DNA of 64,000 nt from Phytohabitans maris (GTDB taxonomy: Bacteria > Actinomycetota > Actinomycetes > Mycobacteriales > Micromonosporaceae): NCBI RefSeq assembly GCF_031085175.1, contig NZ_JAVHUY010000017.1:124001-188000 (forward strand). The letters are read 5' to 3'. Below, piece after piece: positions 1 to 64,000 of the stretch. The notes beneath the pieces are model-generated. The model made no database searches. It saw nothing but the letters and a program-made list of their open reading frames with translations, and was not told the DNA's origin. Made by a program: the position numbers and the translations under genes. How positions within the stretch are numbered: the first letter of the stretch is position 1; the number at the start of each line of letters is the position of its first letter.

Positions 1-3000
1 GTCGCCGGACCACTGGCCGGGCAGTGAGCCGACCAGCAGGGCGAGCTTTTCGTCGGGCTCGCGCTTGCGGTCGCCGTTGACCGACACGGTGAACGTGGCC
101 GTGCTGGCGCCGGCCGGCATCACCGTGCAGCGGACCAAGGTGTCGAAGTCCGAGCCGGGCAGCGCGGTGACGCCCAGCGTGGCGGCGCAGAGCACGATCG
201 GCTGGGGCACGGGGCGGGAGGCCGTCACCGTGAAGGTCATCGGCGTCTCGCCGCGGTTGCCTTCCACCACCGACACGTCGGCGATGGAGAGTGTCGGCCG
301 CGAACGGAAGCGAGCGACCTGCGGATCGTGGTCGCTGGAGCCGCGCGAGCCGTCGCCGGCGTAGTCGGCCGCCCAGTCGGCGTTGACGTGGGCCGCCCGC
401 ATCTGCACCAGGTCGGCGCGGAGCGTGGGGCTGACGAAGAGGTGGTCCAGCGTCTGCGCCTGGCCCTCGAAGACGTACGAGTACGCCGACTCGGGCACCT
501 GCGCCGCGAGGTCCTCCCAGAGGTTGTGCAGCCCGGCGTCGTAGAGCGGGGCGAGCTGGTCGGAGACGGGCTGCACCGGGTCGTCGGGGCGGGGGAAGAC
601 GTTGAGGTCACCGCCGTACACGACGCGGGCACCGGCCCCGATCGCGGTCACGATGGCCGCGCCGTACCTGGCCTGCTCGCGGCGCTGCCCGATCCGACCG
701 TCCGGAGTGGACGAGTAGTGGTTGCTGACCGCCCACACCGTAAACCTGTCGGACGAGCCGGGCGAGGCCGCCACCGTGAACTTGCCGACCTGCGGCGCCC
801 GGGTGAAGACGTCCGAGCCGTCCACGCCGGTGGAGGTGTCCACGTCGGCGGGGAGGTCGGCGTTGAGCGCCTTCGGGTTCTGCACGTCCGCGTTGTACGC
901 CAGCCCGGGCGCCCGGTACGACACGGTGGGCGCCGAGCCCAGCACCGGATCGTTCGCGGCGGCCGGGGCGAGCGACACCCGGTCGGTGCGGTAGAGGAAC
1001 GCGGCCGTGATGCCCCGGTCGTCCGCGCCGTCCCGGTCGTACGCCGCGGCGTAGGCGGGACCCCGGGCCGCCCGGATGCGCAGCGCGAGCTCCTGGAGCG
1101 TGTCCGGTGCACCGTCGGCGTCGTCGGCCGTGCCGCAGACCAGCGACCCGCCGGATACCGAGCAGATGTCCTGGTCCTCGGCCTCCTGCACCAGGATCAG
1201 GTCCGGCGCGTGCAGGTCGTTGACGATCTGGTCGGCGAGGTTGCCGAGCTGCGCCTGGTACTCCTCTTCGGAGAGCGGCACGTAGTCGAACGGCGGGCTC
1301 ACCCCGGGGCAGCCGGAGTTGCCCAGGAAGTCGCAGCCGTCGAACGGGTCGTCGCGGAAGTCGTACAGGTTCTCCACGTTGTACGTCGCCACCGCGAACT
1401 CGCGATCCCGCGCGGCCGGCTTCGGCGGTGCGTTGCCCGCCGGCGAGGTGCCGGCGGCGGTCGAGGCCGACGCCGCCTGCACGCCGTACTTCTCGAAGGA
1501 GAAGTAGAGGCCGCCCACCGCGTCGGCGGTCAGCGTGTCGAAGGTGTGCGCCGGCGGGAGCAGCGTCGTGCTGTCCTGCGCGGCCCACTTCACGCCCATG
1601 CTGCCGAGCATGATGCGCTCGCCGTTGCCGTCGTCGAAGAGCTGGCCGGGCACGTTGTCGCTGGGGTGCGCGTCGCGGAAGACCCGCCGGCCGAACTTGT
1701 CGCGCCGGTCGAGCAGCGCCGAGTCCTTGTCGACCAGCCACACCTCGGAGTCGGCGGTCGAGGCGAAGACGTCCCGCCCGCTGACCACGCCGCTGCCGGC
1801 GCGTACCCGGATCTGCTCGCCCTCGTGCCGCTCCCAGAAGCGGTCGGCGGCGGCCAGGTCGAGCGGCGGCCGGGCGTCCGTGACCGCCACGTCGGTCACG
1901 CCGCTGTCGAGCACGCGGACGAGCGAGGCGCTGGAGAGCTGGGTGAGGTTGAAGAACTCGGACACCCGCGCCCGGAGCACGACCTCGTCGCCGACGACCG
2001 GCTCGTACCCGCCGATCAGGCTGGTGAAGGTGCTCATGAAGACGAAGATCCCGTCCGAGGTCGACGGGTCACCGTCGGAGGCGCCGGCGCGGCTCTGCAG
2101 GAAGAAGCCGTACTGGCTGGCCCCGGCCGAGGTGCGGGCCAGCGTGCGCTGCGTGATCACGCCGCGCACGTCGTAGAGCGCGCTGCTCGTCCCGTTGCCG
2201 GAGGCCGGCGCGAGCGGCGAGCGGTCGAGCTTGCCGTCTTCGGCGTCGGTGGTCTGGCCCTGCACCTCGCCGATCGAGAGCACGGTCGTGACCTGCACGG
2301 TGAAGCCGCAGGTGGCGGTCGTGCCGTCGGTGTCGGTGGAGGTGACCGTCACGGGGTAGGTGCCGGCGGGCAGGTCGGCGCCCGCGGTGACCACGGCGGT
2401 CGCCGTGCCGCCGGGCGCGCCCGCCGGCGTGAACGAGGTACGGGTGATCGCGGCGTGCGGGGCGCTGACCGCCAGGTCGACGATCGTGTCGTCCGGGTCG
2501 GTCGCGGTCACCTCGCGGGTCGCGGCCACACCGGAGGAGGTGGTCAGGGTCCCGCCGCAGGAGAGCGAGGCGCTCGCGCCGTAGGCACCCAGACCGTCGA
2601 AGGTGTCCGAAGCGAAGCCCTCCCACTGAGCCGCCGGGTCGAAGGCGTCGCTCGGGTCGGTGTCGGGGGCGGTGAGCCGCCGTAGCGTGTTGTCGGCCGT
2701 GCTGGCGAGGCCGGTGCCCCACTCGGCGCCCGGGTCGACGCCCACCTGGCCGACCGCGTCGACGACGTCGGCCGAGGCGCCCTTGACCAGCACGACCGCG
2801 TCGTCGCCGTTGAAGAGCCCGGAGCCGGTGGTCTGGTCGGCCTGGCCGAGGATCGCGGCCGAGGCGGAGGAGTGGGCGAAGACGAAGACGTCACCGTCGG
2901 CCACCGTGCCGGTCAGCGCGAAGTTTGTCGAGGTGGTGGCCCCGTTGAAGGACATGCGGAGCTGGTATCCGCCGGCCGCCAGGTCGACCGCGGCGCCGGT

Positions 3001-3150
3001 GCCGTTGTATATCTCGATCGCCTTGTTGTTTGACGATCCTTCGATGTATTCCGATATGAACAGGTCGGTGGGCGCTGCTGACGCCGCGGCGGGCGCCAGC
3101 CCAACCGAGGCGAGCGTGACCGCGACCAGAGCGCACAAGCGGCGGCGCAT
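1..3150 (-). CDS. Secreted ExeM/NucH-type nuclease with LTD, endonuclease and Calx-beta domains (3' end off the window)
   Basis: Read from ATG at 3150, this frame stays open to base 1, so the C-terminus is outside the window. A signal peptide of about 25 residues ends at ASAA. A lamin-tail (LTD) domain follows (TDLFISEYIEGSSNNKAIEI, about residues 28-150), then a beta-rich segment, then an endonuclease/exonuclease/phosphatase domain from about residue 580. That domain shows the family motifs ATYNVENL, LVQEAED, NHYSS, GGDLNVF, LDHLFVSP and SDHD. A Calx-beta-like segment (SIADVSVVEGNRGE) begins near residue 950. The family contains extracellular DNases that degrade environmental DNA. An exported nuclease for nutrient scavenging or biofilm DNA turnover is the likely role; substrate is inferred from family. 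Confidence 0.9.
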   Translation of the reverse strand, partial: MRRRLCALVAVTLASVGLAPAAASAAPTDLFISEYIEGSSNNKAIEIYNGTGAAVDLAAGGYQLRMSFNGATTSTNFALTGTVADGDVFVFAHSSASAAILGQADQTTGSGLFNGDDAVVLVKGASADVVDAVGQVGVDPGAEWGTGLASTADNTLRRLTAPDTDPSDAFDPAAQWEGFASDTFDGLGAYGASASLSCGGTLTTSSGVAATREVTATDPDDTIVDLAVSAPHAAITRTSFTPAGAPGGTATAVVTAGADLPAGTYPVTVTSTDTDGTTATCGFTVQVTTVLSIGEVQGQTTDAEDGKLDRSPLAPASGNGTSSALYDVRGVITQRTLARTSAGASQYGFFLQSRAGASDGDPSTSDGIFVFMSTFTSLIGGYEPVVGDEVVLRARVSEFFNLTQLSSASLVRVLDSGVTDVAVTDARPPLDLAAADRFWERHEGEQIRVRAGSGVVSGRDVFASTADSEVWLVDKDSALLDRRDKFGRRVFRDAHPSDNVPGQLFDDGNGERIMLGSMGVKWAAQDSTTLLPPAHTFDTLTADAVGGLYFSFEKYGVQAASASTAAGTSPAGNAPPKPAARDREFAVATYNVENLYDFRDDPFDGCDFLGNSGCPGVSPPFDYVPLSEEEYQAQLGNLADQIVNDLHAPDLILVQEAEDQDICSVSGGSLVCGTADDADGAPDTLQELALRIRAARGPAYAAAYDRDGADDRGITAAFLYRTDRVSLAPAAANDPVLGSAPTVSYRAPGLAYNADVQNPKALNADLPADVDTSTGVDGSDVFTRAPQVGKFTVAASPGSSDRFTVWAVSNHYSSTPDGRIGQRREQARYGAAIVTAIGAGARVVYGGDLNVFPRPDDPVQPVSDQLAPLYDAGLHNLWEDLAAQVPESAYSYVFEGQAQTLDHLFVSPTLRADLVQMRAAHVNADWAADYAGDGSRGSSDHDPQVARFRSRPTLSIADVSVVEGNRGETPMTFTVTASRPVPQPIVLCAATLGVTALPGSDFDTLVRCTVMPAGASTATFTVSVNGDRKREPDEKLALLVGSLPGQWSGD

Positions 3151-3233
3151 GCATCCTCCAGGCGAGACGGGAGATCAACGCACGTTAAGGCGTTGATCCG
3201 TCGCCCGTCTATCGCCTGGGTGTCATATAGATG

Positions 3234-4292
3234 TCACGTTTTCGGATCGAGCTTGTGCAGCAGCTCCGGAACGTCCGCCCCGTACTCGTACCACTCGCGG
3301 TCGGCCATGAACCCCAGCTCCGCGTTGACCTTGAGCATCGGCTCGTTGTCGGGCGCATTCCACGTCTGCACCTCGGTGAGCCGGGGCTCGGCCGAGCGGA
3401 GCTCGAACAGCATGCGCGCCTTCAGCGCGCGGTCGATCCCGTTTCCGCGGTGGTCCGGCACGACGATCGTGTCGTACTGGTCGGCGCGGGTCGGGTGCTG
3501 CGCGGGCACCACCACCTCGGTCAGCCCGGCGACCGCGCCGGTCTGCTGGTGGATCGCCAGCACGATGTAGGGCTTCATGCCGCGCCCGTGCAGGCAGGCG
3601 AGGCTGTCGCGGAGCCGCTGCGGATCGTACGAACTGGGACGCAGGTCGAGGTCGCCGTCGTCGACGTCGCGCGTCGCCGCCTTCGCCACCGCGTATCCCT
3701 CGATGAGGTCGTCGGGCGGGCCACCCGGGAAATACTCCAACCGGTAGCCCTCGCTGACGCTGCCCGCCGTCTCGCCGACCGCCAGCCAGTCCACGGTGGA
3801 CAGCTTGAGCACGCTCCGGGTCTCCACGTACTCCCGGGCGAAGCCGAGCGACTCGTAGAAATGCACTGCCGGCGTGCCACCGACCACCTCGACGCCGATC
3901 GAGGAGAAACCCTCGTCATAGACCCTGCGGACCACCTTGGTGAGCAGGGTGCGGGCAAGGCGGGTGCGGCGCACCGACGGATGGACGAAAAGCTCGACCA
4001 CCCCGATGTCACCGAGTAAAAGCACATTGGCATGGCCGACAATGCGGCCGGACTCCTCCTCAGCCACCCAGGAGATCCGCCGCTCGCCGGGCATGGTCAC
4101 CGACTGGTACTCACGCAGGAACGAGTCCTGCCACTGGGGATCGTCAGGGAGGTCGGCCGCGAGCACCGCGTTGAGAGTGTCCAGCAGGGACTCGATCTCG
4201 GCGGATGACGCGGTCCGCGGATCCCACTCGCGCACCTTCACCCGTACAGCTTGCCGCCAACCGAAGGTGAGGGGAAGGGCCTTGTTCTTCAA
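3234..4292 (-). CDS. Tandem GNAT-family N-acetyltransferase
   Basis: The protein has two GNAT folds. The N-terminal one (about residues 20-165) has a beta4/motif A region ELFVHPSVRRTRLARTLL and the classic VHFYESLGF; the C-terminal one has VVPDHRGNGIDRALK followed by NAPDNEPMLKVNAELGF. The two-domain layout resembles mycothiol synthase and many uncharacterised actinobacterial acetyltransferases, but I see no decisive mycothiol synthase signature. It should transfer acetyl from acetyl-CoA to an unknown amine. The TTG start at 4292 has no clear ribosome binding site; GTG codons about 16-18 residues further in are alternative starts. Its start lies 18 bases after the stop of the upstream transglycosylase gene, so co-transcription is likely. 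Confidence 0.75.
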   Translation of the reverse strand: MKNKALPLTFGWRQAVRVKVREWDPRTASSAEIESLLDTLNAVLAADLPDDPQWQDSFLREYQSVTMPGERRISWVAEEESGRIVGHANVLLLGDIGVVELFVHPSVRRTRLARTLLTKVVRRVYDEGFSSIGVEVVGGTPAVHFYESLGFAREYVETRSVLKLSTVDWLAVGETAGSVSEGYRLEYFPGGPPDDLIEGYAVAKAATRDVDDGDLDLRPSSYDPQRLRDSLACLHGRGMKPYIVLAIHQQTGAVAGLTEVVVPAQHPTRADQYDTIVVPDHRGNGIDRALKARMLFELRSAEPRLTEVQTWNAPDNEPMLKVNAELGFMADREWYEYGADVPELLHKLDPKT

Positions 4293-4310
4293 AGTGCCTG
4301 GGAGGTGACG

Positions 4311-5669
4311 CTAAGTGCGACTGCGGCTGCCGTAATCGTTTGCCGCGTCAAATACATCCTGGGCGTAACGCCGCACGTCATTGTAGGAAAGGATGGCATT
4401 CCACCAGTCGTTGGCGAGATCCATGTTGCGCCCGCCCTGACACAGGTAGTTACCGGCGGCGAGGGCGGCGTCGTCGATGTCATTGACGTCTTTGAGGCCG
4501 TCGTTGTCCGCGTCGACCTCGTGTTGCTTCCACGTCGACGGGATGAACTGCATCGCGCCGACCGCCCGGTCGTACAGCAGGTCACCGTCGAGCACGCCGT
4601 CGTCGGTGTCGTCGATCCGCTGGGTGTCGCCGGTGCCGTCGAGCACCGGCCCGAGGATGCGCGGGGAGGAGGCGCCGTCGATGCCGAGCGTGGCGTTGTG
4701 CCGCCCGTGGTTGGACTCGATCTTGCCGATCGCGGCGAGGGTCGTCCACTTGAGGCTGCACTGCGGCCGGGTCCTAGCGATGACCAGCTCGGCGTACCCG
4801 TACGCCTGCATCGCCACCCACGGGATGTCGAGCTTTCCGCCGGTCTGGTTGGCCCACGCCGCGAGCACGTCGGCCGGGCGCCCGACGACCGCCGGCCCGG
4901 TGGTCCCGGTCGCGCCCGGCGAGGGTGTGCCGCCCTCGACCGGCGCTCCGGTCGAGGGGAGCGGCGCCAGCCCTTCCGGGAACGTCGGCGCGGCCTCGCC
5001 GCTGGCCGTCGGGTCCGGCGCCGCCTTGCGCGAGCCGGCGGTCAGCGGAAACGCGACCGCTCCGGCGACCACGCCACCCACGACCAGCACCAGCAGCAGC
5101 ACGGCCGGCAGCGTGAGCCGGCCACTCGGCCGCCCGGACCAGGCCCGCCCGTCGCGGGCCACGTCGCGCGCCCGGGGCGCGCCACGAAAAGCATGCGCGA
5201 ACCGCACCCGCCGTCGAGGTCCAGGTGGAGTCTCGGGTACGGCGGCGGAGGCGGCCGCCACCGTGACCGTGGGCGCGTCGGTGGCGGGTGTCGTGGCGTC
5301 CGCCGCGGGGACGGGAGGCGTCTCGGGCGGGCGGGCCCACTCCGACTCCGGCTCGGGTCCCCGCTGCTCGGGCGCGGGCTTTTCGGCCGTCTTCTCCGCG
5401 GCGGGCACCGGGCTCTCCGCGGTGACGGCCGGCTTGTCGACGATGGCCGTGGGGCTCTCCGCGGCGGCGGGCTTGTCTACGGTGGCGGCGGGCTGGTCCG
5501 CGCCGGCCACGGGGATCTCGGTCGTCGCCGTCTGTGCCGACTCCTCGGGAGCCGCACCCGAGCTGCCCAGCGGTCCGGCCCACTCGGGCGCCGCCGAACG
5601 CAGAGGTCGCCCGGATCCCGCCTCTCCGTTTCTCGCCTCCCCGTCCACCACGGGTCGAGTATGGCGCAT
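4311..5669 (-). CDS. Membrane-anchored lytic transglycosylase
   Basis: This 452-residue protein has a long Ala/Pro/Glu-rich cytoplasmic tail, one membrane helix (LPAVLLLVLVVGGVVAGAVA) near residue 215, and an extracytoplasmic SLT/MltB-like catalytic domain at the C-terminus. The catalytic Glu is in AAIGKIESNHGRH, and GAMQFIPSTW plus NDIDDAALAAGNYLC are standard for this fold. It should cleave the MurNAc-GlcNAc bond of peptidoglycan outside the membrane. ATG at 5669 is chosen because the frame further upstream runs through the oppositely oriented FmdB gene. Only 36 bases separate the two divergent starts, so their promoters must overlap or lie in each other's 5' ends. Confidence 0.85.
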   Translation of the reverse strand: MRHTRPVVDGEARNGEAGSGRPLRSAAPEWAGPLGSSGAAPEESAQTATTEIPVAGADQPAATVDKPAAAESPTAIVDKPAVTAESPVPAAEKTAEKPAPEQRGPEPESEWARPPETPPVPAADATTPATDAPTVTVAAASAAVPETPPGPRRRVRFAHAFRGAPRARDVARDGRAWSGRPSGRLTLPAVLLLVLVVGGVVAGAVAFPLTAGSRKAAPDPTASGEAAPTFPEGLAPLPSTGAPVEGGTPSPGATGTTGPAVVGRPADVLAAWANQTGGKLDIPWVAMQAYGYAELVIARTRPQCSLKWTTLAAIGKIESNHGRHNATLGIDGASSPRILGPVLDGTGDTQRIDDTDDGVLDGDLLYDRAVGAMQFIPSTWKQHEVDADNDGLKDVNDIDDAALAAGNYLCQGGRNMDLANDWWNAILSYNDVRRYAQDVFDAANDYGSRSRT

Positions 5670-5705
5670 CGCGCCGGGAGGCGCCTCAGTCGTACCCTGT
5701 CTGGC

Positions 5706-5933
5706 ATGCCCCGGTACGAGTTCCGCTGCCGCGCCTGTGGCGACACCTTCGAGGTCAACCGCCCGATGACCGAGTCCAGCCAGCCCGCGACCTGCCCGCA
5801 CGGCCACGCGGACACGGTCAAGCTCCTCTCCACAGTCGCCATCACCGGGCGTGGCGGTGGCTTCACGCCCAGTCCCGGTCCGGTAGCCTCGGGTGGCGGC
5901 GGATGCTGTGGTGGCGGCTGCGGCTGCGGATAA
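5706..5933 (+). CDS. FmdB-family zinc ribbon protein
   Basis: A 75-residue protein starting MPRYEFRCRACGDTFE, the signature of the FmdB/CxxC regulatory zinc ribbon family. The ribbon ligands are CRAC and CPHGH; the C-terminus ends in a Gly/Cys-rich tail (GGGGCCGGGCGCG) that is common in actinobacterial members. Function in the family is not settled beyond a presumed regulatory or metal-binding role. It is divergent from the lytic transglycosylase gene. Confidence 0.85.
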   Translation: MPRYEFRCRACGDTFEVNRPMTESSQPATCPHGHADTVKLLSTVAITGRGGGFTPSPGPVASGGGGCCGGGCGCG

Positions 5934-6165
5934 GTACGGAAAGCCGGCCAGATCTGACCCGTTGTGCCACAACCCGGACCGCCCGTTGTCGTTACGCCAG
6001 CCGTAACGCCCCCGACACACCCCTCTCGTTGGCTGCTGCTTGGTTGTGATCGCCCCTGGCTACGACCGTGGGGGCAGGTCTGTACCGGCCGTTCCTACGA
6101 TGTGCCAGGTTGCGGGGGTACGGGAGCATAAACCGCGACTTCCCAGGGGGGCGGAGGTTCCACGC

Positions 6166-8919
6166 GTGCCGGCACAAAAATTGCCGAGTGGCCTGGTGAC
6201 TTTCTTGTTCACCGACATCGAGGGTTCGACCAGATTGGCGCGGATGCTCGGTGCTGGCTACCGTCCGGTCTTGAGTGAGCACAGACGGTTACTGCGCCGT
6301 ACGCTGTCCGAAAGCGACGGTACGGAGCTGTTCACCGAGGGTGATTCCTTCTTCGTGGCGTTCTCCGACGCGGCCGCCGCGATCGAGGCCTGCGCGACCG
6401 CCCAGCGGGCGCTGGCCGCACACGAGTGGCCCTCGCCGGAGTCCACGCCCAAGGTGCGGATGGGGCTGCACACCGGGCACGCCGAGGCGGTCAACGGTGA
6501 GTACGCGAGTCCCGAGGTGCACCGCGCGGCCCGGATCGCCGCCGCGGCCCACGGTGGGCAGGTGCTCTGCTCGGAGGCGACCGTGCGCTACGCCACGCCG
6601 CTGCCGGCCGGGGCGTCCCTGCTCGACCTGGGCCTGCACCGGCTGCGCGGCTTCGACGGCCGGGAGCGGCTGTACCAGCTGGTCGCGCCGGGCCTGGAGC
6701 ACCAGTTCCCCCGCCCGCGTACGCCCGACGCGCTGGCGCACAACCTGCCGACCCAGGTGACCTCGTTCGTCGGCCGTCACGCCGAGCGGGCCGAGCTGTC
6801 CAGCCTGATGGCCGACCACCGGCTGGTGACGGTCGTGGGGGCCGGTGGCGCGGGCAAGACCCGGCTGGCCGTGGAGATGGCCGGTGGGCTCGTCGACACG
6901 TACCCGGATGGGGTCTGGTTTGTCGATCTGGCGTCGGTGACCGACCCGGGCCTGGTGGCGTTCGCGATCGCGGCGGTGTTGGGTCTGCGGCCCGAGCCGG
7001 GCCGCCCGGTGGTCGACACGCTGGTGGAGTTCGCCGCGTACCGGCGGATGCTCCTGGTCCTGGACACCTGTGACGCGCAGCTGTCGGCGGCGGCCGAGGT
7101 GGTCTCGCGGCTGCTGACCGGCGGCGGTGGGATCCGGGTGCTGGCGACCAGCCGCGAGCCGTTCAACCTGCCGGGCGAGACGGTGTGGCGGATCCCGCCG
7201 CTGTCGGTGGCGCCGGGTCCGGGTGGCGGGCCGAGCGAGGCGGTGTCGCTGCTGCTCGACCGCACGACCGCAGCGCGTGGCGGCCGGCGTGCGGAGCCGA
7301 CCGAGGCCGACGACCTGCAGCGGGTGGTGGCCCGGCTCGACGGGCTGCCGTTGGCGATCGAGCTGGCCGCGGCCCGGCTGCGGGTGCTGTCGGCCAGCCA
7401 GCTCGCCGAGCGGTTGGACGACGTGCTCGGTGCGCTCGACGCGGGGCGCGAGGATCCCGAGGGGACGTACGCCGGTGACGGCCGGTGGGTGGCCAGCCAG
7501 CTGGCGACCGTCGACCTGGCCCAGGCCGGCGCGGCCCGCCGAGCGGAGGCGGCCAGCCGGGCGGCGACCCAGCGGCACGCGACGATCCAGGCCACGGTGA
7601 CGTGGTCGTACCGCACTCTGGGCCCGCGCGCGTCGCGGCTGCTGCGGTGGCTGTCGGTCTTCTCCGGGCCGGTCGACCTGCCGACGGTGGAGTGGCTGCT
7701 CGACGACGACCCGCTCGACCCGCTGTCGGTGCTGGTCGACAAGTCGATGATCCAGGCGGAGCCGCACGCCTCCGGCACCACCTACCGGATGCTTGACCCG
7801 ATCCGGGCGTACGCGGCGCGCCGGTTGGCCGAGGCGGGCGAAGAGCAGGCCGCCCGTGACCGGCACGTGGCGTGGTCGCTGCACGCGCTGGAGAAGGCGC
7901 ACCTGGGTCCGGACCATCGGCCGGTGACGCTGTCGCTGTACGCGCTGGACTCGCTCGCCGACGAGATGCGCGCCGCGCTGCGCTGGTCCGCCACGGGTGG
8001 CAGCGCGCGGGGTGGCCTGCGCCTGGCCAGCGGGCTGGACCAGTGGTGGCGTGAGCGGGGCCTGGCCCGGGAGGGCCGGCTGTGGCTGTTCCGGCTGTAC
8101 GGGCGGATCGCCGAGACCGGTGAGCCGATTCCCGAGGCCGAGCTCGCGGCGGCGTACCACATGCACTCGCAGCACGCCGGCGCGGACGGTGAGGTGGCCG
8201 AGGAGCTGCGGTTCTCGCAGCGGGCCGAGGCGGCGGCGCGGCAGGCCGGCGACGCCGGGCTGCTGGCCCGGGTGCTCACCGGCCGGGGCGGCTCGCTGGT
8301 CGACATGGGACAGTTCGACGACGCCGAGCGGGTCAGCCGCGAGGTGATCTCCTGGGCCGAGGCGAGCGGGGTGGCCAGCGACGCGCTGCTGGCCGTCTAC
8401 ACCCTGGCCGAGCTGCTGTGGCGGCGCGGTGCCCTCGACCTGGCCGCCGACGTGCTCGCGTCGGCCCGGCCGCTGGAGGCAGCCCGCCCGGCCGAGCGGG
8501 GCCGGCGCAGCGTCGACTTCCTGCTCGGCATGGTCGCGCTCGGCCGCCGTGACCTGGTCGCCGCCCATGACCACCTGGTGGTGGCGCTGCGCTCCCGGAT
8601 GACGTACGGCTACCACAGCCGGGCCTGCGACACGATCTGCGCGATCGCGGTCCGCTGCGCTCTCGGCGGCGACCCGGTGACCGGGGCCCGGCTCTTCGGC
8701 GCCGCCCAGGCCACCCGCTCGGCGCTGCGCAGCACACCCGGCCGGTTCGGCGCGTACTGGGCCGAGCAGCAGGCCGCCGTCCGGGCCACGCTCGGCGACG
8801 CCACCTTCGACGCCGCGTACGCCGAGGGCGGTGCGCTCACGGTCGACGAGGCGGCGGCCCTGGCGCTCGCGGTCGACCACCCGGACATGGCGGTCGGCTC
8901 CCGCCGCTTCGCCGCCTGA
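6166..8919 (+). CDS. Class III cyclase-like domain fused to STAND (NB-ARC) ATPase and TPR-like region
   Basis: The start is GTG at 6166, with GGAGG eight bases upstream. Residues about 8-170 form a class III nucleotidyl cyclase domain: metal-binding FTDIEGST and EGDSFFVAF are present. The usual transition-state Asn in the VNxAAR motif is His (VHRAARI), so cyclase activity is doubtful. A STAND ATPase follows (P-loop GAGGAGKTR, Walker B-like MLLVLDTCD, ATSREPF sensor), then an alpha-helical repeat region to residue 917. Actinomycetes carry many such proteins as transcription-linked or signalling ATPases (AfsR/LAL-like architecture), here without a recognisable DNA-binding domain. Upstream at about 6000-6160 is a promoter-sized gap. 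Confidence 0.85.
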   Translation: MPAQKLPSGLVTFLFTDIEGSTRLARMLGAGYRPVLSEHRRLLRRTLSESDGTELFTEGDSFFVAFSDAAAAIEACATAQRALAAHEWPSPESTPKVRMGLHTGHAEAVNGEYASPEVHRAARIAAAAHGGQVLCSEATVRYATPLPAGASLLDLGLHRLRGFDGRERLYQLVAPGLEHQFPRPRTPDALAHNLPTQVTSFVGRHAERAELSSLMADHRLVTVVGAGGAGKTRLAVEMAGGLVDTYPDGVWFVDLASVTDPGLVAFAIAAVLGLRPEPGRPVVDTLVEFAAYRRMLLVLDTCDAQLSAAAEVVSRLLTGGGGIRVLATSREPFNLPGETVWRIPPLSVAPGPGGGPSEAVSLLLDRTTAARGGRRAEPTEADDLQRVVARLDGLPLAIELAAARLRVLSASQLAERLDDVLGALDAGREDPEGTYAGDGRWVASQLATVDLAQAGAARRAEAASRAATQRHATIQATVTWSYRTLGPRASRLLRWLSVFSGPVDLPTVEWLLDDDPLDPLSVLVDKSMIQAEPHASGTTYRMLDPIRAYAARRLAEAGEEQAARDRHVAWSLHALEKAHLGPDHRPVTLSLYALDSLADEMRAALRWSATGGSARGGLRLASGLDQWWRERGLAREGRLWLFRLYGRIAETGEPIPEAELAAAYHMHSQHAGADGEVAEELRFSQRAEAAARQAGDAGLLARVLTGRGGSLVDMGQFDDAERVSREVISWAEASGVASDALLAVYTLAELLWRRGALDLAADVLASARPLEAARPAERGRRSVDFLLGMVALGRRDLVAAHDHLVVALRSRMTYGYHSRACDTICAIAVRCALGGDPVTGARLFGAAQATRSALRSTPGRFGAYWAEQQAAVRATLGDATFDAAYAEGGALTVDEAAALALAVDHPDMAVGSRRFAA

Positions 8920-8928
8920 CCTCTTTAC

Positions 8929-8982
8929 GTGATCAAAGCTCCCCTCATGCCGTTCTAGCAGCTTGAGGGGAGCTTCGATCAC
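8929..8982. terminator. Bidirectional terminator hairpin, repeat family copy 1
   Basis: GTGATCAAAGCTCCCCTCA is followed by the loop-region motif GTTCTAG and then the near-complement TTGAGGGGAGCTTCGATCAC. It lies between the converging cyclase and phospholipase genes, 7-10 bases from each stop. Arms and loop are nearly the same as in copies at 38317-38370 and at the mobile element ends, so this is a dispersed repeat and not just any hairpin. Confidence 0.8.
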
Positions 8983-8989
8983 GGGGGAG

Positions 8990-9502
8990 CTAGCGGGCCG
9001 AGCCTGCGGGCAGCAGTTGGGCCGCCTCGTTGATCTGCGCCGGGCTCACCGAGCCGAAGATCGACACGGCCTGGTAGTACGTCCAGGCGAGCGCCAGGCA
9101 GGCCGGGCGCACCGCCGAGTTGTACGTGTTGCACTTGCGCTTGAGGTCCTCGTAGAACGCGCTGTCCAGCCGGGACTTGTTCGCCGGAAACTGGCCGATC
9201 GCCTTGTAGTTGCGGTAGCCGAAGTCGTGCCGGTGGCAGGAGAGGGTGAAGTCGAACCCGAGGGGGTTGTCCGGGCTCGACGAGCAGTAGTCGGTCGACC
9301 AGTCGAAGCCGTACGCCGCCCAGGCGCCCTGGTTCTGCCGGGCGGAGTTCCAGGTGTTGTAGCTGGTCGCGCTGGTCTGGGTCCAGCTCGACAGGACCTG
9401 CGGCTTGTCGGCCGGCGCGGCCGCCGCCGGGCCTGCCAGCCCCAGCAGGGTGAGCAGGGCGGCGGGCACCGCGACGAGCAGGGTTGCGACCCGACGGGAC
9501 AC
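8990..9502 (-). CDS. Secreted prokaryotic phospholipase A2
   Basis: A 170-residue precursor with a signal peptide ending near LAGPAAAAPA. The mature part has the prokaryotic PLA2 active site CHRHDFGYRNYK, where the His-Asp pair activates water and binds calcium. Other cysteines (DYC, KRKC, RPAC) fit the two disulfides of Streptomyces-type enzymes. It hydrolyses the sn-2 ester of glycerophospholipids outside the cell. The gene converges with the cyclase-STAND gene, with a strong hairpin between. A promoter-sized gap (9503-9610) lies upstream, before the split hairpin at the mobile element's left end. Confidence 0.9.
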   Translation of the reverse strand: MSRRVATLLVAVPAALLTLLGLAGPAAAAPADKPQVLSSWTQTSATSYNTWNSARQNQGAWAAYGFDWSTDYCSSSPDNPLGFDFTLSCHRHDFGYRNYKAIGQFPANKSRLDSAFYEDLKRKCNTYNSAVRPACLALAWTYYQAVSIFGSVSPAQINEAAQLLPAGSAR

Positions 9503-9613
9503 GTTTCCTCCATGGGGTGGAAGGGGATACGGCCCTGGTTACTGGTGAGTTAACCAAGGTGTCCACAGTGTCGAGCCATCGCCTTGCATAAATCAATAAA
9601 TGGGAAACCGCGC

Positions 9614-9644
9614 GTGATCAAAGCTCCCTTCAAGTCGCTAGAAC
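9614..9644. other. attL: left arm of the split terminator plus core TAGAAC
   Basis: Bases 9614-9637 (GTGATCAAAGCTCCCTTCAA then GTCG) are the exact reverse complement of 18979-19002. The six-base core TAGAAC is at 9639-9644, and the same six bases are at 18974-18979. Beyond the core the two flanks differ, as expected for attL and attR of an integrated element. Joining the two outer arms gives a 24-base-pair stem with a short loop, matching the intact copies at 8929 and 38317. Confidence 0.85.
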
Positions 9645-9666
9645 AGCCCGACCACTAGGTATCCAT

Positions 9667-9981
9667 CTAGTCGGCTTCGACTCCACCGGCCCGCAGGATC
9701 CGGCGCACCGACTCCCGGTTGTAGCCGGTCACCGCGACGATCTCACCCTGCCGTGTGCCCGCCTTCGCCGCGCGGACGATCGCGGCGTGCAGCCGCTCGC
9801 GGGCCTGCGGCACCTTCGCCTTGACGTCGGCGAGCGCCTGCTCTGCGTCGCCGACTGCCGCCTGCGCCTCACGGAAGGCACGGGTTGCGGCCTCAAGGTC
9901 ATCTAGCACGCGGCCATAGTCGCATGCCCCAGTTTGCGCCACATCATGCCGGTATTCTGCGGCCATACGACGGTGGCTCAT
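9667..9981 (-). CDS. Small coiled-coil/HTH DNA-binding protein of the element
   Basis: About 104 residues from ATG 9981 (ATG at 9966 is an alternative; neither has a clear ribosome binding site). The N-terminal half is a charged helix rich in Ala/Glu. The C-terminal half (AKAGTRQGEIVAVTGYNRES then VRRILRAG) is a helix-turn-helix of the kind common in small actinobacterial element proteins. It ends 23 bases inside attL and points out of the element. A regulatory or excision-directing role is possible from its position; nothing in the sequence proves it. Confidence 0.6.
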   Translation of the reverse strand: MSHRRMAAEYRHDVAQTGACDYGRVLDDLEAATRAFREAQAAVGDAEQALADVKAKVPQARERLHAAIVRAAKAGTRQGEIVAVTGYNRESVRRILRAGGVEAD

Positions 9982-10082
9982 ATGGCCACGCGGCGTTAAC
10001 GTGTATGGCACAGACAAGGACGGGCCCGAGCGGCGCGCGAACGCCAACCCGGGCCCTTGATCGCCTAACGAGGAGGCGACCC

Positions 10083-10256
10083 ATGCACATCTTGCCGGAA
10101 CCTGCCCGCCCCGTTGCCGACGACGCCCGGCGCGCGTTGGCCGACCTCGGTGTCGAGACGTACGGCCAAGCCGTCGTCGCGCTGATGATGTGGAGCAGGC
10201 GCCACCTGCTCAGCCCCGCCGACGTCCGCGTGGTGCTGGCGAGGTACCCACGATGA
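10083..10256 (+). CDS. Small unknown protein, first gene of the plus-strand set
   Basis: A 57-residue protein starting MHILPEPARPVADDARRALA, with GAGGAGG seven bases before the ATG. It is a short helical protein ending RRHLLSPADVRVVLARYPR; I do not recognise a family. Its stop overlaps the next start as ATGA, so the two are translationally coupled. The promoter should lie in 9982-10082, divergent from the HTH gene. Confidence 0.55.
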   Translation: MHILPEPARPVADDARRALADLGVETYGQAVVALMMWSRRHLLSPADVRVVLARYPR

Positions 10257-10498
10257 CCGACTGGATGTCCGGGCCGTCCAGCGACGAGCCCACCCTGATC
10301 AGCGACATCTTCGACCTGGCCGACGCGAACTTCCGGCAGGGTCAGGCGGTGGCGATCGGCAACCACCACGGCGCCCGCGAAGCCCATCGGCGGGCGATGG
10401 CCGCGCTCGGCCGGATCCTGCGCCGGGTCGACGCCGGCGAGGTCGATGCGTCCAGCCTGCTGATCGAGCCGCCGGCGCAGCGGGGGGCGGACCGGTGA
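10253..10498 (+). CDS. Small unknown protein, second gene of the plus-strand set
   Basis: An 81-residue protein starting MTDWMSGPSSDEPTLISDIF. The middle (ANFRQGQAVAIGNHHGAREA) is helical. No motif known to me is present. It overlaps its neighbours by four bases on both sides (ATGA before, GTGA after), so it is part of a tight three-gene operon with the resolvase-like gene. A toxin-antitoxin reading was considered but no such family is recognisable. Confidence 0.55.
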   Translation: MTDWMSGPSSDEPTLISDIFDLADANFRQGQAVAIGNHHGAREAHRRAMAALGRILRRVDAGEVDASSLLIEPPAQRGADR

Positions 10499-10950
10499 AC
10501 ATCACCCGCACCAGCGACCTGGTACGCAGGGACCTCGCTCAGGTGCGACCTGATGTCGCACCTGCCGAGCCGGTCGAGCCGGCCGCTGTGGCTGCGCTGG
10601 CCCCGCGGCGGACCATCCCGGGCCGGGCGGTCGTCGTCCGGCCGCCGGGGCTCACACCGTCGCAGGTCGACGGATTGGTCAAGCAGTGCTTGGAGTACAT
10701 CGAGCGGCACCGGCACCGCCTGGTCGGGATCGCCGACGGCGAGGGCGCGTTGAAGCTGATCGCCTCCGGCGGCGCCGACCTGATGGTCGCGGTGTTCGCC
10801 AAGCATGTCCCGATACCGTCGTACATTCGGCTGGTCAGCGACGACTGGGCCGAGACGAACCCGCGCACGAGGCGGCCGCGCCCGGAGCGGGTGTCGCGGT
10901 TGGCGCCCGGCCCGGTACCGACGACGCAGAGGGCACGCCGCGTGTCCTGA
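10495..10950 (+). CDS. Degenerate resolvase-fold protein lacking the catalytic serine
   Basis: A 151-residue protein (GTG start in a GTGA overlap). Residues about 43-105 follow the order of a serine recombinase N-terminal domain: a first strand GRAVVVRPPG, a helix LVKQCLEYIERH, a strand HRLVGIADGEG, then GGADLMVAVFAKHVP where resolvases have a strand with a following Leu-Asp-Arg. The Arg after the first strand is kept, but the Ser of the R-V-S active site is replaced within RPPGLT. If related, it is catalytically dead and may act as an accessory or partner of the element's integrase. This is a manual comparison; the fold assignment is inference. Confidence 0.45.
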   Translation: MNITRTSDLVRRDLAQVRPDVAPAEPVEPAAVAALAPRRTIPGRAVVVRPPGLTPSQVDGLVKQCLEYIERHRHRLVGIADGEGALKLIASGGADLMVAVFAKHVPIPSYIRLVSDDWAETNPRTRRPRPERVSRLAPGPVPTTQRARRVS

Positions 10951-10995
10951 GACCCGCGCGGACCCGGACCCGGCGGCTTGGGCCCGGTACGGCGA

Positions 10996-11035
10996 AGCGG
11001 CCCGGCCTCTCCATTGTGGAGGGACCGGGCCGCTT
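10996..11035. terminator. Hairpin terminator between the plus-strand set and the tape measure gene
   Basis: GCGGCCCGG starting at 10997 pairs with CCGGGCCGC, which is followed by TTT; the inner CTCTCC/GGAGGG segments pair imperfectly. It lies between two converging genes and should stop transcription coming from the plus strand at least. Confidence 0.7.
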
Positions 11036-11048
11036 TCCGTTGCCGTGT

Positions 11049-13118
11049 CTAGCTTCCCGCCACCGCGACCGTGCCGTTGGGCCGCACGGTCAGCTTGATC
11101 TTGCCGGTGCGGATCAGCATCAGGATCAGGTCGACGAGCTTCTGCTCGGCGGCCGAGCCGCCGCCGCCTTCGACCCGGACCGTCGTCTCTCCGCCGCCGC
11201 CCATCCGGCGGAAGCCGCGCGGCAGCGGCACCACGGCTTCGTCCTGGCCGCCCTCGCCGAGCAGCGCGAGGGTGCCGCCGGGGCGGGCCCTGGCGATACC
11301 GCCGTCGGCGAGCATCGGGATGTCCGGGATCAGGTCGGGGATGGTGAAGCTGGCGCCGCCGATCAGCGGCACCCACGAGGGGATGCCGATGTGCCAGCCG
11401 AGGTCGAGCCGGTTCCACAGGGAGATGAGCTTGTTGATGCCGCCCTTGCCGGCCGCGACGATGCCGTCGAACATGCCCTTGGCCTTGTTGGTGATCTTGT
11501 TCTTGAGGCCGGCGACGAAGTTGACGAAGCTGTCGATCTTCCCGGTGACCCAGCGCCAGCCGGCCGCGACACCGTCGAAGACCATCTTCCAGAAGCCGGT
11601 GAACAGCCCCCACCACGCCTTGAACAGGTCGACGAAGAACTGGCCGATGGCCTTCCAGATGCCGGAGAAGATCGCCCACCACGTCTTGGCCGCAGTGACG
11701 ATCACGTCGAGCATGCCCTGCCAGGTGCCGACGATGTAGTCGATCACCGCGAAGAACACGGCCTTGATGAAGCCCCAGGTGGCCTCCCACGCCGTGGAGA
11801 ACCAGTCGGTCTTCTTCGCGATGAGCACGATGATCGCGATCAGGGCGACGATCGCCAGGACGATCAGCGTGACCGGCCCCAACGAGATCGCGGTGACCAC
11901 ACCCCACGCCGCCTGAACCGCCGTCCAGATCTTCATCGCCACCACGATCGTGTACACGGCGGCGGCGAGCACGCCGAGGGCGATCGCGAGGGGCTTCACC
12001 CAGGACTCGTTCTTCTTGAGCCAGCCGCCGAACGCCTCCAGCTTGGGGATGGCCTCGGACAGCTTCTGGATCAGCATCGTCTCCAGCCCGCGCTTGAACG
12101 CGACCAGCCGGGTCTTGGCGTTGTCGCCCAGCGTCTCGGCGAGCTGGTCGGTGGCGCCTTCGACGTCGCCGAGGCCGGAGCGGGTCGTATCCAGCGACTT
12201 GAGGAACTTGGGGATCTCGCTGACCGACAGGTCCTCCAGCGGGGTGCCGAACAGGGCGAGCGCGGCCTGCTGCTGCTTGAGCGGATCCTTGATCATCAGC
12301 AGGCCGGTCACGATCTGGTCGAACGCCTTCGCCGCCTCCGGCCCCCCCTTGGTGATCATGCGGGAGAACTTCTCCTGCGACAGGCCCAGCGCGTCATAGC
12401 CGGCCTTCGACCGGGTCGACATATCCGACGCCAAGATCGTGAACTCTTTCAATGCGTCGCCGGTCTTGTCGATCCCGTACATGCCCTTCTGCGACGCATT
12501 GACCAGCAGCCCGAACGCCTTCTCGCCGGTGATACCGATCGAGGTCAGGAACGGCCCGTACTCGTCGACGGCGTCGATGATGTCCTCGCGGACCGCCTTC
12601 GGCACCTTCTGCAGCGACGCGGTGATCAGGTCGAGAGCCTGGGTGGAGTCCTTGGCCAGCCCTGTCTTGACGACCTGCCCGGCGACCTGCGCGGCCCGGG
12701 CGACGTCGAGCTCGAACGCCTGCGCCAGGGCCAGCACCTTCCCGGTCATCTGCTCCACCGCGGCGTCACCGACCATGTCGTCGATCGACGTGGTGACTGC
12801 CTCGACCGCGCCGGCGACCTCATCCATGGACTGGCCCCAGCCCTGGGCGTAAAGGCTCCCGGCGGTGCGGCCGAGGTCCTCGGCCTCCTTGCCGGTGGCG
12901 CCGAGCGACGCGGCAAGCTTGTCGGTGGCCACCTCGGAGTCGAGTGCGGCCACCGTGCCGGCCATCAGCGCGGCGCCCGCGGCCGCCCCGGCGATAGCCG
13001 CCGTCTTCTTCGCGCCGTCCCACATCTTGTCCAGCCTCTTCGCGACGTCGCCGGCACCCTTGTCCACACCGGAGCCATCGAGGCCCACCTTGATCAGCAG
13101 ATCCGCGAGCGTGCTCAC
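11049..13118 (-). CDS. Phage tail tape measure protein
   Basis: 689 residues from GTG 13118, with AAGGAGGTGAG nine bases upstream. The N-terminus has the Gly-rich/Ala-rich start of TP901-type tape measure proteins; the long helical middle is followed by hydrophobic segments (about residues 385-470) and a Trp/Phe-rich repeat region (TWWAIFSGIWKAIGQFF). The C-terminus has the usual ADGGIARARPGG and GEGGQDEAVVPLP motif. In siphophages this protein sets tail length (about 0.15 nm per residue, so about 100 nm here) and helps DNA entry. No other tail gene is next to it: upstream is a non-coding stretch, downstream a terminator. An operator-like palindrome lies at 13154-13166. Confidence 0.9.
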   Translation of the reverse strand: MSTLADLLIKVGLDGSGVDKGAGDVAKRLDKMWDGAKKTAAIAGAAAGAALMAGTVAALDSEVATDKLAASLGATGKEAEDLGRTAGSLYAQGWGQSMDEVAGAVEAVTTSIDDMVGDAAVEQMTGKVLALAQAFELDVARAAQVAGQVVKTGLAKDSTQALDLITASLQKVPKAVREDIIDAVDEYGPFLTSIGITGEKAFGLLVNASQKGMYGIDKTGDALKEFTILASDMSTRSKAGYDALGLSQEKFSRMITKGGPEAAKAFDQIVTGLLMIKDPLKQQQAALALFGTPLEDLSVSEIPKFLKSLDTTRSGLGDVEGATDQLAETLGDNAKTRLVAFKRGLETMLIQKLSEAIPKLEAFGGWLKKNESWVKPLAIALGVLAAAVYTIVVAMKIWTAVQAAWGVVTAISLGPVTLIVLAIVALIAIIVLIAKKTDWFSTAWEATWGFIKAVFFAVIDYIVGTWQGMLDVIVTAAKTWWAIFSGIWKAIGQFFVDLFKAWWGLFTGFWKMVFDGVAAGWRWVTGKIDSFVNFVAGLKNKITNKAKGMFDGIVAAGKGGINKLISLWNRLDLGWHIGIPSWVPLIGGASFTIPDLIPDIPMLADGGIARARPGGTLALLGEGGQDEAVVPLPRGFRRMGGGGETTVRVEGGGGSAAEQKLVDLILMLIRTGKIKLTVRPNGTVAVAGS

Positions 13119-13557
13119 CGCGCGCTCACCTCCTTGAATGTCTAAGTATGTGACGGTCTGTGACCGCTGGAAGGTTTGAAATTTGTACAGGCTGGCAGCC
13201 GCTAACCCCCGCCGCCATCGGACCCCCGGCCCGGGGGGTACCCCCCACCCCCGGTCACAGTGTGTAGTGATCGATGGGTGTCGGTGCGGGCGGCGCGCTG
13301 GCGGATCTTCGCGGGAGAAGGGACCACGCTCCCCGCCATCGCTGCCGTGCTGTCCTGTGGTGGCTGGCGTTGACGCGCCTGCCCGCACCGGGTTGGTTCT
13401 CCGGCCCGCGCGTGTGGTGGCCTCCTGTGTCGGGTGCCCCCTGCTGTGCGGTGGTGCCTGTCCTCGTGGCCAGTCGAGGGTGCGCGGTCTGGCCTGCCGC
13501 GCGCGGCCCTGTGCGGGCCGGAGAAGCTCTGTGGAGTTGTGGGGTGCCCGGGGGGGC
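13119..13557. other. Non-coding stretch upstream of the tape measure gene
   Basis: I see no convincing gene here. Features are a palindrome CGGTCTGTGACCG (13154-13166) close to the tape measure start, a second GGTCACAG at 13253-13260, and a perfect 14-base palindrome GGGGGGTACCCCCC (13233-13246). The rest is GC-rich with several weak open frames of skewed composition. It probably holds the tape measure promoter and operator and the terminator for the set ending at 13558; an origin or packaging site is possible but unsupported. Confidence 0.5.
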
Positions 13558-13806
13558 TTAGGTGGGCTCTGAGGCGGGTGTGAGGGTGTTGGGGCCGGAG
13601 AGCCGCCACCAGGCGCTGACGGTCAGGTCGGGTGCCTGTGGGTGGTCGGCGATGATGGCGAGGGCTTCGGCGGGCAGGACGATGTCGTGGCCGCCGGCGA
13701 GGGTCAGGAACGCGGGGTTCTTCTTGCCGATGGTCTCGGACAGGGTGAGCGCGACCGGGAACCAGCAGGCGATCAGGACGCCGCGGATGGTGGGTGTGGT
13801 GGCCAT
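13558..13806 (-). CDS. Unknown small protein of the element
   Basis: 82 residues starting MATTPTIRGVLIACWFPVAL, with one hydrophobic stretch near the N-terminus. I do not recognise a family. Its start overlaps the preceding stop by one base (TGATG type), so it is the last gene of the minus-strand set that runs from 15132 downward. Confidence 0.5.
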   Translation of the reverse strand: MATTPTIRGVLIACWFPVALTLSETIGKKNPAFLTLAGGHDIVLPAEALAIIADHPQAPDLTVSAWWRLSGPNTLTPASEPT

Positions 13807-14426
13807 CAGACCGGCACCGCCTGGTGTGCGGCGTCGGCGAGCCGGGTGGGCAGGGCGACGGTCGCGGCGCGGCGGGCGGCATAGTCGCAGCCGTGGACCT
13901 CCTTGAGGATCTCGCGGGCGGCGACCGCGAGGGGCTGGTACCGCTGGTCGAGGTCGAGCAGGGTGCGCCAGGCCATGATCTGGGTGGGCGCACCGGTGCG
14001 GAGGATGTCCGGTTCGCGGTAGTCGGGTGCGAATCTGTCGAGCTTGGCCAGGGCGTCCGCGGCCTCGTCGAGCAGGGCGGTGACCGCGTCGCGGAGCGGT
14101 CCGGCCAGGAAGCCGGCGCCGTCGGTGCGCGCCCAGGCGTACAACTGCGAGCGGGCGACCGAGGTCATGGCGCTGTTGGTGGCCATGGCCTTGCGGTAGG
14201 CGTGCCGGTCGGCGCGGTACTGCTCGGCCGCCGGCCCGTCGATGGCGGGATCGCCAGTCATCTTGGGCCGCTGCGGTCCGGCCTTGAAGCGGTTGGTGTT
14301 GATGGCCGAGGCGCGGCGGGCGGCGCGCAGCTCGAGCACGCGGTCGAGCTTGGCGGCGACGTGGTCGGGAAGCACACCGCGGATGGCGTCGAGGGCTTCG
14401 GGGAGCTTGGGTGTGGTCTGCGCCAT
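13806..14426 (-). CDS. Unknown protein of the element
   Basis: 206 residues from ATG 14426, preceded by AAAGGTGG at good spacing; a GTG start 12 bases upstream would overlap the previous gene. It is largely helical and Ala-rich (ELRAARRASAINTNRFKAGP, AADALAKLDRFAPDY). No family is recognised. It is translationally linked with its neighbours, being two bases from the preceding stop and overlapping the next start by one base. Confidence 0.55.
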   Translation of the reverse strand: MAQTTPKLPEALDAIRGVLPDHVAAKLDRVLELRAARRASAINTNRFKAGPQRPKMTGDPAIDGPAAEQYRADRHAYRKAMATNSAMTSVARSQLYAWARTDGAGFLAGPLRDAVTALLDEAADALAKLDRFAPDYREPDILRTGAPTQIMAWRTLLDLDQRYQPLAVAAREILKEVHGCDYAARRAATVALPTRLADAAHQAVPV

Positions 14427-14428
14427 GG

Positions 14429-14788
14429 TCAGCGCCACCTTTCGATGTTCGCGGCGGTCTTGCCGGCCGCGGTGTCGGGTGTGGTGTCGGTCAGCAGTGC
14501 TTCGGCGAGGGCGGCCGCGTCGACCGGTTCTTCGTCGGCGGGCGGGTCGGGCAGGATGCGGCGCTGCCCGCCGAGCAGGGCCTGGTCGTCGGTGCTCATG
14601 GGTGGTGGTTCCTTCCGTCTGGTCTTGCGGCTTCTGCGGATCATCTGGTCGGCGAGGTCGGCGAGTGCGTCGCCGCCGCGGCGGCTGATGCGGGGGTGGT
14701 TGGAGGCGACGAGGAGGGCGTCGGCGAGGTGGCCGGCGTCGTCGGCGGTGAGCGCGTCGAGGTCGAGCAGCACAAGCTCACGGGTCAT
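14429..14788 (-). CDS. Unknown acidic protein of the element
   Basis: 119 residues from ATG 14788 in an ATGA overlap with the gene before. It starts MTRELVLLDLDALTADDAGH, has a basic stretch QMIRRSRKTRRK in the middle and an acidic Ala-rich C-terminus. The DLDALTADDAGHLADALLVA helix region is reminiscent of small segments in actinophage proteins, but I cannot name a family. Confidence 0.5.
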   Translation of the reverse strand: MTRELVLLDLDALTADDAGHLADALLVASNHPRISRRGGDALADLADQMIRRSRKTRRKEPPPMSTDDQALLGGQRRILPDPPADEEPVDAAALAEALLTDTTPDTAAGKTAANIERWR

Positions 14789-15132
14789 CGGCCGTCGCCG
14801 ACGTGGAGGTCGGTGTAGCCGTGGCCGAGTGAGAGCCGCAGTCCGGTGCTGCCGGGCCAGAGCTGGTCGCGGTGCGCGGCGGCGAGCTGGACGACGTTGA
14901 GGGTGGCGGTGGCGAAGTCCTCGGCTGTCTGGTTGGTGCCCCTGGCCATGGCGATCTGGGTGGTGCGGCCCTGGCGCCGTAGGGCGGCCAGGGTCGGACA
15001 GTCGTCGTCGTGCGCGACGGAGTACGAGGTTTGGTCGGCGGCGAGGGTGACGGTGCTGCTGCAGTCTGGGCAGCGGGCCGCGCGCTTGATGCGGGCGGCG
15101 GCGATCGGGTCGAGCCGTGGGCGCTTGCTCAT
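14785..15132 (-). CDS. Unknown zinc-ribbon-like protein of the element
   Basis: 115 residues starting MSKRPRLDPIAAARIKRAAR. A CPDCSSTVTL motif near residue 21 and a following DDDCPTL suggest a small metal-binding ribbon, though a full second CxxC pair is absent. It is the first gene of the set that runs down to 13558; ribosome binding site GGAGGATCG precedes the ATG. Role unknown. Confidence 0.5.
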   Translation of the reverse strand: MSKRPRLDPIAAARIKRAARCPDCSSTVTLAADQTSYSVAHDDDCPTLAALRRQGRTTQIAMARGTNQTAEDFATATLNVVQLAAAHRDQLWPGSTGLRLSLGHGYTDLHVGDGR

Positions 15133-15154
15133 CGATCCTCCTGGTTGGCTGGTA

Positions 15155-15206
15155 GGTGCTCCCGGAGCGCTCCTCGGTGCTCCTCGGGAGCGCCCGTAGG
15201 TGCTCC
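15155..15206. repeat. Three GGTGCTCC iteron-like repeats and an inverted repeat
   Basis: GGTGCTCC occurs at 15155-15162, 15176-15183 and 15199-15206, start-to-start spacing 21 and 23 bases, about two helical turns. Within the same stretch GCTCCCG (15158-15164) pairs with CGGGAGC (15185-15191), and GGAGCGCTCC is a ten-base palindrome at 15164-15173. The cluster is immediately after the RepA-like ATPase gene. Candidate replication origin or repressor site; equally it may be a terminator for the ATPase gene. Confidence 0.5.
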
Positions 15207-15224
15207 GCTCCCCACACCCACCGA

Positions 15225-16472
15225 TTAGGTGGGGAGCGGGAGCATCGGGTCGGGTTCGGGCATCGGGTCGGCCTCATCTGTGGCGTGTTTTTGCTGCTCA
15301 CGCCACCTGCGCAACGCCGACATGGCGCGGCTGCCGCCCCATCCCATGCGCTCCTTGACGTCTCGCTGGGAGCGCGGGGGCGGATCGAGCTGGTCGAGGA
15401 GCGCGACATCGGGGTCAGGAGCACTCTCGATGCCGTCGTCTCGGGGTGGGCCGGTAACTGCCCAGGTGAGTGTTCCGTCCGGCCAGGCGCTCAGCACGAA
15501 CCGGCCGGCGGGGGCGCTCTTGCCAGCGCCGGGGCAGTGTGCCCGGACGCCGCCGCTGCGGTCTTTCTCGACGGTGAGGTTGGCTGCGCCGCCGCGGCCG
15601 GGCGCGAACGTCTCGTGCACGCGTACGCGAAGGGTCACGCCGTTGACGGCGCGCCGCTTCGCCAGCGTGCCGGTTTGGCCGTGCACGCGGGCGTCGTCGG
15701 ACTTCGGCAGGTGGTCGATCGCGACGACCGCAGCGCCAGCGTTCGCGAGCGGGGTGAGCACGCGGCGGTGCGCAACGGTGTAGTCGTCGGGGTTGCTGCT
15801 GTTGAGGCCGAACAGCGGGAGCAGTTCGCCGAGCGAGTCGACCAGGGCGACGGCGGGCCGGAACATGCGCAGGGCGGCGACGGTGAGCACGAGGTTGTCC
15901 TCGTCCTCGGGCTCGGCGAGGCGGAAGCGGTTGGGGTCCGAGAGGACGTCCGGTCTGGCGCCGAGCATGAGTAGCCGGCTGAGGATCTCCGCGGCGCCGT
16001 TGTGGTCGAGGTCGATGATGGCGGCGCGGCGGTCATCGGCCAGGGCCTCGACAATGGCGGCGAGGGCGATCCAGGTCTTGCCGCACTCGGGGTCTCCGAA
16101 GAGGACGTTCACCTTGGCGGCGTACAGCAGGCAGTGTCCGTCCGTGCGGCGCAGCAGCACCGGCGGCGGCGCCTCAGGGAGCCCACCGGAGAGTACTGCG
16201 GCGACGTCGACAAAGAGCGGCACCTCTTCGCCCGTGGCTGTCGCTCCCGGAGCCTCCGGCAGGTCGCTTTCCGGCGGCGGCTCGTCGATCCACCCGTCCT
16301 TGAGATCCTGGTCGGCGCGGATGGCGGCGATCGCGAGGTCGGCGATCTCGTCGTCGCTGACCTCGCGCCGGCCGTTGGCTTGCTCGGCCGCGTGGCCGAG
16401 GCCGGCGAGATGCGTCTGGGCGGCGTGGATCCCCTCCCAGGTCGGCGTGCCGGGGTCGTCCACGGCGGTCAC
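15225..16472 (-). CDS. RepA-like AAA ATPase (hexameric helicase type)
   Basis: 415 residues, GTG start in a GTGA overlap with the gene before. Walker A is FGDPECGKTW near residue 125; Walker B is RPAVALVDSLGE; VVAIDHLPKS is where RepA/RadA-like ATPases have the next conserved strand. The C-terminus (RSQRDVKERMGWGGSRAMSA) looks like a winged helix. The family includes plasmid RSF1010 RepA helicases and phage or satellite replication ATPases. It probably loads at or unwinds the element's origin; the iteron-like repeats just downstream support this. Substrate is inferred. Confidence 0.75.
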   Translation of the reverse strand: MTAVDDPGTPTWEGIHAAQTHLAGLGHAAEQANGRREVSDDEIADLAIAAIRADQDLKDGWIDEPPPESDLPEAPGATATGEEVPLFVDVAAVLSGGLPEAPPPVLLRRTDGHCLLYAAKVNVLFGDPECGKTWIALAAIVEALADDRRAAIIDLDHNGAAEILSRLLMLGARPDVLSDPNRFRLAEPEDEDNLVLTVAALRMFRPAVALVDSLGELLPLFGLNSSNPDDYTVAHRRVLTPLANAGAAVVAIDHLPKSDDARVHGQTGTLAKRRAVNGVTLRVRVHETFAPGRGGAANLTVEKDRSGGVRAHCPGAGKSAPAGRFVLSAWPDGTLTWAVTGPPRDDGIESAPDPDVALLDQLDPPPRSQRDVKERMGWGGSRAMSALRRWREQQKHATDEADPMPEPDPMLPLPT

Positions 16473-16723
16473 GCCGCACCCGGATCGTCATATCCCCAGC
16501 GGTCCCGGATGCCGTGCTGGGCGGCGGCGTCTGCGCCGTAGAGCCGGATGCAGAGCAGGTCGAGGGCGAGGGACACCCGCCGGCGGTAGCGGCGCCGGTC
16601 GGCTCGCCAGCGGGCGCGTACGCGGTCGGGCGCTGCTACGCTGGCGTGGTCGAGCGCCTCGCCGGTGACGACTTCTGACCCTCCGGGCTGTCGCCGCCCG
16701 GGGGGTCGTTCCATGTCGGTCAT
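16469..16723 (-). CDS. Unknown small basic protein of the element
   Basis: 84 residues starting MTDMERPPGRRQPGGSEVVT, rich in Arg (RVRARWRADRRRYRRRVSLA). No family recognised. It overlaps the genes on both sides by four bases, so it sits between a short gene and the RepA-like ATPase in one operon. Confidence 0.5.
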   Translation of the reverse strand: MTDMERPPGRRQPGGSEVVTGEALDHASVAAPDRVRARWRADRRRYRRRVSLALDLLCIRLYGADAAAQHGIRDRWGYDDPGAA

Positions 16724-16956
16724 GCCGCGGCGACCCCGTCGCGTGGTGCGGGGAGCAGGGCGCGGATCTTCTCGATCGTCTCGGCGGACAGCGGCGGCGC
16801 CTGCTCGATCGCCTCGCGGATGCGGCGTTCAGTGCGGGCGAGCGCGAGCGCCTCGCGTGCCTTGATGACGTCGGGGTCGTCGTCGGGTCGGCCTCGGCGC
16901 TTCAGGCCGCCGAGGCTTGCGCGTAGTTGGGGGACGGTGGCGGCGTCGAGCTCCAC
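16720..16956 (-). CDS. Unknown small helical protein, first gene of the ATPase operon
   Basis: 78 residues from GTG 16956, with GCGGAGG eight bases upstream. Sequence ELDAATVPQLRASLGGLKRR then a charged helix (KAREALALARTERRIREAIE) suggests a small helical DNA- or protein-binding partner; family unknown. It starts the operon that leads to the RepA-like ATPase. Confidence 0.5.
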   Translation of the reverse strand: MELDAATVPQLRASLGGLKRRGRPDDDPDVIKAREALALARTERRIREAIEQAPPLSAETIEKIRALLPAPRDGVAAA

Positions 16957-17094
16957 GAGTTCCTCCGCATGACGGAGCGTCTCGCAGGTGCTCTCCTGCG
17001 CCTACATCGGCCCAGCAACTCGGGGGCAAGGACCTGGTCTCGGTGCAACCAGGCGGCCGGGGTCCCGACAATCAACTGAACCAAGCTTTGGGCG
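16957..17094. promoter_or_regulatory. Control region with three inverted repeats upstream of the ATPase operon
   Basis: This 138-base gap holds GCAGG/CCTGC (16984-16999), CCTGGT/ACCAGG (17033-17053) and AAGCT/AGCTT (17083-17101), each an inverted pair with a short spacer. It is the only gap of size in front of the ATPase operon and is the likely place for its promoter and operators. No protein is assigned to the sites. Confidence 0.45.
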
Positions 17095-17469
17095 CTAGCT
17101 TACACCTGGCTTTGCCCGCAGAGTGGCTACGGTGCCGCTGATCCTCGCGTGCGCCGCGGCTGGCTCGACGACCGCCCATCCGATGTCGAGCCAGCCGTGC
17201 TTGGTGCAGCGCACCGAGTTGCGCAGCATCGGATATTCGCGATCTCCGACGCGCACGCGTAGCCACTCGCCGCGGTCGACGATCGTCGCGGTGACGACAC
17301 CGCACACGTCGCAGCGGATGTGCACGAGCGGCGTGGCGCGGTCGCTGACCGGGCGGCCGGCCTCCCACCACTGCCACCATGACAGCCGCTCGCGGAGGTC
17401 GACGGCGCGTCTACGCCACCGCGGGATCAGGGCGTGGCGCAGGCGGCTCCACCAGCTGCCCGTGTTCAC
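17095..17469 (-). CDS. Unknown protein with possible zinc knuckle, after the integrase
   Basis: 124 residues from GTG 17469, overlapping the integrase stop as GTGA. The N-terminus is Trp/Arg-rich (SWWSRLRHALIPRWRRRAVD); the C-terminal half has CDVCGVVTA and RCTKHGW, which could bind one zinc. The tight coupling with the integrase makes a recombination accessory or directionality role worth considering, but no family supports it. Confidence 0.5.
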   Translation of the reverse strand: MNTGSWWSRLRHALIPRWRRRAVDLRERLSWWQWWEAGRPVSDRATPLVHIRCDVCGVVTATIVDRGEWLRVRVGDREYPMLRNSVRCTKHGWLDIGWAVVEPAAAHARISGTVATLRAKPGVS

Positions 17470-18944
17470 GCTTCGTCGGCCCACCGGTGTGTGATCCGCT
17501 CCCCGGCCGGCTGGCCGCGGTAGGCCGCGCGCTGCAGCTCCAGCCGCTCGAACACGACCTTGAGCAGCGCCTTGCGCGCCGGCAGCGACGCGTCGGCCCA
17601 CCGCCGCACCAGCAACTCCTCGTTGCCCAGCGCGTCGGCGAAACCGGCCAGCGCCGGCGGCGTGGACAGCTGCGCCGCCCGCTCGGTCGCCTTCTTGATC
17701 CTCGGCTTGAGGCGGCGCAGCTGCTCCAGGATCTCCTCTTCCTCCTCGGCGGCCGCGGTCTCCAGCCGGTCCCGGAACCTGCTCGCCTTGCGGCGCAGGT
17801 CGTCCGCCTCGGCGCGGGCGGCGGTGGCATCGGCCGACGTGTCGCGGGCGAACACGGCGGCGGCGTCGGGGCGGGCGAGCCGGCCGAGGGCGAGCGCGAG
17901 CACGTACTGGTCGGCCTGGGCGGCGTTGACCTTCGTCCCGCACTCCCGGCAGAAGTAGGTCGCCGCGGTGTTGCCCTTGCCGTGCTGGCCCTTCCACGAC
18001 CCGGAGGCGCCGCAGACGCAGTCACCGACCTGCGAGAGCAGCCACACCGTGTGTCCGGGCTTGCTGCCGCGGTTGCCGTCCAGCACGGCGACCGCCTGCC
18101 GCCAGGTCGTCTCGTCGACGATCGGCACCCAGCGGCCCTGCGTGTGCCCGCCGCCAGGGGCCGGGCGCAGGTTCGCGTACGCCGGGCACGTCACGATGGC
18201 GTGGATCGTGGACCGGGGCAGGATGACGCCCCGCGCGGCGAGGTCGCGCTGCACCTCGTTCAGCGGCACCGAGGCGGCGACCCGCTCGATGATCTCCTTG
18301 ACGACCGGGGCGTCGTCGTTGGGTATCTGCTGCCACACGCCGTCGACTTGCGCGAGCTTGCCGCGCCCGTCGTACACGCGGGCGTAGCCGAACGGCGCGC
18401 GGCCGCCGGGCCGGCCCTGGGCCGCGCTGTCTGCGTGTCCTCGCCGAATGTTCACACTGAGCTTCTCCGAGAAGTAGGCGGCGTCGATGCCGTCGTCGGC
18501 GAGCGATCGCCAGTCTCGACCGACTCGCACATCGTAGGTGCGGCGATGGGTGATGACGTGGATGAGGACCCCACGGTCCCGGCAGACGTTCAGGAACCGG
18601 GACCACGCCTCGAGCTCACGGGCGGCCCGGTCGACCTCCCACACGATCACCAGGCCGTACCGGCCGGCGCGCAGGTCGTCGAGCAGGGCGTCGAACCGCT
18701 TGCGCGGCTTCGTGCCGAACCGGCTGGCGGACTGGCGCTCTTCGTAGACGGCGTCGTCGGTGAGCAGCACCGGCCGGCCGTCGACCTCGGTCACCTCGCG
18801 GGCGGCGTCGAGCTGCTGCTCGGGCGAGCGCTCGCGGTCCCGGTCGGCCGCCCTGCCCTTACGGGATACCCGGGCAAGCAGGGCGGCGACCAGCGGGAAC
18901 ACCGGCGCCTCGTCGGCGAGCCGGTCGAGCAGAGGAGTAGTCAT
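17466..18944 (-). CDS. Large serine recombinase (integrase)
   Basis: 492 residues. The N-terminal resolvase domain has the active-site motif LLARVSRKGR (nucleophile Ser27) and VIVWEVDRAAREL. Then come the recombinase domain (GRAPFGYARVYD, PRSTIHAIVTCPAYANL), a zinc ribbon (CVCGASGS and YFCRECGTK) and a coiled coil rich in Glu (TAAAEEEEEILEQLRRL). This is the full layout of phage-type integrases such as phiC31. It should join attP and attB to form the ends seen at 9639 and 18979. The start lies 30 bases from the attR core on the strand that is read through from the upstream glycosidase gene. Confidence 0.92.
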   Translation of the reverse strand: MTTPLLDRLADEAPVFPLVAALLARVSRKGRAADRDRERSPEQQLDAAREVTEVDGRPVLLTDDAVYEERQSASRFGTKPRKRFDALLDDLRAGRYGLVIVWEVDRAARELEAWSRFLNVCRDRGVLIHVITHRRTYDVRVGRDWRSLADDGIDAAYFSEKLSVNIRRGHADSAAQGRPGGRAPFGYARVYDGRGKLAQVDGVWQQIPNDDAPVVKEIIERVAASVPLNEVQRDLAARGVILPRSTIHAIVTCPAYANLRPAPGGGHTQGRWVPIVDETTWRQAVAVLDGNRGSKPGHTVWLLSQVGDCVCGASGSWKGQHGKGNTAATYFCRECGTKVNAAQADQYVLALALGRLARPDAAAVFARDTSADATAARAEADDLRRKASRFRDRLETAAAEEEEEILEQLRRLKPRIKKATERAAQLSTPPALAGFADALGNEELLVRRWADASLPARKALLKVVFERLELQRAAYRGQPAGERITHRWADEA

Positions 18945-18973
18945 GCACGAAGGGTACCCAATGCACGGCTGAT

Positions 18974-19002
18974 TAGAACGACTTGAAGGGAGCTTTGATC
19001 AC
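18974..19002. other. attR: core TAGAAC plus right arm of the split terminator
   Basis: The core TAGAAC is at 18974-18979, followed by GACTTGAAGGGAGCTTTGAT then CAC. The 24-base arm 18979-19002 is the exact complement of 9614-9637. In the uninterrupted chromosome this would be the terminator of the glycosidase gene ending at 19017. Confidence 0.85.
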
Positions 19003-19016
19003 AAACTGGTGGCGCG

Positions 19017-20621
19017 TCAGCGCACCACTGGGCGGGGCGGGCTGGGCGGGCTTTCGTTCCAGAGCCGGTCCAGCGCGGTGACGTAGTAGGTGTAACGGGC
19101 GCCGGGCGCCGCGGTCGTGTCCACGTAGGACGTGCCGCGGGTGGTGCCGACCAGGTGCGCCGCGTCCGCGAAGCCACACTGGCCGGGGAGGGTGAGCCCG
19201 TCGAAGCGGTACACGGCGTACGACGTGGCCTGCCCCAGGACCTGCTTCCAGCGCAGCGTGACCGCGCCGTCCGCCGCCCGGGACGCGCCGGTGACCAGCG
19301 GAAACAGCAGCGGCTTGCGCGGCAGGTGCGGCATCTGCGGCACCAGCGCCGGGCGGGAGTAGTGCTCGGCGGCGTAGATGTCGGTCGCGCCGAGCTTGTT
19401 GGCCCGCACCTGGACCGCGCTGAAGTGCACGTTGCCATCCACCTCGGGGTAGTCGCGGTTGAACGTCAGGTGGCGGGACATCTCGGCCGGGTCCTGCCAC
19501 GGCGCCGGCTGCGCCGGATCAGCGATCTTGTAGTCGGCCTGCCCGATGTAGAGGTGCACGCGGGTGCCGGCGACCACGTCCGACCACCACGGCACCAGCT
19601 TGGCGTAGTCGGCCACGGCCAGCCCGATGTGCCAGTACAACTGGGGCAGGATGTAGTCGATCCACTCCTGCTTGACCCACTTGCGGGTGTCCGCGAAGTT
19701 CGCGTCGTACGACTGGGTGCCGTTGGTGTCCGAGCCGAGCGGGTCGGTGGCCTTGTTGCGCCAGATGCCGAACGGGCTGATGCCGAACTTCACCCACGGC
19801 TTGGCCGCCTTCACCTTCGCGCCGAACTCCTGGACCAGCAGGTCGATGTTGTGCCGCCGCCAGTCCGCCTTGCTGGCGAAGCCGGCGCCGTACCGCGCGA
19901 ACGTCGCGTCGTCCGGGAAGTCCTGCCCGGCCGCCGGGTACGGGTAGAAGTAGTCGTCGAAGTGCACGCCGTCGATGTCGTACTTGACCACCGCGTCGAG
20001 CATGGCCCGCTGCACGAACTGCCGTACCTCGGGGATGCCGGGGTTGTAGTAGAGCCGCGAGCCGGCCGCCGCGACCGGGTAGGCGACCGCCCACTCCGGG
20101 TGCCGCTGGACCGGGTGGTTGGGCGCGAGCTTGGCGATGTCCGGCCCGGCACCCTGCGGCATCGAGATCCGGTACGGGTTGAACCACGCGTGGAACTCCA
20201 GGTTGCGCGCGTGTGCCTCGGCGACCAGAAACCTCAGCGGGTCCCAGCCGGGCGAGGCGCCGTCGCGGGCGCCGGTCAGCCACTCCGACCACGGCTCGTA
20301 CGGCGAGGGCCAGAACGCGTCGGCGGTGGGGCGCACCTGCACGATCACCGCGTTGTGGCCCCGTCGCTGGGCCAGGTCGAGCCAGGCGCGGTACTCCGCC
20401 TTGAGCTTCTCCTCGCTCTGCCCCGGCGCGCTGGGCCAGTCGATGTTGGTGACGCTCGCGATCCACATCGCCCGGAACTGCCGCTTCGGGGTGGCGGGGT
20501 TCGTCGTACACGTGGGGGTGGTGGCCGCGGCGCTCGCGGGTGCCGCCGGCGCCACGAGCCCGCCCGCGATGACCAGCGCCGCCACCAGCGCGCTTCTCAG
20601 GGGACGTCTCTTCGACAACAT
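19017..20621 (-). CDS. Secreted GHL10 (DUF187) family glycoside hydrolase
   Basis: 534 residues with a signal peptide (ALVIAGGLVAPAAPASA). The GHL10 barrel starts at QFRAMWIASVTNIDWPSAPG and contains HAWFNPYRIS, DGVHFDDYFYPYP, KFGISPFGIWRN and DYILPQLYWHI, all diagnostic of YngK-like proteins. A fibronectin-type-like domain follows (VTLRWKQVLGQATSYAVYRF). Members act on polysaccharides, possibly peptidoglycan or exopolysaccharide; the substrate is unknown. Ribosome binding site GGAGG lies six bases upstream of the ATG, and a small hairpin CCTTC/GAAGG (20635-20649) is just before it. Its terminator has been split by the mobile element. Confidence 0.88.
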   Translation of the reverse strand: MLSKRRPLRSALVAALVIAGGLVAPAAPASAAATTPTCTTNPATPKRQFRAMWIASVTNIDWPSAPGQSEEKLKAEYRAWLDLAQRRGHNAVIVQVRPTADAFWPSPYEPWSEWLTGARDGASPGWDPLRFLVAEAHARNLEFHAWFNPYRISMPQGAGPDIAKLAPNHPVQRHPEWAVAYPVAAAGSRLYYNPGIPEVRQFVQRAMLDAVVKYDIDGVHFDDYFYPYPAAGQDFPDDATFARYGAGFASKADWRRHNIDLLVQEFGAKVKAAKPWVKFGISPFGIWRNKATDPLGSDTNGTQSYDANFADTRKWVKQEWIDYILPQLYWHIGLAVADYAKLVPWWSDVVAGTRVHLYIGQADYKIADPAQPAPWQDPAEMSRHLTFNRDYPEVDGNVHFSAVQVRANKLGATDIYAAEHYSRPALVPQMPHLPRKPLLFPLVTGASRAADGAVTLRWKQVLGQATSYAVYRFDGLTLPGQCGFADAAHLVGTTRGTSYVDTTAAPGARYTYYVTALDRLWNESPPSPPRPVVR

Positions 20622-20737
20622 TCGCCGCCTCCTACCTTCTGGTAGAAGGAAATTTTCACAACGGCCACGCCGAGCGCAAGAGCGATGCCGGGGTTTTCCC
20701 CGATGCGGCGGTTGCCAGCGAGGAGCACTCTGGGTTC

Positions 20738-20977
20738 ATGGGACGTTTCTTGGCCTGGACCGCGGTGGGTGTCGTCGCCGTGGTGGCAGTCGGCTGGCTC
20801 GCGATCGCGCTGCTCAAGGCGCTGCTGGGCGTGGCTGTGTACCTGATCGTGGGCGCGGCCGTGGTCGGCGGCGGTGTCTACCTGTACCAGAAGGGCAAGC
20901 GGGCCATCTCCCGCGACCAGCGGATGCGTAACCGCATCGAGGCGGCGACCACCACCTACCGCCAGCGCAACCGCTGA
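20738..20977 (+). CDS. Small two-helix membrane protein
   Basis: 79 residues with two hydrophobic stretches (WTAVGVVAVVAVGWLAIALL and ALLGVAVYLIVGAAVVGGGV) and a basic C-terminal tail (RAISRDQRMRNRIEAATTTY). No family known to me. It is divergent from the glycosidase gene and converges on korB with a strong terminator between. Confidence 0.7.
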   Translation: MGRFLAWTAVGVVAVVAVGWLAIALLKALLGVAVYLIVGAAVVGGGVYLYQKGKRAISRDQRMRNRIEAATTTYRQRNR

Positions 20978-20984
20978 CGAAGAA

Positions 20985-21015
20985 CGGCTCCGCTCCGGGG
21001 GTCGGAGCGGAGCCG
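20985..21015. terminator. Hairpin terminator between converging genes
   Basis: CGGCTCCGCTCC (20985-20996) pairs perfectly with GGAGCGGAGCCG (21004-21015) around a seven-base loop. It is placed 8 bases after the membrane protein stop and 15 bases before the korB stop. Confidence 0.85.
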
Positions 21016-21029
21016 ACGATGCTGATCCG

Positions 21030-22064
21030 CTAGAGGATCGTCCAGGTGTCGCCGCTGGTCAGCAGGCCGGCGAGCTGCTCCTCCGGCGTGCCGCTGGTCT
21101 TTGCCCGAGCCGCCTCGAGCTGGCTCTGCACCAGGTTGTCGTAGGACGGCCGGGAGACGTCGCGAAATACCCCGATCGGGGTGTTGCGCAGGTCGAGGCC
21201 GGGCAGGCGGGAGAGGGCGAAGGCGTAGGCCGGCTCGGTCACGCCGGCGTCGTGCACGACGATCTCCTCGGGCGAGACCGTGGCCGTCTCCCGCACCTCC
21301 AGGCCGAAGCCACCGGGCGGGTGAACCACGCAAAACTGCCCATCCTTGCCGAACGTAATCGGCTGCCCGTGCTCCAGCCGGATCAGGTAGTCGTCGCGCG
21401 TGCTGGCGTCCTTGAGCTCTTCGAACGCGCCGTCGTTGAAGATGTTGCAGTTTTGGTAGATCTCGACGAACGCGGAGCCGTTGTGCTCGGCGGCCGCGCG
21501 GAGCACCGACTGGAGGTGCTTGCGGTCGGAGTCGATCGTCCGCGCCACGAACGTCGCCTCCGCGCCCAGCGCCAGCGACAGCGGGTTGAACGGCGAGTCC
21601 GCCGACCCGACCGGCGTCGACTTTGTGATCTTGCCGAGCTCCGACGTCGGCGAGTACTGCCCCTTGGTCAGGCCGTAGATCCGGTTGTTGAAGAGCAGGA
21701 TCTTGAGGTTGACGTTGCGCCGGAGGGCGTGGATCAGGTGGTTGCCGCCGATCGAGAGCGCGTCGCCGTCGCCGGTGACCACCCAGACCGACAGGTCGGG
21801 GCGGCTGACCGAGAGGCCGGTGGCGATCGCCGGGGCGCGGCCGTGGATCGAGTGCATCCCGTACGTGTTCATGTAGTACGGGAAGCGGGACGAGCAGCCG
21901 ATACCGGAGACGAAGACGATCCGCTCGCGGGGGATGCCGAGCTCCGGCATGAACGACTGCACGGCCGCGAGGATCGCGTAGTCACCGCAGCCGGGGCACC
22001 AGCGCACCTCCTGGTCGGACTTGAAGTCCTTCGTCGTGAGCTTGAGGGCGACGGGCTCAGCCAT
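21030..22064 (-). CDS. korB: 2-oxoacid:ferredoxin oxidoreductase, beta subunit
   Basis: 344 residues. The thiamine diphosphate motif is VVTGDGDALSIGGNHLIHAL and later LLFNNRIYGLTKGQ; RWCPGCGDYAIL near residue 22 starts the domain with its cluster-ligand cysteines. With KorA it oxidises 2-oxoglutarate to succinyl-CoA, passing electrons to ferredoxin. The start codon overlaps the end of korA by eight bases, so the two subunits are made together. M. tuberculosis Rv2454c is the family reference. Confidence 0.93.
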   Translation of the reverse strand: MAEPVALKLTTKDFKSDQEVRWCPGCGDYAILAAVQSFMPELGIPRERIVFVSGIGCSSRFPYYMNTYGMHSIHGRAPAIATGLSVSRPDLSVWVVTGDGDALSIGGNHLIHALRRNVNLKILLFNNRIYGLTKGQYSPTSELGKITKSTPVGSADSPFNPLSLALGAEATFVARTIDSDRKHLQSVLRAAAEHNGSAFVEIYQNCNIFNDGAFEELKDASTRDDYLIRLEHGQPITFGKDGQFCVVHPPGGFGLEVRETATVSPEEIVVHDAGVTEPAYAFALSRLPGLDLRNTPIGVFRDVSRPSYDNLVQSQLEAARAKTSGTPEEQLAGLLTSGDTWTIL

Positions 22065-23904
22065 TCTTAACCACTTCTTCCAGCATGGTCTCCAGCTCGG
22101 CGGCGGTGAACGGCAGGCCGCGGACCTGGTTGTACGGGATGGCGTCGACGAGGAAGCGGGCCCGGATGACGTGGGCGAGCTGGCCCAGGTTCATCTCCGG
22201 GATGACCACGCGGTCGTACCGGCGCAGCACCTCGCCGACGTTGCCCGGCATCGGGGAGAGGTGGCGCAGGTGCGCCTGGGCCACCGACTGGCCGCGCTGG
22301 CGCAGCGCCCGGCAGGCGGCGCCGATCGGGCCGTACGTCGAGCCCCAGCCGAGCACCAGCACCCGCGCGTCGCCGTCCGGGTCCTCCACCTCCAGGTCAG
22401 GCACCTCGATCGCCTCGATCCGGGCCGCCCGGGTGCGCACCATGAAGTCATGGTTTGCCGGGTCGTACGAGATGTCGCCGGTCTTGTCCGCCTTTTCCAG
22501 GCCGCCGATCCGGTGCTCCAGCCCCGGCGTGCCCGGGATCGCCCACGGCCGGGCGAGCGTCTGCGGGTCGCGCAGGTAGGGCAGGAAGGTGCTGCCGTCT
22601 TCGCCGTTGGGCTGGGTGGCGAACTCGACCTGGAGGTCGGGCAGCGAGTCGACCTCGGGCAGCAGCCACGGCTCGGAGCCGTTGGCCACGTAGTTGTCGG
22701 AGAGCAGGATCACCGGCGTGCGGTGGGTCAGCGCGATCCGGGCCGCCTCGATGGCCGCGTGGAAGCAGTCGGAGGGGGAGCGCGGCGCGATGACCGCCAC
22801 CGGCGCCTCGCCGTGCCGGCCGAACAGCGCCATGTTGAGGTCGGCCTGCTCGGTCTTGGTGGGCATGCCGGTTGACGGGCCGGCCCGCTGCACGTCGACC
22901 ACGACCAGCGGCAGCTCCAAGGCCACGGCCAGCGAGATCGTCTCGCCCTTGAGCGCCACGCCCGGCCCGCTCGTGGTGGTGATGCCGAGCGCTCCGCCGT
23001 ACGCCGCGCCGAGGGCGGCACCGATCGCCGCGATCTCGTCTTCGGCCTGCATGGTCGTGATGCCGAAGCGCTTGTGCTTGCTCAGCTCGTGGAGGATGTC
23101 GGAGGCCGGGGTGATCGGGTAGGCACCCAGGAAGACCGGCAGCTTGGAGCGGACGCCGGCGGCGATGATGCCGAGCGCGAGCGCGGCGTTGCCGGTGATG
23201 TTGCGATAGGTGCCCGGCGACATCTGGGCCGGCTTCACCTCGTACCGGACGCCGAAGTCTTCGGTCGTCTCGCCGAAGTTCCACCCCGCCTTGAACGCCG
23301 CGATGTTGGCCGAGACCAGCTCGGGGCGGGCGGCAAACTTGCGCTCCAGGAAGCGGATCGTCGACTCGTACGGCCGGGAGTACATCCAGGAGAGCAGCCC
23401 CAGGGCGAACATGTTCTTGGCGCGCTCGGCGTCCTTCTTCGAGACGTCGTGCTCGGCCAGGGCGCCCACCGTCATGCTGGTCAGCCCGACCGGGTGCACC
23501 GAGTAGCCGTCGAGCGAGCCGTCCTCCAGCGGGCTGGCCGTGTAGCCGACCTTGGCCAGGTTGCGCTTGGTGAACTCGTCGGTGTTGACGATGATGTCCG
23601 CGCCCCGGGGCAGGTCGCCGAGGTTGGCCTTGAGGGCCGCCGGGTTCATCGCCACGAGGACGTTGGGCGCGTCGCCGGGGGTGAGGATGTCGTAGTCCGC
23701 GAAGTGCACCTGGAAGCTCGACACGCCCGGCAGCGTGCCGGCGGGCGCGCGGATCTCCGCCGGGAAGTTGGGCAAGGTGGAGATGTCGTTGCCCAGCTGG
23801 GCGGTCTCCGAGGTAAAACGATCACCGGTGAGCTGCATGCCGTCGCCTGAGTCGCCAGCGAACCGGATGACCACCCGATCCAGCTGGCGGACCTGTTTGG
23901 TCAC
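22057..23904 (-). CDS. korA: 2-oxoacid:ferredoxin oxidoreductase, alpha subunit (gamma-alpha fusion)
   Basis: 615 residues from GTG 23904, with AAGGAGGTC eight bases upstream; a longer frame to 23961 has no ribosome binding site. The N-terminal gamma domain has VVIRFAGDSGDGMQLTGDRF; the alpha domain has GAYPITPASDILHELSKHK, ITTTSGPGVALKGE and the QRAGPSTGMPTKTEQADL signature of 2-oxoglutarate-type enzymes. It forms a complex with KorB and gives a CoA- and ferredoxin-linked TCA step that replaces or supplements 2-oxoglutarate dehydrogenase. Confidence 0.93.
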   Translation of the reverse strand: MTKQVRQLDRVVIRFAGDSGDGMQLTGDRFTSETAQLGNDISTLPNFPAEIRAPAGTLPGVSSFQVHFADYDILTPGDAPNVLVAMNPAALKANLGDLPRGADIIVNTDEFTKRNLAKVGYTASPLEDGSLDGYSVHPVGLTSMTVGALAEHDVSKKDAERAKNMFALGLLSWMYSRPYESTIRFLERKFAARPELVSANIAAFKAGWNFGETTEDFGVRYEVKPAQMSPGTYRNITGNAALALGIIAAGVRSKLPVFLGAYPITPASDILHELSKHKRFGITTMQAEDEIAAIGAALGAAYGGALGITTTSGPGVALKGETISLAVALELPLVVVDVQRAGPSTGMPTKTEQADLNMALFGRHGEAPVAVIAPRSPSDCFHAAIEAARIALTHRTPVILLSDNYVANGSEPWLLPEVDSLPDLQVEFATQPNGEDGSTFLPYLRDPQTLARPWAIPGTPGLEHRIGGLEKADKTGDISYDPANHDFMVRTRAARIEAIEVPDLEVEDPDGDARVLVLGWGSTYGPIGAACRALRQRGQSVAQAHLRHLSPMPGNVGEVLRRYDRVVIPEMNLGQLAHVIRARFLVDAIPYNQVRGLPFTAAELETMLEEVVKNG

Positions 23905-24083
23905 TGACCCCTGACCTCCTTGCGAGCCGGCAGCGGCGGGGCCGGCACCCGGGTGTGCCAAGCCCGCCTACGGTTTTCCACCCTTGAGCGTACGTCGGGC
24001 GAGTGAGGTCATCCTTTACCAGTCCGCCGGCTGAGACCCCTAGACAAGGCACGTAAGAAAGATCACGCGGTACGCTGCGGGCC

Positions 24084-24461
24084 GTGGACGGTTATCTGGG
24101 GTCGTACGCGACACTCGGGTTGCTGCTGGTCGCGGCCGTTCTGGTGTTTGTCGGGGCATTCTCGGCCAACCGCCTGCTGAGCCCCGCCGCCCCGGCCGAG
24201 CCACCCGGCAAGCGCGAGTCGTATGAGTGCGGCATCGACCCCGTCGGCGGAGACTGGGCACAAGCCCAGATCCGTTATTACGTTTATGCCTATCTATATG
24301 TGCTCTTCGCTGTCGAGAGCGTGTTCCTGTTTCCGTGGGCGGTGATCTTCGACCGCCCGGGCTTCGGCATGACCACCGTGGTGGAGATGGCGATCTTCGT
24401 TGCCGTGCTGGCACTCGGCATCCTGTACGCCTGGCGCAAGCGCATCCTCCGCTGGACCTAG
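24084..24461 (+). CDS. nuoA: NADH-quinone oxidoreductase subunit A, orphan
   Basis: 125 residues from GTG 24084. The order and sequence are those of complex I chain 3: first helix YATLGLLLVAAVLVFVGAFS, the conserved SYECGIDPVGGDWAQ loop, then RYYVYAYLYVLFAVESVFLF and a third helix. Length is normal. It is unusual that no nuoB or other complex I gene follows; the next 220 bases hold only a dispersed repeat and the oppositely oriented folP2. It may be a spare copy beside a complete nuo operon elsewhere. Confidence 0.9.
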   Translation: MDGYLGSYATLGLLLVAAVLVFVGAFSANRLLSPAAPAEPPGKRESYECGIDPVGGDWAQAQIRYYVYAYLYVLFAVESVFLFPWAVIFDRPGFGMTTVVEMAIFVAVLALGILYAWRKRILRWT

Positions 24462-24482
24462 AGGATCCATTCCAAGGCATGA

Positions 24483-24546
24483 GCTACCGCGATGCCCGTC
24501 GTGGTCCAGACCGTTGCTCCCGCAGCCTCACCCTCCGCGCTTCACA
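24483..24546 (+). repeat. Dispersed intergenic repeat, copy A (partial)
   Basis: GCTACCGCGATGCCCGTCGT then GGTCCAGACCGTTGCTCCCG then CAGCCTCACCCTCCGCGC matches the repeat at 35538 and, reversed, at 45072. Copy A lacks the GATCTCACCCC end. It lies between nuoA and folP2. The remaining bases to 24686 show no gene. Confidence 0.7.
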
Positions 24547-24686
24547 ACCGAACCCGCCCCCTCGCCCCCGCAGCGCGTGCGGGCGGCGGCCCGTACCTGA
24601 CCCGATAGCGGCGCTCTGTCGGCTTTGTCACGCCGATTCCGGCGAACAGTCACCGGCGATCCAACCGCCCTGGCTCAAGATCTCGG

Positions 24687-25553
24687 TTAGGCGAGGCCGC
24701 GGCGGGAGACGGACGGGGGCCGGTCGCCCTTGATCGAGGCAACCATGTCGAGCACCTGGCGGGTCGGGCGCACCTGGTGGGCCCGAAAGACCCGCGCGCC
24801 CAGCCAGGCCGACACCGCGGTCGCGGCGAGGGTGCCGGAGAGGCGCTCGGGGACCGGCAGGTCGAGCGTCTCCCCGACGAAGTCCTTGTTGGAGAGGGCG
24901 ACCAGCACCGGCCAGCCGGTGGCCACGAGCTCGCCCAGCCGGCGGGTCAGCTCCAGCGAGTGCCGGGTGTTCTTGCCGAAGTCGTGCGCCGGGTCGATCA
25001 GGATGCCGTCGGGGCGTACGCCCAGGTCACGGGCGCGTTCGGCGAGCCGGGTGACGGTCGTGACGGCGTCCGCGACCACGTCCTCGAACGCCGCCCGGTG
25101 CGGCCGGGTGCGCGGCCGCAGCCCGCCGGCGTGCGCGCAGACCAGCCCGGCTCCGGTCGCGGCGGCCACCTCGGCCAGTGCCGGGTCGGCGCCGGCCCAG
25201 GTGTCGTTGATCAGGCCCGCGCCGGCCGCCACCGCCTCCCGGGCCACCTCGGCCCGCCAGGTGTCGATCGAGATCACCACGTCGGGGTGCTCGGCCCGCA
25301 CCGCGCTGATCGTGCCGACGGTACGGCGGATCTCCTCGGCCACGTCCACCTCGGCGCCCGGCCCGGCCTTGACCCCGCCGATGTCCACGATCTGCGCGCC
25401 CTCCTCGACCGCCTGGGCGACCGCACGCAGCGCCGCATCCGGCGAAAAGGTCGAGCCTTGGTCGAAGAACGAGTCAGGCGTTCGGTTGACGATGGCCATC
25501 ACTACCAGCTCACCGGGGCCGAATGCCCGCCCACCCAGGCGTAGATCCTCCAC
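24687..25553 (-). CDS. folP2: FolP2-type dihydropteroate synthase homologue
   Basis: 288 residues of pterin-binding TIM barrel. Where true dihydropteroate synthases have VNVTPDSFSDGG this has IVNRTPDSFFDQG, and IDIGGVSTRPG becomes VDIGGVKAGPG; both changes are those of the actinobacterial FolP2 group, which in mycobacteria does not act as a normal dihydropteroate synthase. INDTWAGADPAL, IDPAHDFGKNT and the end SIKGDRPP complete the fold. In M. tuberculosis folP2 is followed by gpgS, Rv1209 and tagA; here the Rv1209-like and tag genes are next door but divergent and gpgS is absent. Confidence 0.85.
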   Translation of the reverse strand: MEDLRLGGRAFGPGELVVMAIVNRTPDSFFDQGSTFSPDAALRAVAQAVEEGAQIVDIGGVKAGPGAEVDVAEEIRRTVGTISAVRAEHPDVVISIDTWRAEVAREAVAAGAGLINDTWAGADPALAEVAAATGAGLVCAHAGGLRPRTRPHRAAFEDVVADAVTTVTRLAERARDLGVRPDGILIDPAHDFGKNTRHSLELTRRLGELVATGWPVLVALSNKDFVGETLDLPVPERLSGTLAATAVSAWLGARVFRAHQVRPTRQVLDMVASIKGDRPPSVSRRGLA

Positions 25554-25619
25554 GCTTTGAAAACTTAGACCGGGGTGGCGGGGTCGCCCGGTTCGGCGGG
25601 CCGTGCCACGATCGGACGC

Positions 25620-26327
25620 ATGGGTCAGGTACTCCTCCTCGTCGTCGTGGCGTTGACGGTCGCCGCTGTCGTCTTCGGGGTCACCGTCCTGGTGACCGGC
25701 GGTGACTCGGGCCTGGGCACAGCCGAGCCGGACGGCCGGGCGGTGCCGTTGCCGGGCACCCGGCCACTGGTGGAGGCCGATGTCTCCGCGGTCCGGTTCG
25801 ACACGACCGTGCGCGGTTACCGCATGGCCCAGGTCGATCAGGCGCTGCGCCGCGCGGCGTACGACATCGGATACAAGGACGAGCTCATCGGCGTGCTGGA
25901 GGCCGAGGTCACGGCGCTGCGCGAGGGGCGGGCGAGCGACGCCGACACGCTGCGCCGGGCCCGTGAGGCGGCCCTGGTGCCGGCCGGCGCGGGCGTTGGC
26001 GGCGGCTACGGCGGCACCACCCCTGGCCTCGTCGACCTCGGCGACGTCTCGGCGCCGCGTGAGGGCGGCGACGGCGAGGAGCGCGATGCCGAGGGCGCCG
26101 CGACGGCCGTGCCGGGTCCGGTGCTCGCGGCGGGCGCGGCGGTGACGGCCGACGAGGTGCTCGGCGACGACACCGACGACGAGGTCGACACCGACGCGGC
26201 CGACTCCGAGGCGTCCGGCAGCGTCGAGGGCGAGGCCGGGGCGGCGGACGAGGCTGGGGACGAGCCGGACGACGCCACCGACTCGGACGCCCGTCGCACC
26301 CTTCCCGACCGGGACGAGAGGGCATGA
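25620..26327 (+). CDS. Membrane-anchored DivIVA-domain protein (Rv1209-like)
   Basis: 235 residues from ATG 25620. One N-terminal membrane helix (VLLLVVVALTVAAVVFGVTV) is followed by a DivIVA-type segment (SAVRFDTTVRGYRMAQVDQA) and a coiled coil. The C-terminal 100 residues are acidic and low-complexity (EVLGDDTDDEVDTDAADSEA). The place next to folP2 and tag matches Rv1209 of M. tuberculosis. It may take part in polar growth or division scaffolding; this is inferred from the DivIVA motif. It overlaps the next gene as ATGA. Confidence 0.8.
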   Translation: MGQVLLLVVVALTVAAVVFGVTVLVTGGDSGLGTAEPDGRAVPLPGTRPLVEADVSAVRFDTTVRGYRMAQVDQALRRAAYDIGYKDELIGVLEAEVTALREGRASDADTLRRAREAALVPAGAGVGGGYGGTTPGLVDLGDVSAPREGGDGEERDAEGAATAVPGPVLAAGAAVTADEVLGDDTDDEVDTDAADSEASGSVEGEAGAADEAGDEPDDATDSDARRTLPDRDERA

Positions 26328-26806
26328 CCGAGGAAGATCTACGTTCGGCGGCCCGGCCCGGTTCGGGCGAGGTCACCGCGACCGTGATCGTCAACGCGCC
26401 GGCCGAGGCCGTCTTCAAGGCGTTCACGGCCTGGGAGCGGCAGTCCGACTGGATCCCGTTCACGAAGGTCCGGGTCGTGGAGGGAGACGGCGGCGAGGGG
26501 AGCCTGGTCGAGGCGGTCACCGCGGTCGGCCCGGCGGTCGTCCGTGACGAGATGCGCGTGGTGCGGATCGACCCGCCGTACGAGGTGCGGGTCGTGCACT
26601 GCGGCCGCCTCCTGCGCGGCCCGGGCGTCCTGCGCTGCACCCCGATGGGCGAAAGTCGCACGCAGGTGGTGTGGCACGAGTGGTTCCACCTGCCGGGTGG
26701 GGTCGCCGGGCGGGTAGCCTGGCCGGTGCTCTGGCCCGGCTCCAAGGTGGGCCTGACCCAGGCGCTCAAGAAGTTCGGCCGGCTGGTGGAGGCGGGAAAA
26801 ATCTGA
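26324..26806 (+). CDS. SRPBCC-family lipid/polyketide-binding protein
   Basis: 160 residues. The sequence ATVIVNAPAEAVFKAFTAWE with WIPFTKVRVVEGDGG and a long C-terminal helix (LTQALKKFGRLVEAG) is typical of START/SRPBCC helix-grip proteins. The ligand is unknown. It is joined to the DivIVA-like gene by a four-base overlap and to tag by TGATG, so the three are one operon. Confidence 0.8.
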   Translation: MTEEDLRSAARPGSGEVTATVIVNAPAEAVFKAFTAWERQSDWIPFTKVRVVEGDGGEGSLVEAVTAVGPAVVRDEMRVVRIDPPYEVRVVHCGRLLRGPGVLRCTPMGESRTQVVWHEWFHLPGGVAGRVAWPVLWPGSKVGLTQALKKFGRLVEAGKI

Positions 26807-27378
26807 TGTCCGACCTCCTGATCGGAGCCGACGGGCTGGCCCGATGCGGGTGGGGCGGCCGCACACCCGAATACATCGCGTACCACGACGACGAGTGGGG
26901 CCGGCCGATCCACACCGACGACGGCCTCTACGAGCGGGTCACGCTCGAGGCGTTCCAGTCGGGTCTGTCCTGGTTGATCATCTTGCGTAAGCGGGAGTCG
27001 TTCCGGGCCGCGTTCGACGGCTTCCACATCGAGACCGTCGCCAAGTACGGCGAGGCCGACGTCACCCGGCTGCTGGCCGACCCGGGCATCGTGCGCAACC
27101 GGGCCAAGGTCGAGGCGGCCATCCAAAACGCCCGAGCCGCTCTCGACCTGCCGGACGGGCTGGCGTCGCTGCTGTGGTCGTACGCGCCGGCGGCCCGGGT
27201 CCGCCGCCCGCGGTCGTTCGCCGAGGTCCCCGCGGTCACGCCGGAGTCCACCGCGATGGCCAAGGCGCTGAAGAGGAGCGGCTTCCGCTTCGTCGGCCCC
27301 ACCACGGCGTACGCGCTGATGCAGGCGACCGGGATGGTCGACGACCACCTCGACGGGTGCCACGTCAAGCTCCCGTGA
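26806..27378 (+). CDS. tag: DNA-3-methyladenine glycosylase I
   Basis: 190 residues from ATG 26806 (TGATG junction). It has CGWGG near the N-terminus, YHDDEWGRPIHTD, LEAFQSGLSWLIILRKRESF with the catalytic Glu, FRFVGPTTAYALMQATGMVD and a C-terminal DDHLDGCHV. The Cys and His at both ends fit the zinc snap of this family. It removes 3-methyladenine from alkylated DNA. Mycobacterial tagA has the same place beside the Rv1209-type gene. Confidence 0.92.
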   Translation: MSDLLIGADGLARCGWGGRTPEYIAYHDDEWGRPIHTDDGLYERVTLEAFQSGLSWLIILRKRESFRAAFDGFHIETVAKYGEADVTRLLADPGIVRNRAKVEAAIQNARAALDLPDGLASLLWSYAPAARVRRPRSFAEVPAVTPESTAMAKALKRSGFRFVGPTTAYALMQATGMVDDHLDGCHVKLP

Positions 27379-27390
27379 TGGGATTGCGGG

Positions 27391-27957
27391 ATGGGGCACT
27401 GGGCGGTCGTCATCTCGGATGAGCGACACGAGGCGGAGCGGCTTTTCCACCACGACACGCTGGAGCTGACCGGCGTCGAGCGGCCGCGCCCCGCCCCCGG
27501 CGACGAGGTGCTGGTCGTGGCCGGGCAGGAGCGGCCGGCGGTGGTGGCGCTGGGCCGGGTGCGACCGGTCGAGCCGGAGCGCGACCCGGACGACCCGGCG
27601 CCCGGCGACGACGAGCCGCTCGTCGTGACGTACACGCGGAGGGTCTTCGACGAGCCGGTACCGGCCGAGCGGCTCGCGCTCGACCGTCCGGTGGCTCCGG
27701 TCGACCCGGAGACCTTCCAGGCGATCATGGGCAGTCTCCGGCCGGCCGTCGACCGCAGTACCTGGATGGTCAGCCTCGCCCTGCCGATCGAGGCGCCCTC
27801 CCGGGCAGAGGCGGTCCGGGTCTTCTGGTCGTACGTGATGGAGCTCGGCCCGCGCGAGCTGCCCGCCTTCGTCTCGCCGGCCGGCGACGAGCTGGCGATG
27901 CAGGCGTTCGTCCTCGGCGAGGCGGCCAACCTCGACCCCGAGGAAGACGAGGACTAA
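27391..27957 (+). CDS. Unknown conserved protein
   Basis: 188 residues starting MGHWAVVISDERHEAERLFH. The first half (GDEVLVVAGQERPAVVALGR) could be a small beta-barrel like EVE/ASCH domains, but this is only a resemblance. The second half contains an acidic Pro-rich linker and helical segments. It follows tag by 12 bases, so it is probably in the same operon. Its stop overlaps the enoyl-CoA hydratase stop on the other strand by three bases. Confidence 0.6.
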   Translation: MGHWAVVISDERHEAERLFHHDTLELTGVERPRPAPGDEVLVVAGQERPAVVALGRVRPVEPERDPDDPAPGDDEPLVVTYTRRVFDEPVPAERLALDRPVAPVDPETFQAIMGSLRPAVDRSTWMVSLALPIEAPSRAEAVRVFWSYVMELGPRELPAFVSPAGDELAMQAFVLGEAANLDPEEDED

Positions 27958-28745
27958 CGGCCCTCGAAGAGCGGCTTTTCCTTGGCCACGAAGGCGGCCG
28001 TGGCGTTGTGGTGGTCGGCGGTGGCGCCGCAGATCGCCTGGGCCTGCGCCTCGGCCGCGAGCGCGTCAGCGAGCGTGCCGGCGTCGCCGACCGAGAGCTG
28101 CCGCTTGATCGCGCCGTACGCCACCGTCGGGCCCGCGGCCAGCCGGGCGGCCAGCTCCTGCGCGGTGGGGAGCACCAGCTCGTCGTCGTCGAGCAGGCGG
28201 GTCAGCAGGCCCAGCCGCTGCGCCTCGGCGGCCGGCACCGGCTCGGCGAGCATGAGCAGCTCGACCGCCTTGGCGTGGCCGACCAGCCGGGGCAGCGACC
28301 AGGAGACGCCGGTGTCGCCGGCGAGCCCCACGTTGGCGAAGGCCATCAGGAACGTCGTCTTCGGCCCGCCGATCCGGAAGTCGGCCAGCAGCGCCAGCGA
28401 GGCGCCGGCACCGGCGGCGGTGCCGCGCACGGCCGCGACGACCGGCTTGGGCAGGCCGGCCAGGCGGGCGGCGATCGGGTTGTAGTGGGCGCGCACGGTC
28501 CCGAGCGGATCGGTGGTGCCGCTCTCCAGCGTGGTCACGTGCTCGCGGAGGTCCTGCCCCACGCAGAACGCCCGGCCGGCGCCGGCCAGCACCACCGCGC
28601 GAACCGACCGGTCGCGCTCCAGCTCGCCGAGCGTGTCGCGCAGCGCTTCCTTGAGGGCGGTGTCGAGGGAGTTCAGCGAATCCGGCCGGTTGAGCGTGAG
28701 GGTGGCGACGGCACCGTCACGTTCGACCAGAAGCGGCTCGGTCAT
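27954..28745 (-). CDS. Enoyl-CoA hydratase/isomerase (PaaG-like)
   Basis: 263 residues of crotonase fold. The oxyanion-hole segments are VVLAGAGRAFCVGQDLREHV and VAAVRGTAAGAGASLALLAD; AFANVGLAGDTGVSWSLPRL is the next conserved block, with Asp rather than Glu pairs, as in PaaG/PaaB-type isomerases. It would act on an enoyl-CoA in fatty acid or aromatic degradation. The start overlaps the PaaX-type regulator stop by four bases, which points to a phenylacetate-like or similar CoA-thioester pathway. Confidence 0.88.
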   Translation of the reverse strand: MTEPLLVERDGAVATLTLNRPDSLNSLDTALKEALRDTLGELERDRSVRAVVLAGAGRAFCVGQDLREHVTTLESGTTDPLGTVRAHYNPIAARLAGLPKPVVAAVRGTAAGAGASLALLADFRIGGPKTTFLMAFANVGLAGDTGVSWSLPRLVGHAKAVELLMLAEPVPAAEAQRLGLLTRLLDDDELVLPTAQELAARLAAGPTVAYGAIKRQLSVGDAGTLADALAAEAQAQAICGATADHHNATAAFVAKEKPLFEGR

Positions 28746-29548
28746 GGCTGCAACCCCTTCTTCTGATCCAGGCAGAGATCAACATACCGGTCGGCCGCCG
28801 GCCGCAGCCGCGCGGCGTGCCGGTCGAAGAACGCCGCCGCGCTGCTGCCGGCCCAGCGCTCGGGGAGCAGGGCCGGCGGTAGCTGCGGGTCCCGGAACAG
28901 AAAGGTACGCCAGGCGTGCACCAGCCGGAACCGTGCCGCGTACGCCTCTTCGTCGCTGCTGCGGGAGGTGATCTGGCCGAGTGCCTCGCGCTGCTCGGCC
29001 ACGAAGCGCTCGTACGCCGCGCCGATCTCGCCGAGGTCCCAGGCGCGGCGGACCATGCCCATCGCGCCCGGCCCGCCCATCGCGTGGCTGGCGCTGAAGC
29101 GCTCGTAGCGGATCCCGGACTCGCTGAGCAGCCCGTCGACGTCCTCACCGGGGCGGGGCGCCACCCAGGTGCGCTCGTCCAGCACGCCGTACCCGAGGAA
29201 CGTGAGGTTTGCCGCCAGCCGCAGCCGGTCGCGGCGGGATGCCGGGGGATCGAGCACGATCAGATCGAACCGGCCATCCCAGCTGATCTTGCCGGTGCGG
29301 TAGATCCGGGAGGCCGCCTCGTCCAGGCGGCGGGCGGCTTTGGGGGTGAGCAGGTAGCCCGGGCCGGCCGAAAGTCGTAGCGGATGAAGCCACCCTTGAC
29401 GCACCATACGGGACACGGCCGTACGCACGGCCGGTGGCGCGATCCCGAGCGGGGAAAGCAGCCTGACCAGGGCGGCGACCGGTGCCCGTCCGCCCCGAGG
29501 GCGGAGGTAGTCGCCGTAGAGGTCAAAGAGCGCCGACCGTGCCTGCAT
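28742..29548 (-). CDS. PaaX-family transcriptional repressor
   Basis: 268 residues starting MQARSALFDLYGDYLRPRGG. The N-terminal winged helix (VRTAVSRMVRQGWLHPLRLS) is followed by the PaaX central domain (YRTGKISWDGRFDLIVLDPP, YGVLDERTWVAPR) and the C-terminal PaaX domain with the VHAWRTFLFRDPQLPPALLP stretch. In E. coli PaaX senses phenylacetyl-CoA. Here it is coupled to an enoyl-CoA hydratase and probably controls its own operon through the inverted repeat just upstream. Confidence 0.9.
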   Translation of the reverse strand: MQARSALFDLYGDYLRPRGGRAPVAALVRLLSPLGIAPPAVRTAVSRMVRQGWLHPLRLSAGPGYLLTPKAARRLDEAASRIYRTGKISWDGRFDLIVLDPPASRRDRLRLAANLTFLGYGVLDERTWVAPRPGEDVDGLLSESGIRYERFSASHAMGGPGAMGMVRRAWDLGEIGAAYERFVAEQREALGQITSRSSDEEAYAARFRLVHAWRTFLFRDPQLPPALLPERWAGSSAAAFFDRHAARLRPAADRYVDLCLDQKKGLQP

Positions 29549-29558
29549 GACGGGACAT

Positions 29559-29597
29559 TGTGACAGCCGCCTTCAGGATAAGCTAGATGTTGTCACA
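29559..29597. promoter_or_regulatory. Candidate PaaX-type operator
   Basis: TGTGACA (29559-29565) and TGTCACA (29591-29597) form an inverted pair with a 25-base spacer, 11 bases upstream of the regulator start. The gap 29549-29740 holds both this site and the promoter of the DUF3117 gene. No experiment or database supports the binding protein. Confidence 0.4.
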
Positions 29598-29740
29598 TCA
29601 ATCCGGCTTCAGTTTGGGCTCAGCGGGTTTCATCAGGGAAAATCGTTGGTCGGCACCGCGGGCCGTGAGCGCGGTGACGCTGACGGAGTGGCTGTGGGGA
29701 GACCCACCGACCCAGGTGTAGAGGTCTGAGGGGAGACAAG

Positions 29741-29908
29741 ATGGCGGCGATGAAGCCGCGGACGGGCGATGGTCCGCTGGAGGTCACCAAGGAGGGCCGG
29801 GGCATCGTTATGCGGGTTCCGCTGGAGGGTGGTGGCCGGCTCGTCGTCGAGATGACTCCCGACGAGGCGAACGCGCTCGGTGACGCGTTGAAGGCCGCCG
29901 CCGGATAA
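29741..29908 (+). CDS. DUF3117 protein
   Basis: 55 residues starting MAAMKPRTGDGPLEVTKEGR and ending DEANALGDALKAAAG. This short family is nearly invariant across actinobacteria; M. tuberculosis Rv1211, just after tagA, is a member. Function is unknown. GAGGGGAGACAAG precedes the ATG. Confidence 0.9.
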   Translation: MAAMKPRTGDGPLEVTKEGRGIVMRVPLEGGGRLVVEMTPDEANALGDALKAAAG

Positions 29909-29990
29909 CTATCAGTTCGATGGACCCGCCGGCGCGGCACCGTGGCCGTGCCGGCGGTTCTGTCTGTCATAAACCTGGAGGTCGCCCGTG

Positions 29991-31457
29991 ATGGCCATCC
30001 GCGTCGCGGCTGAGCCGGGCGCCGCGCGTGCCGTCGCCCTGCCCGTGCTCGCCGGTGCCGGTGGGCCAGGGCTGCCCCCGACCGCGTACGACCTGCCCGA
30101 GGATGCCCGTGCCGAGGCGGCGGAGCTGCTGGGCGACCTCGACGGCGAGGCGGGGGCGACGCGGGTGCTGCGCCGGCCCCTGCGTACGCCGGGCCACCTC
30201 CTCCTGGTCCCCGCCGGCAGTGGCGACGAGGCGGGCTGGCGGGCCGCCGGAGCGGCTGTGAGCAGGGCGTTCGAGGATGAGACGTCGATCACGGTAGCCA
30301 TGCCGGTCGATGCCTCGCCGGTGGCTGTACGCGGGCTGGCCGAAGGGCTGCTGCTGGCGGCGTACCGGTTTTCGATGCGGGACGAGCCGGCCGCGGAGCG
30401 CGACGTGACCGTGGTGGTGGGCGACCCGGCGGCGTACGCCGAGGCGCTCGCCACCGCCCGGGCCACCGCCGACGCCACCCGCCTGGCCCGCGACCTGACC
30501 AACACGCCCTCGTCGCTGAAGAACCCGGCCTGGTTCGCCGCCCAGGTGGTGGCGGCCGCCGGCGGGCGACCGGGCCTCCGCGTCGCCGTGCGCGAGCCGG
30601 AGCAGCTCACCGCCGAGGGCTTCGGCGGCATCCTGACGGTCGGTGCCGGCTCGGCCAGCCCGCCCCGCCTCGTCGAGCTCTCCTGGCAGCCCGAGGGGGC
30701 GCGGACGCACGTAGTGCTGGTCGGCAAGGGGATCACGTTCGACACCGGCGGCGTGTCGATCAAGCCGGTCGACGCGATGAAGCTCATGCGCAAAGACATG
30801 GGCGGCGCGGCCGCCGTCGTCGGGGCCACGCTCGGCGCCGCGGCGCTGCACCTGCCGGTACGGGTCACCGCGCTCACCCCGCTCGCGGAAAACCTGCTCA
30901 GCGGCTCGGCGTTCCGCCCGGGTGACGTTGTCCGCCACTACGGCGGGGTGACCAGCGAGACCACCAACTCGGACGCCGAGGGGCGGCTGGTGCTGGCCGA
31001 CGCCCTCGCGTACGCGGTGGCGCGCCTCTCGCCCGACCTGGTGGTCGATCTCGCGACGCTGACCGGGGCGAACGCCGTGGCCCTGGGCAAGCGGACCGCG
31101 GCTCTCTACAGCGAGAGCGACGACCTCGCCGCCGCCGTGATCGCCGCTGGCGCGGAGGCGGGCGAGCAGGCCTGGCGGATGCCGCTGACGGCCGACTACG
31201 TCGAGTACCTCGGCAGCGAGGTCGCCGACCTCTACAGCGCGCCGGACCGGGGGGCCGGCTCGGTGACGGCGGCGCTGTTCCTGCGCGAGTTCGTGGGGGA
31301 CTGGCGCGACCGCTGGGTCCACCTCGACATGTCCGCCCCGTCGTGGTCCGACAGCGCCGACGGCGTGCTGCCCAAGGGCGCCACCGGCTGGGGCGTACGG
31401 ACGCTGCTGCGGTGGCTCGCCACGCTCCCCGCCGAGCCTGCTCCCCGCCGGGCCTGA
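29991..31457 (+). CDS. pepA: Leucyl aminopeptidase, M17 family
   Basis: 488 residues from ATG 29991 (GTG at 29988 is equally spaced from GGAGG). The C-terminal catalytic domain has GKGITFDTGGVSIKP with metal ligands, MRKDMGGAAAVVGA and the M17 signature NSDAEGRLVLADALAYA. The N-terminal domain (residues 1-160) is the variable one. It releases N-terminal residues from peptides using two divalent metals, usually as a cytosolic hexamer. Confidence 0.93.
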   Translation: MAIRVAAEPGAARAVALPVLAGAGGPGLPPTAYDLPEDARAEAAELLGDLDGEAGATRVLRRPLRTPGHLLLVPAGSGDEAGWRAAGAAVSRAFEDETSITVAMPVDASPVAVRGLAEGLLLAAYRFSMRDEPAAERDVTVVVGDPAAYAEALATARATADATRLARDLTNTPSSLKNPAWFAAQVVAAAGGRPGLRVAVREPEQLTAEGFGGILTVGAGSASPPRLVELSWQPEGARTHVVLVGKGITFDTGGVSIKPVDAMKLMRKDMGGAAAVVGATLGAAALHLPVRVTALTPLAENLLSGSAFRPGDVVRHYGGVTSETTNSDAEGRLVLADALAYAVARLSPDLVVDLATLTGANAVALGKRTAALYSESDDLAAAVIAAGAEAGEQAWRMPLTADYVEYLGSEVADLYSAPDRGAGSVTAALFLREFVGDWRDRWVHLDMSAPSWSDSADGVLPKGATGWGVRTLLRWLATLPAEPAPRRA

Positions 31458-31473
31458 GGAAGGGAACGTCGCG

Positions 31474-32130
31474 TCAGGCGTGCTTGACGGCCGCCAGCAG
31501 GCCGTCGCCGGCCGGGAGCAGTGCGGGGATCCACTCCTCGCTCTCCCGTACCGCCTTCACCACCTCGCGGATCGTCACGGTGTCGAGGTCGCGGGCCGCC
31601 GGGTCGGCGATCCGGCCACCGGCCAGCGCGCCGTTGAGCGCGAGCACGCCCGCCGGCCGGAGCAGGCGGAGGGCGGCGTCGACACAGGCGCTGTACTCGG
31701 CCGGGTCGGCGTCCACAAAGATCATGTCGTAGGCGCCGTCGGCCAGCCGGGGGAGCACGTCGAGGGCCCGGCCGGTGATGATCCGGGTGCGCGAGGGGGC
31801 TAAGCCCGCCTCCTGGAAGATCCGCCGCGCGATGCGCTGGTGCTCGTTGTCCAGGTCGATCGTGGTCAGTACCCCGTCGGGGCGCATGCCGCGCAGCAGC
31901 CACACGCCGCTCACGCCCGTACCGGTGCCGATCTCGACCACCGCGCGGGCGCCGCCGGCGGCCGCGAGCAGGCGCAGCGCCGCTCCCGCGCCGGGGGCGA
32001 CCGGCTCCAGGCCCACCTCGCGCGCGAGCGTGCGCGCGGTCTGCAGGACGATGTCCTCGGCGACGTACCCCTCGGCGAACTGGAGTGCCTGGGCGCTCGT
32101 GAGACCGCCGAAGCGTGCGACCGTGGCGAT
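31474..32130 (-). CDS. O-methyltransferase, class I SAM-dependent (Rv1220c-like), apparent ATC start
   Basis: 218 residues. The SAM-binding motif is VVEIGTGTGVSGVWLLRGM, then LTTIDLDNEHQRIARRIF and DMIFVDADPAEYSACVDAAL, as in MdmC/caffeoyl-CoA-type methyltransferases. By family alignment the protein should begin xATVARFGGLTSAQALQFAE. At that point there is ATC at 32130 with GGAGG six bases upstream; I found no in-frame ATG, GTG or TTG between the upstream bend at about 32200 and residue 25. The substrate is unknown. In M. tuberculosis Rv1220c lies before sigE-rseA-htrA. Confidence 0.82.
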   Translation of the reverse strand: MATVARFGGLTSAQALQFAEGYVAEDIVLQTARTLAREVGLEPVAPGAGAALRLLAAAGGARAVVEIGTGTGVSGVWLLRGMRPDGVLTTIDLDNEHQRIARRIFQEAGLAPSRTRIITGRALDVLPRLADGAYDMIFVDADPAEYSACVDAALRLLRPAGVLALNGALAGGRIADPAARDLDTVTIREVVKAVRESEEWIPALLPAGDGLLAAVKHA

Positions 32131-32307
32131 GGTGGACCTCCTGCTGCGGGGTGCCGGTCGGAGTATCAGCCTAAGGGCGCGGGTAACGGAACGGGAGCCG
32201 GTGTATCCACTGAATGCTTCAGTCCTTATCCTTCCCGCCGGCCCGCCCCATCTCCGATATCCGTGCCATCCTGGATGAACCGAAGTACCGACTGGGAGGC
32301 TGCGAAC

Positions 32308-33606
32308 GTGACGGACGGCTGGCACTGGCACCAGCCCGACGGCACCGCGACGCCGGCGACTTCGTCGCCGTCGGCGAGGCCGCCGGTGACCCCGCAGGAT
32401 GCCGGTTCACCCTGGTGGTCCGACGCGCTCGGCGACCCGTGGCGGGACCCGCGGGCACCGGCCGCCGTCGTGCTGCCGACGCCGCCGAGCCCGGGCAACG
32501 CGCCCGAGCCGGTCACCGACCCGGACGCGCTGCCGCGGCGGGGCATGACGTCGGTGCTGTTCATCGCGATCTTCTCGGCGCTGCTCGCGGGCGCGCTGGG
32601 CGGCTCCCTGGGGTACGCGTTCGCGGTGCGCGGCGGCGCGGGCGGCGGCACGGTCCTCGGCGGCGATCCCGGTGAGGCACCCCCGGTCGCGCAGCGCCCG
32701 CCGGACTCGCTCGCGGGCGTCGCCGAGCGCGTGGCGCCCAGTGTCGTGACCGTGCGGGCGGCTACCAAGGTCGGATCCAGCATCGGCTCCGGCTTCGTGG
32801 CCACCGCCGACGGGTACGTGATCACAAACGACCACGTCGTCGAGGGGGCGACCGGCGGCGCCACGGTGGTCTTCAACGACGGTTCGACCGCCTCCGGCTC
32901 AATCGTGGGGCACGACGCGGAGTCGGACATAGCGGTCATCAAGGTGTCGCGGCCCAACCTGGTACCGGTCGAGTTCGGCGACTCGGAGGCCATCGCGGTC
33001 GGCGACCCGGTGCTCGCGTTCGGCTCGCCGCTCGCGCTCGCCAACACCGTCACCGCCGGTATCGTCAGCGCGCTCGACCGTACGATCCAGTCCGGCGATC
33101 CGGGCGGGCAGGTCCGCTACTACGCGGCCATCCAGACCGACGCCGCGGTCAACCAGGGCAACTCCGGCGGCCCGCTGGTCGACAGCGGCGGGCGCGTGGT
33201 CGGGGTCAACTCCGTGATCAAGTCGCTCGCCCCCGACGCGGAGACGGCCGGCAACATCGGCCTCGCGTTCGCCATCCCGATCAACCAGGCAAAGCGGGTG
33301 GCGCAGGACATCATCGACACCGGCAAGGCCCGCCGTACCGTCATCGGCGCCCAGGTCGACGGCAGCAGCCGCAACCCGGGCGGTGGCGCCCGGCTCAGCG
33401 CCGTCGACGCGGGCGGTCCGGCGGCCGCCGCCGGCCTCCGCGCCGGTGACGTGGTCACCAAGCTCGACGGGCGGCCGGTGGAGGAGGGTGCCGATCTGAT
33501 CGCCCTCGTCCGCAAGTACGCGCCGGGTGCGGTGGTCACCGTCGAGTACCGCCGGGGGAATTCCAAGCAGAATGCGTCAGTGACGTTGGCGGCGGACGCG
33601 AAGTAG
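32308..33606 (+). CDS. htrA: HtrA/DegP-like membrane-anchored serine protease with PDZ domain
   Basis: 432 residues from GTG 32308 (GGGAGG eight bases upstream; ATG 32275 possible). A Pro-rich cytoplasmic tail and one membrane helix (SVLFIAIFSALLAGALGGSL) lead to a trypsin-like domain with catalytic His in ITNDHVV, Asp in AESDIAVIKV and Ser in QGNSGGPLV. A PDZ domain (VDAGGPAAAAGLRAGDVVTK) ends the protein. It degrades or refolds damaged exported proteins. In mycobacteria this gene follows sigE-rseA; both are absent here. Confidence 0.92.
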   Translation: MTDGWHWHQPDGTATPATSSPSARPPVTPQDAGSPWWSDALGDPWRDPRAPAAVVLPTPPSPGNAPEPVTDPDALPRRGMTSVLFIAIFSALLAGALGGSLGYAFAVRGGAGGGTVLGGDPGEAPPVAQRPPDSLAGVAERVAPSVVTVRAATKVGSSIGSGFVATADGYVITNDHVVEGATGGATVVFNDGSTASGSIVGHDAESDIAVIKVSRPNLVPVEFGDSEAIAVGDPVLAFGSPLALANTVTAGIVSALDRTIQSGDPGGQVRYYAAIQTDAAVNQGNSGGPLVDSGGRVVGVNSVIKSLAPDAETAGNIGLAFAIPINQAKRVAQDIIDTGKARRTVIGAQVDGSSRNPGGGARLSAVDAGGPAAAAGLRAGDVVTKLDGRPVEEGADLIALVRKYAPGAVVTVEYRRGNSKQNASVTLAADAK

Positions 33607-33664
33607 GCTCCATCTTGGCCGGCGCGGGGGCTCTCACCGCCGGCGCACGAGAGGGGTCCCTGGC

Positions 33665-34084
33665 GTGTTCGAAAACCTCAACTGGTGGGAGATCGGCGGC
33701 CTGCTGCTGCTCGCGCTGCTCATCTTCGGCGACAAGCTGCCCAACGTGATCTCCGACGGCCTGCGCATGGTGCGCAACCTGCGCCACATGGCCCGAAACG
33801 CCACCGGTGACCTGAGCCGCGAGCTGGGCACCGACATCCAGCTCGAAGACCTGCACCCGAAGACGTTCATCCGCAAGCACCTGCTCAGCGAGGAAGACGA
33901 GGAGCGGCTGCGCAAGCCGCTGCGGGGGATCTACGACACGGTCAAGAGCGACCTCGACGGCGTCAAGGACGAGATCAAGGACGTGGCCGCGTCGGCCGAC
34001 ATCCGCACCCCGGCCACCACCACGCCCACGACGACGAGCACGCCGGCCAACCGGCCGCACAAGTTCGACCTCGACGCCACCTGA
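33665..34084 (+). CDS. tatB: Sec-independent translocase subunit TatB
   Basis: 139 residues from GTG 33665. The N-terminal helix with GGLLLLALLIFGDKLPNVIS is the TatA/B membrane segment with its hinge; FENLNWWEIG before it and an amphipathic helix (DGLRMVRNLRHMARNATGDL) after it are TatB-like. The C-terminus is a long charged and Thr-rich tail. It helps recognise twin-arginine signal peptides with TatC. It follows htrA by 58 bases, as in M. tuberculosis Rv1223-Rv1224. Confidence 0.9.
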   Translation: MFENLNWWEIGGLLLLALLIFGDKLPNVISDGLRMVRNLRHMARNATGDLSRELGTDIQLEDLHPKTFIRKHLLSEEDEERLRKPLRGIYDTVKSDLDGVKDEIKDVAASADIRTPATTTPTTTSTPANRPHKFDLDAT

Positions 34085-34118
34085 CCGGCGGTCGGCGAGA
34101 CGGCGGCCGCGGGCGAGG

Positions 34119-35264
34119 TCAGCGAGACGACGGGCGCAGGCCGAGCGGCTTGCCGATCAGCGACTCGCGGCGCACCGCCAGGCGGTCGGCCACCTGCCGC
34201 AGCGCGACCGAGGCCGGCGCTTCCGGCGCCTCCAGCACCACCGGACGGCCGGCGTCGCCCGCCTCCCGCACCCGGGTGTCGAGCGGCACCTGACCCAGCA
34301 GCGGCACCTCGGCGCCGACCGCGCGGCTGAGCGACTCGGCGACCGTGGCCCCGCCGCCCGCGCCGAAGATCTCCATCCGCTCGCCGGTGGGCAGCTCCAG
34401 CCAGGACATGTTTTCCACCACGCCGACCAGGCGCTGGTGGGTCTGCAGTGCGATCGCGCCGGCCCGCTCGGCCACCTCGGCGGCCGCCGTCTGCGGGGTG
34501 GTCACCACAAGGATCTCCGCGTTGGGCAGCAGCTGGGCCAGCGAGATCGCCACGTCGCCGGTGCCCGGGGGCAGGTCGAGCAGCAGCACGTCGAGGTCGC
34601 CCCAGTACACGTCGGCGAGGAACTGCTGGAGCGCCCGGTGCAGCATCGGCCCGCGCCAGACCACCGCCGCGTTGCCCGCGGTGAACATGCCGATCGAGAT
34701 GACCTTCACCCCGTGTGCCTGCGGCGGCATGATCATGTCTTCCACGCGGGTGGGCTTGCCGTCCGCGCCGAGCATGCGGGGCACCGAGTGGCCGTAGATG
34801 TCGGCGTCGACCACGCCGACCGAGAGGCCGCGGGCGGCCAGTGCGGCCGCCAGGTTGACCGTCACGCTGGACTTGCCGACGCCACCCTTGCCGCTGGCCA
34901 CCGCGTACACCCGGGTGCGTGAGCCGGGCTGCGCGAACGGGATGACCGGCTCGGGCGTGGCACCGCCGCGCAGCCGGCTCTGCAGCTCCTGCCGCTGCTC
35001 CTGGCTCATCACACCGAAGTCGATCTCGACACCGGTCACGCCCGGCACCGCGCTCACCGCGGCGGTGATGTCCGCCCGAAGCTTGTCGCGCAGCGGGCAG
35101 CCGGCGACCGTGAGCAGCAGGCCGACCTGCACCACGCCGGACGCGTCGACCGTGGCGGAGCGGACCATGCCCAGATCGGTGATCGGCCGCCGGATCTCCG
35201 GGTCGTCGACGGTGGCGAGAGCGGCCTGCACCGCTTCCTCGATGGTGCTTGCCGGTGCGGACAT
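34119..35264 (-). CDS. mrp: Mrp/NBP35-type iron-sulfur carrier ATPase
   Basis: 381 residues from ATG 35264 (ATG 35273 also possible). A DUF59/MIP18 domain (DDPEIRRPITDLGM, VAGCPLRDKLRADI) is followed by the P-loop domain VYAVASGKGGVGKSSVTVNL, VGVVDADIYGHSVPRML and LLLDLPPGTGDVAISLAQLL. The family transfers Fe-S clusters to apoproteins. It converges with tatB, matching the order tatB ... mrp of M. tuberculosis Rv1224-Rv1229c. Confidence 0.92.
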   Translation of the reverse strand: MSAPASTIEEAVQAALATVDDPEIRRPITDLGMVRSATVDASGVVQVGLLLTVAGCPLRDKLRADITAAVSAVPGVTGVEIDFGVMSQEQRQELQSRLRGGATPEPVIPFAQPGSRTRVYAVASGKGGVGKSSVTVNLAAALAARGLSVGVVDADIYGHSVPRMLGADGKPTRVEDMIMPPQAHGVKVISIGMFTAGNAAVVWRGPMLHRALQQFLADVYWGDLDVLLLDLPPGTGDVAISLAQLLPNAEILVVTTPQTAAAEVAERAGAIALQTHQRLVGVVENMSWLELPTGERMEIFGAGGGATVAESLSRAVGAEVPLLGQVPLDTRVREAGDAGRPVVLEAPEAPASVALRQVADRLAVRRESLIGKPLGLRPSSR

Positions 35265-35421
35265 GTACGCCATGCTACGTCGGCCGACACCGCCCGCTGG
35301 CGGGGATCCGGCAGGCGAGCGGTGCATTTTAAGTCACTCGTCGGCCCTGTGTGGTCTTTTTGGATATTGTCGGTTTCCGGCTGGACTCCGTACCCCCTCA
35401 GGTGCGACGATCGTTGTAGAA

Positions 35422-35454
35422 CGCCGCGCGCCTGGCCCCTTGGGGCGCGCGGCG
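35422..35454. repeat. Strong GC hairpin upstream of mrp
   Basis: CGCCGCGCGCC (35422-35432) pairs perfectly with GGCGCGCGGCG (35444-35454) around an 11-base loop. There is no T-run next to it. It sits in the 371-base gap 35265-35635 between mrp and DUF1003, which otherwise holds repeat copy B and no gene. It could terminate transcription coming from the DUF1003 gene. Confidence 0.55.
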
Positions 35455-35537
35455 CCACCCTTTCCAGGCCCTGGCCGCGCACCTGGCCACAGCGCCCAGT
35501 GCGGGCGCGCGGCACCCCACCCCTTCTAGAGCGAGAA

Positions 35538-35623
35538 TTTGGGCTACCGCGACGTCCGAGGTGGTCCGGACCGTTGCTCCCGCGGCCTCGCCCTCCGCGC
35601 CCCGCGATCTCACCCCCCGGCCC
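35538..35623 (+). repeat. Dispersed intergenic repeat, copy B
   Basis: TTTGGGCTACCGCGACGTCC then GAGGTGGTCCGGACCGTTGC then TCCCGCGGCCTCGCCCTCCG then CGCCCCGCGATCTCACCCCC. It is nearly identical to the reversed copy at 45072-45155 over more than 80 bases and is the best reference for the family. Confidence 0.75.
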
Positions 35624-35635
35624 CAACGGCAGGGG

Positions 35636-36184
35636 TCAGGGGGTGTCGCTGTCGAGCTCGTCGTAGGGCTCGGACGGCATCTTCTTCTTGGCCTTGCGGG
35701 CGCGCTTCTGCGACTCCGCGAGCTCCTCGGTGAGCCGCTGCAGCTCGGAGCGGAGGAAGTCGCGGGTGGCCACCTCGCCGAGCGCGATCCGCAGCGCGGC
35801 GATCTCGCGCGCCAGGTACTCGGTGTCCGCCTTCTGCGCCTCCGCCCGCCGCCGGTCCTGTTCCAGCGCCAGGCGCTCGCGGTCGGCCTGCCGGTTTTGC
35901 GCGAGCAGGATCAGCGGGGCCGCGTACGACGCCTGGAGCGAGAGCATCAGCGTCAGGAACGTGAACGTGTACGGGTCGAAGCGCAGGCTCGCCGGCGCCA
36001 GCGCGTTCCAGCCGATCCAGAGCAGGATCACCACGGTCATGTAGACCAGGAACTTCGCGGTGCCCATGTAGCGGGCGATGCCCTCGGACCACTGCCCGAA
36101 GGCCTCCGGGTTGAAGCGCGGCAGGCGGACCCGGCGCGGCTCGCGGGGCTGGTCCAGCCGGCCGGGGCGGGATGCGTCAGCCAC
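35636..36184 (-). CDS. DUF1003 membrane protein
   Basis: 182 residues. Two membrane helices (KFLVYMTVVILLWIGWNALA and a second with FTFLTLMLSLQASYAAPLIL) and the RFDPYTFTFLTLMLS core are the DUF1003 signature. A long charged coiled coil follows (LALEQDRRRAEAQKADTEYL). Function is unknown; it is usually next to MgtE-type proteins, and here its start overlaps that gene's stop by eight bases, so the two probably work together in ion homeostasis. Confidence 0.85.
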   Translation of the reverse strand: MADASRPGRLDQPREPRRVRLPRFNPEAFGQWSEGIARYMGTAKFLVYMTVVILLWIGWNALAPASLRFDPYTFTFLTLMLSLQASYAAPLILLAQNRQADRERLALEQDRRRAEAQKADTEYLAREIAALRIALGEVATRDFLRSELQRLTEELAESQKRARKAKKKMPSEPYDELDSDTP

Positions 36185-37436
36185 CGGCGCCTCCCGGAGC
36201 GGTGTCCCGGTCGCGCCAGTCCGGCGGCAGGGAGTGGTCGAGGACGTCGTCGACGGTGACCGCGCCGACCAGCCGGTTGGCCCCGTCGACCACCGGGAGC
36301 GCCACCAGGTCGTACGTGGCCATCCGCCGGGTCACCTCCACCAGCGGCGTCTCCGGCCGGAGCGGGTCGATCCCGCTGTCGAGCACCCCGCCGAGGATCT
36401 CGGCCGGCGGCTCGCGGAGCAGTCGCTGGAAGTGCACGATGCCCAGGTACCGCCCGGTGGGCGTGGCCATCGGCGCGCGGGCGACGAAGACCTGCGCGGC
36501 GACCGCGGGCGGCAGCTGGGGCTCGCGGATGCGGGCCAGCGCCTCGGCCACCGTGCTGTCCGGAGTGAGGATCACCGGCTCGGAGGTCATCACGCTGCCC
36601 GCGGTGCCCTTCTGGTACTTCATCAGCTGGCGGACCGGATCGGCCTCCTCCGGCTCCATCAGCTCGAAGAGCACCTCCTGCTCCGCCCGGGGCAGCTCGG
36701 CGAGCAGGTCGGCCGCGTCGTCCGGGTCCATCTCCTCGAGTACGTCGGCCGCCCGCTCCCGGTCGAGCGCGGCGAGGATCTCCACCTGGTCGTGCTCGGG
36801 CAGCTCACCGAGCACGTCGGCGAGCCGCTCGTCGTCGAGCGCGGCGGCCACCTCGTTGCGCCGGCCGTCGGTCATGTCCTGCAGCGCGTTGGCCAGGTCG
36901 GCCGGGCGCATCCCCTCCAGGAGCGCGAGCAGGTTGGCGGTGCCCTGTGTGTCCGGTACCCCGATCAGCCCTCGCGCCCGCGCCCAGTCGACCTCGCGCA
37001 GGTGGCCGCGGCGGGCGAGGCGGCCGGTGTGCTCGCGTACCGCGACGCGGACCAGTGACCACTCGCCGACCCGGTTGGCCTCCATCGCCACGTCGACCAC
37101 GATCCCGGGAACGTCGTCCGGCTCGATCCTGACCCGGCGGTCCAGCAGGTCTTCGAGGACCAGCAGCTCGTTGGGGCGCTTTTCGAAGCGGCGCAGGTTG
37201 AGCGTGCCCGTACCCAGCTCGACGGCGTCCGCGTCGAGGGAGGTCACGCGCCCCATCGGGAGGAAGATCCGGCGGCGCAGCGGCATCTCCGCGACGAGGC
37301 CGACGACCTGGGGCGGGCGGTTTGTCGTGCGCAGCCGCACGACCGCGTCCCGGACCCGGCCGACCTGGTCGCCGTTCGGGTCGAACACGGGGAGCCCGGC
37401 GAGCCGGGCGACGTACACCCTGGTCGCCGTGGTCAC
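36177..37436 (-). CDS. Soluble PRC-barrel/MgtE-N/CBS protein (Rv1232c-like)
   Basis: 419 residues. An N-terminal PRC-barrel-like part (AGLPVFDPNGDQVGRVRDAV), an MgtE N-terminal superhelical domain (LGELPEHDQVEILAALDRER, VLEEMDPDDAADLLAELPRA) and two CBS motifs at the C-terminus (TSEPVILTPDSTVAEALARI and MATYDLVALPVVDGANRLVG). The magnesium channel membrane domain of MgtE is missing; this is normal for the actinobacterial Rv1232c type and not a truncation. It may regulate the DUF1003 partner in response to magnesium or nucleotides; that is inference. Confidence 0.85.
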   Translation of the reverse strand: MTTATRVYVARLAGLPVFDPNGDQVGRVRDAVVRLRTTNRPPQVVGLVAEMPLRRRIFLPMGRVTSLDADAVELGTGTLNLRRFEKRPNELLVLEDLLDRRVRIEPDDVPGIVVDVAMEANRVGEWSLVRVAVREHTGRLARRGHLREVDWARARGLIGVPDTQGTANLLALLEGMRPADLANALQDMTDGRRNEVAAALDDERLADVLGELPEHDQVEILAALDRERAADVLEEMDPDDAADLLAELPRAEQEVLFELMEPEEADPVRQLMKYQKGTAGSVMTSEPVILTPDSTVAEALARIREPQLPPAVAAQVFVARAPMATPTGRYLGIVHFQRLLREPPAEILGGVLDSGIDPLRPETPLVEVTRRMATYDLVALPVVDGANRLVGAVTVDDVLDHSLPPDWRDRDTAPGGAGG

Positions 37437-37468
37437 CAGATCAGCGTAGTGCCATAGGCTGCGGAGGC

Positions 37469-38320
37469 ATGTCGACCTTGGACTACCAGATCGTTGACGT
37501 CTTCACCGACCGCGCGTTCACGGGCAACCCCCTCGCGGTGGTCTTCGGCGCCCAGGATCTGAGCACCGAACAGCTGCAGGCGATCGCGCGCGAGTTCAAC
37601 CTCTCGGAGACCGTGTTCATCCTGCCGCCCAGCGACCCGGCCGCGGCCACCTACCGGGCGCGGATCTTCACGCCCGGAGTGGAGCTGCCGTTCGCCGGCC
37701 ACCCGAGCGTCGGCGCGGCGGTCGTACAGGCGGGTGGCCCCGGTCGGGTGATCCAGGAGTGTGGCGCCGGGCTGCTGCCGATCGAAGTGACCAAGGACGG
37801 CCGGGCCACGCTCACCGGCGGTACCCCGTCTCTCGGCCCTGAGATCGACCCCGCGCCGCTGCTGGCGGCCGCCGGCCTGGCCGAGGCCGACTTCGTGGGT
37901 CCACCGCCGCGGATGGCGGGGTGCGGCATCGACTTCCCGTACCTGGCGGTGCGCCCGGAGGCGGTGTCCCGGGCGGTGCTCGACCACGGCGCCGCGGCCC
38001 GCGACGGCGTCGACACGGTGCTGATCGTGGCCTGGGACGCGGCTGCCCGCGCCGCCCACGTGCGCATGTTCGGCCCGGGCGTCGGCGTCGCCGAAGACCC
38101 GGCGACCGGCTCGGCGGCGCTCGGCCTCGGTGTCTGGCTGGTGGCGAGCGGGCTGCTTCCCGGCGAGGGCGAGTCGGCGTACACGGTGCGGCAGGGCGCC
38201 GAGATCCACCGCCCGTCCACACTGGACTGCGTGGTGACCGCGGCCGGTGGCGCGGCGGTCAAGGCCACGGTGACCGGCCAGGTCGTACCCGTGGCGGAGG
38301 GCCGGATCACCATCCCGTGA
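37469..38320 (+). CDS. PhzF-family isomerase
   Basis: 283 residues starting MSTLDYQIVDVFTDRAFTGN, the standard PhzF beginning (Q-V-D-F plus F-x-GNP). FNLSETVFILPP carries the catalytic Glu; RIFTPGVELPFAGHPSVGAA and AEDPATGSAALGLGVWL are the other family blocks. PhzF proteins are epimerase-like isomerases; without other phenazine genes here the substrate is unknown. The TGA stop is inside the first arm of the terminator repeat. GGAGG lies close to the ATG. Confidence 0.9.
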   Translation: MSTLDYQIVDVFTDRAFTGNPLAVVFGAQDLSTEQLQAIAREFNLSETVFILPPSDPAAATYRARIFTPGVELPFAGHPSVGAAVVQAGGPGRVIQECGAGLLPIEVTKDGRATLTGGTPSLGPEIDPAPLLAAAGLAEADFVGPPPRMAGCGIDFPYLAVRPEAVSRAVLDHGAAARDGVDTVLIVAWDAAARAAHVRMFGPGVGVAEDPATGSAALGLGVWLVASGLLPGEGESAYTVRQGAEIHRPSTLDCVVTAAGGAAVKATVTGQVVPVAEGRITIP

Positions 38321-38370
38321 TCAAGGCTCCCCTCAAGTCGTTCTAGCGGCTTGACGGGAGCTTTGATCAT
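38317..38370. terminator. Bidirectional terminator hairpin, repeat family copy 4
   Basis: GTGATCAAGGCTCCCCTCAA then GTCGTTCTAGCGG and TTGACGGGAGCTTTGATCAT. It includes the stop codon of the PhzF gene and ends eight bases before the stop of the converging gene. Arms and loop match the copy at 8929 and the split copy at the mobile element ends. Confidence 0.8.
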
Positions 38371-38377
38371 GCACTCT

Positions 38378-38863
38378 CTAGGGGCGTGCGCCGCGGACGC
38401 GGTGCAGGCGGAACGGGCGCCGGGCCGGCCGGGCGGCGGGCGACTCGCGGGGCGGCGCCGCCTCGGAGGCGTCTCCCGGCGGCTCGGGGTCGCCGGCCGG
38501 CGCGAGCCGGTTGACCGAGCACTCGGCGGCCCACCGCTCGGCGAGGGCGGTGGCCGAGCCGGGTGCGTTCAGCCGCTTGCCGGCGAGCTGGGGCACGACG
38601 GCGGTCCACTCCTCGCTGCGCGGGTCGATCCGGGTCACCTCGGCCGACCAGGTCACGATCCGGCCGCCGTGGTCACCGCGCAGGCTCACCCGCGCCTCGT
38701 CCGCGTACGCCAGGCCGGGCGCCGCCTGCTCGCCGGGACCACTCACGACGTAGAGCGCGTCGTCGATCGGCAGGCACCACAGCGCGAGGGCCGGGCCGCC
38801 GTCGACCGACACCCACGCGACGGCCGCCTTCTTCAACGCCTCCGACACGAGTGGATCCGCCAT
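38378..38863 (-). CDS. PPOX-like split-barrel protein
   Basis: 161 residues from ATG 38863. The first 115 residues (AVAWVSVDGGPALALWCLPI, DALYVVSGPGEQAAPGL, ARVSLRGDHGGRIVTWSAEV) look like a flavin/F420-binding split beta-barrel of the pyridoxamine oxidase-like type. The Pro/Arg-rich tail is low complexity. The enzyme function is unknown. It follows the HAD gene by 14 bases, probably in one transcript. Confidence 0.6.
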   Translation of the reverse strand: MADPLVSEALKKAAVAWVSVDGGPALALWCLPIDDALYVVSGPGEQAAPGLAYADEARVSLRGDHGGRIVTWSAEVTRIDPRSEEWTAVVPQLAGKRLNAPGSATALAERWAAECSVNRLAPAGDPEPPGDASEAAPPRESPAARPARRPFRLHRVRGARP

Positions 38864-38877
38864 GGAGGCATCATGCC

Positions 38878-39579
38878 TCAACCGACGGGTATCGGGCTGC
38901 GGTCGACCGCGCGGATCAGCTCCGACAGCGCGGCCACGGACGGACCGGCCCAGTCGGGCTCGGCGTTGAAGACCAGGTGCTGGGTGAGGTCGGGCGCGGT
39001 GAGCCGCACCGCGGTCATCCCGAGCTCGGCCGCGCCGGTGAGCTCGCGGCTGCCGCCGTCGCCGACGTACAGGCACTCGCTCGGCGGCACGCCCAGCCGC
39101 GCGCACGCCTCCAGGTAGATCGCGCGGTGCGGCTTGCACTCTCCGATCTGGACGGAGTACGCGCACGCGTCCAGCAGGCTGGCCACGGGCATCGTGGGCA
39201 GCAGTTGCGGCAGTTCGTGGGTGCAGTCGCTCACCACCGCCGTACGCAGGCCGCGGTGGCGCAAAGCGCGGAGCGTGGCCACCGCGTCCGAGCGCAGCGT
39301 GGTGTCGGCGCGCAGCGCCGCGACCCGGGCCGCGCACGCGCTGCGGAGGGCGCTGGGCGAGGGCCGGGCGCCAACCTGCCCGGCCAGCCACCGCAGCGTC
39401 TCCTCGGCCGTCCCGTACTCGCCGCGGGCCCGGTTGTAGTACGAGCGGTCGAGCGCCTCGACCAGTGCGTTCGGGTCGCAGCCGAGGGCGCGGGCGACGG
39501 CGGTGTGCGCGGGTCCGCGCCGCACCGAAAGCGTCAGAGTGCCGAAGAAGTCGAATAGAACCGCACGGGGTATAGACAC
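38878..39579 (-). CDS. HAD-family hydrolase (subfamily IA)
   Basis: 233 residues. Motif I is VLFDFFGTLT, where the second Asp of the phosphatase DxD is Phe, as in dehalogenase-like members. Motif II is AVVSDCTHELPQ, the conserved Lys is in IGECKPHRAIYLEACARLG and motif III is CLYVGDGGSRELTGAAELGM. The substrate is unknown; loss of the second Asp makes a classical phosphatase activity less sure. Confidence 0.85.
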   Translation of the reverse strand: MSIPRAVLFDFFGTLTLSVRRGPAHTAVARALGCDPNALVEALDRSYYNRARGEYGTAEETLRWLAGQVGARPSPSALRSACAARVAALRADTTLRSDAVATLRALRHRGLRTAVVSDCTHELPQLLPTMPVASLLDACAYSVQIGECKPHRAIYLEACARLGVPPSECLYVGDGGSRELTGAAELGMTAVRLTAPDLTQHLVFNAEPDWAGPSVAALSELIRAVDRSPIPVG

Positions 39580-39708
39580 GACGAATCAGCCTCCGGGGGT
39601 CCAGAGAGGCACGGATCGGGCGAGCGTATCTGGATCACGGCAGGCGGTCAGCGCAGCACTCTTAGTAAGGAGTTAACTGCAACAAGTTACGTGTGAGGAT
39701 AAACCACC

Positions 39709-40623
39709 GTGCATCACCGCCTTGATCCCCTCACGCTGGCGGCGATCGGGCTCGCGGTGGTCTCCGTGTCGTCATCGGCGCCACTGATCGCGTACGCGGC
39801 CGCGCCGGCCCTGGCCATCGCGTTCTGGCGCAACTTTCTGGCGGTCGGCGTGCTCGGCCCGGCCGCACTGGTACGGCGCCGCGCCGAGCTGCGGGACATG
39901 GTCACCGGCGGCCGGCGCCGCGAGGCCCGGTACAGCGTGCTGGCCGGCCTCGCCCTCGCGGTCCACTTCGCCACCTGGATGCCGAGCGCCCAGCTCACCT
40001 CGGTGGCCACGGCGACCGCGCTGGTCGCCACCCAGCCGGTCTGGCAGGGCCTGCTCGCGCTCGCCCGGGGGCGCCGGCTGCGTCCGGTCATGTGGGTCGG
40101 CATCGGCATCGCGGTGGCCGGTGCCGCCATCGCGACCGGCGCCGACCTCGGCACCTCCGGCCGGGCCATCGCCGGCGACCTGCTGGCACTGGCCGGCGCC
40201 GTGGCCGTCGCGGTCTACACCGACCTCGGTGAACGGGCCCGGGCGGCGCTCAGCACCACCGCGTACACGCTGGTCTGCTATTCGGTCTGTGCCGCCGCGC
40301 TGCTGGTCGCCTGCCTCGTGGGTGGGGCGCGACTGGGCGGGTACGGCCACACCACCTGGCTGGCGATCCTCGGCCTCGTGGCGGGCGCCCAGCTGCTCGG
40401 GCACTCGATGTTCAACTACGCGCTGCACAAGGTCTCGGCGACCACGATCAGCATGCTGATCCTGCTGGAGGTGCCGGGTTCGGTGTTGATCGCCTGGCTC
40501 TGGCTGGGGCAGGTACCGCGGGCGGCGGCGTACCCGGGGCTGGCCTTGCTGGTCGTGGGCGTCGCGGTGGTCGTCGCGGGCGGTGCCAGGACGCTCCGGC
40601 AGCCGCCCGAGCCCGCGGCGTGA
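39709..40623 (+). CDS. EamA/DMT-family transporter
   Basis: 304 residues from GTG 39709. Ten membrane helices in two EamA repeats: the first includes IAFWRNFLAVGVLGPAALVR and TSVATATALVATQPVWQGLL, the second LVAGAQLLGHSMFNYALHKV and SMLILLEVPGSVLIAWLWLG. It is likely an exporter of amino acids or other metabolites; the substrate cannot be read from the sequence. Confidence 0.88.
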   Translation: MHHRLDPLTLAAIGLAVVSVSSSAPLIAYAAAPALAIAFWRNFLAVGVLGPAALVRRRAELRDMVTGGRRREARYSVLAGLALAVHFATWMPSAQLTSVATATALVATQPVWQGLLALARGRRLRPVMWVGIGIAVAGAAIATGADLGTSGRAIAGDLLALAGAVAVAVYTDLGERARAALSTTAYTLVCYSVCAAALLVACLVGGARLGGYGHTTWLAILGLVAGAQLLGHSMFNYALHKVSATTISMLILLEVPGSVLIAWLWLGQVPRAAAYPGLALLVVGVAVVVAGGARTLRQPPEPAA

Positions 40624-40708
40624 GATCTTCCACAGGTTGGTTCTCGCTGGTCGGCGGGCGAGGCTACGGTGGGGTACCACGCGCCTTACCGATCGCTAAG
40701 GAGCTTCG

Positions 40709-41665
40709 ATGGTCGCTGTCGGACGCCCGCGCCGCTCCTGCCTGGCTGTCCCCGGGTCGAGTCTCAAGATGCTCGACAAGGCCCGTGGCCTCCCCGCCGA
40801 CCAGGTCTTCCTGGACCTGGAGGACGCGGTGGCGCCGCTGGCCAAGCCGGAGGCCCGCAAGAACGTCGTGGCCGCGCTCAACGAGGGCGACTGGGGTGGC
40901 AAGACGCGGGTGGTACGGGTCAACGACCTGACCACGCCGTGGACGTACCGCGACGTGGTCGAGGTGGTGGAGGGTGCCGGGGCCAACCTCGACTGTGTGA
41001 TGCTGCCGAAGGTGCAGTCGGCGTCCCATGTGGAGTGGCTGGACCTGACGCTCACCCAGATCGAAAAGACGCTGGGGCTCGAGGTCGGGCGGATCGGCAT
41101 CGAGGCGCAGATCGAAAACGCCGCCGGTCTGGTCAATGTGGACGCGATCGCGGCCGCCTCGCCCCGGGTCGAGACGGTCATCTTCGGCCCGGCGGACTTC
41201 ATGGCGAGCATCAACATGCGGTCGCTGGTGGTCGGTGCGCTGATCCCGGAGTACCCGGGGGATCCGTACCACTACATCCTGATGCGGATCCTGATGGCCG
41301 CGCGGATGCACGACAAGCAGGCGATCGACGGGCCGTTCCTGCAGATCCGCGACGTGGACGCCTTCCGCGAGGTGGCCAGGCGGTCGGCGGCGCTCGGCTT
41401 CGACGGCAAGTGGGTGCTGCACCCGGGGCAGATCGACGCGGCGAACGAGGTGTACTCGCCGGCCCAGGAAGACTACGACCACGCCGAGCTGATCCTCGAC
41501 GCGTACGACTTCTACACCTCGGAGGCGGGCGGCCGGCTGGGCGCGGTGATGCTCGGCGACGAGATGATCGACGAGGCGTCACGCAAGATGGCGCTGGTCG
41601 TCGCGGCCAAGGGGCGCGCCGCCGGCATGCGCCGCACGAGCACCTTCACGCCGCCCGAGGGCTGA
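40709..41665 (+). CDS. CitE-type CoA ester lyase (HpcH/HpaI aldolase family)
   Basis: 318 residues. SCLAVPGSSLKMLDKA, the metal-binding FLDLEDAVAPLAKPEAR, CVMLPKVQSASHVEWLD, IEAQIENAAGLVNVDAIAAA and FGPADFMASI follow the malyl/citramalyl-CoA lyase family. M. tuberculosis Rv2498c, in a cluster with Rv2499c (MaoC) and FadE19, is a near parallel; homologues of both partners occur within 12 kb here. A role in branched-chain acyl-CoA or C5-dicarboxylate breakdown is inferred from that. Confidence 0.85.
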   Translation: MVAVGRPRRSCLAVPGSSLKMLDKARGLPADQVFLDLEDAVAPLAKPEARKNVVAALNEGDWGGKTRVVRVNDLTTPWTYRDVVEVVEGAGANLDCVMLPKVQSASHVEWLDLTLTQIEKTLGLEVGRIGIEAQIENAAGLVNVDAIAAASPRVETVIFGPADFMASINMRSLVVGALIPEYPGDPYHYILMRILMAARMHDKQAIDGPFLQIRDVDAFREVARRSAALGFDGKWVLHPGQIDAANEVYSPAQEDYDHAELILDAYDFYTSEAGGRLGAVMLGDEMIDEASRKMALVVAAKGRAAGMRRTSTFTPPEG

Positions 41666-41727
41666 GCCGCACCCGTGGGGCTGGGCCGCGCTTGAGGGCT
41701 GAGCCGCACCCGTGGGGCTGGGCCGCG
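41659..41727. repeat. 32-base direct repeat, two copies
   Basis: GGGCTGAGCCGCACCCGTGG then GGCTGGGCCGCG occurs at 41659-41690 and again at 41696-41727 with spacer CTTGA. The first copy covers the CitE stop codon. It lies between converging genes. Confidence 0.85.
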
Positions 41728-41748
41728 TGTCCGAAGCCGAGCCCGCCG

Positions 41749-42159
41749 TCAGTACGTCGTGCCGCTCTCGCTGTTGATGGCGATGATGATGATCACGACA
41801 TAGAAGGCGATGAGGAGCACCAGCAGGCCGGTCAGGATCCAGCCGACGATGATGCCGGCCAGCGCCAGGCCGTCGCCGCCCTCGCCCCGCTCGCGGATCT
41901 GCTTGCGGGCGATGTGGCCGAGGATCGCGCCGACCGGCGCGCTGATGCAGGTCGCCAGGCCGGCGAGCGAGCAGACCAGCGAGGCGATCGCCATGCCGTT
42001 GGTGGGCGGCGAGGGCGGATAAGGCGCGTACCCCGGGTACATCGGCGCGGCGTAGCCCTGCGGGATCGGCTGCCCGCTCACCGGAGAGCCCGGGTCCTGC
42101 TGGCCTTGCTGCGGCGGCCAGGAGGGGTCGCTCCAGTTGCCGGGCTGCTGGTACGTCAT
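41749..42159 (-). CDS. DUF4190 membrane protein
   Basis: 136 residues. A Pro/Gln/Gly/Tyr-rich cytoplasmic N-terminus (GYAAPMYPGYAPYPPSPPTN) is followed by the DUF4190 core: a first helix, GAILGHIARKQIRERGEGGD and a second helix with ILTGLLVLLIAFYVVIIIIA. Function is unknown. A second protein of this family is at 43087-43644 and the SDR gene lies between them. Confidence 0.85.
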   Translation of the reverse strand: MTYQQPGNWSDPSWPPQQGQQDPGSPVSGQPIPQGYAAPMYPGYAPYPPSPPTNGMAIASLVCSLAGLATCISAPVGAILGHIARKQIRERGEGGDGLALAGIIVGWILTGLLVLLIAFYVVIIIIAINSESGTTY

Positions 42160-42264
42160 AACGATCTCCGTCGTAGGGGTCGGTCGTCAGGGTAGCGGTA
42201 CCTCACCACTCCTTGGGGTACCCCGTCGTTGCCCGCGCGGGACGGACCGGGCAGGATCGCGGGC

Positions 42265-43062
42265 ATGGACGACGACGCGACCACGCCCGCGCCCGACTAC
42301 GGCTCGCTCCGCCTCGACGGCCGGGTGGCGCTGGTCACCGGTGCCGGCAGCCCGGACGGTATCGGGTACGCGACCGCCCGCCGGCTGGTCGACCTCGGCG
42401 CGCGGGTGGCCATCGTGTCCACGACCCGGCGCATCCACGAGCGCGCGTCGGAGCTGGGCGCCACCGGTTTCGTCGCCGACCTGACCGACGAGTCCGAAGT
42501 GGGCGCGCTGGCCGACGCGGTCGCCGAGCAGCTGGGCGACGTGGAGGTGCTGGTCAACAACGCCGGCCTCGCCAGCCGCACCAGCCCGGAGGTGCTGCGG
42601 CCGGTCGCGCAGCTCACGTTCGACGAGTGGCGGGCCGAGATCGACCGCAACCTCACCACGGCGTTCCTGTGCAGCCGGGCGTTCATCGGCGGGATGGCCG
42701 AGCGCGGCTGGGGCCGCATCGTCAACCTCGCCGCCACCGCCGGCCCGATCAACGCGCTGCCCACCGAGGCGGCCTACGCGGCGGCCAAGGCCGGCGTGGT
42801 CGGCCTCACCCGGGCGCTGGCCATGGAGATGGTCGCCGACGGCGTGACCGTCAACGCGGTCGCGCCGGGCACGATCTACACCGCGGCGTCCACGGTGGCC
42901 GAGCTCAAGCAGGGCCTGGGCACCCCGATCGGGCGCCCGGGCACACCGGACGAGGTGGCGGCCGCGATCACGTTCCTCTGCTCGCCGGCCGCGTCGTACA
43001 TCACCGGGCAGATGCTCGTCGTCGACGGAGGCAACAGCGTGCGCGAGGCGCAGTTCCGGTAG
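42265..43062 (+). CDS. Short-chain dehydrogenase/reductase
   Basis: 265 residues from ATG 42265. The NAD(P) motif is [20 protein letters not shown], then [14 protein letters not shown] and the active-site [20 protein letters not shown]. The usual catalytic Ser thirteen residues before Tyr is Thr (NLAATAGP). [14 protein letters not shown] and [15 protein letters not shown] end the fold. The substrate is unknown. Confidence 0.88.
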
Positions 43063-43086
43063 GCACCGCGCCCCGAGGCAGCCGGA

Positions 43087-43644
43087 TCAGTACGTGGTGC
43101 TGGAGCCGTCGGTCGCGATCGCGGCGATCACACCGATGCAGCAGAAGGCCAGCGCCAGGCCGGTGAAGATGTAGCTGAGCACGAGACCGGCGGTGGCCAG
43201 GCCGCCGCCCTGCTCGCCGCGCTCCTTGATCTGCTTCTTCGCGATGTGGCCGAGCACGATGCCGACCGGTGAGAAGACGAACGCGAACACCAGCGACAGG
43301 ATCGCCATGATGTTCGTCGTGCTCGACTGGGGTGGGTATCCGCCGGCCGGGTACTGCGACGTGCCGTAGCCCTGCGCGCCGTACTGCGGCGTGCTGTACT
43401 GCCCGCCGTAGGGCTGGCTCCCGTACTCCTGGCCGGAGTAAGGCTGTCCGGTGTATGGCTGGCCGCTGTACGGCGCGGCGGGCGAACCGGGCTGGCCCCC
43501 GTAGGAGGGCCCCGGCGACCCGGGCGGCTGGCTGCCGTACGGCGCGGCCGGCGACCCCGGCTGCGGCGTGCCGTACGGGTCCGAGTACGGCTGCTGCGGC
43601 TGGTTGGGATCGTAGGGCTGCTGCGGCTGGTACGGGTCGGTCAT
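43087..43644 (-). CDS. DUF4190 membrane protein with Gln/Pro/Gly/Tyr repeats
   Basis: 185 residues from ATG 43644 with GGAGG eight bases upstream. The first 100 residues are PYQPQQPYDPNQ- and GSPAAPYGSQ-type repeats; the core has VLGHIAKKQIKERGEQGGGL and two helices. It is clearly a paralogue of the protein at 41749-42159. The repetitive tail may be disordered; function unknown. Confidence 0.85.
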   Translation of the reverse strand: MTDPYQPQQPYDPNQPQQPYSDPYGTPQPGSPAAPYGSQPPGSPGPSYGGQPGSPAAPYSGQPYTGQPYSGQEYGSQPYGGQYSTPQYGAQGYGTSQYPAGGYPPQSSTTNIMAILSLVFAFVFSPVGIVLGHIAKKQIKERGEQGGGLATAGLVLSYIFTGLALAFCCIGVIAAIATDGSSTTY

Positions 43645-43787
43645 TTCTGTTGCCTCCTTGTCCCCCGGCACGCTACTAGGCCCGGTGAACCTTTTCACAC
43701 ACGTCCCGCGCCACCGGCCATGGGAGCATACTGAGCAAGCGTTTAGTTACCTATTGGTAATAAAGCAAAGACCCCGGAGGCACACAT

Positions 43788-44984
43788 ATGGCCCGCCTCG
43801 CCCAGACGCCCGGCCTGACCGACGTACAGCGCTCCATCCTGGAGACCGTCCGGGACTTCGCGGACAAGGAAATCATCCCGCACGCCCAGCGGCTGGAGCA
43901 CGCCGACGAGTACCCGGCCGACATCGTCGACGGCATGCGGGAGATGGGACTCTTCGGGCTCACGATCGCCGAGGAGCACGGCGGGCTGGGCGAGTCGCTG
44001 CTCACGTACGCGCTCGTGGTCGAGGAGCTGTCGCGCGGCTGGATGTCGATCTCCGGGATCGTCAACACGCACTTCATCGTCGCCTACCTGGTCTCGCAGC
44101 ACGGCTCGCCCGAGCAGAAGGCCAGCCTGCTGCCGCGGATGGCGACCGGCGAGGTGCGCGGCGCGTTCTCGATGTCGGAGCCGGGCTGCGGGTCGGACGT
44201 GGCCGCCATCCGCTCCAAAGCGATCCGTGACGGCGCCGACTTCGTCCTCAATGGACAGAAGATGTGGCTGACCAACGGCGCCTACTCGTCGGTGGTCGCC
44301 ACGCTCGTCAAGACCGACGTCGGCGCCGACTCGGTGTATGGCAACATGACCACCTTCCTGCTGGAAAAGGAGCCCGGCTTCGGCGAGACCGCGCCCGGAC
44401 TCACGATCCCCGGGAAGATCGACAAGATGGGGTACAAGGGCGTCGAGACCACCGAGATGGTCCTCGACGGCGTGCGCGTACCACCGTCCACTGTGCTCGG
44501 TGGCGAAGCCGGTGTGGGGCGCGGCTTCTACCAGATGATGGACGGCATCGAGGTGGGCCGGGTCAACGTGGCGGCCCGCGCCTGTGGCATCTCCATCCGC
44601 GCGTTCGAGCTCGCCGTCGCGTACGCCCAGCAGCGCCAGACCTTCGGCGCACCGCTGAGCAAGCACCAGGCGATCGCGTTCAAGCTCGCCGAGATGGGCA
44701 CCAAGATCGAGGCCGCGCACGCGCTGATGGTCAACGCGGCCCGCCTCAAGGACTCCGGCGCCCGCAACGACGTCGAGGCCGGCATGGCCAAGCTGCTCGC
44801 CTCCGAATACTGCGCCGAGGTGGTGCAGGAGGCGTTTCGCATCCACGGCGGCTACGGCTACTCCAAGGAGTACGAGATCGAGCGGCTCATGCGCGAAGCG
44901 CCGTTCCTGCTGATCGGCGAAGGCACCTCGGAGATCCAGAAGACGATCATCTCCCGTGGCCTCCTCAAGGAGTACCGCGCCTAG
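43788..44984 (+). CDS. Acyl-CoA dehydrogenase (FadE19-like)
   Basis: 398 residues. Family motifs: GLFGLTIAEEHGGLGESLLT, AFSMSEPGCGSDVAAIRSKA, KMWLTNGAYSSVVATLVKTD, VNVAARACGISIRAFELAVA and the C-terminal LIGEGTSEIQKTIISRGLL with the catalytic Glu position. It oxidises acyl-CoA to enoyl-CoA with FAD. Together with the CitE lyase and the MaoC protein it recalls the M. tuberculosis Rv2498c-Rv2500c set. Confidence 0.9.
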   Translation: MARLAQTPGLTDVQRSILETVRDFADKEIIPHAQRLEHADEYPADIVDGMREMGLFGLTIAEEHGGLGESLLTYALVVEELSRGWMSISGIVNTHFIVAYLVSQHGSPEQKASLLPRMATGEVRGAFSMSEPGCGSDVAAIRSKAIRDGADFVLNGQKMWLTNGAYSSVVATLVKTDVGADSVYGNMTTFLLEKEPGFGETAPGLTIPGKIDKMGYKGVETTEMVLDGVRVPPSTVLGGEAGVGRGFYQMMDGIEVGRVNVAARACGISIRAFELAVAYAQQRQTFGAPLSKHQAIAFKLAEMGTKIEAAHALMVNAARLKDSGARNDVEAGMAKLLASEYCAEVVQEAFRIHGGYGYSKEYEIERLMREAPFLLIGEGTSEIQKTIISRGLLKEYRA

Positions 44985-45071
44985 AGAGCCTCCGGTTTCA
45001 GACAGGATTTGCCCCGGTCCGCCTCAGCTGTGGGCCGCGTGCGCGGGGCAAGCCCACCTAGCTCCCCGCAG

Positions 45072-45155
45072 GGGCCGGGGTGAGATCGCGGGGCGCGGAG
45101 GGCGAGGCTGCGGGAGCAACGGTCCGGACCACCACGGACGTCGCGGTAGCCCAAA
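45072..45155 (-). repeat. Dispersed intergenic repeat, copy C
   Basis: On the minus strand it reads TTTGGGCTACCGCGACGTCC then GTGGTGGTCCGGACCGTTGC then TCCCGCAGCCTCGCCCTCCG then CGCCCCGCGATCTCACCCCG, almost the same as copy B at 35538. It lies between the converging acyl-CoA dehydrogenase and excalibur genes. Confidence 0.75.
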
Positions 45156-45179
45156 GTCTCTTTCGGGGTTGGCTCCGGC

Positions 45180-45800
45180 TTATGCCTTGCTCTTCTTTTC
45201 CTTCTCGTCGCAGGCGACGCCGTTGCCGTCCTTGTCCAGCTTGTCGCGGTAGCCGGGATCGCCGGGGTAGAGCGGCGCGGCGCCGGCCTTACGGGCCTTG
45301 TTGCAGTTCTGGTAGTACACCGTCGCGGTGGTCGCCGGCGCGGTCGACTCCGCGGCCTTGCCACCCCCGCCCGGTGCGGGCTTGGTCGTGCCGTCGCGGC
45401 GCGGTGCCGTCGTGCTCGTGGACGACCCGGGGCTGCCCGCGGACGGGGGCGTGAGCTGGGTCGGCGCGCCGCGGCCGGTCGGGGGGAGTGGCTGGATCGG
45501 GGGCGCGGGCGCCTCGGGCGCGGGCACCCGCGGTGCCTGGGCGATCGGCGCAGGGCTGGCGAGCACCACCCCGAAGATCGCGGTGCCGAACGCGATGGCC
45601 ACGAGCAGCGCCACCAGAAACAGCGCGAACCTGCGCCGGTTTGCCGACTTCGCCTCCCGGCTCGTCGGGGCGGCGGGCGCCAGGTCGGGGACCGGCCGGC
45701 CCCTGCGCAGGGGCCGGTAGTGGACGGACGCCTGGTTGGCCCGCCCGTAGACCGCCGCACGCCGCTGTTGCGACGGCTCGTCGAGGGGCGGAAACGTCAC
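45180..45800 (-). CDS. Membrane-anchored excalibur-domain protein
   Basis: 206 residues. One membrane helix (FALFLVALLVAIAFGTAIFG) follows a basic cytoplasmic part; a Pro/Thr-rich stalk leads to a C-terminal excalibur calcium-binding motif (YYQNCNKARKAGAAPLYPGD with DKDGNGVACDE). Such domains are extracytoplasmic. The role is unknown. An acceptable alternative start was not seen. Confidence 0.85.
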   Translation of the reverse strand: MTFPPLDEPSQQRRAAVYGRANQASVHYRPLRRGRPVPDLAPAAPTSREAKSANRRRFALFLVALLVAIAFGTAIFGVVLASPAPIAQAPRVPAPEAPAPPIQPLPPTGRGAPTQLTPPSAGSPGSSTSTTAPRRDGTTKPAPGGGGKAAESTAPATTATVYYQNCNKARKAGAAPLYPGDPGYRDKLDKDGNGVACDEKEKKSKA

Positions 45801-45881
45801 CCGAAGAGTTTTACATGTACGAACGGCACAGAAGGGGGCCGATGTGCCACTCTGCTGTCAGAAACCTGATCGATACATTGC

Positions 45882-46658
45882 TTAGAGATCCAGTGCGGCG
45901 CTCAGGCGATCGAGCTCCTGGCGGGTGCCGATCTCGGCCCGGTGCTGCGGGTTGTCGACGTAGTGGCGGATCGCGCCAGCCAGGAACGCGGCATCGACGG
46001 CGAGCCATCGATGCAGGATGCGCACGACGTAAGCGCCGTAGTCCGGTGGCTGGCGGCGGACCAGCAGCGAAATCTGCCGCGGCTTTTCCACCGGCGCCGG
46101 CGGCCCGCTCGCGAGCAGCGACTCCCACCGCACCATCTGCGTGCGGACGGTCCGCACGAGCAGCCCGCCCGGCCGCAGCTCGACCCGCGGGCCGCGGAAG
46201 AGCGTCCAGCCCGCCACCGCGAAGATCACGGCAACGGTGACCAGCGTCCGCGCCCAGCCGCCCGACGAGATGCTCACCTCGCCGTCGGGCGCACGCTCGG
46301 TCGCCAACCCGTTGCCGGCCAGAAACATCAGCATGATGACGAACGGCCCCACCATCCACGGCGACGTCGGCGTCACGAACGCCGGCCGCCCGCGATCCGC
46401 GCCGATCAGCAGCGTCCGCGGGGCCGGCCGAGGCCGTGGACAGAGCCGGGTGAAGGCGAGCAGGGGAACGGCCAGCGCCGTCACCGCGCCGGCCGCGTAG
46501 ACCGCGAACGCCGGCACGAAGCTCAGCCGCCACGACATCGGCTCGATGCCGAACTCCACGACCACCCGCAGCGCGAACGCGCCGAGGCCCAGCAGCAACG
46601 CCGTCGCCTGGACATTGCTCACGCTGGTGGTCAAGTCCTCCCGGACGTGGCGGGTCAC
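45882..46658 (-). CDS. Unknown four-helix membrane protein
   Basis: 258 residues from GTG 46658, with CCGGAG just upstream. Membrane helices: ATALLLGLGAFALRVVVEFG, LSFVPAFAVYAAGAVTALAV, MVGPFVIMLMFLAGNGLAT and TLVTVAVIFAVAGWTLF. The C-terminal cytoplasmic part (RVELRPGGLLVRTVRTQMVR then WESL) resembles a bacterial PH-like domain. No closer family is known to me. Confidence 0.65.
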   Translation of the reverse strand: MTRHVREDLTTSVSNVQATALLLGLGAFALRVVVEFGIEPMSWRLSFVPAFAVYAAGAVTALAVPLLAFTRLCPRPRPAPRTLLIGADRGRPAFVTPTSPWMVGPFVIMLMFLAGNGLATERAPDGEVSISSGGWARTLVTVAVIFAVAGWTLFRGPRVELRPGGLLVRTVRTQMVRWESLLASGPPAPVEKPRQISLLVRRQPPDYGAYVVRILHRWLAVDAAFLAGAIRHYVDNPQHRAEIGTRQELDRLSAALDL

Positions 46659-46762
46659 GAGATCTCCGGACCTGAGGGGGATGTCGCCGGGACGGTCATG
46701 CTTCGCAGGGTAGGAAAACCTCCCGCCCAGCGCGAGCCCGGTCTTGTGCGACGCCGGCACGG

Positions 46763-47176
46763 TCAGGCGGCCGGGAGGCGGCTGAGCTGGCCTACCGCCC
46801 GCTCGACCGCGAGGCAGCGGTCTTCCACGTAGTCGATGCCGGCCTCGGTCGCGATCCGGCGAGCCTCCGCCGAGACGATGTCGAGCTGCAGCCAGACCGC
46901 CGGTGCCCCGATCGCGACCGCCTCGCGCACCACCTGGACGGCGTCTTCGGCCGGGCGGAACACGTCGACGAGGTCGACCTTCTCCGGGATGTCGGCCAGC
47001 GACCGGTACACCTTCTCGCCGAACAGCTCGTCCGCGAACGGGTTGACCGGGATGATCCGCCACCCGTGGCGCTGCATCTGCAGCGGGACGGTGTGTGCCG
47101 GCTTTACGGGGTGGCGAGACGCCCCGACCACCGCGATGACCGCGGACTCCGCCAGGATCTGCTGAGGGCTTCGCAC
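46763..47176 (-). CDS. CoA-binding (YccU-like) protein
   Basis: 137 residues from GTG 47176. IAVVGASRHPVKPAHTVPLQ, RIIPVNPFADELFGEKVYRS and APAVWLQLDIVSAEARRIAT are the Rossmann-fold motifs of the CoA_binding_2 family. The family binds CoA or a related nucleotide; its cell role is not established. It is upstream of the membrane protein gene at 45882 on the same strand. Confidence 0.85.
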   Translation of the reverse strand: MRSPQQILAESAVIAVVGASRHPVKPAHTVPLQMQRHGWRIIPVNPFADELFGEKVYRSLADIPEKVDLVDVFRPAEDAVQVVREAVAIGAPAVWLQLDIVSAEARRIATEAGIDYVEDRCLAVERAVGQLSRLPAA

Positions 47177-47235
47177 GCTCCGACGATAGCTCGGCCTCGA
47201 TCAGACCTTCCCGGCGCCACCGCGGATGCCCGCCG

Positions 47236-48282
47236 CTACAGCAGCGTCAACTGCTCCGGCTCGGGCGGGACCGGTGGCGCCTCCGGCTGGCGGGCCTCAC
47301 CCGGCCCGGCGCGGTCGAGGCCGTGCCGGCGTGCGGCCATGCGGACCCGGGCGGTCACCTCACGCTGGTACTCCTTCGGCAGGTAGGAGCCGCGCCCGTA
47401 GAGCCGGCGGTAGTGCGGGGCCAGCGCCGGAAACTCACGGGCCAGCCACGCCGCGTACCACTCGCGGGCACCGGGCCGCAGATGCAGCGGGATCGGCGTG
47501 ACGCTGGCCGCGCCGGCTGCCGCGATCGCCGCGACCGTAGCCTCGATCGAGTCGTCGGTGTCGGTGAGGCCGGGGAGGATCGGCGCCATCAGCACACTCA
47601 CCCGGAAACCCGCGTCGGTCAGCGCCCGCACCGCGTCGAGCCGGCGCCGCGGGCTCGGCGTGCCGGACTCGACCGAGCGCCACATCCGCTCGTCGACGAA
47701 GCCCACCGACATCGCCACGCTCACCTGCGTCACCTCGGCCGCCTGCCGGAGCAGCGGCAGGTCGCGCAGGATCAGCGTGCCCTTGGTGAGGATCGAGAAC
47801 GGGTTGGCGAAGTCACGCAGCGCCGACAGGATCCGCGGCATCAGCCGGTATCGCCCCTCGGCCCGCTGGTAGGGGTCGACGTTGGTGCCCATCGCGATGT
47901 GCTCGCCCCGCCACCTGGGCGCGGCCAGCTCGCGCCGCACGAGCTCGCCCGCGTTGACCTTGACGACGACCTTGGTGTCGAAGTCGTGCCCAGCGTCGAG
48001 ATCCAGGTAGGTATGCGTGCCGCGTGCAAAACAGTAACTGCATGCGTGGCTGCAGCCCCGGTACGGGTTGATCGTCCACATGAAGGACATGCGGGACGAG
48101 GCGGGGACGCGGTTGATGATGCTCTTGGCCTGCACCTCGTAGAAGGTCATGCCGGCGAAGCCCGGTGTGTCGAACGTGCGCGCCACCGCGCCGGGCAGCG
48201 CCAGCGGCAGGGGTGGAGCCGCCGGCGCCGGCCCGTCCGGGACCGCTCCGTCGGGGGGAGCCGACAAGTGGTCCCAGCGCAT
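47236..48282 (-). CDS. Rv2578c-family radical SAM protein
   Basis: 348 residues from ATG 48282. The SAM/cluster motif is YRGCSHACSYCFARGTH (Cys-x3-Cys-x2-Cys) after FYEVQAKSIINRVPASSRM, then MGTNVDPYQRAEGRYRLMP, ILTKGTLILRDLPLL and VSVAMSVGFVDERMWRSVES. This is the Rv2578c group, related to spore photoproduct lyase. The substrate is not known; DNA or peptide modification are possibilities. Confidence 0.88.
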   Translation of the reverse strand: MRWDHLSAPPDGAVPDGPAPAAPPLPLALPGAVARTFDTPGFAGMTFYEVQAKSIINRVPASSRMSFMWTINPYRGCSHACSYCFARGTHTYLDLDAGHDFDTKVVVKVNAGELVRRELAAPRWRGEHIAMGTNVDPYQRAEGRYRLMPRILSALRDFANPFSILTKGTLILRDLPLLRQAAEVTQVSVAMSVGFVDERMWRSVESGTPSPRRRLDAVRALTDAGFRVSVLMAPILPGLTDTDDSIEATVAAIAAAGAASVTPIPLHLRPGAREWYAAWLAREFPALAPHYRRLYGRGSYLPKEYQREVTARVRMAARRHGLDRAGPGEARQPEAPPVPPEPEQLTLL

Positions 48283-48322
48283 CCAGCCTATTCGAACATG
48301 TGTACGACCAAATTGCAAGCGC

Positions 48323-49345
48323 CTACGCGGGCGGCGCGCCGGTGCTGTCGCGGCGGATCAGCTCGGCGCCGACCTGCTCGATCCGGGGTGCCGTGTGTCC
48401 GGCCGGCTCCTCCAGCGCGAGCGTCATCGCCCGCGCGCCCATGTCTTCCAGCGGCAGCCGCACGGTGGTGAGCGCCGGCGTCACGTCCCGGGCGATCGGC
48501 ATGTCGTCGAAGCCGATCACGCTGATCCGCTCGGGCACCGCGATGCCACGCGAGCGGAGCAGCGAGAGCGCGCCGATGGCCATCGAGTCGTTGAGCGCGG
48601 CCAGCGCGGTGAGGCGCGGCTCGGCGTCCAGCAGGGCGGCGGTCGCCTCGGCGCCGCTGGTGCGGTCGAAGTCCGCGTACGCCACGCGGCTGGCCGGCAG
48701 CTTGCGGCCGTGGTCGCGGGCGGCCCGGCGCAGGCCGGCGAGGCGGTCGGTGGTGGTGGTGAGCTGCTTGGGTCCGGCGATCACGCCGATGTGCTCGTGG
48801 CCGAGCTCGTAGAGGTGGCTGGCGAGCAGGTAGCCACCCATCTCGTTGTCGGGGACGACCGCGTCGCCGGCGTGCTCGTGCCGGCCGATCACGGCGACCC
48901 GCCCGCCGGTGCTCTCGTACACCCGGAGCTTGCCGTCGAGCGCTTTCGTGAAGTCTTCGTCGTGGTAGCCGGAGCCGGCGAGCACGATCGCGGCGACCTG
49001 GTGGGCGCGGAGCAGCTCCACGTACTCCAGCTCCTTGACGGGGTCGCGGTAGCTGTTGCAGATGATCACGAGCCGGCCGTGGGCGGTGGCGACCCGCTGG
49101 AGGCCCCGGGTGATCTCCGCGAAGTACGGGTCGGAGACGTCGTGGACGATCACGCCGATCGCGGTGCGGTGTGAGCGCGCCAGGAGCTGGGCGTGCGCGT
49201 TCGGCACGTACTGCAGCTCCTCGACGGCGGCCAGCACCCGCTCGCGGAGCGCGTCGGTGACCGGCTTCGAGCTGCCGTTGATGATCCGGGACGCGGTGGC
49301 CGGCGATACGCCCGCGCGCCGCGCGACATCGGCCAGCGTCGCCAT
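48323..49345 (-). CDS. LacI-family transcriptional regulator
   Basis: 340 residues from ATG 49345 with GGAGGG seven bases upstream. The HTH is ATLADVARRAGVSPATASRI with the hinge helix LRERVLAAVEELQYVPNAHA; the effector domain is a periplasmic-binding fold (IGVIVHDVSDPYFAEITRGL, ISVIGFDDMPIARDVTPALT). It is divergent from the Gfo/Idh operon, and a LacI-type palindrome lies between them. It most likely represses that operon until a sugar or inositol-like ligand binds. Confidence 0.92.
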   Translation of the reverse strand: MATLADVARRAGVSPATASRIINGSSKPVTDALRERVLAAVEELQYVPNAHAQLLARSHRTAIGVIVHDVSDPYFAEITRGLQRVATAHGRLVIICNSYRDPVKELEYVELLRAHQVAAIVLAGSGYHDEDFTKALDGKLRVYESTGGRVAVIGRHEHAGDAVVPDNEMGGYLLASHLYELGHEHIGVIAGPKQLTTTTDRLAGLRRAARDHGRKLPASRVAYADFDRTSGAEATAALLDAEPRLTALAALNDSMAIGALSLLRSRGIAVPERISVIGFDDMPIARDVTPALTTVRLPLEDMGARAMTLALEEPAGHTAPRIEQVGAELIRRDSTGAPPA

Positions 49346-49579
49346 CTGAACCCTCCGCCCACGCGACTGGCGCGCCCGCCCACGGCACTCCAGATCTGCT
49401 GATTTGCGCTCGCTCCGCTCGCGCTTGGCCCTGGATGCCGGCTCGGTCCATCCTCGTCGCTTCGCTCCTCGGACCGGATCTCGCCGCCCCCAGGGCCATT
49501 TGCCGACTGAGAATACCGTGGACCTGCCCATATAGAGGAAAGGCCTTGCAGCGCAACGGTGACCGCCAGTACCGTGATC

Positions 49580-49597
49580 GAGGAAAGCGCTTACCTC
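49580..49597. promoter_or_regulatory. LacI-type operator
   Basis: GAGGAAAGCGCTTACCTC is palindromic except at one symmetric pair of positions and has the central CG typical of LacI-family sites. It lies 20 bases before the Gfo/Idh ATG at 49617 and should block its transcription. The rest of the gap (49346-49579) shows GC-rich short palindromes and no gene. Confidence 0.8.
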
Positions 49598-49616
49598 GGA
49601 ACGATTGGACCTCCGC

Positions 49617-50762
49617 ATGGCCCGCAGGACGATCGGCATCGCGCTCAACGGCGTGACCGGCCGGATGGGATATCGCCAGCATCTGGTGCGTTCGCTGCTC
49701 GCGATCCGCGACCAGGGCGGGCTACCGCTGCGCGACGGCACCCGGCTGTGGCCGGAGCCGGTGCTGGTGGGCCGGAGCGAGACCAAGCTCCGCGAGATCG
49801 CCGACCGGCACGGCCTCACCGACTGGACCACCGACCTGACGGCCGCGCTGGCCCGCCCCGAGGTGGAGGTCTACTTCGACTCCCAGGTGACCGCCCAGCG
49901 GGAAAAGGCGCTGCGCGCCGCGATCGACGCCGGCAAGCACATCTACACGGAGAAGCCGATCGCCGAAGACCTGGCCACCGCCGTCGACCTGGCCCGCCTC
50001 GCCGACGCCGCGGGCATCAAGCACGGCGTGGTGCAGGACAAGCTCTTCCTGCCCGGCCTGCGCAAGCTGGCCCGCTTGGTCGAGGGGGGCTTCTTCGGCC
50101 GCATCCTGTCCGTGCGCGGCGAGTTCGGCTACTGGGTCTTCGAGGGTGACTGGCAGGCCGCCCAGCGTCCTTCGTGGAACTACCGGGCCGCGGACGGCGG
50201 CGGGATCACAGTGGACATGTTCCCGCACTGGCACTACGTGCTGGAGCAGATCTTCGGCTCGGTCAAGGCGGTGACCGCGCACGTCACGACCCACATCGAC
50301 CGCCGGTGGGACGAGGCCGGCGAGGGCTACGACGCGACCGCCGACGACGCGGCGTACGGCATCTTCGAGATCGAGGGCGGCATCGTCGCTCAGATCAACT
50401 CCTCCTGGGCGGTCCGGGTCTACCGCGACGAACTGGTGGAGTTTCAGGTGGACGGCACCGAGGGGAGCGCGGTCGCCGGCCTGCGCGAGTGCCGGGTCCA
50501 GCACCGCGCCACCACGCCCAAGCCGGTGTGGAACCCGGACCTGCCCGCCACCGAGGACTTCCGCGCGCAGTGGCAGGTCGTGCCGGACAACGAGGAGTTC
50601 GACAACGGCTTCAAGGCGCAGTGGGAGCTCTTCCTGCGGCACGTGGCCGAGGGCGCGCCGTACACCTGGGACCTGTGGGCCGGCGCCCGCGGCGTCCAGC
50701 TCGCCGAGCTGGGCCTCAAGTCCGCCCGCGAGGGGCGCCGCATCGAGATCCCCGAGCTGTGA
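49617..50762 (+). CDS. Gfo/Idh/MocA-family oxidoreductase
   Basis: 381 residues from ATG 49617. The NAD motif is IGIALNGVTGRMGYRQHLVR; KHIYTEKPIAEDLATAVDLA holds the conserved EKP. DMFPHWHYVLEQIFGSVKAV and the C-terminal sheet complete the family fold. It oxidises a sugar or cyclitol with NAD(P). The stop overlaps the next start as GTGA. Upstream is the LacI operator, so sugar-dependent expression is expected. Confidence 0.9.
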   Translation: MARRTIGIALNGVTGRMGYRQHLVRSLLAIRDQGGLPLRDGTRLWPEPVLVGRSETKLREIADRHGLTDWTTDLTAALARPEVEVYFDSQVTAQREKALRAAIDAGKHIYTEKPIAEDLATAVDLARLADAAGIKHGVVQDKLFLPGLRKLARLVEGGFFGRILSVRGEFGYWVFEGDWQAAQRPSWNYRAADGGGITVDMFPHWHYVLEQIFGSVKAVTAHVTTHIDRRWDEAGEGYDATADDAAYGIFEIEGGIVAQINSSWAVRVYRDELVEFQVDGTEGSAVAGLRECRVQHRATTPKPVWNPDLPATEDFRAQWQVVPDNEEFDNGFKAQWELFLRHVAEGAPYTWDLWAGARGVQLAELGLKSAREGRRIEIPEL

Positions 50763-51562
50763 CGCGCTTTTCGTTCAACCAGGCGACGGCCAACCGCTGG
50801 CCGATCCCCGACCTCGTCGCCGGCTGCGTGGCGGCCGGCGTCACGCGGGTGGGGCTGTGGCGCGAGCAGGTCGCCGAGTTCGGCCTGGAAAAGACCGCGG
50901 CGCTCGTAAAAGACGCCGGGCTCGAGGTCACCTCACTCTGCCGCGGGGGTTTCTTCCAGACCCCCACCTGGTACGAGGAGAACAGTCGCGCCGTCGCGGA
51001 GGCGCACGCGCTCGGGGCACCGGTGCTGGTGCTCGTCTCCGGCGGGCTGCCGCCCGGTAGCCGTGATCTCGACGCGGCCCGCCGGCACGTCGGCGAGGCG
51101 ATCGGCTGCCTGGTGCCGGCCGCACTGGAGGCCGGCGTCCAGCTCGCGATCGAGCCGCTGCACCCGATGTTCGCCTCGGACCGGTGCGTGGTGTCGACCC
51201 TCGGGCAGGCGCTCGACCTCGCGGCGCCGTACCCGGCCGAGGCGGTCGGCGTGGTCGTCGACACGTACCACGTGTGGTGGGACGACACGATCTGGGCGCA
51301 GATCGCGCGGGCCGGCCGGGAGCGGCGGATCGCCTGCTTTCAGGCGGCCGACTGGATCACCCCGCTGCCCGAGGGCGTGCTGCTGGGACGGGGGCTGCCC
51401 GGTGAGGGCTGCGTCGAGCTGCGCCGCTTTCGCGAGGCGGTCGACGCCGCCGGCTACACCGGGCCGGTCGAGGTGGAGGTATTTCACGCCGGCCTGTGGG
51501 CGCGTCCGGGCGCGGAGATCCTGGCGGACACGATCGCGGCGTACGAGGCGCACGTCGCCTGA
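50759..51562 (+). CDS. Xylose isomerase-like TIM barrel (sugar phosphate isomerase/epimerase)
   Basis: 267 residues, GTG start. FSFNQATANRWPIPDLVAGC, GVQLAIEPLHPMFASDRCVV, VGVVVDTYHVWWDDTIWAQI and GPVEVEVFHAGLWARPGAEI give the metal-binding Glu/Asp/His pattern of the AP_endonuc_2 family. It probably isomerises or epimerises the product of the neighbouring dehydrogenase. Both are controlled from one promoter with the LacI operator. Confidence 0.88.
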   Translation: MTRFSFNQATANRWPIPDLVAGCVAAGVTRVGLWREQVAEFGLEKTAALVKDAGLEVTSLCRGGFFQTPTWYEENSRAVAEAHALGAPVLVLVSGGLPPGSRDLDAARRHVGEAIGCLVPAALEAGVQLAIEPLHPMFASDRCVVSTLGQALDLAAPYPAEAVGVVVDTYHVWWDDTIWAQIARAGRERRIACFQAADWITPLPEGVLLGRGLPGEGCVELRRFREAVDAAGYTGPVEVEVFHAGLWARPGAEILADTIAAYEAHVA

Positions 51563-51583
51563 CCGTCCACGCCCCAGATGCAC

Positions 51584-51613
51584 AGGGCGCCCCTCAATGG
51601 CGAGGGGCGCCCT
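51584..51613. terminator. Hairpin terminator between converging genes
   Basis: AGGGCGCCCCTC (51584-51595) pairs with GAGGGGCGCCCT (51602-51613). It lies between the sugar operon and the thioredoxin gene and should act in both directions. Confidence 0.85.
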
Positions 51614-51637
51614 CCGTATGCGAAAGGGGTTTGTCGA

Positions 51638-52000
51638 TCAGTGGTTGTGGGCGGCGAGCTTCTTGCGGACGTCGTCCATGTCGAGCGCCTGCACCTGCTC
51701 GATCAGCGACTCGAGCGCCGACTCGGGCAGGGCGCCGGGCTGCGCGAACACGATCACGCCGTCGCGGATGGCCATGATGGTGGGAATCGACCGGATGTCG
51801 AACTTGGCCGCCAGCTCCTGCTGCGCCTCGGTGTCGACCTTGCCGAACACGATGTCCTGGTGCTTCTCCGACGAGCGCTCGTAGACCGGCGCGAACCGGA
51901 CACACGGACCACACCAGCTGGCCCAGAAATCGACCAGTACGGTGCCGTCCTGGCTGGTCACCTCGTCGAAGTTCGCCGTGGTCAGCTCAACGGTCGCCAT
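51638..52000 (-). CDS. Thioredoxin
   Basis: 120 residues. The redox site WCGPC is at residues 29-33 (VLVDFWASWCGPC), followed by FGKVDTEAQQELAAKFDIRS and the cis-Pro loop IPTIMAIRDG. There is no signal peptide, so it is cytosolic. It reduces protein disulfides using thioredoxin reductase, which is not in this window. Confidence 0.93.
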   Translation of the reverse strand: MATVELTTANFDEVTSQDGTVLVDFWASWCGPCVRFAPVYERSSEKHQDIVFGKVDTEAQQELAAKFDIRSIPTIMAIRDGVIVFAQPGALPESALESLIEQVQALDMDDVRKKLAAHNH

Positions 52001-52529
52001 TTGATCTCTCCGATCACAGGGATGTCGCCTACGCGTACTGAAACCTACCGAGGCGGGTTTGCATTCCCGACGAACCGGACACCCGGCGCGGCGCGGCGGA
52101 GCCTCTGTGGCGGGTCTGTCAGTGCCCTACCGGAAGCGTCCAGACAGTGACCAAAAGCGATGACCGGTGCGTAACCCAAGGTGATGGGAGCGATTCCATC
52201 AGTTTACCTGGCCGTAACAGCGAAAATGCCGAAGACCTAGGCTAATGCGGTGCGTGAAGATCGGTAACGGTAGGCCACAAGTCGCCGAACTCTCACTGAC
52301 GGTAACGTCACAAAAGGATAACTGTGACCTCCGTCTCGCCCTGAAACCTTTCTTGAGTGCGAGTTGCACGGCAAAATCAACTACATCAAGCGTGGGCGGC
52401 GGGTGCCGGGGAGGGCCCCGCCGCTCATTGCGTCCGGGGTCGGTTCCGGCCCTCGGCCTCCAGGCTTAACCATCGATAAGGCATCCTTGCTCTACCCACA
52501 GGTAGGCGTAACGCGTAGGGAGGGCGTGG
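52001..52529. other. Long intergenic region with GGTAAC-type repeats
   Basis: 529 bases without a gene I can support. It is less GC-rich than its surroundings at 52190-52380. Motifs: CCGTAACAG (52212-52220), CGGTAACGG (52262-52270) and TGACGGTAACGTCA (52297-52310); the last has TGACG/CGTCA arms. The thioredoxin and MaoC promoters must both lie here. I saw no known riboswitch pattern. Confidence 0.5.
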
Positions 52530-53048
52530 ATGCGGTTCGGCCGGTACTACGAGGAGTTCGAGGTCGGCGCGGTCTACCGGCACTGGCCGGGCAAGACCGT
52601 CACGGAGTACGACGACCACCTGTTCTGCCTGCTCACCATGAACCACCACCCGTTGCACCTGGACGCCCACTACGCCGAGACGTCCACCCACTTCAAGCGC
52701 AACGTGGTCGTGGGCAACTACATCTACTCGCTGCTCCTGGGCATGTCCGTGGCGGACGTGAGCGGCAAGGCCATCGCCAACCTCGAGGTCGAGTCCCTGC
52801 GTCACGTCGCGCCCACGTTTCACGGCGACACCATCTACGGCGAGACCACCGTGCTCGACAAGCGCGAGTCCACCTCGAAGTCCGACCGCGGCGTGGTCTC
52901 GGTGGAGACGAAGGGCTACAAGCAGGACGGCACGCTGGTCTGCGTGTTTCGCCGGCGGGTCATGGTGCCGAAGAAGGAGTACACGGCCGCCGCCGTGCTC
53001 GCCGGCGCCGACCCGGACCGGCCCAGCTTCCCCGAACCGAAGGGCTGA
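52530..53048 (+). CDS. MaoC-family dehydratase (Rv2499c-like)
   Basis: 172 residues starting MRFGRYYEEFEVGAVYRHWP. The hot-dog hydratase motif is MNHHPLHLDAHYAETSTHFK and VGNYIYSLLLGMSV. It should hydrate an enoyl-CoA. The acyl-CoA dehydrogenase at 43788 and the CitE lyase at 40709 are the other members of the analogous mycobacterial set. GGAGGGC lies seven bases upstream of the ATG. Confidence 0.88.
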   Translation: MRFGRYYEEFEVGAVYRHWPGKTVTEYDDHLFCLLTMNHHPLHLDAHYAETSTHFKRNVVVGNYIYSLLLGMSVADVSGKAIANLEVESLRHVAPTFHGDTIYGETTVLDKRESTSKSDRGVVSVETKGYKQDGTLVCVFRRRVMVPKKEYTAAAVLAGADPDRPSFPEPKG

Positions 53049-53127
53049 AACCCCCGACACGCAGGCCTGGGCCCGCAAGCCACGCATCCCCGCAAAACTG
53101 GGCATATGCTGACCTCGGGAGGTCGCT

Positions 53128-53658
53128 ATGCCGAGCCAATCCGCTTCCGGAGACCCGACTCCTACTGGCACCGCCGGCCAGGTCGCCGCGATGGCGTTCG
53201 CGCCGGGTGAGTGGGAGCTGCTGACGCACCTACCCGCGCGGGTGATCGTGGCGGCCACGTCCGCCGAGCCGGATGCCCCGCGCCGTACGGTCGCCGAAGG
53301 GCTCGCCGGCCTCGACGCGATCGCCGCCGGGCGGGCGTTCGACAGCGATCTGGTCCGTGCCGTGGTCTCCGCGATCTACGCCGAGGCCGACGACGACCGG
53401 CCCACGGCCGAGGAGTTCACCGACCGGGCCGCCGGCCTCGCCGAGGTACTGGAGGCCTGCCGTCGGGCGACCGGGGTGCTGGCCGCGCGGGCCGACCCGG
53501 CCGACTCGGCGGCGTACCGCCAGTGGGTGCAGTCGGTGGCCGCCCGGGTCTGCGGCGCGGCCCGCTCGGGTGGGCTGCTGGGGCTCGGCGGCGCGCAGGT
53601 GAGTGCCGCGGAGCGGCGCTTCCTCGACGAGCTGGCGATCGCACTGGCCCTGGCCTGA
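53128..53658 (+). CDS. Unknown helical protein
   Basis: 176 residues. FAPGEWELLTHLPARVIVAA and ARSGGLLGLGGAQVSAAERR are the only outstanding stretches; the rest is Ala-rich helical. No family is known to me. It is 41 bases upstream of the RNA methyltransferase gene and may share its promoter. Confidence 0.6.
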   Translation: MPSQSASGDPTPTGTAGQVAAMAFAPGEWELLTHLPARVIVAATSAEPDAPRRTVAEGLAGLDAIAAGRAFDSDLVRAVVSAIYAEADDDRPTAEEFTDRAAGLAEVLEACRRATGVLAARADPADSAAYRQWVQSVAARVCGAARSGGLLGLGGAQVSAAERRFLDELAIALALA

Positions 53659-53699
53659 CCACCGCCGCGCGGCGGGCCGGGCGTGGGCCGTACCCTCTG

Positions 53700-54383
53700 A
53701 TGACCGTGAGTGGCGATGAGATCGAGATCGGGGTTGGACCGTGGCCAGGTGAGTGGCCGGCCGATCCACGCCTCGACCCGGAGCTGCTCGCGCACGGTGA
53801 CCGGCGAAACGTGGTCGACCGCTACCGCTACTGGCGGCGCGAGGCGGTCGTGGCCGACCTCGACGAGCGGCGCCACGACTTCCACGTGGCGATCGAAAAC
53901 TGGCAGCACGACCTCAACATCGGCACGGTCGTGCGCAACGCCAACGCGTTCCTCGCCGCGGAGGTGCACATCGTCGGGCGGCGCCGGTGGAACCGTCGGG
54001 GCGCGATGGTGACCGACCGCTACCAGCATGTCCGCCACCACGAGACGATCGAGGAGTTCGTGGCCTGGGCGCACGGCCACGACCTGCCCGTGGTGGGCAT
54101 CGACAACCTGCCCGGCGCGCACCCGCTGGAGGCGGTGACGCTGCCCCGGCGGTGCGCACTGCTGTTCGGCCAGGAGGGCCCGGGGCTCTCCGACGTCGCG
54201 CGGGCCTCCTGCGACCAGGTCTTCTCGATCGCCCAGTACGGCTCCACCCGATCCATCAACGCGGGCGTGGCCAGCGGGATCGCCATGCACGCCTGGATCC
54301 GTGCGCACGCCGGCCCGCCCCCGGCGGACAGCGCACCAACGTCCGGAGACCTTGACGGGGAGGCGGCGAGCCCCGCACCGTAG
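53700..54383 (+). CDS. SpoU/TrmH-family RNA 2'-O-methyltransferase
   Basis: 227 residues from ATG 53700 (GTG 53706 possible). The knotted-fold motifs are IGTVVRNANAFLAAEVHIVG (motif 1), LLFGQEGPGLSDVARASCDQ (motif 2) and SIAQYGSTRSINAGVASGIA (motif 3). It methylates a ribose 2'-OH in tRNA or rRNA with SAM. The N-terminal 60 residues are an unusual acidic/Trp-containing extension. Confidence 0.9.
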   Translation: MTVSGDEIEIGVGPWPGEWPADPRLDPELLAHGDRRNVVDRYRYWRREAVVADLDERRHDFHVAIENWQHDLNIGTVVRNANAFLAAEVHIVGRRRWNRRGAMVTDRYQHVRHHETIEEFVAWAHGHDLPVVGIDNLPGAHPLEAVTLPRRCALLFGQEGPGLSDVARASCDQVFSIAQYGSTRSINAGVASGIAMHAWIRAHAGPPPADSAPTSGDLDGEAASPAP

Positions 54384-54399
54384 GGAGGTGGGCGTTGCG

Positions 54400-55089
54400 G
54401 TGAGTTGCCCCAGATGTGGCGGTCCGGTGCGACCGCCGGACCTGATGCACACCGACTGGCGCTGCGACGACGACGGCCCGGTGCCGCCGATGCACGTCGC
54501 CGAGCATGTGAGCGCCGACGTCGTGGCGAGCGTGCTGGCCGCGGTCCAGCGGTCCCAGGAGCTGAGCGGCCGGGCGCCGGTGCCGGTCTGGTGCCCCTGG
54601 CCGCTGCCACCGGGCTGGATGATGACCGGCCTGGCCTGGGCCGGCGACGACCGCACCGGCGTGCGCGCCACCGCCGTGGCCTGCAGCGGGCCGTCCCCGC
54701 TCCGTGGCGGGCCGGCCGATCTCGTGTTCGTGGCCGAGGAGCCGGGCGTGGGGCTGGGCAACCGGTTCGGCGGCCTTCCCGGGCTCGATCCGGGCGCGCT
54801 GATCGCCGACGCGCTCGGCGACGAGGGCCCGCCGGCGGGTGACCACGGTGGACCGCACGCGAAGATCAAAGTGGGCGGTCACCCGACTCCACTTTGGTCT
54901 GTGAAGTCGCCGACGGATCGGAGCGCCTACGCGGGAGAAGCCAGGGGAATGTGGCTGTATGCGATAGCCTGGCCAGCGAGCGCGGGTTACCTTCTCGCGG
55001 AGCATGTCGTGCTGCACGACCTCTCCGAGTGGCTGCCGCCCGAGCTCGTGTACGGCGCGCCGTCGCCGTACTTGCACGGGAGAGCGTGA
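54400..55089 (+). CDS. DUF6758 protein with N-terminal zinc ribbon
   Basis: 229 residues from GTG 54400 (GGGAGG upstream). It starts VSCPRCGGPVRPPDLMHTDW with a further Cys in WRCDDDG, a small ribbon; then PVWCPWPLPPGWMMTGLAWA, GDDRTGVRATAVACSGPSPL and AGEARGMWLYAIAWPASAGY. This order is the DUF6758 family of actinomycetes. Function unknown. Confidence 0.82.
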   Translation: MSCPRCGGPVRPPDLMHTDWRCDDDGPVPPMHVAEHVSADVVASVLAAVQRSQELSGRAPVPVWCPWPLPPGWMMTGLAWAGDDRTGVRATAVACSGPSPLRGGPADLVFVAEEPGVGLGNRFGGLPGLDPGALIADALGDEGPPAGDHGGPHAKIKVGGHPTPLWSVKSPTDRSAYAGEARGMWLYAIAWPASAGYLLAEHVVLHDLSEWLPPELVYGAPSPYLHGRA

Positions 55090-55190
55090 ATGCGTTTTCC
55101 AGTATTGGATCAACACGTAAAGACGCTCGACTGATACTCTGGGTACTGCCGACACCGGCTCGGCGCGCAGTGCGGAGGGACGGCCTGCAA

Positions 55191-55349
55191 ATGGTCAAGA
55201 AGATCCTCACCTGGGGCGGCATCGCGTTCCTGTTGTTTTTCATCGCGTACCGGCCAGATTCAGCGGCGGACGTGTTCCAGTCACTGGGCACCACGGTTGC
55301 CGACATCGGCCAGGGCCTTGGTGACTTCGTCACGAGCCTGATCGCCTAG
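55191..55349 (+). CDS. Small single-helix membrane protein
   Basis: 52 residues starting MVKKILTWGGIAFLLFFIAY, then a short amphipathic end (DSAADVFQSLGTTVADIGQG). It is seven bases before the PH-domain gene, a pairing that recurs in actinomycetes as I recall. GCGGAGGGACGG lies upstream. Function unknown. Confidence 0.75.
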   Translation: MVKKILTWGGIAFLLFFIAYRPDSAADVFQSLGTTVADIGQGLGDFVTSLIA

Positions 55350-55356
55350 GTCGTCC

Positions 55357-56211
55357 ATGGGCAGCGCACCGGGCGGACCCCCCGACGACCCTGACGAGCC
55401 CGACCGAATCCATCGCCAGCGCGACACGGAGCCCATCCCGCCACGCACTCCGCGTGACGACGGTCCCGGCTACAGCGAAGACACCGCGTTCTCGCCCGGT
55501 GCCTCCTATTCGGACGGCCCGGCCTACTCCGAGAGCGCCGGATACGCCGACAGTGGACGCGGTGGCTATCTGCCGCCCGAGTTCTCCGAAGACGAGCTCT
55601 CCGGACTCCGCACCGACGCCGCGGGCATGCCGATCGGCCCGCGGCGCGTCCTGCCGCTCGAAGACGAGCCCAGCTCCCTGGTCGCCCGCTACCTGTTCCC
55701 TACCGAGCGTTACCGCGGGGAGTGGAAGCGGCACTGGGTCCACCTGACCACCCCCCTGCTGATCGGCACCGCCGCCACCTTCGCGCTCGGCTACCTTTCC
55801 GGCTTTCTCGCCCGGCAGGACGTCCGCGGCCTCACCACCGCCGCGGTCATCGTCTGGTTCGCCGTCATGGGCTGGGTCGCCTGGCAGGTCGGCGACTGGT
55901 ACTTCGACCGCTTCATCCTGACCAACAAGCGGGTCATGGTGGTCAACGGCATCATCACCCGCAAGGTCGGCATGATGCCGCTACTGCGCGTGACCGACAT
56001 GAAGTACGAGCAGTCCCCGCTCGGCCGCATGCTCAACTACGGCACGTTCGTGCTCGAGTCGGCCGGCCAGGATCAGGCGCTCCGCGAGGTCAAGCACCTG
56101 CCCAACCCCAATGAGCTCTATCTCCGCGTGGTCGAGGAGATGTACGAGCCGCAGGCCGTCGAGGCGCGCCTCGGCAAGGCGGAGGAAAGCACCGCCGAAG
56201 ACGGCGCCTGA
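55357..56211 (+). CDS. Membrane protein with bacterial PH domain
   Basis: 284 residues. An acidic, Tyr/Ser-rich cytoplasmic N-terminus (about 125 residues) is followed by two membrane helices (LLIGTAATFALGYLSGFLAR and TTAAVIVWFAVMGWVAWQVG) and a bPH2 domain (RFILTNKRVMVVNGIITRKV then MRVTDMKYEQSPLGRMLNY-like core, VLESAGQDQALREVKHLPNP). The domain probably binds lipid or protein. It follows the 52-residue membrane protein. Confidence 0.85.
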   Translation: MGSAPGGPPDDPDEPDRIHRQRDTEPIPPRTPRDDGPGYSEDTAFSPGASYSDGPAYSESAGYADSGRGGYLPPEFSEDELSGLRTDAAGMPIGPRRVLPLEDEPSSLVARYLFPTERYRGEWKRHWVHLTTPLLIGTAATFALGYLSGFLARQDVRGLTTAAVIVWFAVMGWVAWQVGDWYFDRFILTNKRVMVVNGIITRKVGMMPLLRVTDMKYEQSPLGRMLNYGTFVLESAGQDQALREVKHLPNPNELYLRVVEEMYEPQAVEARLGKAEESTAEDGA

Positions 56212-56290
56212 CCAGCATCTATTCGTTATCCCGCCGTTATCGTGCCAGAGGGCGGTATAGCCATCCGTGCCATGGTTCTCACCCAAAGGC

Positions 56291-56312
56291 TGTGACAACC
56301 TTCGGGAGGGCA
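56291..56312 (+). promoter_or_regulatory. Candidate -35 element for the SigE-family gene
   Basis: TGTGACAACC at 56291-56300 matches the CAACC-type -35 of the SigE class; the -10 part is not convincing. Autoregulation is common in this family. Low confidence. Confidence 0.3.
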
Positions 56313-56333
56313 CCTATCACGGGGAGGCGATGA

Positions 56334-56999
56334 GTGTCGGCCGCCAGGCAGGAAATGGAGGAGGAGTTCCGCGAGTTCGTCGCGGCGCGCTCCGCCGCCC
56401 TGCTTCGTACGGCCTATCTGCTCGCCGGTGACTGGGCCACCGCCGAAGATTTGCTCCAGATCGCCCTGACCAAGACATATCTGGCCTGGAAGCGGCTGGG
56501 TGAGATCGAGGCCGTCGAGCCGTACGCGCGCCGGGTCCTGGTCAACACCGCGACCAGCTGGTGGCGCCGGCGCTGGCACGGTGAGCGCCCCACCGAGGTC
56601 CTCCCCGAGCGGGCCGCGCCCGACCGGATCGACGAGCAGCTCGAGCGCGACGCGTTGTGGCGGCACGTCAAGGCGCTGCCGGCCCGCCAGCGCGCGGTGC
56701 TGGTGCTGCGCTTCTACGAAGACCTGACCGAGGCGCAGACCGCCGCGCTGCTCGACATCTCGACCGGTACGGTCAAGAGTCAGACCTCGCGCGCCCTGCA
56801 CACCCTGCGGCAGCGGCTCGGTGCCGAGGGCGTCGCCTCCGGGCTGGCGAGCGACACCGGCTCGCGTGCGGCTACGCGGGGCAAGCGGGTGCCGGCGGGC
56901 CGAGAGCCGGAGCCCACCCGCGTACGGCCGGCGCCGGTGGTGCCGAGCCTGCCGATGCCGCCGATCCCGGCACCCGCCGCCGGCTTGGAGCGCGGGTGA
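56334..56999 (+). CDS. SigE-family ECF RNA polymerase sigma factor
   Basis: 221 residues from GTG 56334 (GGGGAGG upstream). Region 2 is LLRTAYLLAGDWATAEDLLQ with YLAWKRL; region 4 is LPARQRAVLVLRFYEDLTEA, TGTVKSQTSRALHTLRQRL. It ends in a Pro-rich tail. The SigE family (cell-envelope and differentiation related) is expanded in actinomycetes. The next gene overlaps its stop and encodes a membrane protein that is likely its partner. Confidence 0.9.
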   Translation: MSAARQEMEEEFREFVAARSAALLRTAYLLAGDWATAEDLLQIALTKTYLAWKRLGEIEAVEPYARRVLVNTATSWWRRRWHGERPTEVLPERAAPDRIDEQLERDALWRHVKALPARQRAVLVLRFYEDLTEAQTAALLDISTGTVKSQTSRALHTLRQRLGAEGVASGLASDTGSRAATRGKRVPAGREPEPTRVRPAPVVPSLPMPPIPAPAAGLERG

Positions 57000-58288
57000 C
57001 GATGGGCGAGCCGGACAACCTGGGGCGGCCGCCAAGGCGTCCATTGGACGTGGCATCGGACGACCTGGAGCGGGCACTGCGGGAGACGCTGTCGCGGGCA
57101 GCGACGCCGGAGCACGGGGTCGGCGGCCCCGACCCGGCCGGCCGCGCGATCGGAAAGGGGCGCCGCATCAACCGGCGCCGTTCCGTCGTGGGCACCGTGC
57201 TCGTCGTCGCCGCCACGGCCGCCGCCACCGCCGGGGTCGTGCAGCTCAACCCCGACGACCGGCGCTACGCGGGGCCCGCCTGGATCGAAGATCCGCCCCC
57301 GGAGATCGTCCAGTCGCTGCCGGCGATCGCGCCGACCACGGCCGTGCCGGTGCCCAGCGGCACGTTCGACCGCGACAAGATGTCTGCCACCCGGGCGCCG
57401 GTCGACCTGGTCGTCGCCACCCAGCTCCGGACGGCGACCGGCACCGCCATCACGCTGCCCCAGGTCGGCACGGTGGCCCAGGCGCACGAGGCCACCAAGG
57501 GCTGGCTGGTCGTCGGTGTGCCACCCGCGGGCGGCTCCAGTTTGTGGTACGTGGCCTCCGACGGCTCCTCCGTCCAGGTGCTCCACGCGGTCGACGCGGT
57601 GGCGCTGGCGCCGGACGGCCGCCGGGTGGCCTGGCGCGACAGCGCACGCCTTTTCAGCGCGGTCGTCGACCAGGGCACGCTCAAGGACGCCACCCAGGCC
57701 TCCGCGCCGGAGGAAGGGCTCCCGGTGAGCTTCGTGGGGAGCGGCGTGGTGATGGAGCGGACCAGCTCCGGCGCCCAAGAGGCCGGCTTCGACGTGTGGT
57801 GGCCGCGGCGCGGCACGCCGTACACACCGGAGTGGAAGGCGAGCACCTCCGAGATCTACGGGCCGCTGCCCGACGGCCGCACCGTCGTCGCCCAGGTCAC
57901 GGCCGAGGCCGGCGACCGACCGTGCCTCGCCCTCCTCGACGCGGTCAACGCGCTCACCGTGCTCAAGACCGCCTGCGCGCTGCAGCTCACCCCGCGCGGC
58001 GACGGCACCGTCTCGCCCGACGGTCGCTGGCTGGTGGCCGACGGGGCCGGGCGGTCGCGGCTGGTCGACCTGCGGGTGGTCTTCGAGGGCGAGGCGACCT
58101 CGGTCGACGCCGGTCCGGAGCTGACCGACCAGTCGGCGTGGGCCAGCGGCAGCACGCTCGTGCACGTCTCCCGTGACGGCCAGCTCATGCGGGTCAAGGT
58201 GGGGCGCGAGCCGGAGGTCGACGTGGTCGCGGTGCCGGGCGCCGGCACCGACGACCGGCTGCTCGTGGTGGACCCCATGCTGGTCTGA
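56996..58288 (+). CDS. Membrane protein with beta-propeller-like domain, partner of the sigma factor
   Basis: 430 residues from GTG 56996 (GTGA overlap; ATG 57002 possible). The cytoplasmic N-terminus (about 60 residues, ASDDLERALRETLSRAATPE) ends at one membrane helix (VGTVLVVAATAAATAGVVQL). Outside the membrane the protein has repeated WD/propeller-like segments (DGRRVAWRDSARLFSAVVDQ, SPDGRWLVADGAGRSRLVDL). Such proteins follow SigE-family genes and may act as anti-sigma or sensor; no zinc-binding anti-sigma motif is present. Confidence 0.7.
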   Translation: MTMGEPDNLGRPPRRPLDVASDDLERALRETLSRAATPEHGVGGPDPAGRAIGKGRRINRRRSVVGTVLVVAATAAATAGVVQLNPDDRRYAGPAWIEDPPPEIVQSLPAIAPTTAVPVPSGTFDRDKMSATRAPVDLVVATQLRTATGTAITLPQVGTVAQAHEATKGWLVVGVPPAGGSSLWYVASDGSSVQVLHAVDAVALAPDGRRVAWRDSARLFSAVVDQGTLKDATQASAPEEGLPVSFVGSGVVMERTSSGAQEAGFDVWWPRRGTPYTPEWKASTSEIYGPLPDGRTVVAQVTAEAGDRPCLALLDAVNALTVLKTACALQLTPRGDGTVSPDGRWLVADGAGRSRLVDLRVVFEGEATSVDAGPELTDQSAWASGSTLVHVSRDGQLMRVKVGREPEVDVVAVPGAGTDDRLLVVDPMLV

Positions 58289-59139
58289 TGCGCATCGACC
58301 TGCACGCCCACTCCACCGCCAGCGACGGCACGCTCACCCCGGCCGGGCTCGTCGCCGCCGGCGCCGAGGCCGGCCTCGACGTACTCGCCATCACCGACCA
58401 CGACACGACCGCCGGCTGGGCGCCCGCGGGCGAGGCCCGCCCCGCCGGCCTCGCACTCGTGCGCGGGGCCGAGCTCTCCTGCCGGTGGTACGGCCGGTCG
58501 CCGGCGATCCCGCTGCACCTGCTGGCGTACCTCTTCGACCCCACCGCGCCGGCCCTGGTGGCGGAGCTGGCCCGGGTGCGGGGCAGCCGCGAGGAGCGGG
58601 CCCGGCGCACCGTCGAGCGGTTGCGCGCCGACGGGGTCGACGTGACCTGGGACGAGGTACGCGGGTACGCGGCCGGCGGCACGGTCGGGCGGCCGCACGT
58701 CGCGCTGGCGCTGATCCGGGCCGGGCTGGTGGCCGACACCGACGAGGCGTTCGAGGACCGGTGGCTGGGCGAGCGCTACCGGCTGCCCAAGGAAGACACG
58801 GACGTCTTCGCGGCGGTACGGCTGGTGCGCGAGGCGGGCGGCGTACCGGTCTTCGCCCACCCCAGGGCCACCAAGCGCGGCACGGTGGTGCCCGACTCGC
58901 TGATCGTGGAGCTGGCGGCGGCCGGGCTTTTCGGGCTGGAGGCCGACCACGAGGCCCACTCGCCGGCCGAGCGCGAGCACGTGCGGGGGCTCGCCGCCGA
59001 GCTGGGGCTGGTGGTGACCGGCTCGTCCGACTTCCACGGCTCGCACAAGCAGGTCAAGCTCGGCGCGTTCACGACCGAGCCGGCCGCGTTCGAGGCGATC
59101 GTCGCGGCCGCCTCGGGCGTCCCCGTCCTGGGCCCGTGA
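58288..59139 (+). CDS. PHP-domain phosphoesterase
   Basis: 283 residues from ATG 58288 (TGATG junction with the gene before). The metal-site motifs are MRIDLHAHSTASDGTLTPAG, LAITDHDTTAGW, RGAELSCRW, VGRPHVALALI, VFAHPRATKRG and GSSDFHGSHK. Family members hydrolyse nucleotide phosphates such as 3',5'-bisphosphates (RNase AM-type) or oligoribonucleotides. The exact substrate is not shown by the sequence. Confidence 0.9.
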   Translation: MRIDLHAHSTASDGTLTPAGLVAAGAEAGLDVLAITDHDTTAGWAPAGEARPAGLALVRGAELSCRWYGRSPAIPLHLLAYLFDPTAPALVAELARVRGSREERARRTVERLRADGVDVTWDEVRGYAAGGTVGRPHVALALIRAGLVADTDEAFEDRWLGERYRLPKEDTDVFAAVRLVREAGGVPVFAHPRATKRGTVVPDSLIVELAAAGLFGLEADHEAHSPAEREHVRGLAAELGLVVTGSSDFHGSHKQVKLGAFTTEPAAFEAIVAAASGVPVLGP

Positions 59140-59160
59140 CCGTTCCTCTAGCGTGACCGT

Positions 59161-59775
59161 GTGGATCTCAAGCTGCTCGGCGAGGTGTTCGTCACCCTCC
59201 TCGTGATCATGGATCCGCCGGGCATGGTGCCGATCTATCTCGCGCTCACCGGCACCCTCTCCGCCCGCGAGCGCAACCGGGCCGGTACCCAGGCGGTCGG
59301 CCTCGCGTTCGGGGTGATCGTGGTCTTCGCGGTGGCCGGCCAGACGCTGCTCGACTACCTCCACGTCGACCTGCCCGCCCTGCAGGGCGCTGGTGGCCTG
59401 CTGCTGATCCTCATCGCGCTGGAACTGCTCACCGGCCGCAGCGACGACCCCAACCAGCAGGTCACCGCGAACATCGCGCTGGTGCCCCTCGGTACGCCGC
59501 TGCTGGCCGGCCCCGGCGCGATCGTGGCGACGATGCTCTTCGTCCAGCGGTCCGACGGTGCGGCCGACTATTTCGCGGTCGCGGTCGGCATCGTGGCGGC
59601 GATGGCCACGGTGTGGCTGGCGCTGCGCTTCTCCGGCGGGATCGTGAAGGTGCTGCGCCCCAGCGGCATCGAGGTGCTCACCCGTATCGCCGGGCTGCTG
59701 CTGGCCGCGATCGCCGTACAGCTGATCGCCGACGCGGTGGCCGCCTTCGTGCGGCAGTACACGAATGGCGGGTGA
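59161..59775 (+). CDS. MarC-family integral membrane protein
   Basis: 204 residues from GTG 59161. Six membrane helices with the family motifs VIMDPPGMVPIYLALTG near the N-terminus and LVPLGTPLLAGPGAIVATML in the middle. Function in the family is unproven (the name derives from an E. coli operon). It is close to the PHP gene and probably in the same transcript. Confidence 0.88.
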   Translation: MDLKLLGEVFVTLLVIMDPPGMVPIYLALTGTLSARERNRAGTQAVGLAFGVIVVFAVAGQTLLDYLHVDLPALQGAGGLLLILIALELLTGRSDDPNQQVTANIALVPLGTPLLAGPGAIVATMLFVQRSDGAADYFAVAVGIVAAMATVWLALRFSGGIVKVLRPSGIEVLTRIAGLLLAAIAVQLIADAVAAFVRQYTNGG

Positions 59776-59828
59776 CGCCTCGCCGTGGCGGTGGGCGGGA
59801 TGTCGTACGGCGGTGGGAGGATCGTGGG

Positions 59829-60752
59829 GTGCGTAGGGCATATTCCGCGACCCCGCGTCCGCGCGGCGGCGCCGGCCGGCCAGAGCCGGAGCAGCTCGGC
59901 TTCGAGGGCATGCCGGAGCGGCTCTTCGTCTGTACGCCCAGCAAGCTGGGCTCCTACGAGGACTGCCCGCGGCGCTATCGATACTCCTATGTAGACCGTC
60001 CCACCCCGCCCAAAGGCCCGCCCTGGGCGCACAATTCGCTCGGTGCCAGCGTGCACACGGCGCTGCGCAACTGGTTTGCCCTGCCCGCCGAGCGCCGCCT
60101 CCCGGAGGCACTGCCCACGCTGCTCAAGGGCACGTGGGTGCGCGAGGGCTACCGCGACGAGGCGCAGGAGCGCGCCGCCTACCGGCGCGCCCTGGAGTGG
60201 CTAGAGTCCTATGTGGAGACACTTGACCCGGCGGTCGAGCCGCTCGGCGTGGAGCGCGTGGTGGCGGTGAAGACATCGGTGCTGGCGTTCAACGGGCGCG
60301 CCGACCGCATCGACTCGCGGTCCGGGCCCGATGGGCCGGAGCTGGCCATCGTCGACTACAAGACCGGCCGCACCGGCCTCGACTCCGACGACGCCCGCGG
60401 CTCCCAGGCACTCGCGCTGTACGCGTTCGCCGCCGAGCGGGTCTTCCGCCGCCCGTGCCGCCGGGTCGAGCTGCACCACCTGCCGTCGGGCACGGTCGCG
60501 GCGCACGAGCACACGCCCGAGTCGCTGGCCCGGCAGGTCAGCCGCGCCGAAGACACCGCACGCGACATCGTGGCCGCCGAGCGCGCGGTGGCCGAGGGTG
60601 GCGACCCCGACGAGGCCTTCCCGACGACGCCCGGCCCGATCTGCACCTGGTGCGACTTCCGCAGGAGCTGCCCGGCCGGTGCCGAGGCCCCGACCAAGGA
60701 CCCCTGGGCCGCCGTCGACCGCGTGCTGACCCCGGCCGCCGGCGACGCGTAG
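59829..60752 (+). CDS. RecB-like PD-(D/E)XK nuclease with Fe-S cysteines
   Basis: 307 residues from GTG 59829 (GGGAGGA upstream). The nuclease core has FNGRADRIDSR and LAIVDYKTGRTGLDSDDARG with the Asp and Lys of the PD-(D/E)XK site; SLGASVHTALRNWF precedes it. Cysteines in SKLGSYEDCPRRYRYSYVDR and ICTWCDFRRSCPAG at the C-terminus match the four-Cys iron-sulfur pattern of AddB/Cas4-type nucleases. A role in DNA repair or recombination is expected. Confidence 0.9.
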   Translation: MRRAYSATPRPRGGAGRPEPEQLGFEGMPERLFVCTPSKLGSYEDCPRRYRYSYVDRPTPPKGPPWAHNSLGASVHTALRNWFALPAERRLPEALPTLLKGTWVREGYRDEAQERAAYRRALEWLESYVETLDPAVEPLGVERVVAVKTSVLAFNGRADRIDSRSGPDGPELAIVDYKTGRTGLDSDDARGSQALALYAFAAERVFRRPCRRVELHHLPSGTVAAHEHTPESLARQVSRAEDTARDIVAAERAVAEGGDPDEAFPTTPGPICTWCDFRRSCPAGAEAPTKDPWAAVDRVLTPAAGDA

Positions 60753-61405
60753 CGACTTCGGTCACGCGTGTGGCACGCGCCTCGCCCTGCGCGGTCGGCG
60801 ATCTCACCCCGCCCCCTGCGGGGAGCCGGCGGCCATCTGCGGTCTGCGCGACCACGACACCTCACCACCCCTCCGCCGCCGGGTGGGCGGATGTGTGTGT
60901 GCGGGGAGCTCTGGAGCTGCCCCGTCTGTGCTCCCTCTGGGGCGGGCTTGTGTCGCGTGGAGCCGGCAGCGGAGGTCGCGGATCTCGGCGAGCGCCAGCT
61001 CGCCGCCGGCCGTAGCGGTGCCCGTGGGAAAGCATCCGCGCACGCGGTCTACAGCTGAGGCCCGACCTCGAAAGCACTGCTTCCTGGGTCGCGAAGCGAC
61101 CATGAGGGGGAGGACGAGGCCCCGGGAGCGACAGTCCGCACCCAATGCCACTCACGCCTATTCGAGCAGGGCTGGCCAGCCCATGATCAACACCGGGCGG
61201 CGGTCGAGATCGTGGTATGTAGGTGCCCTCGGGTGGGCGGATTCGTACCACGATCTGCGGCCAGGGCTGATCTTGGAGTGTCGATCGTGGGAGGGCGGTC
61301 GGCTTGGGCGCGGCCGGTGGTCGTTGGTCTGGACCACCGCGAACGTCGCGGTGGCTTGATCACGGGCGGGCGCGTCCCGCGTCGAGCCCCGACTCCGAAA
61401 GCTTT
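60753..61405. other. Long intergenic region with repeat pieces
   Basis: 653 bases without a supportable gene. Bases 60780-60830 resemble the end of the dispersed repeat (CTCGCCCTGCGC, GATCTCACCCC). A copy in the reverse sense is split between 61109-61143 and 61321-61357. The insertion between them carries GATCGTGGTA (61208-61217) and its complement TACCACGATC (61246-61255). The two converging genes need a terminator here, but I cannot point to a single one. Confidence 0.55.
61109..61357 (-). repeat. Dispersed repeat, copy split by an insertion of about 177 bases
   Basis: On the minus strand the first piece (61357-61321) reads GCCACCGCGACGTTCGCGGT then GGTCCAGACC; the second (61143-61109) reads TGCGGACTGTCGCTCCCGGG then GCCTCGTCCTC. 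Joined, they follow copies B and C. Part of the GGTCCGGACC motif is present on both sides of the insertion. Confidence 0.55.
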
Positions 61406-62146
61406 CTAGCGCGCCGGGAGGCGATAGACGGAGACGTGCGAGCGCGAGTCGGCGGTGAAGGCGGCTCCGGACCAGTCGGCGTGCCGGCTCTCCAGCTCGA
61501 AGCCGGCGAGCTGGCCCATGAGGTCGAGCTCGGCGGGCCAGATGTAGCGGTGCGGGCTGCGGGTCAGCCGGGCCTGCTTGCTGTCGTCGTACCTGACGTG
61601 GTGCGAGACCACGTGCTGGCGCAGCACGTCGTACGTGTCCAGGCCGATGTAGCCCGGCTCGGTGTGCCAGACCACGGCCTGCTGGCCGGGTGGGAGCTTG
61701 CGCAGCTCGGGCACCCACAGCTCGATCACGAATCGGCCGCCGGGCGTGAGGTGGCGGGCGGCGTTGCGAAAGCAGGCTACCTGCGCGGCCTGGTCGAGCA
61801 GGTTGGAGATGGTGTTGAAGACGAGGTAGGCGAGCGTGTACTCGCCCGGGGCGACCGCGGTGGTCATGTCGCCGACGATGACCGGGAGTGCGGTCTCGTC
61901 CACCTTTTCGCGGAGGCGGTCGACCATCGGGCGGGACAGTTCGATGCCGGTGACCGGTACGCCCCGCTCGGCGAGTGGTATGCCTACCCGGCCGGTGCCG
62001 ATGGCCAACTCCAGTGCCCGGCCGCCGCCCGCGAGCTCGGCCAGCCGGTCTACGGTCGGTCCCAGCACGTCGGGCGCGAACATGCCCGCACCAGGCGTGT
62101 CATAGCTTTGGGCGGCGTCGACGTCCCACAGCTCTTCCTGTCGCAT
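61406..62146 (-). CDS. Class I SAM-dependent methyltransferase
   Basis: 246 residues from ATG 62146. The SAM motif is LAGGGRALELAIGTGRVGIP then VTGIELSRPMVDRLREKVDE and YTLAYLVFNTISNLL. No sequence marks the substrate; the C-terminal half (ELDLMGQLAGFELESRHADW) is typical of ubiquinone/small-molecule methyltransferases. Confidence 0.88.
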   Translation of the reverse strand: MRQEELWDVDAAQSYDTPGAGMFAPDVLGPTVDRLAELAGGGRALELAIGTGRVGIPLAERGVPVTGIELSRPMVDRLREKVDETALPVIVGDMTTAVAPGEYTLAYLVFNTISNLLDQAAQVACFRNAARHLTPGGRFVIELWVPELRKLPPGQQAVVWHTEPGYIGLDTYDVLRQHVVSHHVRYDDSKQARLTRSPHRYIWPAELDLMGQLAGFELESRHADWSGAAFTADSRSHVSVYRLPAR

Positions 62147-62194
62147 CCGGTCCACGATGGTCGCGACGGCTCGCACCGTCCATCGATTAATGCC

Positions 62195-63160
62195 TCAGCC
62201 TCGGCCAGCGGCGAGGCCAGCGACGAGGCCAGCGGCCCGGTCGGCGGGTGCCAGGGCAGCGGGTGCCGGATCGGCGGGTGCCAGGTCGGCGGGAACGCCC
62301 GCGGCCCGGCCGGCGGGCGCGGGGCCGCCGGTGGCCAGGCTGCGGGCGCGGGCGGCGCGTTCCATGGCGCCCTTGTGGATCGGGCCGCTGCGAAAGCGCT
62401 TGGGGAGTGCGGCCAGCAGCAGCCGCAGCCCGCGCACGGAGACGTCGGCCGAGATGTCGGCGAGGGGCAGGCCCAGCGCGCCGTACATGCGGCGGGCCCA
62501 GGGCGGCAGCAGCGAGAACGCCGTGGCGGCGACGCCCAGGTAGGCCAGGCGCACCGGGGTGAGGCCCAGGCGCCAGGGGAGCGGCGGGTGGCTGAGGAAG
62601 AGGAACGTCTCGGCGCCCGCCTTGCTCATGCCCAGCTCGGGGCGGACGCGCGCGTAGTACTCGGCCACCTCGGCGGCGGTGCCGGGCACCGCCACCGGGT
62701 CGAGGCCGACGAGGGCGGCGGCGCGACGCTGCTCGGTGTAGTAGGCGTCGACGTCGGCCGGGCTCAGCGGCACGCCGGCGCGGCGGGCGGTGGAGACGAA
62801 CGACTCGATCTCGGCTACGTGCACCCAGCGCAGCAGATCGGGATCGTCGACCCGAAACTCGGCGCCGGTGCGCGGGTCGGTGCCGCGCAGCCGGGCGTGC
62901 AGGGCCCGCACCCGCCGGCCGGCGGCCTCGGCCTGGGCGGTGGTGCCGTAGACGGTGGTGGCGACGTACTGCGAGGTGCGCACCAGCCGGCCCCACGGGT
63001 CGCTCCGGTAGTCGGAGTTTTGCGTCACGGCCGCCACCGCCAGGGGGTGCAGCGCCTGGAGGTAGAGCGAGCGGAGCCCGGCGACGAAGAGGATGGGCTC
63101 CTCGTGCACGCGCCAGCTCACCGAGTCGGGACCGAAGAGGCCGAGATCCTCAGATGTCAT
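62195..63160 (-). CDS. MpaB-like oxygenase (DUF2236)
   Basis: 321 residues from ATG 63160. SVSWRVHEEPILFVAGLRSL, YLQALHPLAVAAVTQNSDYR and DPWGRLVRTSQYVATTVYGT are the DUF2236/MpaB family blocks; members bind haem and include rubber oxygenase-like enzymes. The C-terminal 35 residues are a low-complexity Ala/Pro tail (ADLAPADPAPAALAPADRAA) from a GC repeat. The start overlaps the Fur-type gene by 11 bases. Confidence 0.85.
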   Translation of the reverse strand: MTSEDLGLFGPDSVSWRVHEEPILFVAGLRSLYLQALHPLAVAAVTQNSDYRSDPWGRLVRTSQYVATTVYGTTAQAEAAGRRVRALHARLRGTDPRTGAEFRVDDPDLLRWVHVAEIESFVSTARRAGVPLSPADVDAYYTEQRRAAALVGLDPVAVPGTAAEVAEYYARVRPELGMSKAGAETFLFLSHPPLPWRLGLTPVRLAYLGVAATAFSLLPPWARRMYGALGLPLADISADVSVRGLRLLLAALPKRFRSGPIHKGAMERAARARSLATGGPAPAGRAAGVPADLAPADPAPAALAPADRAAGLVAGLAAGRG

Positions 63161-63575
63161 CGGTCTTGCGGGCCTGGCACGCCGGGCACAGCCCCCAGAA
63201 CGTGACCTCCGCCTCGTCGATCTTGAAGCCGTGCGAGACGTTGGGGTCGAGGCAGGGCGCCTCGCCGACGGCACAGTCGATGTCGGCCACCTCGCCGCAG
63301 CCGCGGCAGACCACGTGGTGGTGGTTGTCACCGGCGCGGGCCTCGTATCGGGCGGGGCTGCCGGCCGGCTCGAGGCGGCGGGCGAGGCCGGCGCGGGACA
63401 GGGCGCCGAGCACGTCGTAGACGGCTTGGGTGGAGACGGAGTCGAGCCGGGTGCGCACCCGGCGGGCGATCTCGTCGACCTCCAGATGGCCGCCACCAGC
63501 CAGGACATCGAGCACGGCGAGGCGCGGTCGGGTCACCCGCAGGCCGCGCGACCGCAGCAGCTCTTCGCCGTGCAT
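63150..63575 (-). CDS. Fur-family metal-dependent regulator
   Basis: 141 residues. The winged helix is RVTRPRLAVLDVLAGGGHLE then STQAVYDVLGALSRAGLARR; the metal site has HHHVVCRGCGEV and a second CPAC pair. It looks like the FurA/peroxide-sensor group. Its overlap with an MpaB-like haem oxygenase suggests that the enzyme is controlled by iron or oxidative stress. Confidence 0.92.
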   Translation of the reverse strand: MHGEELLRSRGLRVTRPRLAVLDVLAGGGHLEVDEIARRVRTRLDSVSTQAVYDVLGALSRAGLARRLEPAGSPARYEARAGDNHHHVVCRGCGEVADIDCAVGEAPCLDPNVSHGFKIDEAEVTFWGLCPACQARKTDDI

Positions 63576-63739
63576 CTAGCAATAACAGCACGCGAATACG
63601 TCACCAGCAAGGCGCGCGGAACCCGGATGAACCGGTTCGACTCTGTCTCCGTAGCCACCGTTTGACAAGGGCATCATCCGCGAGACAGACAAATCGTACG
63701 CTGATCTCGCGGTCACATGGATCCCCCGAAGGAGGACTC

Positions 63740-64000
63740 GTGTTCGACGAGATCATGGGCCTGCCGATGCATCCTCTCGTGGTGCACGCCGCGGTGGTAT
63801 TCATCCCACTGCTCGCCGTCGCCGCCGTCGTATATACGTTGATCCCTCGCGTACGGGCCCGGATCGGCTGGGCCGCCGCCCTGCTGGCGATCGCCGGCCC
63901 GGTCGCGGCGTTCGTGGCGCGCGAGTCGGGGGAGCGGCTGCAGGAGCGGCTGGTCGCCGCCAACTACGGCCAGGAGATCCTCGACAAGGTCGCCGACCAC
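63740..64000 (+). CDS. DUF2231 membrane protein (3' end off the window)
   Basis: The first 87 residues from GTG 63740, with GGAGG four bases upstream. GLPMHPLVVHAAVVFIPLLA and a second helix (WAAALLAIAGPVAAFVARES) are the DUF2231 start. Members bear haem-like or redox functions in some annotations, but this is not clear. It is divergent from the Fur gene. Confidence 0.85.
   Translation, partial: MFDEIMGLPMHPLVVHAAVVFIPLLAVAAVVYTLIPRVRARIGWAAALLAIAGPVAAFVARESGERLQERLVAANYGQEILDKVADH

Follow-up and report, generated by a model that had tools for sequence, protein, structure and literature searches.

The window analysed here is a 64,000-nucleotide stretch of the Phytohabitans maris genome. In it, two host genes on the minus strand, one for a phospholipase A2 (8990–9502; PF09056, 2.2e-36) and one for a GHL10 glycosidase-like protein (19017–20621; PF02638, 1.2e-87), are separated by a 9.3 kb element. 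The element is bounded by two 24-nt arms (9614–9637 and 18979–19002, plus strand), which are exact reverse complements of each other (24/24) and would represent the host halves of attL and attR, respectively. The GHL10 gene ends 14 nt from the right arm. A six-base core, TAGAAC, is present at both junctions on the plus strand: at the left it follows a C (C plus core, 9638–9644; core, 9639–9644), and at the right (18974–18979) it follows a T and shares base 18979 with the arm. The plus strand of the window contains TAGAAC five times, so that the hexamer by itself carries little weight; what matters is its placement at both arms. A preliminary description of this DNA had pointed to the exactly complementary arms 9.3 kb apart, to the duplicated core and to a serine integrase gene just inside the right end. 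All of this is borne out, and the integrase reading frame starts 29 nt from the right core.

On its sequence, the element appears to be the remnant of a serine-integrase prophage. The integrase (17466–18944, minus strand) is an open frame of 492 amino acids with a resolvase-type catalytic domain (PF00239, 6e-13, residues 21–178), followed by a long C-terminal part, and it matches the phrog_95 integrase model over residues 20–474 (1.9e-51). Neither the PF07508 recombinase domain nor DUF4368 was reported at E ≤ 0.001; because the C-terminal part lacks a PF07508 match, the filing as a large serine integrase rests on the phrog_95 model. The next gene (15225–16472, minus strand) encodes a putative helicase- or primase-like AAA ATPase (PF13481, 19.6 bits, below the cut-off of 27) that shares 69%, 64% and 38% identity with proteins encoded on three IMG/VR contigs and, among the 12 matches listed, 25–34% with phage proteins that are mostly named primase, helicase or polymerase. 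A phage tail tape-measure protein is encoded at 11049–13118 on the minus strand (PF10145, 4.6e-17; phrog_1272, 2.4e-36) and is 47.8% identical over 73% of its length to a protein of Micromonospora phage pMLP1; its open frame reaches 13388, and the start at 13118 was taken from codon-position scoring. The same scoring identified four small coding frames on the minus strand (13558–13806, 13806–14438, 14429–14773 and 14785–15132), the first, second and fourth of which have no Pfam or PHROG match. At the left end is a small minus-strand frame (9667–10047), perhaps an HTH protein (weak phrog_7061 match, E 0.0026), of which codon scoring weakly supports the part 9667–9909. An unrelated hairpin of the element's own (10995–11035) is found beside the tape-measure gene.

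When the two outer arms are rejoined, they form a 54-bp palindrome with the six-base loop CTAGAA. Intact hairpins of this type, which the preliminary description had already noticed, are found at 8929–8982, between convergent gene ends, and at 38317–38370. The hairpins appear to have been gained in this lineage: at the 38317 site, two relatives, G005 and G002, have no counterpart at the same place.

The hairpins are a dispersed, lineage-specific family that extends well beyond the three sites in the window. The outer arm has 223 + 218 = 441 matches in the genome, which at two per hairpin corresponds to about 220 copies, and 0–1 in each of five genomes of the same genus; the inner hairpin core has no match in G001, G002 and G005. 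As an exact pattern, the core also gave no match in a database of genome contigs, from which records of this genome were possibly left out. The arms are found paired at close range in 52 stretches of the genome, which were picked around hairpins and so not at random; the pairing is thus not a matter of chance. The rejoined 54-bp site differs at a single base from 4 of the 52 full-length intact hairpins examined, and its inner 34 bases are matched completely by three of them. Within the same 52 stretches, seven arms remain unpaired at up to two mismatches: two are the element's own, four belong to hairpins that are visibly intact apart from a further mismatch or an indel (two in L083, one each in L077 and L113), and the seventh is a stray half-arm next to an intact hairpin (L108). 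Searches for other half-hairpins by a broken-inner-pair pattern gave six matches, all in one genome (G004), which are hairpins with mispaired inner bases, one of them cut by a contig end; a second such pattern gave 17 matches in G003, G004, G011 and G099, with no clear split hairpin by eye.

The family sits at gene ends. Using approximate gene calls, 48 of 54 placed hairpins, which were not randomly drawn, have a called stop codon no more than 30 nt away, and in 12 of the 54 the stop codon overlaps the hairpin end; 35 lie between convergent genes, 17 between tandem genes, 2 between divergent genes and none inside a gene. They are thus stable stem-loops just after stop codons, as expected of intrinsic terminators, but none of 56 hairpins has four consecutive T's within 12 nt on either side. 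The earlier designation as “terminator” hairpins therefore fits their position and not the sequence that follows them, and it is from their position that they may be suspected to act as terminators. Being numerous, similar, extragenic and lineage-specific, they resemble REP-like dispersed extragenic palindromes. Spread by a RAYT transposase, as for REP/REPIN sequences, was considered and rejected: PF01797 (Y1_Tnp) has no match in the genome, and 5 of 14 control genomes are positive. Likewise, five matches to microRNA families in Rfam were all far below the gathering scores and were discarded.

In three relatives (G001, G002 and G005), the phospholipase and GHL10 genes are neighbours and the element is absent. 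The preliminary description had proposed looking for the joined hairpin in such relatives; on its face, the comparison goes against integration into a hairpin loop, as all three lack the hairpin at this place as well. The intact site is consequently deduced from the paralogous hairpins, and the 0–1 outer-arm matches and missing inner core in the relatives lead to the reading that the hairpin entered the lineage before the element did. The absence of both hairpin and element would also suit a different explanation, in which the arms belong to the element as its terminal inverted repeats and arrived together with the 9.3 kb between them as a single transposon-like unit, the solo hairpins being internally deleted relatives of it; the apparent gain of the hairpins within the lineage, with none at the 38317 site in G005 and G002, is in keeping with this too. 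However, about 220 hairpins lack this cargo and one has it, no transposase family was reported among the element's proteins in overlapping scans of 8, 10 and 5 proteins, and a direct repeat within inverted arms is the trace expected of site-specific recombination. This explanation is accordingly considered improbable.

Lower still is the probability that the structure is a long inverted repeat arisen by chance or an error of assembly, an idea that would have only a slim claim to being right. The genome is a draft of 95 contigs, several of which end inside family hairpins beside copies of an insertion sequence. Both junctions of the element, however, are internal to a contig of 191,880 bases, there is a single match to the integrase in the genome at E ≤ 1e-40, and the flanking genes are neighbours in the three relatives.

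The insertion sequence in question belongs to the IS1182 family (NF033551, 290.3 bits; cut-off, 270). Its use of the same loops was unexpected. Five near-identical copies or ends were found in the genome, all of them in these hairpin loops, at CTAG; both hairpin arms remain at the insertion, and CTAG flanks both ends. As loops of this type are also split by this second element, they take up unrelated DNA, which argues against the transposon-like unit above as well, and the hairpins appear to be recurrent insertion targets of mobile DNA. It might then be asked whether the 9.3 kb element entered its loop in the same manner, by a transposase-like event or a recombination accident, with the serine integrase as a bystander. 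In contrast to the IS1182-family insertions, the integrase is 29 nt from the element end and IS ends are absent; the repeat is TAGAAC, and as it is preceded by C at one junction and T at the other, CTAG is not present on both sides. The symmetry of attP, described below, points the same way, and the bystander idea is very unlikely.

Sites of large serine integrases are imperfect palindromes, in which attP and attB are symmetric about one central dinucleotide and share a short core. In the rejoined attB, 21 of 22 positions are symmetric about AG. For an attP rebuilt from element-internal sequence and the core, symmetry about this AG extends to 13 of 22 positions, compared with 2–6 at six neighbouring centres, and 0.55% of element positions reach this value; the AG at its centre is also the centre of the 54-bp palindrome. 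The two sites thus have the common symmetry centre (AG) and short core (TAGAAC) expected for a serine-integrase crossover. The rebuilt attP core has no match in viral contigs.

The favoured explanation, which is very probably correct, is that a prophage with a large serine integrase integrated by attP × attB recombination, using as attB a member of a dispersed hairpin family, a nearly perfect palindrome of 54 bp, and subsequently decayed. The prophage attP would have recombined with the hairpin by crossover at the central AG of the CTAGAA loop, placing the phage DNA between the two arms and destroying the hairpin. Decay would then have left the 9.3 kb remnant, with the integrase, helicase-like, tape-measure and small genes retained. 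The earlier proposal of integration into the loop is thus supported by the arms, the core, the terminal integrase, the near-identical intact paralogues and the attP/attB symmetry. It was presumably this integrase that carried out the integration, and AG is the likely crossover dinucleotide. The element was probably once larger, and loss of the hairpin may let transcription of the GHL10 gene run into the co-directional integrase gene.

For this integrase, integration into a hairpin loop is a single case. It has a single match in its own genome at E ≤ 1e-40, hence one site, and it occurs once among 354 genomes of the family, with nothing above 39% identity in the 353 others at that threshold. 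Nineteen homologues (≤39% identity, E ≤ 1e-40) in 17 other genomes showed no split hairpin within the stretches covered; these reached no further than about 19 kb past the integrase, four of them being truncated at contig ends, and could not show both ends of longer prophages. Four candidates per genome were scored. The GC-rich stretches around these integrases contain exact inverted pairs with lengths up to 19 nt, which were taken as chance; those up to 700 nt upstream of the integrase starts are at most 15 nt long. One homologue locus, L120, has an internal 27–28-nt inverted pair; the inverted pair inspected there by eye had no shared core. A search of the genome for PF07508 recombinases gave five other places, the integrase not among them, and no such hairpin lies within their 1.5 kb flanks. 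Databases of genome contigs and viral contigs, possibly without records of this genome, yielded no loci with a relative of the integrase.

The other roughly 200 hairpin copies may also be able to serve as attB. The broader proposition is that a lineage-specific, amplified, terminator-like palindrome offers some 200 landing sites across the genome, that a serine-integrase prophage and an IS1182 transposon use the same loop independently, and that in an attB that is a near-perfect high-copy palindrome, with equivalent half-sites, the loop dinucleotide alone sets the orientation; this is about as likely as not. Should the palindrome indeed be its target, the integrase would have an attB that is present in many copies, spares genes and has identical half-sites, and would offer a clean system in which to test what orients serine recombinases and a possible tool for multi-copy integration in laboratory actinomycetes. 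Unrelated mobile DNA would then seem to find common shelter in amplified hairpins at gene ends, much as insertion sequences do in the REP sequences of other bacteria.

A search of the open-licence literature gave no paper in which the attB of a serine integrase lies in a hairpin of the terminator or REP-like kind. Multi-targeting large serine recombinases are described as having one integrase and many possible attB sites, sometimes because the target recurs in the host (PMC10083194, PMC13137831). These are classed by the several sites found, and DUF4368 is given for 63% of one clade (PMC10083194), whereas here there is one site and no DUF4368 match; “terminator” and “palindrom” are absent from the main text of both papers. 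Insertion sequences such as IS1397, IS621, ISKpn1 and ISPpu9 insert specifically into REP sequences, which are dispersed extragenic palindromes (PMC1525189), by transposases of IS3, IS110 and other IS families and not by a serine integrase. Group IIC introns target terminator motifs (PMC4424553), but they are retroelements that insert after the motif and not in a loop.

The nearest precedents appear to be two. The phiRv1 element is about 9 kb long and uses several copies of REP13E12, a longer repeat present in few copies. In Mycobacterium tuberculosis it is prophage-like, has a serine recombinase and lies inside this repeated sequence (PMC9317374). The present element is alike in recombinase, prophage-like nature and repeated target, but it occupies a palindrome of 54 bp that has about 220 relatives in the genome. 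The second precedent is IS1272 and TnSha1, IS1182-family elements of staphylococci that target inverted repeats or terminators; for these, partial or complete loss of the hairpin is reported, with neither target duplication nor sequence preference (PMC4923244, PMC5678879). The IS1182-family element described here differs from them in that both arms are kept and CTAG is found at both ends, and the serine-integrase element that shares its loops is unrelated to that family.

Each arm of the split hairpin (9614-9637 and 18979-19002) is the exact reverse complement of the other, and TAGAAC is present at both junctions (9639-9644 and 18974-18979), which bears out the preliminary description. The start of the integrase gene (17466-18944, minus strand), placed there 30 bases inside the right end, lies 29 nt inward of the right core. 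When the outer arms are joined through the loop, the resulting 54-bp site reads arm-CTAGAA-arm and is of the same make as the two intact hairpins of the window (8929-8982 and 38317-38370).

The site rebuilt in this way (attB) has 21 of 22 positions symmetric around the loop's AG. Around that same AG, the attP, pieced together from the core and sequence internal to the element, has 13 of 22 symmetric positions, compared with 2-6 at six neighbouring centres; 0.55% of element positions reach 13. Since the attP symmetry uses no hairpin arms, its agreement with attB independently supports crossover by a serine integrase at the centre of the loop. As AG is not self-complementary, the orientation of integration would be set by the loop, although both attB half-sites are identical.

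The hairpin belongs to a large family. The left junction gave at least 48 BLAST matches in the window's own genome (40 of 235 first-look candidates scored), and the outer arm GTGATCAAAGCTCCC, with up to one mismatch, has 223 forward and 218 reverse matches there (control pattern, 0 and 0). Each hairpin has one arm per sense, so these 441 matches represent roughly 220 hairpins. From stretches around the matches, 56 intact hairpins were gathered, a non-random sample in which many were picked by likeness to the left junction. The centre is TAGA or TCTA in 54 of the 56, and 52 are exactly 54 long. Among these 52, four differ from the rejoined site by one base, confirming the likeness claimed earlier; three have the same inner 34 bases; and 11 are Watson-Crick paired at all 24 positions, the other 41 at 20-23.

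The distribution of the family is patchy, with some 220 copies in this genome against almost none in three others of the genus (G001, G002 and G005). The other five genomes of the genus each have 0 or 1 match to the outer arm. Matches occur in 34 of 200 family genomes and are single in 25 of these, no more than the control pattern yields in some genomes; the counts are 13 and 11 in two members of one other genus. The inner core CAAGTCGTTCTARCGACTTG, with up to two mismatches, matches 105 + 113 times in the window's own genome, 29 + 28 in G003, 18 + 22 in G004 and 11 + 21 in a genome of another genus, but not in G001, G002 or G005; these are not hairpin counts, since one site can match both strands, and the control gives 0 or 1 per genome. 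Any such match occurs in eight of 354 family genomes. A blind palindrome scan of G003 found two hairpins that have the inner stem in common, an almost identical loop and a different outer arm. Further hairpins chosen by the inner core also differ in their outer arms, which is all that their selection lets them show. Places where the family was noted in fetched stretches include 13112 of L157, 2672 of L158, L160 and L168. No Y1_Tnp/RAYT gene that might account for the spread was matched in the window's own genome.

Relatives lacking the element were expected to have the joined hairpin in its place. In G001, G002 and G005, the GHL10 glycosidase-like gene (19017-20621, minus strand) and the phospholipase gene (8990-9502, minus strand) are indeed adjacent, separated by a short gap without the element, but the hairpin is missing from the gap as well, an outcome named beforehand as refuting. 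It is not taken as such here, because these three genomes are nearly devoid of a family that has some 220 copies in the window's own genome. In G003 both genes are present and flank a hairpin of another kind, and in G004 the phospholipase gene was not found in the fetched flank. Judging from the paralogues, an intact hairpin probably once stood at the exact site of the element. At the 38317 site, G005 and G002 are continuous without a hairpin, and at the 8929 site both bear hairpins of different sequence. In G001, the 38317 site is occupied by 0.5 kb of other DNA. Other hairpin types are seen in G003 (L156 9755, L156 102, L158 10119), one of them at the place orthologous to 8929, so the sequence of a gene-end hairpin differs between species at the same place. 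A GATCAAGGGCA...TGCCCTTGATC type occurs more than once in G003.

A simple codon-position gene caller placed 54 hairpins: 35 between convergent genes, 17 tandem, two divergent and none within a gene. A called stop codon lies within 30 nt of 48. In 12, including 38317, a called gene ends within the first bases of the hairpin, whose terminal TGATCA, a stop in both directions, furnishes the stop codon. The name "terminator" thus fits the position; however, none of the 56 hairpins is flanked, within 12 nt on either side, by four consecutive T's, so in position the family resembles terminators but is not a textbook intrinsic terminator. Protection of mRNA 3' ends, a role proposed for REP sequences, would be equally possible.

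The best-scoring genes of the element are all on the minus strand: the integrase, a helicase-like ATPase, small frames, a tape-measure protein and a small, perhaps HTH, protein. Near the left end, codon-position scoring also gives three short, weakly scoring plus-strand frames. Three IMG/VR contigs encode proteins with 69%, 64% and 38% identity to the ATPase, and the tape-measure protein is 47.8% identical to a protein of Micromonospora phage pMLP1; IMG/VR contigs with a relative of either protein match no other element protein. From the pMLP1 match and its general character, the host looks like an actinomycete of the Micromonospora group. The element proteins scanned gave no reported match to a capsid, portal or terminase family. 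We take the element as a prophage remnant, a satellite being possible. GHL10 and the integrase gene are co-directional, and with the hairpin lost, GHL10 transcripts may run into the integrase gene.

The integrase occurs once in the window's own genome. A search of 354 family genomes (E <= 1e-40, four candidates scored per genome) gave 19 homologues in 17 others, the best 39% identical. None of the 19 stretches has a split hairpin, which is weak evidence, as they extend at most about 19 kb past the integrase and four are cut by contig ends. The fetched flanks of the five other PF07508 recombinases of the window's own genome have no such hairpin either. Split-hairpin integration is thus known from a single case for this integrase.

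A second kind of element uses the same loops. A search of five genomes for half-hairpins adjoining the loop gave two more in the window's own genome, both joined to the same foreign DNA. This is an insertion sequence about 1,907 bp long (L219 11-1917, contig C44; ends set by eye) whose IS1182-family transposase scores 290.3 bits to NF033551 (cut-off 270). At least five near-identical copies or ends are present on C44, C52, C48 (both ends) and C78 (40 of 851 first-look candidates scored), and all five examined (L219, L222, L223, L224, L226) split hairpins of this family at CTAG in the loop: two full left arms end in CTAG and three right arms start with it. The arms or flanks differ. In two more left sides the contig begins within AAGTCGCTAG, and in all there are at least three insertions. 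Several of the assembly's contigs terminate at such copies. A relative on C16 (73% identity) has CTAG at both ends, by eye, outside any hairpin of this family. As CTAG is rare (25 occurrences in the window), CTAG and the hairpin are inseparable as the target.

IS1182-family elements targeting terminator hairpins (PMC4923244, PMC5678879), insertion sequences in REP palindromes (PMC1525189), introns at terminators (PMC4424553) and serine recombinases with many target sites (PMC10083194) are all described. A precedent for a serine-recombinase prophage-like element within a repeated sequence is phiRv1/REP13E12 (PMC9317374). Searches of the open-licence literature yielded no case in which a dispersed gene-end palindrome is the attB of a serine integrase.
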